Part shown: positions 1 through 64,000 of the stretch, in pieces
Layout of the letters: every line of letters begins with the position of its first letter
Position numbering within the stretch: the first letter of the stretch is position 1
Source of the DNA: Xestospongia bergquistia
Taxonomy: Eukaryota > Porifera > Demospongiae > Haplosclerida > Petrosiidae
Assembly (NCBI GenBank): GCA_963965975.1
Contig: OZ014416.1
Location: forward strand, 558,001 to 622,000
Direction: 5' to 3'
Length of the DNA stretch: 64,000 nucleotides
Made by a program: the position numbers and the translations under genes
The notes under the pieces: generated by a model
The model's database searches: none
What the model saw: only the letters and a program-made list of their open reading frames with translations
What the model was told of the DNA's origin: nothing

Positions 1-160
1 GAAGAACTAAATATATTACATTTTATCCAATATCATGATGCCACATAGTAGAAGAAAACTTACCAGTAACATTTTAATTTTTCACTGACTTAACAATCTT
101 TCATATTAAATTCTGCCATGCTATCCATTATCTTCTCGTTCTTTCTCTCTCTTTTTAAAG

Positions 161-309
161 AGCTACGCAAAACAGTTTATGCTACTTCTGTCAGTCGGTC
201 AAAGTCCCACACACATAGCTACCAGCTGGAGCAATACAATCCAGAGACTGATGTGTGGACTAAATCATGCAAAGAATGCGGACACAGTATAACATTTGAA
301 AAAATGTAA
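161..309 (+). CDS. Terminal exon of an unrecognised gene (partial, 5' part outside window)
   Basis: A pyrimidine-rich tract ending in AG (through 160) opens an exon that reads about 49 codons to a TAA at 307-309. The peptide has a His-Thr-His start, a Trp, and a CKECGH motif just before its end; the paired Cys and the His residues could bind zinc, but this is a guess. It enters in phase 1, so a donor must lie left of the window. I do not recognise the family. An ATG at 118 lies inside the pyrimidine tract and is unlikely to be the true start. Confidence 0.4.
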
Positions 310-3300
310 TGCCAATAATTAACATCAAATTAATTTGTTCCATCTAAAAATGATTTCCCCCCTGAATTTTATAGTATTTCAATTGTGAACGAGGCCATGT
401 TACTAAAACCATGATATATCATGTTCTCAGTGACAGCAATGCTGATATAATGTGTTCACTATTTGACAGTTATGTCATCCAATCTTAAACATACTTGAGT
501 ATTGACATTTGACACTTGCTATTCCATAGAGTTTGATTGCTTCATTCACTGAAGAAATGACCTAGTAATACATCAACCCAAATAGTGGTAATGATACAAT
601 ATAACTGTAAACACAATAACCAGCTGACATATTTGCATTCACAGACACTAAGCTTCATTACCTAGTTTACCATACACACCAATTAATAAACAATTAAACA
701 ATCAAACACTGCAATAGTTTAACAGCTGGAGTAAAGGAAAACAGCTCAGCTTTATATAATGAATGGGACATTTCATATGCTGTTTGTCCACTCTGACTGT
801 AATAATACTCCTAAGATCAATTACATACTAACCAAGCAAGCCTCCCCCCTACAGTGCTGGAGTTCATTGTACATTTGAATATAACTAAGACTTGTAAAAT
901 CAAAAAAACATGATAAAGTGTTATAATGATCTGATAATGTAACATGATATTGATATGATATGATTTGATGTGATATTGATGTGTGTTGATCTGATATGAT
1001 GTTGATTTGATGTGATGTAAATCTTTGTGATGCAATGTTGATCAGATACTGATATTGATATTGATTTGATATTGATATTGGTCTGATATTGATATTGATC
1101 TGATATTGATATTAATATGTTATTGATAAAAAGGTGATTTGATTTTATACAACTGTGATACTGTTTCACACTGATATGATCCTAAACATTAAACATATGT
1201 TAACTAATTTGATACTATCACTGTCTATTTACTGATAATAAAACCTATTCCTAATACCCAATGATATTTTCTTGACTAACACTTGAGTAAGAATTGAAAG
1301 AAGAACTTTTGTAATGTGTTTTGGACATATTTGGAATACATCAATAAAATGATCTCAGTAATTCTTAAAGCAATGTTTTCATGTACTTAACAGACTTATG
1401 ATGAAAGTAGAGTAAGTATGGTGTTCATTACATAATACGTTAAAGCCAAAAACTATTTTATACTGTTCAAATGAGTATACTGCAAGGGTGGTCTTGACTT
1501 GTATTTACCTCTGAGGTCTCCTTGTCTAACGGAACATTTATCTCTGGCAATTCAAAGAATGATGAGTACTAATATAACTCCTCAGAGTTAGCAAGCCGCA
1601 AGTCATTAGGCTCAAGTTACTGAAAATGACTTTAGCTGTTACCCATTCTATACGCAACTAATACATGCTATATGACAATGGCTTCCTCTACTCGAATTAT
1701 ACTTGAGCATCAGCGCATGGAGACGGACAGATGTCCTTACATTTTGCGGCAAAGGTAGAGTATATGTGTCCTTACCATAGTGACTATGGAGATTACTTTA
1801 ATATAATTAGAAGAACATCATCCTACACCTCTTTACAGGTAGATACTGGCTTCTCATTGGATCATGTTACGTTAGTAACACTTTTAAAAAGCTTTTTATA
1901 TGAATTGGGATTTGTGGATATGACAGTCGTGCAAGAATGATGTCAATTTAGACCCACGGTCTGCGACCTCATGAGTTATTTGATTGCGATTAAATAGTTC
2001 TTTTGTAACAGAGTCATCTCCTTGGTAACTGTTGGATGACCTCATATGATGTCAGTATATTTAATAGCATCGTAATTATAGTGACATGTGCAATGTGGAT
2101 ATTCCATAATAATTTATTATAGTTATACAAGCTTATTAATTATATGAGGACCACATGTGTCTTATCAAGCCCTTTTTTTAATTTTGCCCTCGTTACAAGT
2201 TGTTTCATTAAGAGTTTGTGTACATTTTAGAATTGTTCAGTGGCTAAATTTGTAATATTAATAGAACTGTATGTCACTGACTCTCTTTAATGCAGTTAAT
2301 GTATTCTTTCACTTTAGAGTATTGAGAGCATATAAGATCATGTTACTGTGTTCAATAGAAAGAGGATGCCTGTCTCTGGCATGCTCTGGTTTGTCAGTCC
2401 ATGGCTTACTAAACCAGTCATTAATAGTGATGCATTTCAACTTAAGTACATAGGTTAGTACTGAGCTTTAATCTTTCTTTGTATTTCTAAGTTGACTTCA
2501 ATTACAATTATGATCAATAAGAAATGACTGATTCCTCCCACTAAGCCTCTCCTCCTCATTTCAAAAAGTCTGGTGTCTCAGGAAGGAAATTGTGGTTTGG
2601 GGAGGGATGCTCTCAATTTTCATTTAGGAGTTGGTTTATACTTTAACAAATTGACCAGTTCAATTTAAATATAACATCAATAGTTTTAAACCTTTGTCTC
2701 AAATGAGGCACAAGTCAAGAATTGATTGGACAATTAGAAATTGAATTAATACTTGGTGATCTAACTGTACACGTACGTAGAATGTGACAACCTTTTGTCA
2801 CGGACTAGTGAGCTTATATGTATTGGAAGGGATGTAGGTTAATGCGGTTGCCGTGGGGTATGTGCCAACTTGTCTGCGTGTGATGCCTTGAATTGTGTTA
2901 TTCGTTCCAACAGATTATTTCAAAGGAGAGTGATAAACAAATTTGGAATTTGGTTATGACGTGATCACTGTAATGTGTGGTCGTGTTATGGTACTAAGTA
3001 CTTTGTAGATATTGTGATGAATATTATCAGTGTTTTTATTAGGTGTTGTAGCAAGCGCTAAAAAAATCAGTTTTCTTTATTTCTAGTGGGTCGTTTATTT
3101 TATTTTATTTGTAAAAATATTTCATTCAGTTCCAAGATGGTTATTTTATTTATTATAAACTGAACATTTGAATTTTGAACCATTAAAATTGTCCGCCCCC
3201 GTAACCACTAGAAGGAAGGCGTGTCTCCTGGGGCATTGCTGCAGTGATAAAGAGGCCTGGTAGTTGACTTGTAGTCTGTATGTGGATGACTGCAAGGTAG

Positions 3301-3479
3301 AATACAAGATTTAAAAGAAGAGAAGAGACCTAGATGAATGTTTCTATCTTTTGATCGAGTAAAAGTGTTGCCTCTTTTGTTGTTTTGCTCCTGGTGTGAA
3401 AAAAAAATTTAAAACTTGGTGGAGCTCATTACTCTAGTCGCTGTTTGTCACCTACCCGGAGCCAACAAGACTAATCTTT
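310..3479. other. Non-coding intergenic stretch
   Basis: About 3.2 kb without a supportable gene. Short ORFs (for example 1731-1940 and 2271-2453) have no recognisable motif and no matching splice context. The right part is presumably the 5' flank and untranslated leader of the forkhead gene. The only clear structure is the TGATAT-rich repeat near 905-1135. Confidence 0.6.
905..1135. repeat. TGATAT/TGATTTGA-type degenerate microsatellite
   Basis: About 230 bp built of imperfect 6-12 bp variants of TGATAT, TGATTTGA and TGTTGATC. Overlapping antisense ORFs here (817-1169) consist of Ser/Ile/His/Asn repeats and are a by-product of the repeat. Confidence 0.75.
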
Positions 3480-7064
<3,585 letters not shown>

Positions 7065-7834
7065 AAAATGCAAGAAACCTTGTGCTTGTATATACATGTA
7101 TCATTTGTGATGTTCAAAACATCAACAAAAATATTAATTATTGGTATACCAATTAAATTAAAATTCTAGTGTCTCTTCCCTGGTAGCCGGTATTAATCTG
7201 ATTATTGAAATACAATCGAAGTAGCAGCTGTCAACATTTACAGTTTTTAAATTCATTTATTTCTCGCTTGTTCAAATTCGTTATTAATTGGACTGAATTG
7301 GTACGTCTCAGTTTTCTAGTAAGAGTATATATTAAATTAATTAATAAATTAATAAATATAGGTTCAATTATTAATGTATTGTTTTCAAACTAATTATCAT
7401 GTATAGCGACTCTGTGTCACTTCTAGTGTTAGTTTATTCACAATTTAATTTTTTTTGGTAATTTACAATATCTGAGATAGTTCTGGTCACTTGTCATCTT
7501 TTATATCAATTTTTAAGCGAACAAATTTATTTACTAAAATGATTTAGTTTTCATTCATAATTTTGTACTGGGATAAAAAAATATACATTGGGGAGCAGCT
7601 GTGGCTATAAAGTAGTTGACTGTATCAATTATAGACAATTAAATTAAAAATAGCAAGGGCCAATTTAAGTAGTTCTGTTCAGTTTGCTTGATGATAACCT
7701 AAAAGTGCCATTAGTACTGTCATATCCAATCAAAGGGGACTCTGGCCTCTGATATCCCTAAACAAATATAGGAGACAGTCAGTTATAACCATACTTTAGC
7801 CTGTTTAGAGAATTATTACTGAAGGACTCCTATA
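7065..7834. other. Convergent intergenic region
   Basis: 770 bp between the stop codons of the convergent forkhead and coiled-coil genes. It is AT-rich with several AATAAA-like runs on both strands, consistent with two 3' UTRs. No gene is visible. Confidence 0.5.
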
Positions 7835-10800
7835 TCATGATAAAGCTGGGCAAGCAGCTGCTTGTTGTTCTGTGTGTAGTGTGTTCCAATTTACCAATGA
7901 ACTTGGTCTGCATGTAACTGTCAAAGGAAGAGATGTGTTGAGTGAGATATGGTCCAGTTTCCTCTCTATCATCTGATTCTCTTGCTGAAGACGTCGAACA
8001 ACAGCTTCCAGTTCAATGATTTTAATATTCTTGTCTCTCAACTTTTCCTCTAGTGTTGTAACCCTTAACAGAGAATAGGATTTTAATCAATCTGTTCATT
8101 AAGTAATCCATTCAACCATACATTCATTCAGGCCATCCATCCATCTATTCATTAATATTAATATTTATACATTGCTTGGAGTTGACTCTTTTCTTGTAGC
8201 AACAACTTATGAAATGAAGAGGCGTGGTCTCGCCATTGTATCTCATGTTCTAACTGGGTTTGTGTTGTATGGAGTTCACCCGACATAGTATTGAGACGAG
8301 ACTCTAAACTTAATCTTTTTTTCTGGTATCGTTGTCTATAAGTATAGCAAAACAACAAATAACATATTGGTATGAAACAATGGTTCAATAATACATTGAT
8401 ATAATGGTGCTTATTAATGGTCAGTACACTGGTATGAGACAATGGTACAATAATACATTGGTATAATGATGCTTATTAATGGTCAGTACACTGGTATGAG
8501 ACAATGGTACAATAATACATTGGTATAATGGTGCCTGTTGAGTATAAAATACACTGATATAGACAATAGTGCAATAGTACATTGGTATAATGGTGTCTAT
8601 TAATGGTCAGTATAAATAAAGTACACTGACGTAGACAATAGTTCAATGGTACATTGGTGTACCATTGACTTAAGAATAACTACATAGGGTACAATATTAA
8701 CTAGGAGAATGATATATTGATATAATGTTAACTGTTTATTGGCACTGATTTAATGGAGTTTAGGTACAGCAGTTCAATGACTGATTGTTAAACTGTGTAT
8801 TGTTCAGTATAACTCACTTTGATGATACTAAATGTTCCTTTCTTTCAATAAACTTTTGTTTGTCATTGTACATTTTCTCTTCAATATCTTGAGATTCAAC
8901 TTGAGTCCTGGCCAGTTGTTGTAATAAATCGTTGTTACTCTCTCTCAGAATGCTTTCTTCTTGTTTTGACTTAGTGAGCTAATAATAGATACAGAGATAG
9001 ATGAATGGATGCATAGATGAGTAATGGGTGGATAGATAGATGGATGAATGAGAGAAACAGATAGAAAGACAGACAGATGGATGAGTGGTCTTACTTCTTC
9101 TTGTAGCTTTTTCTTTCTTTTTTCTAACTTTTGCACATACCCACCTAACCTGTCGGCATAATTTTGTTTCTGTAGAAGATTACACTCCATGTAGGTTTGT
9201 TTTTCTCTCAAGGAGAACATCTCAGCTTCCAGTTTCTTAACAACTTCCTCTTTTGATTGACTAAATTGATCAAAAAATGATTAATGGTAATGTATTACTT
9301 CCAGTTCTGACAATTGACTAACATTAATAACTCAAGTTGATCCACTTCTTTTTTCAGCGACATCATTTCTCTGTCAACTTCTTGTACTTTGTTAAAACCA
9401 TCTGCTCTCTCCCTTTCTGTTAGATCTAGTTTCTCTTGAGAAATTAATAATTGTGTCTGCAATGCTTTGATCTACATTGTCCTTAAGTAATAGAGATTAA
9501 AGGAAACAAAACTTGTCATACCTGAGCATCAGTATGATTTTGTCGTAATGACAAAGATTCATTCTCTTTCCTGACGTCTTTCATGGATGATTTGGTCAGA
9601 TGTAGTTCCTCATCTTTCTATAATAACAATATAGAAACCAGTAAATGTATAATTAGCATTATGCTCCTATATTATATATATCATAATTATAATTAATTAT
9701 AATGTGTTATGTTTGATGGGCATAAATATTCCATGAATTCTTTCATTAATAAGCTATCAATTGTTGATTATTCATTCATTATATACAACCATTATTAACT
9801 CTATGCATACAATGCAATTTCTTTCTACCTCTTTTAGTTGCTCCTCTAGTAGTCGTTTCTGTTCTTCCATTAAATGTAGACTCATTGTCATATTTTTAAG
9901 TTGTAATTGAAGCTACAACAATACCAACAGGTAAGTATTTATATATAATAATTCTACCTCTTGTGTATGTTGTTCTGTGTGTTGTAGTCGTTCTTCTTTT
10001 GTACCAACTATCTCTTTATTTTGTTCTAACCTCTTCTCTAAGTCAGCAATTCTGATGGAAGCCTCTTCATATTCCTGTTAGATGGATGGATGGATAAATG
10101 GATTAATGATCATGATACAGTAAAAACTTACCTTTTCTTTTGTACTATTTGTTAGCGCCATTTTATGAACTTTAATTTCATATTCTTTAACTTGTTGCAT
10201 TAATTTCTGATTGGCATCTTTGACTTTTCCTAACTTCTTCAGTTGTTCACTTAAAACAATTTTCTCTCTCTCATACTCATCATTCAACTTCTTCAATGTC
10301 TTCATTTCTTTTTCCATACTATTAAATTTTCTTTGCTCTGCCACAAGAGCTGATCTAGTCGCTTCTAATGTAGTTTGTACGAGTTCCTTTTCCTCCTCTA
10401 ACTTCTGAATCTCTGCCTGTATAAGAGAAGGCAGTAATATGTGACTATATTTCTGATATACACATATTAAGTTCATACTTTGGCTGCTAGCTGTTGTGAT
10501 GCAACATCTTTAGTCGTTTGGGTTGAAGATTGTAACAAATAACTCTGTTCTTTAATAGTATTTTCCAAAGCATGTTGTTGTTGCAATAATGCGGATATCT
10601 TTGATTCAAGTGTTGCCTACGTACAGAAATATTTCAATTAATTCATTTGTTTGTTTGTTCTTCCTTCTGTCATCCATCATCCATTTGTTCATTTGTAATA
10701 TCATCTAACCTTTTCTTCTCTAGACTTTTTTTGTATAGATATAATCATTTGTTGTTTAGCAGATAATTCGGCTTCTAAGCTACCAACTCTTCTTGAGAGA

Positions 10801-13800
10801 TTTTGTTGTCCATTAGTGCTTTCATTTAATTCATTTCTTAGTTCTAAGACAAAAATGAAAAGGTTATGCGTGTGTGTGCATGCGTGAGGTACCTTCAGCT
10901 TCTTCTTTCACTTCCTGTAAAGTATTTTGTAGCTCAGTTGTTGCTGTAGATGTAGATGCCAGCTGTGAAAGGGGTTTATATCATGTCATAACAAATTGTT
11001 CCATGTGTTATACCTCTGATTTCAAAGTTTCCTCCACACTTCCCTTAATTTATAGGAAGGAATGTTAAGTTAACAACAAATATAATTATTATTGATATAA
11101 ATTATTACCTTTTCTTTTAACTGTGTTTTCATTATTTCAAGTTCTTGTTCCAATCTTTGTTTCTCTTTCTGTAACATTTGGACTGTTATGTCATTGGTTT
11201 GTCTCGTGGTCTCTGTATTACTTTGTGAACTGACAAGCTCCTATTTGAAAATAACTACTTTATCAACAGTACCAACTTATATACAATTACCTTTTGTAAT
11301 AAATTTATATTATTCTCCTGTTGTGTCTTCTCTTCTTCCAATTTCAAACATTGATTCTCCAATCTTTTATTATCCACTTCTAGTTGATCTCTTTCTTTTT
11401 TAATGTTGGCAAGTATTGTTTTAGTTTTGTGCATATTTTCTTGCAGTGATCCTAATGTATTTTGTGTTTGTTCTGCATTGCCACGCCAATAATCAATAAG
11501 AGAAACGTGATGACTTAATTTCTGTTGAAGATTCAGAAATCTTTGTTCTAAATGTTGAGTCTGCCCATCCATGGTCTCCATATTTTTATTTAAAACAGAC
11601 ATAGCCTTCTTGAGCTCTCGTGCTAACTGTTGAAGGCTGTCTTGGCTACTCAGCAACATCTGACTCAAATTTCTCTTCTCCTGACTCATTTGCTCAAGTT
11701 GCATCTCTCTTGTTTGAAGTTGTTCTTGCATAGTCACCAACTCATTGTCTTTTTCTTCTAGTTGTCTCTTTACTTCAGAACTATGACTATTCAAATGTTC
11801 TTGAATTGTCTTTCTTTTGCTGGTCTCCTGAATCAACGATTTTTCTAACTGCTCTCTCTCTTGTTCTTTTGCCTTAAGTTCTAGCTGTACTGATTTCATT
11901 TGCTGCTGCAATTCTTGAGCAAGATCTGTACTGTTCTTCTCCTTGTCCCCTAGTTCTGTCCTTAGTACAGCAATTGTCTCCATCTCTTCATCTCTCTGCT
12001 TGATGAGATCACTGATCATTTGGTCTGCCAATGTCCTCTCTTTCTCTAAACTTTGTGTAATTTGCTCTTGCTTTTGAAGCTGAGATTGTAACTGTTCATT
12101 CTCTTCAGCTAGTTTTTGCTGTGATAATGTAGCTTTCTGTAGCTCTGCTGTAAGTGATGAAGCTTGCTTGAGACTCGCTTGGATATCATTGTCTTTCCTT
12201 TAATAAAAGAGAAGGATAATTTTCTCTCTAATTTGGTTTATAATACCTCGACTTAAATGTTTCTAACTCTGTTTGTAGTTGAAGTTTTTCTAAATTTAAA
12301 TTTTCTATCTGTTCTTTATGCCTAGCTGAAGCAGTCTCTAAACTTGAAATCTTGGACTGTAATGTCCCGTTAAATGCCTATATTAGAAGTAACCATAGCA
12401 ACTATGCATTAAAATTAATAATTATACCTCTGACTCAGTTAATGATGTTGTTACTTTGTCCAATTGTTTCTGAATACTTTCTAGGTCTTGAGTAAATTTC
12501 ATGATCTCTTCATCTTTTCTCTCGACTTCCAATGACAGTTTGTCCACCTTGATGAAAAAGATAGTAGATAGCATTAATTTATACAAATATATTATATACC
12601 TCTTTTGTAAGTGTTTCTTTGATATCTTGTGCTGCTCTTAATTCCAGTGATGTAGATTCCACAGCCTCTTCCAATGCTGTCTTCTCACTGTTGTCATGGT
12701 TATGTTTCTCTTCAGATAACTTTAATGCATTTTGAGCTATGTTATAATATTATGAAATGGATCATTCCCTATTCTAAATACTAACTTACCAGCTGTTTTT
12801 GCTAGCTGAGATTCCTCATGGGCAAGTTTCTCTGTTTCCAGTTTTAGCTTTAATTTGGTCATTTCTTCTTGTGATTCATCATACATTTTAGATGTTGATT
12901 GCAGTGTCTGTTCTTTAGCAGTCAGAATAGCCCTAAGCTCCTCCTGTTGCACAAGTAACTCATCTCTTTCTTGTGTAATTTTCATCATTTGGGTAGACAC
13001 TTCTCCTTTTTCATCCATCAAGTTTTTCTCTCGAGATATGAAGCAATCTTCCAAAGCTTGTTTGTCTTTCTGTAGTGCTTCTATTACATCTTCTTGCTCT
13101 TTGATTTTAGCTAGCCAGTCGTTTCTTTCCTTCAGTAGTTGTTCGATTTGTTTTTGTGGCTTCATGCCATCAAACTCTGTCAAACCCTCCGTTACAAGGA
13201 GATCAGTAATGGCTTGATGCTCTTTGAGGTAAGCTTCTCTCTCAATATTCATCTGTTTCACTTGTTTAATTAGATTTGTATTCTCTTCCATCAAATTTTT
13301 GATGTGGACATCTTTGCTTTGAGAAAGGTCTTTAATACTCTGTATGTACTTCTCCAACTCGTCAAACTCTTTCTTTCGTTGGGATTTGAGTGTCTGTGCT
13401 TCATCTATTGACTTCTTCAAATGCTCTTGTGTACGTTTGTACTTCTTCCATAAATGAAGGAGCTTTCTTTCTTCTGAAATGGTCCATCGCTGTCCATCCT
13501 GTATGAAGTCTTCTCTGATTTCTTTCAGTTGAGCAACTAATTCTGGATCCTTTTAAAACAAAAGAGTTTTGTAATAATTACCAAATGTAGTTCATTTCAC
13601 AAATATTACAGTAATTAGTATATTGATCATTTGTTATTAACACAATCCCTTGGATTTTACATGTTCTAACTTTAACAAGTCTAGTTTTTCAAATGTACAA
13701 CAGATATCATTTGGGATATAAATATGAATAAAAGAAATTGAAAGTATTAAATTCCTGCAAAAAAAGCATCATATCTAAATGGGCACTTGTTATCGTCATA

Positions 13801-13935
13801 TTGGAACACATACATAGTATTTTTGAATTTACAGTATTACATGATATGATATAACAGATCGTTTATTGATATTTAGTCTTGGATCTAACTAACCTCATTT
13901 TTTGAGGGACTGTTTTGTCGTTTTAGCATACTCAT
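7835..13935 (-). CDS. Long coiled-coil protein, possibly rootletin/CEP250-like
   Basis: Twenty minus-strand exons join in phase to 1,347 aa: 13935-13894, 13549-12790, 12736-12600, 12547-12428, 12377-12247, 12197-11291, 11240-11109, 11043-11014, 10962-10893, 10843-10710, 10616-10479, 10416-10132, 10074-9958, 9912-9829, 9617-9522, 9471-9332, 9260-9095, 8978-8818, 8335-8171, 8063-7835. Almost the whole protein is heptad coiled coil rich in Glu, Gln, Lys and Leu. Near the N-terminus is SEERKLLHLWKKY, which resembles the LLxLW segment of rootletin-type centriolar fibre proteins; the tail (about 40 aa) is not coiled coil. No GRIP, CH or kinase domain is present. A golgin or other scaffold is equally possible. 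The start ATG at 13935 follows a possible acceptor, so an additional 5' exon cannot be excluded. Confidence 0.8.
8369..8670. repeat. Intronic 62-bp tandem repeat
   Basis: Inside the intron 8336-8817 of the coiled-coil gene. Units starting GGTATGA at 8369, 8431 and 8493 are spaced exactly 62 bp and highly similar; decayed copies continue to about 8670. Confidence 0.8.
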
Positions 13936-14192
13936 GAAGAATCCAGCAAATAAAGGTTTCTGTTGCAAAAAGGGGCGTTAGTTTGCTGAGAAGGTTCCAA
14001 TTCAGGGTGGAGCTGGTTTATTTATTAATATTAATAAAGCTGTCTTTAATTAATTTACTGTTACTAAAAATAGACACGATCGGTTAACGCCCACTTCTCT
14101 TCAGTATGCGCGTTCATCTTCAAAGTACAATGGCGAATCGCTCCTCGTTAGTTTTGTAAATAACAGAAAAGAAAACAGAGGCATGAGTCGAT
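13936..14192. promoter_or_regulatory. Divergent promoter region of coiled-coil gene and TMEM131
   Basis: Only 257 bp separate the two predicted start codons on opposite strands, so both promoters, and any 5' UTRs, must share this interval. It contains a GC-richer patch around 14085-14150 with TATGCGCG. No TATA box in a convincing position. Confidence 0.5.
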
Positions 14193-17100
14193 ATGGCCGT
14201 CAGAAGGCTTTTATTGTTGCCCTCTTTAATTATTCTTTTATTTTACATTGGGAAGTTAGTCGCTGTGGTTGAGAGGCAAAACTTACCCCAGGGTAAGTTG
14301 ATGGCCCCCTCATGGAGAGTTAACTTCATAATGGCTTATAGTCTGCCCACTAATCGTATTATTTTAATACTTTGTATTATTGGACTCCTTTTATTTCTTC
14401 ATTCCCTTTGTTTTTAATTTAAGAAGTTAATAAAAGTTCTTTTATTATATACAGGTGTAAACTCTGGAAGTTGTAATTTTGAGTCAGGACATTGTCATAC
14501 TGAGAATGTCAAAGTAAGTGTATTGAAAATGAAAATGTTTTACTTACAAAGAATCATTTAACAAATATTGAATTCACTTATAAATTGTGTATCTTTTGTT
14601 CTCACTGACAAAATAGTCTCACAACCAATTAGTCACCTCTGTGCTCACTATAAATTTAGTTACACACTAGTTACTATAGTCACTGTAATTAATATTGCCT
14701 CATCTCTTTGTCTACTTACCTATTCATCTAACTGTCAGCATAATGAATGCATTGTAATGGTTTATATATGCTTTAGTGATCTCATTCTATTGTGAGCATA
14801 GAGAAGGTATTATATCTGATCTGATGAGTACAAGGTTCACTAATTTGTTGTTATTTGGCATCAAATGATGATTGAACATGTTTATTTAGAGATGAGTACA
14901 CTAACTATTAGTGCATGTGTGTGTACTGGATGTTTAACTAAGAATACTTGTGTTTACCTCATAGGGTGATAGGCTAAATTCAATGACAAACGTGACTTTG
15001 ATCTCTAGTCTGTCCATGTGAGTTGTAGTGTTAATAGCACAGTTTCTGTATACCTAGCTTCTAACTTTCTCTTTGATCTTATTAGCCTTCACATTGTTCT
15101 AGACATCTTTAAATTGGTTTAAATATGTTTGTCTTTTTCTTTCTTCAAGTTTATTGCATTGCTAAACATTGAGTAAGTATTTCCACTGTGAGCATTAATG
15201 ATCATGTGCTTTAGCATACCTGTGGTTCCATGTTCCATTAAACCAATTATCACATTCCAAACTACACACACAAACACACATATAGAAACTAAAGGTAAGA
15301 TTTAGCTGCACTGTTCAGATTAGTTGCTTTGTGCTAAAGTACACAACAATAACTTATTTCTATAAAAGATGATCATTTGATCTAATTATAAGATATGAAA
15401 TTATTATTCTAAAAAGGGCTGAATTTAAATTTCTAAATTTTCTTTTTTTAAAAAACCAATTTTATAAGGTGTCGAAATGAAATTGAGATAGTGATGAAAG
15501 CAGCTGTATGTTAGCAGCTGTCACAAATTCATTTTGACGCCATTTTTTCCTTGATTGTAACTTAAGTGTAAACAGATACACATAACTGTAAATGAATGCT
15601 CGCCAAAAATAGAAAATGGTTGACTAAATTAAAATTTAAATTATTGTAGCTGATGCAACTATAGAGATGTAGTTGACAACATATTTTAAATGGTTTTAAA
15701 TGATATCACTAGTCACAATGTCTCAATTTGTAGTATTACAAAGTAGTAACAAATTGGCATCTAATCTTTTGTTGTTATTGTTTGTGGTATTATTCGATAG
15801 TCTGGTTGGGTTAAAATTGGTTGCATTTGTTTGTCATCATACTGTAATTGGATTGATTAAAATAATTAGAAATGATTGAAGTGGTTTTAAAAGAATGTGA
15901 CAACATTTTAATGTGGCAACAAGTAATGTAATTACTGATAATGATATAGTAATTCTCATAATAGACTCTTTAAACAATACTACTGCTATACTAACTTTTA
16001 GTTACTTGTTGATATTGTTAACCTTTATCTTAGATCTTAAAATGGCTTACTATAGAGAAATATTATTAACTCTTTGTATATTAGTCCCAATTCTACTAGA
16101 AATAAGACATTAGCTCTTGTGGGTCTATGTGGTTACTGTTGCCTAGCAACAGTGTGTATGGTCTAGTGTACTACTTGACACACCTCCATATTTATGTTAT
16201 AATTATATTCATAGGTTGTAATTACTTATAGTTTATTGCTTTTTATATATACTGGTAGATTGAAACTCTCTCTTCGGTGCTGACAAAGACTGAGAGGTGA
16301 CAGAAAATTTTATTTGAATAGGAATTATTCTCTCTCTCTCTCTCTCTCATAGTCTTACTAATGTTGCTGATATGCTATCTGGTTTAAGTTCGGCTATACC
16401 AGTGAACTTTGAACCCCAGTCTTTAGACTTCAAAGAACAGTATGCACCACTGTTTATATAGCAGTTAATGATAATAGGATATTGTACTATTGTAATGAGT
16501 AGTTGTAGTAACATTATTATTATCTAATCTATAATTATTAAATATGATAGATATATAGATGGACTGAATAAGTTGAACAAATGGATAAATGGAAGGATTA
16601 ATGGATGGATGAACAGACAGATGGATGGATGGATGGACTGAATAAGTTGAGCAAATGGATAAATGAATAGATGGAAGGATTAATGGATGGATGAACAGAC
16701 AGATGGATGGATGGATGGATGAATAATTGATTGGTATATATATATTGTATACAAAACTATTAATTTTAGTTATTAATTAAGGGGCAGATGACATATGATG
16801 TGATCATCATTAACATACATGTTATAATTATTATATCTGAGGTAGTGAGAGAGAGATCAATACATGTTGAACTATATCCAAAATTGACCTACTATTTGGT
16901 CAATAGTGTTAAGTTCATACTATACAATATTTGAATACAGATTACTAATATAATACTGATAGAATGATACCAATATTGTGTGTATTTGAATACAGATTAC
17001 TAATATAATATAATACTGATAGAATGATACCAATATTGTGTGTATTTGAATACAGATTACTAATATAATATAATACTGATAGAATGATACCAACATTGTA

Positions 17101-19188
17101 TGTATTTGAATACAGATTACTAATATAATATAATACTGATAGAATGATACCAATATTGTGTGTATTTGAATACAGATTACTAATATAATATAATACTGAT
17201 AGAATGATACCAATATTGTGTGTATTTGAATACAGATTACTAATATAATATAATACTGATAGAATGATACCAACATTGTGTGTATTTGAATACAGATTAC
17301 TAATATAATATAATACTGATAGAATGATACCAACATTGTATGTATTTGAATACAGATTACTAATATAATATAATACTGATAGAATGATACCAATATTGTG
17401 TGTATTTGAATACAGATTACTAATATAATATAATACTGATAGAATGATACCAATATTGTGTGTATTTGAATACAGATTACTAATATAATATAATACTGAT
17501 AGAATGATACCAATATTGTGTGTGTTGTGATCAGCTTTTATTATTTGTTTTGACAATTACTCACACGTTTGATAAACCATTCATATTAATATATTTAATT
17601 TCCCAAAATATTTATTTCCTTCTTTTTGTATCCAGACCTATTGGTATGCCTCGTGTTCAGGTGGTCAAACTAACTAATCCTACTAATTCATTAACACTTC
17701 AACTCATCTCGATATCGGGCACACACCCAGAATTTCATACCTCCTTCTTCGTAGATAAAGTAAGAGATAGATGAATGCGATAGTCAGATGAATAAATAGT
17801 TAACATAACCATATACAAATGTACATCAGTAACAATACATTCATCTATTATTTTAGTTTGTAAGGTAAGTGGTTTTGACATTGATATAGTAGTAGATACA
17901 AATTACAAATATCTTTTGTAGTAGTAATTTGTTAAAGGTTATTATAATAATCTAAGGTATTTTCAGAATGTAGTATGTATGAGGAGAGAGGGTACAGACT
18001 ATCAGATACATGTAACATTGTTACTATGTTGCTATAGTAACTGTTTATTACATGTATATGTATTTCATATTTATATATCCATTTATGTATTATATATCCA
18101 TTAGGTATTAAGACCTGGGGAGTCAACAACATTTGACGTAGTATTTCTAGCTAGAACCCTAGGTCTACTATCTGACACTATTCTCATACACTCATCGCTA
18201 GGCCTCTTTGAATACAAGGTAACATTGTAACCACGGTATATATCAATGAATATTTAATGAGAACGTATTAGATTCGAGGCATTGGCATGGAGAATCCCTT
18301 TCGTTTGAGGTCATTAAGAGGTGCTCGTATACCACTTAATACCACTTATGAACCTGTAATTTCTATGTATAATCCATATGGGATGCCTTTACAAGTAAGA
18401 TACATCATGTGACTAAACATGTGATAGTCATGTGACCTGTTTATAGATTTTGGAAGTTTACTCTTCTGGTGGTGATCTTCAATTAGAATTGCCTAATGGT
18501 ATTGCTGAAGGGAATAAAACAGTATGGGTAAGACCCTGTCTTTAATAATATTCATAGCTGGTTATTAATGTTAATTAATTTAGGATATTCGACCGTTTGA
18601 GACAAAGACCATTGCTCGAGTAAAGTTCTTGGGACATGAAGTTGATAACCACACAGAATTTATTAGAATTAAGACCAATCATCCTAGCCAACCATCTATT
18701 ATATTACCATTTGAAGTGGAAGTTTGTAGAGGTATGTCTATCTCTCACTCTCTCTCTCAGCTCTTGTCTATGTAATATGAACTCTTGTAATTTAAGTAGT
18801 CTTCTCATGTTTCTAACTGTGAAGTGGTAAACTATCAGATTACAGAGTAATGTCATTTTGTATACCTGCCTGCATTATGTTATACCTTGTTGTGTATGCC
18901 ACCTGCTTTGTGTTAACTTATATTTTACTTTCTTATTGTTCTATTACATCAGAACCTGGACTGTTTGTTTCAAGAGAATTCCTAGATTTTGGTACTGTGA
19001 GAAGTGGAGGTAAGAATTATGAATTTTGATAAAAGGATTGTGATCTATTATCCTTCATAGCTGAGTCTAAATTATCATTATATATGATCAATACTGGACC
19101 ATATGTAGCTGAATTAAAGGTACAAATAATTGATATGAGTTGTCTTATATTCTCCCTCCCTCCCTTCCCCCCCTCTCCCTCTCTCCCT

Positions 19189-19237
<49 letters not shown>

Positions 19238-19303
19238 CCTCCCTCTCTCTCTCCCTCCCTCCCTCCCTCCCTCTCTCCCTCCCTCCCTCCCTCTCTCCCT
19301 CCC

Positions 19304-19400
<97 letters not shown>

Positions 19401-19929
19401 CCATCAATGTTCCTGATAATTCTGCTGTCAAAATCAATTTCACTACCACTACTCTTAAACCTAGTCGCAAATTTGTTAAAGTGGCCCTCCTTACATTCTC
19501 TTCTGATCTAGTTCTGACAAATGAACAAGAAAATGGTATTTTAAAAATTGGAGCTGAATATCAAACATCATATCATGTACAAGAGCTGACAATACCTTAT
19601 GAAGCTAAAGTATTAAGAGGGTGAGAAAATAGATACATGAATTTCAAAATGGATTGATACTTGTGCTATTAATGGATGTATGGATGATTATGGACAGATA
19701 GATACATTTATAAATGGTAATCTTATTTACCTTTCATTTAGAACTCTAAAGTACGATATGTCACAGATGTTATTTAGAGTCCATGAGCCTCCGTTTGTAC
19801 CTATCATTCGTAACATAACCCTGATAAACCAGTTTGACTTTCCTGTTGTAATATACAGCGCCAAGTTTTCCTCAAGAGTTCAGAATTGGTTTTCAGTGAG
19901 TGTGTTTAGTAGTAATATGTACCTAATGA

Positions 19930-19986
<57 letters not shown>

Positions 19987-22900
19987 TAAAGGTGTTATCT
20001 TTTCAGTCTCCAGTTATAATTCCGCCAGATAATAGAGAGCACTCTGTTCTTGTCTTAAAGTTCACTATGCAGTCTTCTGACTGTTTCTTTAACACTACTC
20101 TACGTCTCTCAACTAATATTTCTTTTGTCAATATTCCACTTCAATGTTACGATGGACGACTTGATGTAAGAATGGACAGATAAATAGCAAATGGATTGAT
20201 AGAATAATTGAATGGATGGACAGATGAACAGCTGTTTATCAATAAGTAATTCACTAGACTTTGTTTATTGTAGTATGATTTTGGTGGTCGTGATATTGAT
20301 GCTATAGAATTTGGTCTACTCTCAGATCATGATACTTCAAGTAAACTGTTTACTATCACAAACATTAATCCTGTGAGGGTAAGTTATAATAGTTGTATTA
20401 CTGATTTTACTTTCTGCTTTATCTATAGATATCTGTTACAAGTATTGGAGTACAAGAGGGTAGTAATCTTCCCTCTACTTCAGTGCATGTCCTCGTGTTA
20501 CCTCATGTAGAACCTAATGGAAAAGATGATGTCATTTTGGCTTCAAAAGATGGATTGAAGAAAGGAAGACGACCACCTGTGAGTTTGTCTGCCTATTGAT
20601 CTGTCTGTCGTTTGTTTATGTCTTTCTGTTGTTTGTTTCTGTCTGTCTGTTGTTTGTTTCTGTCTTTCTGTCGTTTGTTTCTGTCTGTCTGTTGTTTGTT
20701 TCTGTCTGTCTGTTGTTTGTTTCTGTCTTTCTGTTTGTTTATTTCTCTTGTTGTACATTTAGTATTACATGGATCCTGGTCAACAGATTGTCTTTAGAGT
20801 CAATGTAACAAGACCAAAGAGACCTGGTCGATTTAGTGGTGAGATCTTAATTCATTCTTCACTTGGCAAGGTACACATGATATATATTGTTACTATTAAT
20901 AGTATATACACACAGAAGCTATTAATAACTTTATTTTATCCTCATAGATTGTACATGTCCCTGTTAATTATGAGGCGATAATTGGTGGCATTCAAATTCT
21001 TCCTAAAAAGCTTTATTTTGCATCTTCATTTCTTGTAAGTTAAAGATTATTATTATACTTCTCTATTGTTTTTATTAGTATTCATAATTACTTTATTACT
21101 GTCTATTATTATACTCTATTGTTTTTATTAGTATTCATAATTACTTTATTACTGTCTATTATTATACTCTATTGTTTTTATTAGTATTCATAATTACTTT
21201 ATTACTGTCTATTATTATACTCTATTGTTTTTATTAGTATTCATAATTACTTTATTACTGTATATTATCATACTCTATTGTTTTTACTAGTATTCTTCTT
21301 CCAATTTACGGCTATATATTAAGAACACATTTACAAAACCAGTCAAACTGGTTTCTTTGATGATAGAATCCATCAATGGCAGCTCTCAGAGAACTAACTG
21401 TTCAGAACATGAGGGTACATTTCCTGTTCTCCTTCCCATGGAATTACCGGTCATAAAACCCAGTACTACAACAGTGGTATGTGAGCCTATAGAATATGCT
21501 ATCATGTGACTGTCATGTGACTTATATAGATTGGAGATTTGATGTTGGATCCATTAGTGGCTCTTAAAGATTTATATATAAAAATTGATTTAAATGGTAA
21601 ACGACTCTAATTATTAGTACTTTTAAAAGTAATATTTTCTTAGATACCATTACAAACAGATCAGATCAACAAGGTCAAAAGTCATTAAAAACTGAACTAT
21701 ACCAACTGGATCGATTATGGAGGGCGTGGCAATCATTAATTGATCAAGGATTGACGTGGTTCAATTTTACATTAAAGGTCAAAACTAAAGATAAAGGTCA
21801 TTTTACTGTACCTGGAGTGGGTTCCATTTCTTGGCCAAAGATAGCCACATCTCATATTCTTACTTTTCCTCTAACTCTTATTGGAAACTACACAGTAAGT
21901 TTACTAGGTATCCATTTCACTTATATTCATCTGTCCATTTGATTATCTGTTTGTCCATTTATTCATCTCTTCATCCTTATAGGAACGTTTTCTTCACCTT
22001 CACAATCCCTCTAATAATTCTTTATTCATTGAGCCAATATTTCTACCAGAGTGTTCAGAACCTACACAAGTCCTAGGAAAACTTTCTGAGAAATTCAACA
22101 TTGACCAGACCCTTTATAACAACCCTATTAGCAGCGCATTTGCTGTAATTACTGATGGGTCTAAATCCTCTAAGCTGAAATCAAGTTTCGTTTTACCTCC
22201 CCGTGGGAAAGAGACTTTGAGAATAGGTTTCAGTCCAAAGATTGACAATCAGACTCATGGATTATTGCTATTACGTAATAATTTGACTGTGTTGGAGTCT
22301 GTTCAACTAGTAGGTTTTGGAAGCCGAGGGTTTATTACTATAGATGGGGTACATCCTCATGGACCACAGTCACTCCTCTTTGAATTCAGCCAATCTGTTT
22401 TAGATGGATATATCAATGGCATGGAATGTAAGTGTTGTAGTAGTTTGTATGTACCTTAACCACACCCCTCACCACACCCAGGTGGTATGCAAGTCTATGA
22501 ACTATTATCTTATGCTAAAGTGTTTCATGTACGTAATTCTGGCCCCACCCCTTTTACCATTAAGAAGAGTAGCATAGATGGACTTGGTTGTGATGGAAAT
22601 GGTTTTAGAATTACAAATTGTGACAAACCTTTGATTGTCTATCCAAATAGAACAAGAAAGATTGAAGTCATGTAAGTAAAGAATGGATGAATGGACAGAC
22701 AGATGAATGAATGGATGGATGAGTTAGTAAATGATGGTCAGATCACAAAATTCTTGTTTATTTAGTTGTAGTCCTGATTTTACTCTCTCACGCGTGACCA
22801 GTACACTTCATCTTCACACAGCTGATGGTTCTCTTATGGACTTTCCCCTTGTAGCGACACTACCCCATACAATGTTGGCTACTTGTTATGCTGCTTTGCC

Positions 22901-25900
22901 TCATTCTGAACTGGAGGAGTTAGCAGCATATGTGTCAGTGCCACTTTGGATGGTTGCACTACTTGTAATGATATTAGCAACAATTTTTCAGGTAATGAGT
23001 GGGTGTGGCATACCATTACTACTGCTACTACAGAATTCTATTTTTAGTAACAAATCCTAATCTTGTTGTCATGGTAATTTTCTATTTATAGGTTAATTGG
23101 CATGCAAGACGCTTGCAAAAAGTAATAAACCGAGTCTCCTCCCCTTGGTTACACTCTCTTTCTCTACATACCACTCCTGGGAAAGATATTCCAGTCCAGT
23201 CAACAGGAGGGTCTGTATTTGACTTATCAAGTTTACCAAAATCTGTATATACTACAATAAGTGAACGTGTGGCTGAACTAGGAAGAAAGTAAGTAATTAT
23301 TTTGTATTTTCTTAAAGTCTTTTTTCTATTTTTAATATTGTTCTATAATCCATCCATTCATTTATTTATTAACCTCTTTTCTATTTGTTCTTAGTGTTGA
23401 AAATGTTGGTGGACAAACTTTAGATATAACTCCTCCCTCTACAATGCCATTATCGTCAACTTCATCATTGCCACAAACATCATCTCCCATAAATGAAAAG
23501 GAACAACAGAGATTACGACCTAAAATTATTGGGCACAATCCCATTCTGTATGAAACTAGACTGAATCCCAGACCTGTTATTACTACTGATCATCACACTG
23601 GAATTCGACTTGAATCAGATTCTTCTGTTTCAAGTAACGGGTCCAGACAACACGAGGAATATTCAGAAATACCAGAGCAGCGGTCCTATGATAACACTGC
23701 ACCTGCATCATCACCAACAAAGAAATTGAAAAACAATAAAAGATTACACCAGAAAGGACCTGAAAAACAGTTTCTTGTGACACAAGGTTTAACCACACCC
23801 ACTTCACCAACATCCAGTGTTTCTTCTCCAACATCTCCCACTTTGCATCCAATATCACTAACTACAGCTGCTGTAGCTGCCGTTAAACAAGAACAATTTC
23901 AACGAAAGGAATCCGATGAAAGTATTAGATCCTCTGAGAGTGACCTATGCAGTGGTACTTCTTCTAGTAGTGATCCTGTCACCAGCCTCACTCCAGACCC
24001 AGAGGAGACACCTGTGTTCTCTTCTCTATCAACATGCAAAGTCGAGGCAGTCAAATTAAAACCTTCATATGCTAAGGAGCCTTGGACTGGACAAACAGTT
24101 GAGGTCAAAGATAATCGAGATGAAGGAGCCGCCGGAGGTGAAGAGGAAGAGGTTGTCCCCCCGTCTCATCCACCTCCTCCAGTTACTGTAAAGCCTCGCA
24201 GTAAGAAAAAACAAAAAGCACAACAAAAGAAAGAGGAGAAACAACGTCGTAAACAACAACAACAACAACAACAACGAGAAAGAGAAAGAGAAAGAGAAAG
24301 AGAAGAATTCTTGTCTAAAAAGATTCATGATTTTCAAGAGTCTTTTGATAAAGAATCTATAGCATCAAACTCAACTAATTCCACTGATAATCTTGATGAT
24401 GAAACCTCGTTTGGACAGGGTGATTCTCACCTAGATGATGAAAATTTGACACGAGAGGAAGAAGAACAAGAGATATCCATGGAAACCAACAACAACTCAT
24501 TGAGAGATGATAATACTGTGATCAGTCGTGATGTTCATACCATCTCTATTGACCATGAGCCCACTGTTCAGAAGATGATTTCTGATGAAGACAAAAAGGA
24601 GGATATTGAGATACTCAAACAAGAAGAGGAGCTAGTCAGGCCAGTTGAACAAATAGTAGAACCAGTTGAGCAAGTAGTCAACCCAGTCAAACCAGTTCAG
24701 CAAGTAGTCAACCCAGTCAAACCTGTAATTGACCCTGTTTATGTTGAGGAAATTGAAACTTGTCCTCAAAATGACCAACAAGACCAGCAGGAAGATTCTT
24801 TCACAGATACACACATAGATGAAACTTCCATAATACCAAGTCAACTTGAACCACTTAAAGTAGATGTACTTATCAAGTTGCATTCTACAGACCCACCAGT
24901 AGAAAGTCAACAATTGGAAGACACTATATCTCAAGAGATTCAGGAGGAACCTTCTTTCTCACTTGAAAATGCAGAAGAGGAACAACCCAGGTCCAAAATA
25001 CGTCCTCAAAATCTTGATTTAACTGACAAGAAAGATAATTCACTAGATTTGGAATCAACTCTTAGTTCTGTGGAGACTGATGGAAAACCTACTCTTGCTC
25101 GTCTCAGTATCTCATCTCCTCATGAGCTTGCAACATCAGTATTAAACAAAAGTGACATCATTGTTAGAAGAAGCAAATTAAAAGGAGAGAAAATGGCAAG
25201 CCAACCTCACAAAGAGAATGAAGAGGTCAAACCTAGAAAAAAGATGAGTGCTGACATGAGTGTTCCCCAGGACAAACGTTCTAGTCAGTTGTCACATGAT
25301 GCTCAACCCTTTTATCCCATTTATCCTCATTATCTACCACAGCAACATCCTCATATTCCACCTCCACCCCACCACCATGGTGGACCACTCCTACCATCAC
25401 ACTCCCATCGTATGTCAAGTCCCCCATATGAGTATATGCCAATGAGACCTGGAGGAGGGTACCCAGAGGAATTCCCACATGCTTATCATGAACAAATCTA
25501 CGACCAACGATATCGTAAACGAAGTGATCATCAAAAACCACAGCCAAAAGGGTTCATACCTTCGCCACATTACCCCTACCCAATTGAGGGAATGCCCCCT
25601 TATCATCACGATAGACCTCCTCCTCCTCGTGTTTATGAACCCCCTCCAGAATGGATGGGATCACATAGTATGCATGATTCCAGCCATTTAGAGGAAGATA
25701 CGAGATCTTTTTATGCTTCTAAAAGGCGTGGAGAGATGAGAGGTGGACATTTACCACCACAGAGTTGGCACAAGGTTCCATTGTTTGATTCAAGTCATCC
25801 TGGACCTAAACATCGTCCTCATGGGTCTACCCTCTCAGGGGAGAGAGGTGAGTACATGTGGGACCATCACCATGTAGATCCTCTTGGACATCCAAGTCAA

Positions 25901-26835
25901 TCTCAAACAGATGATGTCCTCCATCTTGCCCGTTACAATCATATGAGAAAAATGCACCAACAACTTAAAATGGAAAAGCAGCGTCAATTAGAACTTGATG
26001 ATTTACGCCATGACATGTATTCTCTGGCTCAGTTAAGAGAGAGAAGTCACTTGGAGAGTGACGTGAAGGCATCAACACATTATTGTGATTTTGATATGGA
26101 ACACGAGAGTTTGCTGAATGAAGTTGCTCATTTACGTCAACTCCACAACAAAGAGAAATTATTTGCCAAACAGCAGGCTCAGGAATCTACCAGATCAACA
26201 AATCTATCACTCTTGCTCTCTCCATCTTCTGGTTGGGGTCCATTGAATCGGGCTCCCGGTTCTCAGCCTGGGTTCTCAAATCAGTCACCATCTACAGAGT
26301 TAGCTTCCTTGTTTGATACCAAAAGAAATACAAGATGGTCTCCCTTTGAAGAAAACAGCAAAGTATGTGATAGACAATTCATTTGTTTTATTAGAATATG
26401 AAATATTAAGTCAAAAATAAGAATTGTAGAGCAAAATTTTAGTCTTAGTTATCAAATTTTAAATTGTCTTTTCCTTAGGACCTTCCATCTACTATATCTT
26501 CTCGAGGGAGACGAAGTAGTACTGATGATGATATCAGTACATGGCAAAGATTGTGGTCTATGAATTCTCCTCTTTCTAATGCACTGGAAGAACAACGTTT
26601 ACAAGCTGCCACTCTAGCAGCTGCACCATCACCTCCTTTGCCATCATCAAGAAATGATGACCCAGTTGATCCTTCTTCTAACCAGTCATCGCACAACCCC
26701 TACACTAGCAATTATGATCCCTTTGAAACGTCTATTCCCAGTATTTGGAGTTTCACAAGTAATAATACATCCTCGGGAACCAGACTGTTCTCCTGGGACC
26801 CAAAACCTTATTCTAACGATAATAACAATGATTAA
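14193..26835 (+). CDS. TMEM131: TMEM131 family transmembrane secretion factor
   Basis: Exons 14193-14292, 14455-14513, 14965-15017, 16353-16439, 17636-17759, 18105-18218, 18272-18394, 18447-18527, 18584-18731, 18953-19009, 19061-19119, 19400-19620, 19742-19895, 20007-20165, 20274-20378, 20429-20578, 20763-20870, 20948-21034, 21291-21476, 21530-21596, 21644-21894, 21983-22427, 22482-22671, 22766-22991, 23092-23288, 23395-26362, 26479-26835 give 2,291 aa. It opens with a signal peptide. Family motifs: [52 protein letters not shown] and [12 protein letters not shown] just before one membrane span (about residues 1095-1117). The lumenal part is a series of Ig/ASPM-like beta domains; the human protein promotes procollagen export from the ER, its tail binding TRAPPC8. 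The 1,170-residue cytosolic tail is disordered, with Gln and Arg-Glu runs, and ends in a Trp-Ser motif region as in TMEM131. The first three exons are less certain than the rest. Confidence 0.93.
16926..17521. repeat. 60-bp minisatellite, about 10 units, in a TMEM131 intron
   Basis: Ten nearly identical head-to-tail units of exactly 60 bp; the first unit has a 5-bp deletion. Differences are confined to a few positions near the unit ends (CAATATTGTG, CAACATTGTG or CAACATTGTA). It lies in the intron 16440-17635. Both long antisense ORFs here are repeat artefacts. Confidence 0.95.
19150..19398. repeat. CT/CCCT polypyrimidine microsatellite before a TMEM131 exon
   Basis: About 250 bp of almost pure pyrimidine on the + strand running directly into the acceptor at 19399. 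A shorter (CT)n run at 19931-19981 precedes the 20007 exon. It acts, at least by position, as an over-long polypyrimidine tract. Confidence 0.9.
20597..20745. repeat. TGTCTGTCTGTTGTTTGTTTC intronic repeat
   Basis: Alternating TGTCTGTC and TTGTTTGTTTC blocks, roughly 21-bp period, in the intron 20579-20762 of TMEM131. The overlapping ORFs on both strands are low-complexity and not coding. Confidence 0.8.
21061..21290. repeat. 53-bp tandem repeat carrying copies of a splice acceptor
   Basis: Four to five units with a 53-bp period (CTCTATTG at 21061, 21114 and so on) in the TMEM131 intron 21035-21290. Each unit contains TTGTTTTTATTAG followed by TATTC, nearly identical to the real acceptor TTTTTACTAG|TATTC at 21290/21291. 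Confidence 0.9.
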
Positions 26836-27318
26836 ATTAAGTCTGGTCTCATCTTTCCCGGAATAATTGATCTTCTCTTAATGGATATGATTTGGATACT
26901 TTAAAAGAACTATGTTTTTTTTTAAAAGGCAATCTACCATCACATGGTCCTTGTAGGACCACTCCATTTGTGTGTATGTGTAGATAATACCTCATATAGT
27001 ATATAGTAGTGTAGAATTTAATTTAGTTTCATTGAAAAAGAAACATAACTAGTTTTTTGTTTCATTTTATTAAATGGAACGAGAGAGAGAAAGAGAGTTA
27101 ATGTACTCACTTAACTACTCTGTGATAGTTTTGATCAAAAAAATACATTTATTGGATCAATTACAAAATGAAAAATTACCCATTCAAATAAGACACCCAC
27201 TTATTTGATCATGAGATAGGGAATTACCCTGGGAAAGTTGGCCAACTAGCTATAAGCATTAAGTGAAGTTAAGAAAGTTTGAGAGAGTTTAAATGCTACG
27301 GGCGTTCTGGCATTACTA
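26836..27318. other. Intergenic region with 5' flank of MIF4G-RING copy A
   Basis: 3' flank of TMEM131 followed by the upstream region of copy A. The part 26990-27150 is repeated upstream of copy B (see separate entry). No other gene. Confidence 0.6.
26990..27150 (+). promoter_or_regulatory. Duplicated upstream region, copy A
   Basis: About 150 bp here match 33118-33270 upstream of copy B with few differences: shared are the stretch around TAGTGTAGAATTTAAT, ACATAACTAGTTTTTTG, a GA microsatellite, and TTAATGTACTCACTTAAC. The start codon follows 170 bp later in A and about 85 bp later in B. The match shows that the duplication included 5' flank, so the paralogues may share control elements. 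Whether it is promoter, 5' UTR or both is not visible. Confidence 0.6.
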
Positions 27319-30300
27319 ATGGCTGATGGTGAAAGGACTGTTGATGCATTAACAAAAACAATTCACAGGACAAATGATGACAAGTCGGCGACACCATTAC
27401 ACAAGAGCCATCTCACTTCAAGAGAGAATGACAACTTCAACGAAGAATTTCAAGTAATATTTAACGTTACGTACTCTGTAACTCTATACAGATTATCTAT
27501 ACTGCATAATGATATATCTGATTACTGTGTTATATTTAGAGAATTCTTGACCAACTGCCACGTCAGAAACGACTTAAATGTTCAGCTGAACAAGCTCAAA
27601 ATCTTGACATTAACAGTACTGTAGAAAGACTCCAGACATGTTGTGATAAAATTCATTCCATGGTAAGTAAAGTAAAAATTTTCATCCATTTTATCTAGCA
27701 GTCGTGTATTTAGGTACTGTCAGATCCTACTAATGTAGAGATATATGCTCACTTCTGTCTTCTACTAGCTCATGTAAGTTTACTATAAATGGTAGTACTC
27801 TTGTTATATCAATCACTTGTACACTACAAACAATATCCTTTCAAGTGGTGCAATGAAGCACTTATTTCAAGTGTTTTGTGGTTGACTATGAATATTTTAT
27901 CTTTTTTATGTATTTTTCAGGTCAAAGTACAGGTCACAGGGCAAGAAAGGGAAACAGCAAAAGTTTGCTTTAAGAGTGGGATTATCTCTAGTTGTTTGAG
28001 AGAGTTTCAGAGAAATTCATTAGATGAACGAGAAACTATGCTAAAAGCTATTGAAGATGCTAGTTCAGTAAGTATAACACTGATTGTTGTTAATTTGAAG
28101 TTTTTGTTTTATAGATTAGTATCTTTTGATTTTTTTTAATTTGCTTTTACTGTTTGTGTCAACATTTATTAATTAATGTATGTAATTAGGAGGAAGAAAA
28201 GAAAATTAAAAATGAAGAACTAATTAAATGGGAAATTATGTCTCATGAAAGATCACTTGTCAATGCTCAATTTATTGCACAACTCTTTAAACTAGAGGTA
28301 ATATGTTTATATACAATAACCACTTGATTTGGTTATTGCAGATGCTGCCAGAGAGTATTATGGATGATTGTATTAAACAACTGTTCAGAGCATCAGATGA
28401 AAGAGCTCTGGAACGTTTCTGTCGATTAATTGTGATTGCGGGCGAAAAGTTAGACCATCCTCTAGCTAAGGTATATGAGAAGGAAATGTTACATGTAACA
28501 ATGCTGCATTGCCATAGCAACGCATGGACCAACATTTTAAACGTGTAGCTGATATTATTGAGAAAAATGAGATATCCCCACATATCTGTTTCATGTTACA
28601 AGATCTCGTTGAGATGAGAGAGGTAACCTTTGAAATGATTGAAATGTTTTATACATGTATTGTATAGAACAAATGGCAATCGAGACCTCTTGAACCAGAG
28701 AAAGGGCCTGAACAATTCATGCAATTGGAAGAGCGGGACAGAGATTATAAATTAGGTAAGAGCATTAGTTGATGCAGTCAAAACTGTTTATTTCAGTTGT
28801 CTGTAATGGTCAAGATGAATTAAGATTAAGTGGGCAGAGAGACATTACCCCTGACATAAAGAGAACATTACTGAGCAACTCTAAAGAGGTTAACAAGAAC
28901 CACTACTTTATCTTAATCTAATTATGTAAATATCTTTTATAGTCTGGAGCTACTCTTTCTTCAGGAGCTAGTCTTTATCCCAGTGGCCGGGAGAGCAGCC
29001 AGCCACCTCCTCCTCCCCCTGACTCTAAGACTGAGGAGGTGAGAGGTAATATCACACAGACTAGAGGTCTACAACGGTTAGTATTTTGTAGAGAGTACAA
29101 CATACTACATATGTATATGTGGATGTGTCTTTAGACCTGGTGCCTCAGGTAACAGACGACAGATTGTATCTGCTCAGACTGACTCAGAAGACCTCCTATC
29201 AGATACACAAGTATTATTGCAACAGTCAGCAAAGAAGAAACCTATAAACAAATCAAGAGAGTCACATGTTACTCTTAATCAATTTTTACATAACAAAGTA
29301 CATATTAATAGAACAGTTTGTCCTAAAGTCTCCATTCTATTCTAGTTGGAAGAAGTGTCTACATTGTCTGTTGTAACTAAAAGGAAGAATCATAAAGGAA
29401 ATGTAAGTCACTCTTAATTATTGATGTATATATATGTGATGTCTTTTGTTTATAATACAGTACATTCCACCTTTAATGGAAGATGGTGAGCAAATTGGAA
29501 AGAAGAAACGAAAAAGGTACTCATAAGATACGTGTACTTTAGCAGTAGCCATGGTAACACTAGTCATCTCATGCATGAATTGCTTGAATCTAATGAAGTT
29601 GATCTGAGCTGTATGTTGATGAATTATAAATTTTAGTCTAGAGAGCATTCTTGTTATGTAGATCAAAAAAAAGATCGAAAAAGCAAATGCCAGAACTACC
29701 TGATCGTATGGAATTACAAATTGAGGATGGAATCCCAACTTCACCATCTCTTATGGAGAATAATGGAGACAACCCTAACACCTTGGATCTTCTAGAACAA
29801 CCTCAAGACGAACAAGATGAATTGGATGGACAACATGTGAGTTAATAAAATTTTTCTTGATATAAAATATGTTCTTTCTATACATCAGCAGGAGGCACAA
29901 GTGCTTACACCTCTTCAACAGCAGCATAACATAGAGGATGACCCTCTAGCATCTACCAGTCCTCATCATCACAGAGAGGATGGTTCTACTAGTCCTCAAA
30001 ACCATGAAGAAGATGGTCTTCAGCTGCCTCTCAGCGCTAGATATCACAGAAATGATGGTCCTCAAGTACCTACCACCTGCCCTCAGCAGCATGGAGATGA
30101 TAGTCCTCAAACACCTACCAGCCCTCAATGTCATGGAGATGATCCTCATATACCTCCTACCCACACTCAGTACCATGATGATGATGATCCTCAAGTACCT
30201 ACCTACACTCAGTACCATGGTGATGACGATCCTCAAGTACCACCAACCCACACTCAATACCATGGTGATGACGATCCTCAAGTACCACCTACCCACACTC

Positions 30301-32539
30301 AATACCATGATGATGATGATCCTCAAGTACCTACCTACACTCAGTACCATGGTGATGACGATCCTCAAGTACCACCAACCCACACTCAATACCATGGTGA
30401 TGACGATCCTCAAGTACCACCTACCCACACTCAATACCATGGTGATGACGATCCTCAAGTACCACCTACCCACACTCAATACCATGGTGATGACGATCCT
30501 CAAGTACCTAATAGCTCTCAGGACCACAGAGATGATAATCCTCTAGTATCTGCTAGTTCTCAATATCACAGAGGGGATGGTCCTCGATTACCTGGTAGCT
30601 TTCAGTATCACAGAACGAATGGCCCTCGAGTATCTACAAAACGTCATCATCAGCAGAGTAGTCATACTCATCATCAACAACAAAGCTATCCTCAAGTACA
30701 AGCTTGGAGACATCCTGTTCATTCTTTTCAGCAACTCCATGGATGGGATAGCCCTATTCGTCCTCATGACCAACCCCAAGTAATTGGAAATGGATACTCT
30801 CAAAAACAACCCTATGATTATCTTCAGTCACAGTCCCACACACAAGGTTACCTTCATCCACAATTCCATACTCAGGGCTACCCTCATCCACAATCCCATA
30901 CACGAGGTTACCCTCATCCACAATTCCATACTCAGGGCTACCCTCATCCACAATCCCATACACAAGGTTACCCTCATCCACAACTCTATACTCAGGGCTA
31001 CCCTCATCCACAATCCTACACACAAGATTACCTTCATCCACAATCCTATACACAACATTATGCTGGTTACCCTCAGTCACATTCCTATTACTGTCAGCCC
31101 CAATCCTATACACAACATTATGCTGGTTACCCTCAGTCACATTCCTATTACTGTCAGCCACAATCCTATGCACAAAGCTACATTCATCCACAACTCCCTA
31201 TGCAGGGTTATCCTCACCCACTACCCTATTCACATTCTCCTAGTTACCAATCCAATGCATTACTTGACTGTCATCAAGTATCAATTCCTCCTCTCCAAAT
31301 GAATACAACACAGGGTAATCCTTTCCCTCAACCAAATACATTATGTCATAATCCTGTTCCTCATTGGCAACACTCACATGCACCCAACAATTCTGTCCTT
31401 CGTCAGCGACAATCATATACTAATAGATCACATGATAATCATGCTCCTCAACCCTACATGAGCATTGATGCTGACCCTCATCAACAACCATATAGATCAC
31501 ACAGTGATCGTGCCCCTCCTCAATCCTACATGAGCATTGATGCTGACCCTCGTCAACAACCATACAGATCACACAGTAATCATGGCCCTCTGCAACACTA
31601 CATGACCCTTCCTTGTCAGGGACTACAGCAAATGGACCCTACTCCTCCTAAAATATCATCTGTTACTGCTACACAAAGCAGTCCTCTTCAAAAACGATCT
31701 TACGCAAGTGCATTACAAGGTGATTCTCCTTTTCAAAATTCATGTACAAAAGGTAACCAATCTTCCATAGCAACTATCACTTTATATTATAAACATATGA
31801 ATAACATACCATTATCACTATAGGTGATCTTGTTTGCGTCACACTGCCTGAAGATTTGATTTTGGAGTTCTATAAAAAGGATTCAACTCTAGTTAAAAAA
31901 GTACAAGAGATATTACCTACACTGCTATATAATCTGTTTCCTCCTTTATAGCCATTACGTCAACCAGGTCTAGTTGTTGATGTGCGAGATTCAGACGGGG
32001 CTCTTGTTGTACGGTATCCTAGCACTAATGAGAACGTATTACTCCATGCGGCTACTGTCACTAAAGTCACACACTTTAAGGGGGATGATGTTATGATAGT
32101 GAATGATAGAAATTTGATTTGCAAGTATCATGGAGAAAACAAAGTGAAAGTAACAGATTAAAATAATATTATATGAAATATATTGGCTTTGTTTTCTGTT
32201 GTATAGTTTTGCGGTAAACTTGGTAATGTGGAAAAAGTTGTTGATACACAAGTTGTTGTTAATATTAATAACCAAGAAGTTCTGTTCGATCAATACTGTT
32301 TGATGCCAATTTGTAAGTTTGTATTTTTTAAGTTATCCAGAAAACGTTTATTGATTTTTTTGATTTCATGATTTTATTATATTTCTCTGATCTTAGGTAA
32401 GGATGCGATTTGTAATATCTGTTATGACAATATCAGCAACAAAACATTAAATTGCAACCATATGGTTTGTTCTCAATGTTTACCGAAACTGTTGACCTGT
32501 CCTTTCTGTAGAAGACCGATCAATAGGTTTCATTTCTAA
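27319..32539 (+). CDS. MIF4G - repeat linker - SH3-like - RING protein, copy A
   Basis: Nineteen exons give 1,319 aa: 27319-27453, 27540-27662, 27714-27773, 27921-28067, 28190-28297, 28342-28470, 28518-28622, 28668-28755, 28797-28888, 28943-29076, 29135-29297, 29346-29402, 29461-29516, 29662-29836, 29889-31752, 31824-31900, 31952-32149, 32207-32312, 32397-32539. Residues about 46-275 are an eIF4G-like MIF4G domain (RILDQLP, AQFIAQLFKLEMLPESIMDDC, MDQHFKR, ICFMLQDLVEMRENKW). A Lys/Arg-rich segment and a 600-residue Pro/His/Tyr/Gln/Asp linker follow. Residues about 1146-1270 resemble the SH3 repeats of mind bomb/HERC2 (FCGKLGNVEKV to CLMPI). The end is a C3HC4 RING (CNIC, CNHMVCSQC, CPFC). No MA3 or W2 domain is seen. 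Inference: a RING E3 tethered to translation factors such as eIF4A. The acceptor at 29886-29891 is CAGCAG, allowing one Gln to be included or skipped. Confidence 0.85.
30129..30509 (+). repeat. 45-nt coding tandem repeat in copy A
   Basis: About eight units encoding variants of PQVPPTHTQYHGDDD (15 aa; some units 14 aa with PTYTQ). Nucleotide identity between units is very high, so the array expanded recently. A long antisense ORF over it is a shadow. Confidence 0.95.
30835..31195 (+). repeat. 30-nt and 60-nt coding tandem repeats in copy A
   Basis: About nine units encoding HTQGYPHPQS variants (10 aa), followed by two near-identical 60-nt units encoding YTQHYAGYPQSHSYYCQPQS. The composition (Tyr, His, Gln, Pro) is that of a disordered linker. 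Confidence 0.92.
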
Positions 32540-33353
32540 ATTGAATTTGTAGGAATCAATCATCTAAATAAATTAAATATTAAATTAATTATATGACTGT
32601 GTAGGATAGTAACTAATAAACAGACCAATATCAAGGTTTCTGAAACTCATTAATTTGGTCATTAATAGAAATGATAATAATTTATTATTGTTTTATTGAT
32701 TCTATTAAATATGAGTATTTATAATAATAATATTATATATATTACTAGTCATCATAACAAGCAAACAAAATTCTACAAAAGAAAATAATTGTCTTGAGAT
32801 GGTGTAGCTCTTCTTAAAGAACATCAAAACAAAGTAAAAATGAACAATGTAAAGAGAGAGAGAAAGGTATGGCTAAGAAGAAGAATTTGTGAATGGGTGT
32901 TGTGATTACAGATGATTATGATTAATAAGTACACGACACTCTACCACTGAAATGTCAAGACTGTAATTTTTCAATAGCACTCTCATCATGATCCAGTGGA
33001 CCATATAGGATGTATAGACAAGGATGTGGAAACCACAAAGAAACCATCTCGTAAGCAGCTTTTTAAAATGTAATACAACATTTGAGAGCAGTAATACTAA
33101 TGTCACTTAACAGGATTTTATTATATAGTAGTGTAGAATTTAATATAGTTTCATGGGAAAGAAACATAACTAGTTTTTTGTTTCATTTTATTAAATGGAG
33201 AGAGAGAGAGAGAGAGTTAATGTACTCACTTAACTACTCTGTGACAGTTTTGATCAAAAGAAATAGATCAATTAAAACAAGAAGACGTTTGCTTACGTCA
33301 TTTTATGGGGATTCCCCATTATTCCCTGGGCATTGTCGCGGTACTTTACACCA
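32540..33353. other. Intergenic region between copies A and B
   Basis: 3' flank of copy A (32540-32780), which resembles the 3' flank of copy C (42135-42340), then a stretch with no recognisable gene, then the duplicated upstream region of copy B (33118-33270). Confidence 0.6.
33118..33270 (+). promoter_or_regulatory. Duplicated upstream region, copy B
   Basis: Matches 26990-27150 in order and with high identity, including the GA microsatellite. It ends about 85 bp before the chosen start codon of copy B. Confidence 0.6.
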
Positions 33354-33557
33354 ATGGCTCAGAGCAATTCTTGCAGAAGATATCGAAGAATTATTGAACA
33401 TCGCCCAGCTAAAGCAGTTCTTAGAACTACAGAGCACAGATGGACTCCACTAAAAAAGAGATGTCTCAGTTCAGAAGAGAGGGAGAAAGAAGAAATAGTT
33501 TCCAAATTTCAAGTAAAATAATTTTATGGGGATTTATAAAATATACAATAGTTATAT

Positions 33558-33588
<31 letters not shown>

Positions 33589-36500
33589 GTGTAAAATAAA
33601 CACGTATCAATCACATTCTCTGTCTTACAGACTATTCTCAACAAACTGACTCATCAAAATTTTGAATGCTTAGCTGAGCAAGCTCGAAATCTTGACATTA
33701 GCACTGAAGAAAGACTACAAATATGCATCAATAAAGTATTTTTGATGGTGAGTATTTTTTACATTTTATTGTCTCTTATATCTACCTATATATATAGGTG
33801 CAATTAGTTTCTAATAAGGCCAAAATATACGCCTACTTCTGTCATACAATATTTTGTGTAAGTTCATTCCAAAAGTAGAGAGTTGTGAATATATTATGTT
33901 CTACATTAATATTATTATTATTATGTATTGTATTGTTTATAACTCATTTATTATCTTGAAGGCTTGGATTGCAATTTAGCATTAATTTTGTTACATTTAA
34001 GCTACTTGTAATGATCCTTTGAAGTGCTTGTAATAAGCCACTTATCTCAAGTGGTTGTTGTGATGAGTGATCATGGCCTACAACTACAAATATTAATTAA
34101 GATGAAAATAATAAAACAGAATAAATATAATTTTGTGTATTAAAACAAATTCAATTTTTGTTTGTGTTTATTTTGTTCATTCAGATCAAAGAGAAGGTAG
34201 TAGTTGTAAATGAGAAAGAAACGACAATATACGCTTGGTTTAGGAGGGAGATTCACTCTAGATGTCATAGAGAATTTGAGAAACAGGAACAAGCAGCTTT
34301 GATGAAAGCAATTGAGGAGGCTACTTCAGTGAGTGGACCATTCATTAACAGCAGCATTTGTGTGTGTGCATATTGAATTTGTTAATTTTATTGGGGTATT
34401 TAAATCATGTAAATTAAAAATTTGACAACCATGTACTTAATTTATTTATTAATTTAATGTGAATGTCATGACAACAGATATGATTGATTTGTAATTTGAA
34501 GCAAGTAGACATTTCTATAAATCACATCACAGCTTTATTAGCCTTCTAAATATCATCATGGTATAGGACCTATACCATCTATTTTACTAGGACACGATTA
34601 TTCAAAGCCTGATTTAAGCAGTCTCATTCCTGTATTTATCAGTTGTGTTACTATTGTCATTGAATTTCTAGGAGGAAGACAAGGAGATTAAAAAGAATGA
34701 ACTTATCGAATGGGAAATTAAATCTCACAAGCGATCTCTCGCTAGTTCTCAATTTTTTGCTCAACTCTTTAAACTAAAGGTGATTTGTTAATACATAACA
34801 ATCATTGACTTGACTTGGTCATTTCAGTTGCTGTCAGAGAGTGCTATGCATGACTATATTCAGTATATTGTACATCTGGTATGTTCAACATTTGATGAAG
34901 AAGCTCTTAAATCTTTTTGCCATTTGATTAAAACCATAGGCAAAGAGCTTGACGATTCTCAGACTAAAGTAACACATGTATAACATATCAAGCTGTTTAT
35001 TCTTGTTGCCATAGCAATGTATGGATCAATATTTTGAATGTATAGCTGGTGTCTTTGACAAAAAGAAGATATCATTCCATATTCGTTTTATGTTTCAAGA
35101 TATTCTGGAATTGAGAAAGGTGGTGACCTTTGAATAAAATTAATGTCTGTAGTACACAACCAGTCTACCCCTGGTTAAAGAGAGGAGAGGGTGGTTCACA
35201 AGATCAGTATACTCTATGCATATATACATGTATCAAATGTATTGTGATAGGAAAAGGACTGTAGCCCTCCCCCAAATGGAATTGAGCCTATAGACATTTG
35301 TTTTTATATGATACCTACAGTGAATATTCAAACGATCTCTCTTGTTCCTAAACTATTATAATGTCAGATAATTACTAACAATTCCTATTAACTGCTTTTC
35401 CATACTTAATGATGTTCTACTCCTGTAATTATTATATTTATTATAATTATTGTTTATCACATTACAGAACAAATGGGAACATGAGAAAAAAACAGACCAG
35501 TACATGCTATTAACAGAACAGGAAGATATATTGCCAATAGAGCATGGGCTGGGTAAGTTTATTTAAATTTGTTCATCTTTAATATGTTATATTAGTTTCT
35601 AGTGGTCAAGATGATGTAGGTGGACAGAGAGAGTCCGTTCCTAATGTAACAAGAATAACAGCTTTGGTTAGGAACCATAAAAAGAAAGAACATGTAAATT
35701 ATGTCCTTGTTACTTATCATTGTCAATTTGATTGTCCTCCTACACAGGCAGTACCTATTCTTGGTCCAGGATGTAATCTTTGTCCCAGATGGAAGAGACC
35801 CCAGACACTTATCCCTCCTCCTGATCCTGACTTAAAGACAGAGAAAAAATCAAAGCAGAAAATGTTGTTAGCTTCACAACTTACTGGACTGTCCGGTTCT
35901 ATTGAATTCGAACTGGACACTACTCAACTTATTAATCCAAGCCCACAACCCTTTGTACAGAATGACATATCAGATGATGAGGCTCAGAGTAACTCCTCAG
36001 ATGTTCCAGTAATTCCAGGGCAGCAGTATGAAGAATTTCAAGTGAAGAATGATGACTGTGATGTTGTACATGTAAGATTACCAAATAGTACCAGCTTTAA
36101 ATGTCATGATATATTTCATTCTCTTTAGAGTTTTACTCTCCAGCAAGAAATGCAAACAACTTTACACACTAATTTTCAACAAGCATCTACTAGCCCTCAA
36201 CAACAACCTCATAGAGAGAGTACTCCTCAAGCATCTCAGCAACAAATTCATAGTCCTGAAGTAACCTCTAGCGCTCAACACAGAGAAGGCACTCCTCAGG
36301 CACCCCAGCAAGTTTACACTGCTGAAGTACCTCAACAAAGAGAGGGTACTTCACAGGCACCCCAGCAAGTTTACACTGCTGAAGTACCTCAACAAAGAGA
36401 GGGTACTTCACAGGCACCCCAGCAAGTTTACACTGCTGAAGTACCTCAACAAAGAGAGGGTACTCCTCAGGTATCCCAGCAAGTTCACACTGCTGAAGTA

Positions 36501-38422
36501 CCTCAACAAAGAGAGGATACCCCTCAGGCACCCCAGCAACTTGAAGTAACTCTTAGCCCTCATGGAGAAGGTATTCCTCAAGTATTCCAGCAAGTTTACG
36601 CTCCTGAAGTACCCACTAACTCTCAACACAGAGATAGAAGTTTACAGTCATCCCAGCAACTTCATAGTCCTGAAGTACTTGCTAGCCCTCAACAACTAAC
36701 CCTCAGAGACCACATTCCTCAACCAACTCCCAACACAGAGGAGAGTCCTCGAGTACCTAATACCCATTGGCAACAGGCTCATATTCCTCAAAGATTTGCT
36801 AACCCTCCTATTACTTGGCAGAACGATCATCCAGAATCTATGCATTTTCAAATACAGCAACCTGTTTACTCTCATCAGCAATCTTATGGATGGGATCATC
36901 CTCAAGTACCTATACATACTCAACAACCAGAGTATGTACCTCCACAATACTATGGACAGAATAATTATTACCAGACACACAGTCATTACCTTTTGCCACA
37001 ACCACATGCACAAGATCCAGCTGTTTACAACTCTAATCCATCATTGTTCTCTTTTCAAATGCTTAGTTCTCCCCAATCACATTTCTACATGAACACATTT
37101 CAACCCAACCCTACTCTTTGTCCTCCTCAATCCTATATGATTGTTCATGCTCCTTGTACACCACTACTGCATATAAGTAATGGTCCTACCCCTCATCAGC
37201 AGGCGCAATACATGAATACTGATCTTGGTCCCCCTCACCAACAATTTTATCCAAGTGCATCACCCAGTATTCCTCCTCATCAAACCTACATGTCGGCTTC
37301 TTGTCTGCCATTACTGCACAGTCATGTCCCTCATCAGCAACCACAATACATGAACACAAATACTGCTTTTCCACAACAACAATTTGCTTTTCACAACCAT
37401 TCTCCTCCTCAGCCCCATGTGTCTGCTCCTCATCCTCCGCTATTTTCCAATAATATTGGCCCTCCTCTTCAGCAACGACCCATCAACCCTTTATCTCGTC
37501 AGCAAGCACAGTACAGACCTAGAAAGACTAATCCAGTTCCTCTTCACCAACAATCCTTGTTATTGGCTAATGATTGTGCTCCTTCTTGCCGACAATCTCG
37601 TCAAAATCATTCTGATCTTACTAATATAGAAGGTGAGCAATGTCACTTGACTATCACTTGACTTGATTATTTTATTATATCTTAAAAGATAACTTGGTGT
37701 GTGTCTTACTGAGTAAAGAACTGTTTGATGATATTCAATTATCCTATTTGGGTCCTGAGCAGTATCAACCAACTGATCAAGTAAGAGTATTCTTCAACCA
37801 TTACATAAACTGTCTTCTCTTCTATAGCCATTGTGTCAACCAGGTCAAGTGGTTGACAAACAAGATTCAGGCAATGCACTTATTGTTCGGTATCCTAGTA
37901 ACAAGGTAGTGTTAATTCTCCATGCAGCTACTGTTACTAAAGTGAAACATGCCAAGAAAGATAGAGTGATGGTCGTAAACAGTAAAGACTTGGTCTATAA
38001 GTATCATGGAACAAATGCTACAAGAGTAAGATACCATTATAGAGTCATTGTATTAGTCTTAACACTACTGAAACAATAAGTCAAATGTGTTTTCTTTTTT
38101 ATAGTTTTGTGGTAAGCTTGGTACTGTCGAAGAAGTTTCTGTTCGTGGGGTGGTTGTATCTATTGATAATCGAAACATTTCCTTCAATCCATTCTGTTTA
38201 ATGCCAGTTTGTAAGTTCATATTTTCAATATATAGGAATTTATTTTTTTACCATATCACAGCTGATAATGCAATCTGTATAATATGCGTTGAAAATCTCC
38301 GTGATGTTGTCATGGACTGTTGTAGTCAACAAGTGATGTGCTCTGAATGCTTAGACAAGCTAGATAAACCAGAGTGTCCATTCTGTAGATGTCCTATTCA
38401 ACAAAGGACAGAGCTTTGTTGA
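33354..38422 (+). CDS. MIF4G - repeat linker - SH3-like - RING protein, copy B
   Basis: Fifteen exons give 1,133 aa: 33354-33512, 33631-33747, 33798-33857, 34185-34328, 34672-34779, 34828-34968, 35015-35119, 35468-35552, 35596-35693, 35748-36071, 36129-37632, 37689-37780, 37828-38025, 38105-38210, 38262-38422. Intron positions and phases match copy A over the MIF4G and C-terminal exons. The N-terminal exon is Arg-rich. MIF4G (about 54-307) is closer to the eIF4G consensus at its start (TILNKLTHQNFECL, LDISTEERL) than copy A. The linker (about 340-948) is Pro/Gln-rich with different tandem repeats. The SH3-like segment ends FCLMPV. In the RING the expected histidine is glutamine: CCSQQVMCSEC where copy A has CNHMVCSQC. 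Exons corresponding to A12-A14 are absent. Zinc binding and ligase activity of this RING are therefore doubtful. Confidence 0.83.
36285..36540 (+). repeat. 57-nt coding tandem repeat in copy B
   Basis: Four full units and a partial fifth encoding QAPQQVYTAEVPQQREGTS variants (19 aa). Units are almost identical in DNA, and unrelated to the repeats in copy A, so each paralogue grew its own array. Confidence 0.95.
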
Positions 38423-39715
38423 AGCATGATTATAGAACAGCTAACAACTGAGGTCTTCAAAGATATAAATAGTTGTATATAATATATGAAAGTAATATGA
38501 AGTTTCTATAAATAGAAACAGATAAATCAGGTCATTTGATACAAATAGTATTTATTTTTACCACTTAATTTTTTTACGAGAAATTAATAATAATTATTAT
38601 TAATTATTTTATAATGAAGGGGTGTGACTATTTTGCATGTGGTTCTGATTTGAGTTTCGTGACAGCTTACTATATATAGTACTTTTTATTGGAGAGTTCT
38701 GCTTAAGGAGTTGGGTTTGTCTTGTCTTCTAACAATCAAAAAACAGGTATTCTTAGAGTACATAAACAGTTGAATTAGCTAGACTGTTGTAGTCAACAGG
38801 TGATGTGCTCTGAATGTTTAGACAAGCTAGATAAACCAGAGTGTCCATTCTGTAGATGTCCAATTCAACAAAGGATAGAGCTTTGTTGATGAAGCATGAT
38901 TATAGAACAGCTAACAACTGAGGTCTTCAAAGATATAAATAGTTGTATATAATATATTACAGTAATATGAAGTTTCTATAAATAAAAGCTGATGAATCAG
39001 GTGATTAGATACGAGTAGTATTTATATTTACCACTAAGTCAAGATATTTTTTTATGAGAAAACGATAATAATTAATAATAATTATTATTAATTATTTTAT
39101 AATGAAGGGGTGTGACTATTTTGCACGTGGTTCTGTTACTATATAGTACTTTTTATTGGAGAGTTCTGCTTAAGGAGTTGGGTTTGTCTTGTCTTCTAAC
39201 AATCAAAAAACAGGTATTCTTAGAGTACATAAACAGTTGAATTAGCTAGACTGTTGTAGTCAACAGGTGATGTACTCTGAATGTTTAGACAAGCTAGATA
39301 AACCAGAGTGTCCATTCTGTAGATGTCCAATTCAACAAAGGATAGAGCTTTGTTGATGAAGCATGATTATAGAACAGCTAACAACTGAGGTCTTCAAAGA
39401 TATAAATAGTTGTATATAATATATTACAGTAATATGAAGTTTCTATAAATAAAAGCTGATGAATCAGGTGATTAGATACGAGTAGTATTTATATTTACCA
39501 CTAAGTCAAGATAATTTTTTATGAGAAAACGATAATTAATAATAATTGTTATTAATCATTAATTACATGAACTGAAGGGGTGTGACTATTATATCCACGT
39601 GTTATTGAAGGTTTCAAGAGGCCTGCTTAAAGAAATCAGATTTGTCTTGTCTTCTAACAATCAAAAAACAGGTATCCTTATAGTACATTAACAGTTGAAT
39701 TAGCTATTTCTGGCG
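38315..39715 (+). repeat. 467-bp tandem triplication of the RING exon end plus 3' flank
   Basis: The sequence GACTGTTGTAGTCAACA inside copy B's last exon (38315) recurs at 38782 and 39249, both intervals being exactly 467 bp. Each unit carries the second half of the RING exon, the stop codon and about 350 bp of 3' flank. The two extra units have no upstream exon, so they are non-functional RING remnants; the third has a Cys codon changed to Tyr (TACTCTGAATG). Homology stops near 39716. Confidence 0.93.
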
Positions 39716-39785
39716 TAGTTATACACACACACATATATAATTCATTCTTTCTGATGCATGCATAATATGACAATGTCATATTGTA

Positions 39786-40203
39786 CAGGGATGGGGTCAA
39801 ATACATTGAATAGTATTTAAATACAAATACAAATACTTTGAAAAGTATTTAAATACTTTCCAAATACTTCTTTATACTATCCCAGCATATCCCCATTATT
39901 TGCTTTTACATGTAATGAACTAATCATTACAAATTATTGATTGCATCTAATAAACAGAAGTTCTTCAAATGTTTTGTCGGTTAGGTGACATTGATCAGAG
40001 CAAAAAACTTTTCCTGCTATGTTGAATAGTCTTTCCACAGAAACAAACAATTTAAAAAGAAGTATTTGAAGATTTCACGAAGTATTTGAAATACAAATAC
40101 AAATACTTCCTGTTTCAGAAATTCAAAATACAAATACAAATACTCAAAAAATGTATTTAAATACAGCTAAATACAAATACTTATGTATTTGACCCCAACC
40201 CTG
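39786..40203. mobile_element. Non-autonomous hAT-type DNA transposon (418 bp)
   Basis: Terminal inverted repeats: left CAGGGATGGGGTCAAATAC, right end reads CAGGGTTGGGGTCAAATAC on the minus strand (18 of 19 match). Subterminal regions are packed with AAATAC motifs, as in many hAT elements. Flanking 8-bp sequences (ATATTGTA and GATAGCTA) do not match, so a target-site duplication is not preserved. It still encodes a short remnant of transposase on the minus strand. Confidence 0.85.
39934..40044 (-). pseudogene. hAT transposase C-terminal remnant
   Basis: On the minus strand 36 codons ending in TAA read ERLFNIAGKVF, then LTDKTFEELLFIRCN. This is the conserved C-terminal dimerisation segment of hAT transposases (pattern ER.FS.AG, then a Leu/Phe-rich helix). 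No catalytic DDE domain remains, so the element is an internal-deletion derivative. Confidence 0.75.
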
Positions 40204-40655
40204 GATAGCTATGCCCTCTTGTGTAGTTTATTCCAAGTATATTCATTCAACAAGTATGTAAAAATTTCTAAAAAATCAATTAAATATAGGGACAGTGGTT
40301 GAATCTCAGTATTTCTTAAAAAGTATGGGAAAACCAAGTGAACCTAAAGAAATGGGACAAAATGAAAAAAAAATCATCCTTAGTTAGAATGAACTGTTAA
40401 CTAAGACTTGCATTTAGTGACAAGTGTTATTTAGCATGTTGTGTTTATGTATAATCAATGAGTCAATAATCTTCAAATCATTTTAACAAGTTAGTTTGTT
40501 ATCTCATTTACGGACATACTTCCGTCCAGTATTCTAATCCATTTGTTAGCAACTGCCCTCAGTCTGACTAAAAATAACTATCAGATACATGAGGACGACC
40601 TAGATCTTCAATAACAATATTCTTTTCTTGCTCCTTTTTTTCTCAACAGCTAGCA

Positions 40656-42133
40656 ATGAAATCAAGCAAGCAATTTTCCACTTTTGGTGATTTTTTCAAA
40701 GTACATATTAATAGAGAAATGTATCTTAAAGTATCCATTCTACTTTAGTTGGAAAAAATAGCTCCATTACCTGTTGTAGCTAAAAGGAAGGGTTATGAAG
40801 GAAGTGTAAGTCACTCTTATTATCAATATATATATGATATCACTCCTATTGTTCCAGCCTTTAATGGAAGATGGTGAGCAAATTAGAAAAAAGAAACAAA
40901 GGTACTCATAAGATATGCAGTAGCCATGGTAACACTAGCCATTTCGTGCTTGAATAAAGTTGTTCTGAGCTGATCCAATATGATATGTTGATCCAATTAG
41001 AATTATAAATTTTAGTCTAGAGAACATTCTTGTTATGTAGATCCAAAAAAAGATCGAAAAAGCAAATGCCAGAGCTACCTGATCCTATGGAATTACAAAT
41101 TGAGGATGAAATCCCAACTTCACCATCTCTTATGGAGAATAATGGAGACAACCCTAACACCTTGGATCTTCTAGAACAACCTCAAGACGAACAAGATGAA
41201 TTGGATGGACAACATGTGAGTTAATAAAATTTTTCTTGATATAAAATATGTTCTTTGGAGGCACAAGTGCTTATACCTTCTCAACAGCAGCATAACAGTC
41301 CTCCTCAGAAACATTCTTATGCAAGTGTATTAAAAAGCTCTAAGTTGTGTGAAAAAGGTAAGCAATCTCATGTAACAATGGATAAGTTAATATTAGTAGT
41401 ATATCAACAACTTAACATCTAATGTAATTTTCCCATAGGTGATTTGATTTATGTCACACCACCTGAAGGCATGTTTTTTGAGTCCTATATGAGGGGTCCA
41501 TATGTAAGTAATAAAGTAAGACAATACTTACTGTTATGTAAACTGTTTTCTCCTTCATAGCCATTTGGTCGACCAGGTATAGTTGTTGTGCAAAAATCAG
41601 ATGGTACTCTTGTTGTGTGGTATCCTGTTATAAGGAAGAATGTATTGCTCCGTCCAGCTGATGTCACTAAAGTCACACTCTAAAGGTGATGATGTGATGG
41701 TAGTGAATGATAGATACTTAATCCTGGAGTATCATGGAGAAAGTGCTATTAAAGTAAGTGGTACTTTGATTAATTATTAATAGGGTTTCGTTCCTGTTAT
41801 ATAGTTTTGTGATAAACGTGGTATTATTATAAAAGTGTTTATTCATTCACGGAATAATAAAGTGTTTATTGTCAAAATTGGTGATCAGGAAGTTAAATTC
41901 AATCAAGTTTGCTTAATGCCAATTCGTAAGTTCAAAACTTGTTAATTGATTTTTATTTCATAACTTCATTTATTATAATTTTCTCTGATCTTATAGTTAG
42001 TGATACAATTTGTGCTGTCTGTTATAACAATTTCAACAACATTGTCTTAAATTGCAGCCCTAAACATCAGATTTGTTCCCAATGTCTACTGCGACTAGAA
42101 AAATGTCCTTTCTGTAGAGAACCAATTCAATAG
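40656..42133 (+). pseudogene. MIF4G-RING copy C, 5'-truncated and frameshifted
   Basis: Exons homologous to A11-A14 and A16-A19: 40656-40700, 40749-40805, 40858-40901, 41041-41215, 41288-41357, 41439-41515, 41561-41753, 41805-41925, 41997-42133. The MIF4G exons and nearly all of the repeat linker are missing. In the 41561 exon a 2-bp loss relative to copy A after GTCACAC shifts the frame and gives TAA at 41681-41683, before the SH3-like end and RING. Downstream exons are otherwise open and encode an intact C3HC4 RING (CAVC, CSPKHQICSQC, CPFC), so decay is recent or a rescue exists. Decayed similarity to exon A11 extends to about 40550. Two in-frame donors 12 bp apart (41503 and 41515) are possible. 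Confidence 0.75.
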
Positions 42134-42398
42134 GCTTCATTTCTTAATTGTATTATTGAGTATATAGGAATAATCATCTGATTAAATTAAATTAAATGAA
42201 TTATATGAGTGTGTAATAAGAGTTTTCTACATAATAGAAACTCATTAATATTGTCATTAATAGAAATGGTAATAATTGTTTTATTGATTTTTATTGACTA
42301 TTTATAATAATATTATACTAGTCACCATAACAAACAAACAATTCATACAGAAGTCTCAAAGGGGGTGTGGCTCTCCAATAAAAGCAAAATAAGTTAAA

Positions 42399-45920
<3,522 letters not shown>

Positions 45921-46711
45921 GAAACTAATAACTTGATAATTTAATAATACACGTTTATTTGTCCCATTCTTTTGTTATACATGTAGTACATATTATTGAG
46001 TACGATATAATGTATGTTATTTTTGTGGTATCATTTGCTTTAAAATAATCAACAGCTTTAATGTAAGTTGTTTCTATAAGCTGATACAATAATAATCACC
46101 CTCCATTAATAATAACTATAGCTAATGTTTACATTGTGTAATGCTGTGAGTAGACAAGCAGTAGGTGGTCGATTATGATTATTATAGACTTAAGGAACAC
46201 GCCCTATTATTACATTAGTCACTCTGTCTTGTGGTAAATAGTGGGAGGAAATGATGACAAGCTTTTTCAATTGGTTAATAGAATTGGCAAGACAAAAGAG
46301 GAGATGTTATATAAGATTATATAATTTGGTCGGAACAGAGTAAAGAAATGACAAAGGGACTATAATTTGTATTGTATATCTTCTTCCTTCCTTCTTTAAA
46401 AAGAAATTGGACATATATGTACATGTACATATACACAAGTACATACATGTACATATACTCATCTATACATGTACACTGCATGCCATACATGTGTAATGTT
46501 AGCATGCATGTATGTAGTTAGTTATAATAGATCATACTCACCCACAAGAAACCTTAATAAGTACCCTTCATCTATTTAAAGAGAGCTGTCCACTTCATTA
46601 GTTACTTACAAAGATTTTGTGTTGATACTATTTCATTAAGAGCTGCTAGACTATTTCTTTCTAACAGTGTTGTTTGCTGGGAAATTGATCTGTAAAGGTA
46701 CAGCTGCTGAT
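45921..46711. other. Intergenic region
   Basis: 3' flank of the kinase gene (AATAAT-rich) and 5' flank of the Ig-like membrane protein. A short run of ACATGTACAT-type alternating sequence lies at 46410-46500. No gene seen. Confidence 0.5.
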
Positions 46712-47989
46712 ATGATGATACAATACAGTTTGTTCTATGTTGTCTTTATAATCCAAGTTTTGTCATTTGTGATATCAGTCCATGGAGACCAGGGTAAGTA
46801 CAGTAGTAATGTTTTATAACATGTAATAAATGTTTTGTCATTAGATTGTCGTTATCAGTTCTTACAAGAACCAATCTCAGAGCTTTACTGCCGACCATCC
46901 ACTAGCATCATTCACGTGGGTTGTACTGTTATCTCAAAAACCTCAAACCCTCCAGTGTCAATAGTTTGGTTTGTTAACACAGGGTCTGGTGAACAAATAC
47001 TGCAACCTGGGCAAGTAGAAAATATGAGTAGAGCCAATTCCACTCACCGAATTGTTACTAAAATTGTTGGTGTTAACAACAATCCTGGTTGCATTTACTG
47101 GTGCCAACCACAGTTCAGTAACGGGACCTTTTTAAAATCCAGTCAAGTCTTTAATATTCAATCAGTACCTAGTATATATACTAAATGTCGTGGTGGTGAT
47201 GTATTCTCCACTTATTCTACCTCATGTGCTGATCAAACAGAGTTAATTCCTCCTCCCAGCAGCCAACCAAGTAATACTGATGGCTCCTATGGTCCCACAA
47301 AATCAGGAGCTGTATCTACAAATTCTCCACCCATCTTTATAACTACAACTGTTAATGTAACAGACTCAACTAGTAGTACTAATATCACTACAACTCTTCT
47401 TTCAGACAATACTGATAATATTACACCAGATAATGTGGCATTAGTTACTCTCTTACCAATATTAGGATTTTTGTGTGTGATTGTTGTCATCCAATCGATT
47501 GTCAATATTGTCTTGTTTTTGAAACTAAAACGAGTCAAACCAGTTAAACAGGTTATTACTAGGCAGCAGTCTGAGGTACGGGCAGATCGAAATATAAATA
47601 CAGTTAGCGCTGCATCTTACGTTTATCCACTGTCATCTAACGCTGTTGTTGTCAATGGCAACCAACAAACACCTAGTACCACTGTTGTCAGCAGCAACCA
47701 ACATCCTAATACCACTGTTGTCAATGGCAACCAACAACCATCAGATTCAGATTCATCTAACAATTATGCCCCCATACAACAATACAATACAACAGAACCT
47801 AACACAGCACCAGTCACTTCTTCCCAGTCCTCAAGAAATCCTCCACAATTTTATGGAAATACATGTAATCTTATTCCAACACAAACATCGCAGGCATCAA
47901 GCAAAGGGTACGCCCCCCTTCTTAAGGAGACAATGGTCACTCGTAATATATACACTCGTGCCCAAACTAAAGATACTATATATTACTAA
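46712..47989 (+). CDS. Single-pass membrane protein with Ig-like ectodomain (unrecognised)
   Basis: Two exons, 46712-46793 and 46845-47989, give 408 aa. A signal peptide (residues 1-25) is followed by a domain with Ig-like landmarks: GCTVIS, an IVWF core tryptophan strand and GCIYWCQP. NxS/T sites are present (for example NMS, NST, NGT). A Ser/Thr/Asn-rich stalk leads to one membrane span (VALVTLLPILGFLCVIVVIQ, continuing about 10 residues) and a basic LKLKRVKPVK stop-transfer. The tail contains two 15-20 residue Asn/Val/Gln repeats and tyrosine motifs YAPI and YAPL that fit the YxxPhi sorting consensus. The start is the first ATG with a good signal peptide. Family not recognised; a cell-surface receptor or adhesion protein is inferred. 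Confidence 0.75.
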
Positions 47990-48165
47990 CTCAAGTCTCC
48001 CTCTCTCTCTCTCTCTCTGTAGTATGTGTGTGCATATTTGTGTATCCATGTCTTTGTGTACATATGGTTGAGAAATATCTATTACATTATTTCAACTTTA
48101 CTATTTAGTAGACAGTGATTAGTCTATTTTTAGTACTGTCTATGATGTCATTATGACAAGCAGTC

Positions 48166-50366
<2,201 letters not shown>

Positions 50367-50434
50367 TCAATCAGGGTCATAGGTCAAAGGTCGTCACAGA
50401 TTGTTCTTTCCACGTGATAATGAAATAATATGCA

Positions 50435-51822
50435 CTACAATTTTCTCTTTAATAGTTTAAAAAATTTCCATACATCATATGTTGACAAAGACTGATATTC
50501 GTGCTTTACATTCTTCAAATCATCAAAAAAAACTTTGTAACCACACAACTCTTGAAAAACACACAATGATGTGTAACAATAACTTCTATTGGTATCAGAG
50601 GTCCCAGTAACAATATATATCGGAGGAGGAGATGATGATTCCACAAGATAAGAGGATTGTTCTGATTCTATTTGTAGAGGGCTCTCTGCTACGCTGCAAA
50701 CAAGTGCTTTTGCAGAAGAGTCTGGGGTGAGTAATGACACAGGACTTGGTTTCCTATTAGGTGTAGTAATGCCATCGTCTTCTTTAATGCTTGAATCAAT
50801 GGAATGTGTTGCACTAATCCAATAAATTTTCCAGGACAGAGGATGAGTAAAGACATTCTCTAGGCTAACTGGTGTACATGGATTGTCTCCATCCAACTTA
50901 TTTCCGGTAGTTGAATTGAAGTCACAGTCTGTACCAATACCCACTAAAGAAATGCATGGTTGGTCAAGATGATATAGAATATTTTCCGAGTCAAGACCTG
51001 CTTCATTTTTCATTTGATCAGGACATATACCTCCCATATAATTGCAAACTGCAGTAAACCTAATAAAAAGTGATATAGAACAGTTACATAGGATCTTTTC
51101 ATACCTAGCATTGAAACCGTGTGATAGCAACAGTGACATTAAGAAGAGTCCTCCATTGCTATATCCAATACAATATACTCTTGACTTATCTATTGGATAA
51201 TCATGATATAATTCTTCAAGTAAACAAGATATAAAATCTTCGTCATTGTGGTCTGGTAGCCAAGCAGATCTCAACTCATCTCCAAGTGGTCTCCATGACA
51301 CAGGTGAGTCATGAACAGCTCGATACGTCAGTGATTGGGGAAAGACAAGAAGAAAAGTGTCCCTGTCAGAGAGTTCTAGCCATGTTGTTTGGTCGTCCTC
51401 TTGAACTAACAATTCAGTGTCTGTGATAGTCTCGTCAGTACCATGCTAAATGGAAGATAAATTATCCAGTAGACAATTATGTTGTCTCTAGAATTCATAT
51501 ATTTTGGGCACTGACCAACACTTACTAAACAAATGACAAGTGCCAAGTTCTTTTGGTCATCTCTCACTCTTCTCAATCCAACAGGTTCATGAACAAGATA
51601 TTCCCTCTGTCTTGGTAAGGCTAGGTTTCCACTGCATGCAGTCTCTTCAAGTGTAAGAGTTTTACGCAAGAGTTGACAGTTTTTCCATTTTTGAATGTGA
51701 ACATCTACTTCAGGAGGATATGGAGGAAGTGTTAGAGAATGGAAAAAGCTACTGCAGTCTTCACATGAGTTAGGAACATCACTGTTTGTACTGGAAGGTG
51801 TCTTAGAAGAAATGGACCCCAT
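50435..51822 (-). CDS. LpqC-like alpha/beta hydrolase (esterase/depolymerase family)
   Basis: Exons 51822-51526, 51445-51105 and 51059-50435 give 420 aa. The fold is recognised from an oxyanion HG motif (VICLHGTDE), the nucleophile elbow IGYSNGG (Ser about 195) preceded by KSRVY, and a downstream core. This matches the bacterial LpqC/PHB-depolymerase-type esterase group; substrate unknown. A His near the C-terminus (VKHEYQ) is a candidate for the triad. The start was set at MGSISSK because it fits an N-myristoylation signal (Gly2, Ser6), predicting membrane attachment; an in-frame upstream ATA/other start would extend it 14 codons. A variable insert of about 60 residues (TPNRKPSP region) separates core and C-terminus. 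Confidence 0.75.
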
Positions 51823-52058
51823 TTTGCAATGACTCAGGTCTTGGGTGGAGCTGGAAGTTTGCAAGAAATTTCCTGTACCGTATGAGGCCTGTAATTAGAC
51901 AATAGAATCCAATAGAAAATAAAATTGTAGTTATTAAGATTTGATTTGATGGCTCGTTTGTTAACTGCATTGTTAGAAAACTTCTCGTGGAAAGTGTTTG
52001 TAGATTTTTGTCGATTAGGCAGTGTGTGTGCGTTTCTTATTTGTTCATTGACATTCAC
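51823..52058. promoter_or_regulatory. Divergent promoter region, hydrolase and YqcI/YcgG-like gene
   Basis: 236 bp between start codons on opposite strands; it must contain both promoters. No distinctive element beyond AT-rich tracts on the left and a GTGTGTGCG patch at about 52022-52031. Confidence 0.45.
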
Positions 52059-53166
52059 ATGGTATTCCTTTGGTTCTCTGATATTTCTATTGGGTTAGTA
52101 GGGGGCGTGGGGATTAATAATATTATTGATCTTTTCTTAGGGTCTTTGTACTTATTGGATAGAGATAGGTATTCTGAAAAAAACAAGACTTCTCAATCAT
52201 TGCAACTCAAAAATCCTTACAAAGGGTAAACTTTACTTGACTATGAAATAAATGAATTGAGACCACTTTGAGTTTCAGTATATGCATTTAATAGACATCG
52301 ACGAATAAAAGACGAAGATAAGATCTCCAAAGGACTAAAGGAGAAGTACATAGAACGTATATTAGATTATGTTCTCTATGATGTGGAAAACTGTCAGACA
52401 CTTAAGAACTTTGAACCAGTTAAATTTAATACACACTGTACATTTGCTCGTACAGCTGTCCTTTGGGGAGCTCAGGATTATCAAGTAGATCTCAGTTTAG
52501 AAGCCAATGTTAAGAGGTAAGCCAAACTAATCAGTAGTATCGATGTTTTAATGTGGTTTCAGGTCCATTCCTGCACTTATGAAATTTCTAATCTTGGGTT
52601 CCAGCCTACACTTAGATGGATTTGTGTTTGAGCTACCTGGCGATCAATTTGGTTATGATGTAAACAAATTTGGTGAAGGGGTCCGACGTGTATTGAAATG
52701 CATATCTGATCACGACCCAGCAGGTTATCATTGTATGAACAAGTCGTTTATATCACAAATTGGATGGTCATTTGAATTTGATGGTATACACATATTTGTA
52801 ACTACATTTGCACCTTGTTATCCAGAAAATCATAGCCGGTTTGCTTTCGGTGCTGAACACGGGTTTGTCCTATTACAGCCGATGTACTCATTTGCTATTC
52901 ATGATATCGGACCTGAGACACCTCATACAAATTGGGACAATCCTAAAACTGTACGAGACAAAATCCGAGTTGCTTTTAAAGAGAATGGACGTCCATATCA
53001 AATTCGTAACACTATATATTACCCCATGGCCCATGATATTGTGAAACCCCTTGTAGAAGGGCCTGGAAATGTCTTGGAATGGTGGAAGACAGGAGAAGAG
53101 GAGAGAGAAGTTATTGAAAATGATGAGAATACTAATGACTTGATAGAGGACAAAAAGATTTTATGA
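52059..53166 (+). CDS. YqcI/YcgG-family-like protein
   Basis: Exons 52059-52225, 52295-52516 and 52563-53166 join to 330 aa. The N-terminus has a hydrophobic stretch (about residues 1-30), a possible membrane anchor. The body matches the layout of the bacterial YqcI/YcgG family: a Cys-containing HCTFAR start, a central L.ISDHDP block, then GWSFEFDGIHIFV, a CYPENHSR segment (family pattern AY/H..R.SR) and a FVLLQPMYSF strand (family QPR..F). No biochemical function is established that I know of. Introns are animal-like, so the gene is resident in the genome, not contamination. The C-terminus is acidic. Family call is by pattern only. Confidence 0.6.
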
Positions 53167-53274
53167 ATGTTACTTCAATTATTAAAATAAATAAAATAAA
53201 AATTTTGCATTTTTTAAAAGTAGCATATTAAAGTGATATTGATTCAATTTGTAAACAATTTTTAACAATTGAGA

Positions 53275-53900
53275 TCATTTGATTTGAGAACGAGTTAACT
53301 TACTGCTACGAGTTAGACCAGATTTTGGCTTAGAACCTATGAAGTAAAGAGAAGTGATCATAAAATTATTAAAACAAAGTAGCATTATTTATGTTTACAA
53401 TAACAAAATATAACAACACAAATATATTATAAATGTATGTGGTCTGAAACAATAATATTGTTATAAGTGTCAAGTTAAAAATATTCACATAATTACATAA
53501 AATTTGTATAATTGAAAAGTAGTGTGACTCACTGGTAAGCATGAATGGTTGAACTTTGTCTTGATGCCCCTCCTCCTGCTCCTCCCATAAAACTAAGTCG
53601 TTGTGAAGGCTAGCAGCGTGACCAATAATCTTGATAGGAGAGGGAGCCATCCCTATGGAATGATTTGATCCTCGTCTAACGAGAGGGGTTTCAGACTACA
53701 ATGAGGGTTAATAATACAACTTAATTAAAGGAGTTACACATACTCTAAAGGTCTGTGAAGTGTTGGGTCTTGGGTCTATAGTACTGGTCATCTGTCTTCG
53801 ACTGTGTCTGCCACCATCATTGCTATCTGTAGCAGCACTGACTAATCTGTTAGAAAAAGTTACTCTGCCTTTTGTCTAGAAGAAGAAATGACGATGAGGT

Positions 53901-53931
<31 letters not shown>

Positions 53932-56165
53932 CCACTACTCCTAGGAAGCTGTGGTGGAGATTTGTTACACTCTAATTGAGTTTTGTCAAGAGGAGGAAGT
54001 TGGGTATGACGAACTCTAAAAAATTGAAGACGCTTGCTTAATGAATACTAATAAAATGCTCAATAAATAGTTGATTGATAATTTGATATCTCATTTCCTA
54101 TTGAGTATTTTATCAGTATCTATGAGGCAGATACTAATGAATAACTAAAATTAAACTTCAACTAAAAACAGTGAATGTAATTTAAAACAATTTGTAAACT
54201 AACTAAATTACTTAATGTCAAGGGATACTTACAATCTTTGTCCAACAAGTCCGCTAAATTCATGAATATTCTCATCCTAAAAATATACAGAATATTAGCA
54301 ATTGATAAGTCATTACACTCACTAGCATTGGAGGTAGTCCAGGGGTTCTGGGAATTTCCAGTGGCTTTAGAGGGTTCCTATACACTGCGATAAATTAGCA
54401 ATTATATGGTGAATACTATACCTTCGATTGCCCACTTTGCCAGATATAATTTTAGGCTCTGATGCACGAGGAGGGAGGGGGGTTTGAGAAGAAGGACCCG
54501 AACGAATATTGAAAAGAGGACGAGAAGAAATGAAGGAAGGATCATGAAATAACATACTACCAGTTGCACTATAAAATGATAGATCATATAACTATATAAT
54601 CATAGCTTTAATATTACTACAACAGTGTTACCATAGGAATATTCATCATTAGATAAGATAGCAAGGGGAGAGAGAGGGTCATACCTAATAGACGAGAGAG
54701 CTGATGATGGAGGTATAGAAGATGGTAGCCTCTGTTGTAAAGGAACAGGTTTTATTGTCATGACCTTTTGTAAGCTAGGGAGATCAGTTGTATGGGAGGC
54801 AACCACAGGTCCAAGAAAACCAGAAGCCAATGGTTTCTTTTTTAAAGACTACATAACTAATAAAAACTAAATAAAACCTCATCTAATTACCTGTAATCCA
54901 CTGCGAGTAGGAGGAGGTAAGTCTGCATTCATTGGGAGATAAAGCTCGTGAATTGGGACTTGGTTTGACTGTATAAGAGATATCCTCCCAGAGAGAGAAT
55001 TACGTCGACCTTAACAGGGAAAATAAATAATACATTATAAATATAAATGATAAATTACTATTTAATGTTTTATGCTTCAGCAGCAAAGGCTGTAGTACAG
55101 TAGCTATCTATATGGAAAAACTAGATGATTGATTTAAAGATATCGTTTACATACTTCACTCCACATTTGATTAAAGATTACACTGAATACAGTATCTCGA
55201 ACACATTCACTAGGCGTGACTGGAGGGAGACGACGAGAACGGTGATGCCGAGAAGTCCTCTTTAAATCCATCCCAGTTTCAGACCTAATAAAGACATTAT
55301 TCTCTATATAAATAACAAGACACTTACATTGCATTAAAAGCAAAATATTCTTCAATGACTCCATTGGATGCAATTATCTCCTCATAATGAAGGCCAGGAT
55401 TGTCATTAGGGGGCGATCCTGTTGTACTTGGAGGAGGTGGGAGGGGCTTGATATTGTGACCTACAATAGCTAGCATAATAGGTTTATCTCTCTCTTCATC
55501 ATCATCAACAATATCATTTTCCTCAATAAGAATGGGGTCGACAATTTCCGTCCCATCTTCTAAAGAGTCTAATAAATGAGCACCATTGACTCTATGAAAC
55601 AGCAAGTGAGATGTGATTATAAATATGTCACAAATACCTCAAATGAGGAAAATGCGTGTTCCATTCAGCGCATTCCCTGTCAACTTGTTCCTGTCCAGTG
55701 GGACGTCCCTCATATAGTGCCATATCTATTGCATCAAACATACGACCAACAGTCTCTCCAGCCATACGATCAAGAACCTATAATTAACAAGCCATTATTA
55801 GTAATTACATCTTCATGTTATGTGCTCCCATCCATCAACTAACTCCTTCATCTTCTCCCCATGAACAAAATGAGCTCCGCCCTGTTAATGATTCTGTCAA
55901 TGTAGTATCACTCCATCTTTTGTGCGTCGCATCAGGAATGGGTGTGTCACCATCACTCCAACTATCATTGTCCTCCTCCTCACTTAATTGCTCTGAGAGG
56001 TATAGTCCAGGTGAGGCAGGATAACGATCTGATAAGGGATCGTCAGGGTGAGGATGGGAAGTTGACGGAAGGACTTCAGTACTAAAGAGACAAAGGAACA
56101 TATAATATAGTTAATTTGCCAACAACATACAAAGCACGAGGGTTGGATCTTGTAAGAGTGGACAT
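53275..56165 (-). CDS. FAM149B1: FAM149B1 orthologue (cilium-associated)
   Basis: Fourteen exons: 56165-56131, 56081-55844, 55777-55638, 55591-55328, 55284-55151, 55009-54891, 54848-54685, 54568-54422, 54377-54323, 54276-54233, 54015-53931, 53875-53744, 53695-53533, 53336-53275; 593 aa against 582 in human. Conserved blocks: FCSWGEDEG, MFDAIDMALYE, ECAEWNTHFPHLR (the DUF3719 core), NGVIEEYFAFNAM and a VFSVIFNQMWSEV segment, in the human order. The C-terminal half is disordered and Pro/Ser-rich. In humans FAM149B1 is linked to ciliary signalling and Joubert-type disease. The donor at 55151/55150 rather than the nearer GTATGT is required by phase. The tiny first exon (11 codons) is the least certain part. 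Confidence 0.85.
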
Positions 56166-56442
56166 AACAAATTTTCAGAAGTAATGTTTTTGAGGATATA
56201 TCAATCTTAAGTCTTAATACCATAAAGAGAACCTCTTCATTCTGAATAATCAGAACATATAGTAAAGTTGAAGTATTGTCATCTTAGATCCATGTGTTTT
56301 GCAACTTGGAAGTCCCGCCTCAAAACACTGTCGAAAATAGCCACACCCATTAATTAATTCACGTGATCCCCTGGAGGAGAAGAGTGCAAAGACCAAAAGT
56401 TCAAAGCAACATTAATCTTCGGTCATTCTAGCTACTCCAAAG
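56166..56442. promoter_or_regulatory. Divergent promoter region, FAM149B1 and TPRG1L
   Basis: 277 bp between start codons on opposite strands. It contains a perfect E-box TCACGTGA at 56359-56366, roughly 80 bp upstream of the TPRG1L start. Confidence 0.5.
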
Positions 56443-57932
56443 ATGGCAGATCTCGATGAGCCCATCGAAGAAATACAATTGGATGAGAATATGTCAACTG
56501 CAACTACAGATCCTCCTTCTCTTCCAGTGTCTGCAGATCAGTCTTCTCCAGAAACACATTCTGCGCATGCGCAAAATGGTTTAGAAGAGGGACAAGGGTC
56601 ACTAGTGCCTAGAGAAACGCCACAAACCATCCCTGGTTTAAACGAAATGTTAAATGAATGGCAAATATCTGGTTTACCAGAGGAACAAACGTTTTTTTCT
56701 ACAGAGGTAAACCCTAATTAATTGACTTCCATGTGACCTCACAAAATGTTCTAAACTGAATGATACTTGCAAACATTATAATTTTGATCACATGAGCATC
56801 ACGTGACTTATGCTTTTCCATTTAGAACAACTTGTTAGATGCAGCTGTGAATGCAGCTAAAGCTCGCCTTGATGAAGGGGATAGTAACATTCAAAAGTCA
56901 TGGCTACTAACAGAGTAAGTTCATCAGTCCTAATTAATGATATAATTAATGTATTAGTTATGAGTGTTAGGGATGAAGCTATATAAGTCAATACATATTT
57001 TATATAATCACTACCTAACATTTGACTTGTTGACTGGAAATAACACGAAGTCATGTGACTAATTATTGATAACAGCTTGCACAACTTGTTTTCAACATGT
57101 ATTTAACATGTATTTAATTAGCTCGCCGTCTTGTTTTCTTTTAAAGTTTAAAATAAACAGCTGGTATATAGTCTAAATTGTATCCATGCATTCATCCATT
57201 TTATCATATAAATCGTCCATTTTATTCTGTTTCTGTCTCTTGTCATAGAATTGATCATTGGGATTTGGAAAAAGAAAGGATATTATTGTTAACTGATAAG
57301 AGTCTGATTTCTGTTAAGTACAACTTTATTACACAAATGGTTGAAGAATTCAAGACTATACCACTTATTTATATCAGAGAAGTTATTGTAGGAGACTTCA
57401 AATATACGCACTCCTATGCTCAGTAAGTCAACTTCTATAATGTGCCTCCATGTTCTGTAATAGTAACTATTGTGGGTCACTATGGTCAGCACTAGTACTG
57501 ATGTTCACTAATCTAGAACTTACTAATGGCTGTTAACAATTTGTTTCTTTTTGCAGTGTCAGAAAAGGCAAAGGTATGAAGATTGTCTGGGGGGATCAGC
57601 CCGTAGGTTTCTGGACAAAATGGAATCCCATAAGCTCTGCTGTGCCATATACCATATTTACATCTCATGTTCTAGTTATGCGCAAAAGAATTCAAGATGA
57701 ACGTATGACCATTGAAAATGTCATAAGTTCTGTCGAACAAGCTATAAATGATTGTCGACAGAGAGCAGTGGCTGCTCAACAAGCCTCTTCATCAGAAGCC
57801 ACACCCAGTATCCCTGAGTTCACTATTACACAAGGAGAGATAATATTTGATTATTATATCGGTCTTAGTGCTCTCGTTCACAATCAAAGCTTTTTGGGTT
57901 TCTTTAAGAAACGTGGTGCTATCAATTGGTAA
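56443..57932 (+). CDS. TPRG1L: TPRG1L/TPRG1-like protein (hSac2 domain)
   Basis: Exons 56443-56706, 56826-56914, 57249-57422 and 57557-57932 give 300 aa. An acidic disordered N-terminus (about 95 residues) is followed by the hSac2-type PH-like domain: LLTEIDHWDLEKERILLLTD, a YNFI strand, MKIVWGDQ, then FWTKWNP and VPYTIFTSH, and a C-terminal YIGLSALVHN helix with a KRGAINW end. All are conserved in vertebrate TPRG1L (mover, a presynaptic vesicle protein) and TPRG1. In a nerveless animal a vesicle or phosphoinositide role is likelier than a synaptic one; that is inference. Confidence 0.88.
56562..56573. promoter_or_regulatory. Palindromic NRF1-type site inside TPRG1L exon 1
   Basis: TGCGCATGCGCA is a perfect 12-bp palindrome fitting the NRF1 consensus. 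It lies 120 bp downstream of the start codon (encoding AHAQN), near the divergent promoter. Occurrence by coding chance is possible. Confidence 0.35.
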
Positions 57933-58207
57933 ATATATAACTCTATCTTTATTAAATAATTAAAACTATATGAACTATTTCTAATGTAATTAGATTGTTA
58001 AATTTGTGCCCTCAAGTTTATAAGTTTTTGTTTGTGTTGTGAAGTCTTGATGTCATTTTTTGAAGGAAAGTTTTAATAAAGAACCATAATTATTATTAAA
58101 ATAGCAGGTATTTACCTCAAAAATATTTTTCTAACTGGGTCAGCAAACTATTATTAAATATTAAAAGTCAGTATATTTCAGTAAACTATTATTTAGCTTG
58201 ATGCAAA
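57933..58207. other. Convergent intergenic region
   Basis: 275 bp between the stop codons of TPRG1L and XRN1, AT-rich; AATAAA occurs at about 58076, usable by TPRG1L. Confidence 0.5.
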
Positions 58208-61200
58208 TTAAGTAGATATAACAACCTCACCAACAACACAAGGATTAGTATCATTAGTAGGCTCTGATGTCTGCATAGCTTCAACTATCTCTTCATCTTT
58301 TAGCCATTCTGTTGTATTTGTTACAATAGTTAGATCACTTTGTTGTGATGGTTTAAGGTCTATATTGATAGGAGAAATGGATGGAGATGTTTGTAATGTT
58401 GTGTTATCTTCAACGGGAGGAGATAAGAGGTGAGATTGAGGTGACAGTTTGTTCTCTTTATTTTCTGGTTCTTCATTTGGATCAGGTGGGTGTGGTTTAG
58501 TGGATTGAGACTTGCTACCATGTCTTAATTGTACCTACATACAGAAAATCCATTGATATATCCATCCATCCATTCATCTGTCTGTCCATCCATTCAATTA
58601 CATTAAACATTCAAACCACACCCATTCTAATAATTACACATACTTGTAACGGAGTAAATGGTAAAGATGTGGGATTCAAAGGAAAGGAGGAAACACTAGG
58701 AGGAGGCTTAGGACCTCTAGGATGAGTATTCACTGGTAAACTATGAGGATGTCCATGGTAACCCATTGGATAAGGATAATTATGAGGATAACCACGTGGA
58801 ATATATGAAGGTCCAGGAGGTGGCCATTGGTAACCATGGTGTCCAATAGGATATGGATAATATGGCTATAGAAAAGAAAGCATCATTAACACAAAGCACC
58901 TCTCATGTGAAGCTCATGTGACTGTCATATGATATTGAAATTAATGTCATGTGACTGTAGGTAGTGAACATTATACACTCACTGATGGGCTGTTATGTAG
59001 CATATTGTGATGAGGTAGTAAGAATCCTATATAAATAAAGTATAAGACCCAGAATATATACGAGACCACACCTACCTTGAGGGGGAGGTAATAGAGGGGG
59101 TTTGTAGTCAGTCCTCATGATGGGAGTCCTCATGATGGGAGCCCTTGGTTGAGGGTGCGATGGACCCCTTGGTTGGAAGGTTCCACTGCTGGTAGGACCT
59201 CTTGGCATAGGATAATGTAGAGGATGTTGTATACCTAATATATGCTTTAAGTCAGCTTCTTGTTTTAATCGGAATTGGGATCTAGGGCTAACTGGTTCAT
59301 TATCAGTTTTAGTAACTGGTTCATAGATGGTTTTAGCAACTGGTTCGCTACCAGTTTTAGTAACTGGTTCGCTACCAGTTTTAGTGAGTGGTTCACTATC
59401 AGTTTTAGTGACTGGTTCGTTACCAGTTTTAGTAACTGATTCACTACCAGTTTTAGTAACTGGTTCACTACCAGTTTTAGTGACTGGTTTGCTACCAGTT
59501 TTAGTGACTGGTTTGTTACCAGTTTTAGTAACTGGCTCAGTACTATTTTTAGTAAGTTGTTCAGTTCTCAATTTAATCTGATCTTGTTGTTCTTGGAGTT
59601 CAAACACAGCTGCGACTGAAGGAGCAAAATGATTAGTCTTACTACAAGGTGGTGCACTATTTTTAGTAAGAGGAATGTTACTATATTTAGAATGGTCTTC
59701 AGATGTCACAACTATTGAAGAAGTCTGACTAGTTGCTGGTTTAGGGTCAGTTAATTTAAGTTTGGCAAGAGCTTGTAAAGGCCCAGCTAATGAAGGATGA
59801 GGGTCAGGATCTTTCTTTTCTCGTGGTTCATTGTCATCAGCAGTTTTAGTTGATACTTTCTGTATTGAAGTCATCTTCGCATTAGAGGAGATACTGGTAG
59901 CAGTAGGTGGAGTTTGTTTACTTGTGGGTGGAGTCTGCTTTTGCATTGACTGTAGCATCAGATCAAACTCGTTTTTGGTGTTGTCTAAAAGAAAAAGGAA
60001 CATAAGAAAGGATCAGTGTGCTGATAACATGATAGCCCCTTTTTAAAAGGAGGACTAATGATGTAATTATGATGTAATACCTGTACAAACTATACATGTA
60101 CATGTACAGTTGATACATGTAATTCACCTGTTTTAACATTTGCTTCTTTCTTCCTGACAATAACCTGTGGTCCTTTGTCTTTCCCGGTCATTTGTCTACC
60201 ATCTTGACTTATCAATCTCTTTGGATTACTTTGTTGTGATGAAGGGGGTTTCTCACGTACTTGTTCCATACTTCGAGTGCCATAGGAACTCTCTTTAGAA
60301 TACACATAGGGCTGTCCCACATAATACCCGTAATCAGGTTGGTCCTGTTTAAGGGGAAAACCTCTGTTGTCATAGAAATAATTAGGAGTGGCAGCTGCCG
60401 AAGCATAGCTAGGGTTAGACTTGACATTTGGTTGAAGAGATTGTTTGGTTTGACTTTGATAGTTTTCCCAGCGTTTGCCATAGGAAAGATTTAATAGGCA
60501 AGATGGAGGCAACCGATATGCTCGATTACTGGAACAACGAAGGGTCATCCCCCCAAGAAATTCCTTGTCAAAGACAACTTCATACATTGTCTTGTTGTCC
60601 ATACCATCTATAAATAGTTCAGAAATTTGCTAGCATAGTCAAAAAATAGTATATAATTACCTCCTGCTATTCCAGTAACTGTCCCTCGTAGACCAAAGGG
60701 GACGGCCCCATTACTAGCAACATTTACAACTCTATCAAACAGGAAGTAGTCAGCATGTTCATCTGGAATAAGACCACCTTGATGGTCTCCAGGCTATTTA
60801 GAAGAGAGAACTGGAAGTAATATAATATGTCTAATAGATATTTAATGGATGAATGTATTAATAAATGGACTGATAAATATATAATGGATGAATGAATTAA
60901 TAAATGGACTGATAAATATATAATGGATGAATGAATTAATAAATGGACTGATAGATATGTAATGGATGAATGAATTAATAAATGGACTGATAAATATGTA
61001 ATGGATGAATGAATTAATAAATGGACTGATAGATGAGTACCATAAAGAGTAGGGCTGGCTTTATTTTCATTGAAATAGTTTTAGAATTAACTGGAATCTA
61101 AAATAAATGAAAATGTTATGTACACATGTTCAATAAAGGGTTAAAATTAATTGTTATGAAGGGGTTAAATATATACCTTCATTGTTTCAACAGCTCTCTC

Positions 61201-63985
61201 AATTTCTGTAATATGTGACTCATTAAGAGTATCACTGCCACATTCCACTGGTTGCAAGTTATAGATTGGGAGGGATTTTAACCACTCTTTAACAGCTGTA
61301 ATTGTTACCTCACTATAATAATAACCAAATAAATGCAATGCTAGATTAATGATGGCTGAATAGATACAAATGTAAGTACCTTTCATCAGATGGAAATAAA
61401 TCAGCTTCATAATATACATCCTCAGAAGGATTTTCTTCAAGGAATTTAAACATGCTCGGAAATCTAAACAAAAACATTCTAACTTTGTAAATTCAGTTAT
61501 TATACTAGTTCACCTCTCTTTGTATTCTTTCAGGATATCCTCAGCATCTGGTGACAGTTGCCATCCTCTGTCAGTTCTCTTAGCATATCCTATTAACTGA
61601 AGAATAGTTATATAAATCATAGACTGGTTATTATTGTCTATTACTTACCTCCTGGTTGCGCTGTGAAAACTTTATACCAAGTCCTAAATTAAATCTTTCT
61701 CTTTCTTTTTTACTAAAGAAAGATGTTAATGATGAGAGGGAGAGAGTGTGTTGAATTCTTACTTGTCACGTGACCCTTTTTCACACATAAGAGAGGAGGA
61801 GAGACGTGCTACTACCAACGTGGGGAGTCCCAATCTTTGTGCCACTAGCCCTTGAGGACTGTAATATACTTGAAGATGACCATATTTGGCTAAATAAGAA
61901 ATACAAACAGCTGCTCAATAGATGAGGTACAATTACACAAATGGATGGATATTTAAAGTAAAATGGACAAACATTATTAGAGATATAACCTACAATGGAC
62001 ACATACCTATCACAGACTCCATCTCTGGCTCAAGCTGGACTTTAAATTTTATAGCAACTTTTTGTTGTTGAGAGATAACAGATATTACCTGATGAGAAAA
62101 TAATAGCAGAATAATGCATGCACATATATCTACTAGTATAGCCACACACACCTCTGCTTGTTCTCCATAGTAAGGAGGATGAAGAAGAAAACACTGGCTA
62201 CCTTCTTCGTAGAGTTCTTCGAGTGTCTTTGTCTTTTCTGAATATTCTGGAGCATATTCTGTTATATCCTTTACCTTTCAAAAGGAGGCGTGGCAGCAAA
62301 TAAAATTGAACCCAGTCAATTAATTAATTTACTATACTTACCACTATCTGTAGTGGGTAAGGAGTAGGACTGGCACTCCATTGTTTTTCAAGAGTCAACA
62401 TATTACGTGGTCCACTTTTATCTAGTACATATCGTTTGCCTTGAAGTTCTTCTACATAAACTAACACATTGATGTCCCCTAGATCAATCCCTCGTACAGA
62501 ATTATATCTACAAATATATATATTTATTTATTATTCTGTCTCAAAATCACTCACTCCTTGGTGATTGACATGACAGCATCTTGCCATAATTTTATCTCTT
62601 CTTCTGTTAATTGTCTCTCAGAGATCTTCACTTTATGACCTTTAGCTCCACCCCCATATTTATTTGAGTCATCAAAGTATGTTAAGTGTCCATCAGATAG
62701 AGACCAAACTTTAGCTTCAATGAGATGAGGCCAACGAACAAAACAAGTTTTCCCAACCAGTTCTTTAGCGATATCAGCAACTGGCTATAAGAACAGGGAA
62801 TAAATAAAATGATAAATGTAATATATAATATAATGATATAATGGTAATGGTATAGTGGATGTAATAATGATATAATGGTAATGGTATAGTGGATGTAATA
62901 ATGGTATAATGGTAATGGTATAGTGGATGTAATAATGGTATAATGGTAATGGTATACTGGATGTAATAATGGTATAATGGTAATGGTATAGTGGATGTAA
63001 TAATGATATAATGGTAATGGTATACTGGATGTAATAATGGTATAATGGTAATGGTATAGTGGATGTAATAATGATATAATGGTAATGGTATAGTGGATGT
63101 AATAATGGTATGATGGTAATGGTATACTGGATGTAATAATGATATAATGGTAATGGTATAGTGGATGTAATAATGGTATAATGGTATAATGGTACACTGG
63201 ATGTAATAATGGTATAATGGTAATGGTACACTGGTGCACAGCTACCTTATTCAGATGTTGCTGTGGAAGAACATTTAAACATATACTTTGACCTCTGCTA
63301 GCAGCTTGAAATATTCTAACACCTCTAGCTTCAAGAAATGGCTGAATGAAATAGAAAAGAGGAACACCATTATCCATCCATCCATCCATTTGTTTTTGTG
63401 TTGTCCATATAACCTATACATTGATTCATTCATTACCTTGTGAGGTACATGCTTCAAAGTCGGAAATCCAGGAAAGAAGAGATCTAACTTCACTGATGGA
63501 CATAGTCCCCAAACAATGTCTTTGATATTTAGCGGATAAGGATTTGAAGACAAGGCTTCACATCTAGCACAATGAGATGAGGGATGGGGCTTAAAAAAAT
63601 CACCAGTACCTGACTTTACAATTTTGGACATCAGGAAATTGAGTCGGCCAGGGGGAGGGATAGGTACGTGAGGGAGCGTCCCTGTCATACTTGTAAATCA
63701 AACAAGGTCCATGAGAGTTTCTCCGAACTTCTTCATCCGATAACCGAAGACTACAAGGTTTCATGGCTTGTAAAAGACGTTCCTGAAAGGGGTTAAAAAG
63801 ATGATGGCAGTATCAGAAGTTACTATGGCAACTACAGCATGTACATGTCTTATACATGCACTTACTTCATCTATAAAAGGAATTAAGACAATAGCCTCCC
63901 ATTCATGTTGTTTTCCATTCAAGTCAGTCTCAAATGTATCAGGATAAAACTCCAATATTGGAGAATCTTCATTCACCATTAGACC
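58208..63985 (-). CDS. XRN1: 5'-3' exoribonuclease 1, C-terminal 1,260 codons
   Basis: Twenty exons are visible: 63985-63866, 63782-63610, 63563-63437, 63341-63246, 62784-62555, 62507-62342, 62274-62152, 62088-62007, 61889-61763, 61712-61649, 61596-61514, 61463-61380, 61312-61177, 61097-61041, 60793-60661, 60607-60128, 59984-59076, 59026-58983, 58865-58644, 58534-58208. XRN1 degrades decapped mRNA in the cytoplasm. The first exon carries the end of conserved region 2 (SPILEFYPDTF, PFIDE); next come GFPTLKHVPHK, the FVRWPHL and LEKQW parts of the D1-D4/SH3-like support domains, and LFDRVVNV with VPFGLRGTVTGI. The catalytic N-terminus lies beyond the right edge. The tail is disordered, Pro/Tyr-rich, and contains a tandem repeat. 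The acceptor at 63986 shows that at least one more exon follows. Confidence 0.95.
59285..59550 (-). repeat. 24-nt coding tandem repeat in the XRN1 tail
   Basis: About eleven units encoding SEPVTKTG variants (8 aa). Units differ by one or two codons (NE, NK, SK, DSE). The shadow ORF on the other strand is not a gene. Confidence 0.92.
60848..61035. repeat. 39-bp intronic tandem repeat
   Basis: Five units built on AATAAATGGACTGATA with ATGGATGAATGAATT, spaced about 39 bp, in the XRN1 intron 60794-61040. Confidence 0.85.
62817..63235. repeat. 34-bp minisatellite in an XRN1 intron
   Basis: About twelve units with 34-bp spacing (GGATGTAATAATG at 62857, 62891, 62925 and on) in the intron 62785-63245. 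Long antisense ORFs of Tyr/His/Ile/Pro repeats over it are artefacts. Confidence 0.93.
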
Positions 63986-64000
63986 CTATGATAAAGGGTC

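Follow-up and report, generated by a model that had tools for sequence, protein, structure and literature searches.

Two tandem predicted genes joining an eIF4G-type MIF4G domain to Mind bomb REP repeats and a RING finger in a sponge genome

Two neighbouring predicted genes, here called copy A and copy B, are very probably tandem copies of one chimeric eIF4G-Mind bomb gene. They lie in the window C6:558001-622000, the whole stretch of 64,000 nucleotides that was analysed and to which positions without a contig name refer, and the genome searched comprises 146 Mb in 21 contigs. Both copies run from an eIF4G-type MIF4G domain through a linker rich in Gln and Pro to a RING at the C-terminus; the parts are of known kinds and their arrangement looks new, and no MIF4G-RING or eIF4G-Mind bomb protein is described in the literature that we searched (open-licence PMC text, partly best matches only). 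The case is of value as an example of gene birth by fusion in which a single contig shows both parental families with their exon phases, together with the traces of a deletion that probably took place between two phase-1 introns. A protein acting in the way that its domains indicate would form a single-chain link from translation initiation to ubiquitylation.

The two gene models

The predicted model of copy A has 19 exons with GT-AG introns and one open frame over 27319-32539, coding for about 1,302 amino acids, and that of copy B has 15 exons, also with GT-AG introns, and is open over 33354-38422 for 1,133 amino acids (Table 1). Junctions in the models were picked by frame and homology, and several of those in copy A, together with its small linker exons, are uncertain because, among the splice-site choices given to the script, 384 combinations stay open to the stop at 32539; despite this uncertainty, the MIF4G domain can be joined in frame to the RING. 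The Pfam MIF4G model scores 78.0 bits in copy A and 78.8 bits in copy B (cut-off 30.8), and zf-C3HC4_3 scores 31.9 and 32.4 bits (cut-off 27). An earlier sequence-only reading had proposed one in-phase exon model from MIF4G to RING, and copy A bears this out with its open frame and with both domains above the Pfam cut-offs. The C3HC4 RING that it described has the full set of zinc ligands in copy A, but in copy B the zinc-binding His is replaced, yet the domain is still above the cut-off. Its statement that copy B repeats the intron positions and the order of parts is right for the exons on either flank and for the phases of these exons. It does not hold for the middle of the gene, where a single exon (35748-36071) stands in place of exons 10-14 of copy A. 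The tails of the two copies are 49% identical.

Table 1. Features of the fusion genes and their surroundings, in window positions.
Feature	Position	Strand	Basis
Conserved element upstream of copy A, putative promoter or 5' region	26997..27148	+	93% identical to 33119-33268
Copy A exon 1, N-terminus	27319..27453	+	Open model; end boundary common to eIF4G
Copy A exons 2-7, MIF4G	27540..28622	+	Pfam 78.0 bits; human eIF4G1 E 5.8e-36; intron positions as in eIF4G
Copy A exons 8-11, eIF4G-like linker, reaching the point where eIF4G has MA3	28668..29297	+	Open model; copy B counterpart matches eIF4G linker
Copy A exons 12-14, lysine-rich and acidic linker	29346..29836	+	Open model
Copy A exon 15 (giant), repeats rich in Gln, Pro and His	29889..31752	+	Single open frame; repeat periods divisible by 3
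Copy A exons 16-18, pair of SH3_15-like REP repeats as in Mind bomb	31824..32312	+	MIB homology; MIB-like intron phases
Copy A exon 19, C3HC4 RING, stop	32397..32539	+	Pfam zf-C3HC4_3 31.9 bits; MIB1 RING3 third-best PDB match
Conserved upstream element of copy B	33119..33268	+	Counterpart of copy A element
Copy B exons 1-7, N-terminus and MIF4G	33354..35119	+	Open model; Pfam; eIF4G exon boundaries
Copy B exons 8-10, eIF4G-like linker	35468..36071	+	Open model; matches eIF4G linker
Copy B giant exon 11, Gln/Pro-rich repeats	36129..37632	+	Open frame; repeat periods
Copy B exons 12-14, pair of REP repeats as in Mind bomb	37689..38210	+	Open model; MIB homology; phases
Copy B exon 15, RING without the His ligand, stop	38262..38422	+	Open model; Pfam 32.4 bits
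467-bp tandem units including part of the last RING exon of copy B	38582..39590	+	Tandem-repeat rows
Copy C, 3' fragment without MIF4G (linker exons, REP, RING and a giant exon of reduced length)	40697..42133	+	blastn stretches (40697-42353)

The giant linker exons are 1,864 nt long in copy A and 1,504 nt in copy B, and each is stop-free in one of its six frames; none of 1000 mononucleotide shuffles of each exon had a stop-free forward frame. Tandem repeats within the giant exons make up 14 rows, every one with a period divisible by 3, and the two rows outside them have periods of 2 and 467. Neither giant exon has a Pfam match at E <=0.1 and exons 12-14 of copy A have none above the cut-off; in the genome search the latter are matched, outside copy A, only in the 3' fragment copy C.

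Relation to eIF4G and Mind bomb

Judged from the protein alignments and exon boundaries, the 5' half is derived from eIF4G. Its MIF4G domain matches human eIF4G1 with E 5.8e-36 in copy A and 1.8e-39 in copy B, and matches DAP5 at a much lower level (70.2 and 62.4 bits); an origin from DAP5 was rejected because the eIF4G1 match is far stronger in both copies. An intact eIF4G gene lies at about C6:534-539 kb on the minus strand, with MIF4G at 537.4-538.7 kb, MA3 at 536.1 kb and W2 at 534.6 kb, so that its MIF4G exons are situated some 47 kb upstream of the fusion genes. All seven exon boundaries examined fall in the same alignment column, and all in phase 0, across copy A, copy B and the intact eIF4G, and identical residues make up 141/317 of the aligned protein columns between A and B, 128/264 between A and eIF4G and 140/272 between B and eIF4G. 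The linker after MIF4G is also partly common to the fusion and eIF4G, as a search with the copy B linker finds that of eIF4G. By eye, exon 11 of copy A resembles the eIF4G exon that precedes MA3.

No MA3 or W2 domain appeared in Pfam scans of pieces that jointly cover both copies, and genome searches placed these two domains at the intact eIF4G and elsewhere, with none in the window. The YxxxxL-hydrophobic eIF4E motif does not occur upstream of MIF4G in either copy; elsewhere the pattern has three matches in copy A and zero in copy B. The fusion is therefore similar to eIF4G1/eIF4G3 in the sequence of its MIF4G, in exon boundaries and phases and in part of the linker behind MIF4G, but differs in having no MA3, no W2 and no eIF4E motif upstream of MIF4G. 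With neither of these two domains and no N-terminus that binds eIF4E, the fusion can hardly be expected to take the place of eIF4G. DAP5/eIF4G2 is a relative of eIF4G that, like the fusion, is without the eIF4E-binding N-terminus, but it is not known to have a RING, and the MIF4G of the fusion scores much higher to eIF4G1.

The 3' half is, by homology and intron phases, derived from Mind bomb. Where the sequence-only reading had seen a mind-bomb/HERC2-like SH3 segment, Mind bomb was the right family, but the segment is of the REP/SH3_15 kind and not Mib_herc2; it consists of two MIB REP repeats, followed directly by the last RING of MIB, which in MIB1 has the catalytic role. In MIB1, according to PMC6713736, only RING3 is needed for the characterised substrates, and REP aids substrate binding. 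A profile of the three tails (A, B and C) finds the REP of MIB_414k, a gene at C6:414 kb, with E 2.6e-11 and that of a second gene, MIB_1493k, with E 0.0012, the best of 2,000 shuffled sequences having E 0.094. The reverse search found A, B and C with E 1.1e-8, 9.5e-8 and 1.1e-4 (best shuffle 0.24), and hhalign gave E 2.2e-13. Of the profile comparisons that the sequence-only reading had suggested, those for MIF4G and RING came out above the Pfam cut-offs, but neither A nor B had a listed match to the Pfam SH3_15 model at E <=1.

MIB_414k has SH3_15 at 144.5 bits, contains MIB_HERC2 and matches the solved MIB1 structure 4xi6 with E 4.3e-40. It is located about 167 kb upstream of the fusion on the same contig and is the better match of the two MIB genes compared; this comparison of REP parents covered MIB_414k and MIB_1493k, and the MIB-like genes or fragments L041 and L053 were left out of it. 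In MIB_414k the REP introns are in phases 0 and 0, the REP2 exon ends in phase 1 and the last RING exon starts in phase 1, and the corresponding phases of the fusion are 0, 0 and 1 in both copies. MIB_1493k was rejected as the parent, being the weaker match and having a last RING exon that, by eye, apparently starts in phase 0. A second REP-RING family at C5:1.50 Mb was also rejected, where RING ORFs are followed by genes that look TRIM-type (by eye, 5.5 kb) and where the REP alignment is gapped and crosses an in-frame stop.

Against the PDB, the RING matches MIB1 RING3 with E 6.3e-6, and since this match ranks third behind RNF4 and BIRC7 the RING alone is no proof of a MIB origin, which is favoured because of the adjoining REP repeats and the phases. 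The fusion is similar to MIB1/MIB2 in its two REP repeats and last RING with matching intron phases, but differs in its N-terminal MIF4G and in having one RING where MIB has several, and Pfam scans of pieces covering both copies found no MIB_HERC2, ZZ module or ankyrin repeats. The ankyrin repeats and the earlier RINGs of MIB have apparently been lost between two phase-1 introns, which would be the simplest route because the join from REP2 to the last RING keeps the frame.

Selection, transcription unit and copy C

The dN/dS ratios (Nei-Gojobori), which are rough because dS is high, are 0.48 between A and B, 0.26 between A and eIF4G and 0.27 between B and eIF4G for MIF4G, and between A and B 0.46 for REP and 0.35 for the whole tail, dS being saturated for the RING alone. 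These values below 1 suggest purifying selection on both halves.

A blastn comparison of A with B at E <=0.001 gave four matching stretches, three of which are coding exons with adjacent intron. The fourth is a block of 152 bp upstream of the MIF4G start, and it is not a common repeat, as a genome search that skips very common words finds it in two places, both here. Since this is the sole conserved non-coding block found, its position favours a promoter at the MIF4G end rather than an internal one. Polyadenylation motifs give mixed evidence on the transcription unit: four of the ten AATAAA/ATTAAA motifs of copy A are within 80 nt after the RING stop, and all ten of copy B are in its MIF4G half (33595-35133), with none within about 280 nt after its RING stop. 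Copy C is probably a pseudogene, since its giant exon is no longer preceded by a splice acceptor and its REP part contains a frameshift and a stop.

Proposed function and competing explanations

We propose that the central exons of eIF4G (MIF4G and linker, ending before MA3) were copied and joined to REP1-REP2 and the last RING of a Mind bomb gene on the same contig, and that the Gln/Pro-rich linker expanded between the two parts. The protein would act as an E3 ligase of the RING type: MIF4G would keep it attached to eIF4A or to translating mRNPs, REP would help to bind substrates, and an E2 would be recruited by the RING. To this whole account, the chimeric gene together with the MIF4G-tethered mechanism, we give an even chance. 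The HEAT-1 of eIF4G is its eIF4A-binding domain (PMC10948362), and it is plausible that the ligase would dock on eIF4A or mRNPs. Expression, eIF4A binding, ligase activity and a translational role are what we infer, ligase activity being more likely in A than in B. Because A keeps C3HC4, B is without the His and HEAT-1 binds eIF4A, A is expected to be an active tethered ligase and B a weaker one or a decoy. RNF219 with CCR4-NOT is similar in that a RING E3 ligase is found beside mRNA machinery, but RNF219 is reported (PMC8660800) to be a separate cofactor of CCR4-NOT, whereas the fusion carries MIF4G in the same chain. Tentatively, the gene could be a lineage-specific chimera whose own MIF4G docks the ligase on eIF4A and translating mRNPs, with initiation factors, nascent chains or ribosome-associated proteins being ubiquitylated under translational control.

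An expressed fusion may instead mainly modulate Mind bomb by competing for MIB substrates or partners, with MIF4G as a scaffold and copy B as a decoy. We regard this as unlikely, but dominant-negative interference with Mind bomb has to be taken seriously as an alternative because Drosophila Mib1 without the MZM region, as described in PMC11887331, is apparently dominant negative in a REP-dependent manner, and the fusion too has REP and RING and no MZM region. The missing His in the RING of copy B and the 49% identity of the tails would also fit. However, dN/dS is below 1 for MIF4G as well and this domain is closely eIF4G1-like, and the fly variant, being without MZM only, should, as we read it, retain the ankyrin repeats and RINGs, unlike the fusion.

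That the chimera is a decaying product of duplication with little or no function is quite improbable to us; the broken copy C, the duplication of part of the RING exon behind copy B, the damage to the RING of B and the MIF4G fragments scattered on C1 all point that way, but the long frames that are open in both copies and have splice sites to match, the growth of the repeats in frame and the dN/dS below 1 in both halves argue against it. It is very improbable that MIF4G and REP-RING belong to two genes with transcripts of their own and are only seemingly joined, since the giant exon is open over its full length in both copies with fitting splice phases at its flanks, the conserved non-coding block is upstream of MIF4G and copy A has polyadenylation motifs shortly past the RING stop, although copy C is a 3' half that exists without MIF4G and the motifs of copy B are confined, within the scanned stretch, to the MIF4G half.

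For the chimeric gene, no further members were found among the best-scoring candidates when the whole genome was searched with pieces of tail, linker and MIF4G. The tail alignment pattern-matched 208 stretches in a prokaryotic collection and 53 in a viral one, of which none was confirmed, and an animal gene is not expected there. Weak matches to the RING part are present in the genome on C15, at C5:8.18 Mb and on C12.

Upstream blocks and repeats around the tandem genes

The blocks upstream of copies A and B, the two tandem, apparently chimeric MIF4G-RING genes, are 93% identical, whereas the N-terminal proteins of the same copies share only ~45% identity, a disparity that points either to recent conversion of the block or to strong constraint on it. 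From window position 42399 on there is the start of an ORF that by eye looks SAM domain-like.

Features of the window
Feature	Position	Remarks
Tandem repeats	20579-21315	units of 21 and 53 nt
Upstream block, copy A	26997-27148	
Upstream block, copy B	33119-33268	
Tandem copies	38582-39590	467-bp unit; the last RING exon of copy B is partly included

Related loci on C6 and C1

More Mind bomb-like genes or fragments, matching RING and SH3_15, lie on the same contig at C6:1.46-1.50 Mb (loci L041, L042 and L053). On contig C1, genome searches gave no MA3 or W2 among the matches listed, and several MIF4G exon matches of eIF4G type were found at 4.398-4.407 Mb (loci L052 and L044); a kinase-like ORF lies nearby, as do long repeated ORFs.
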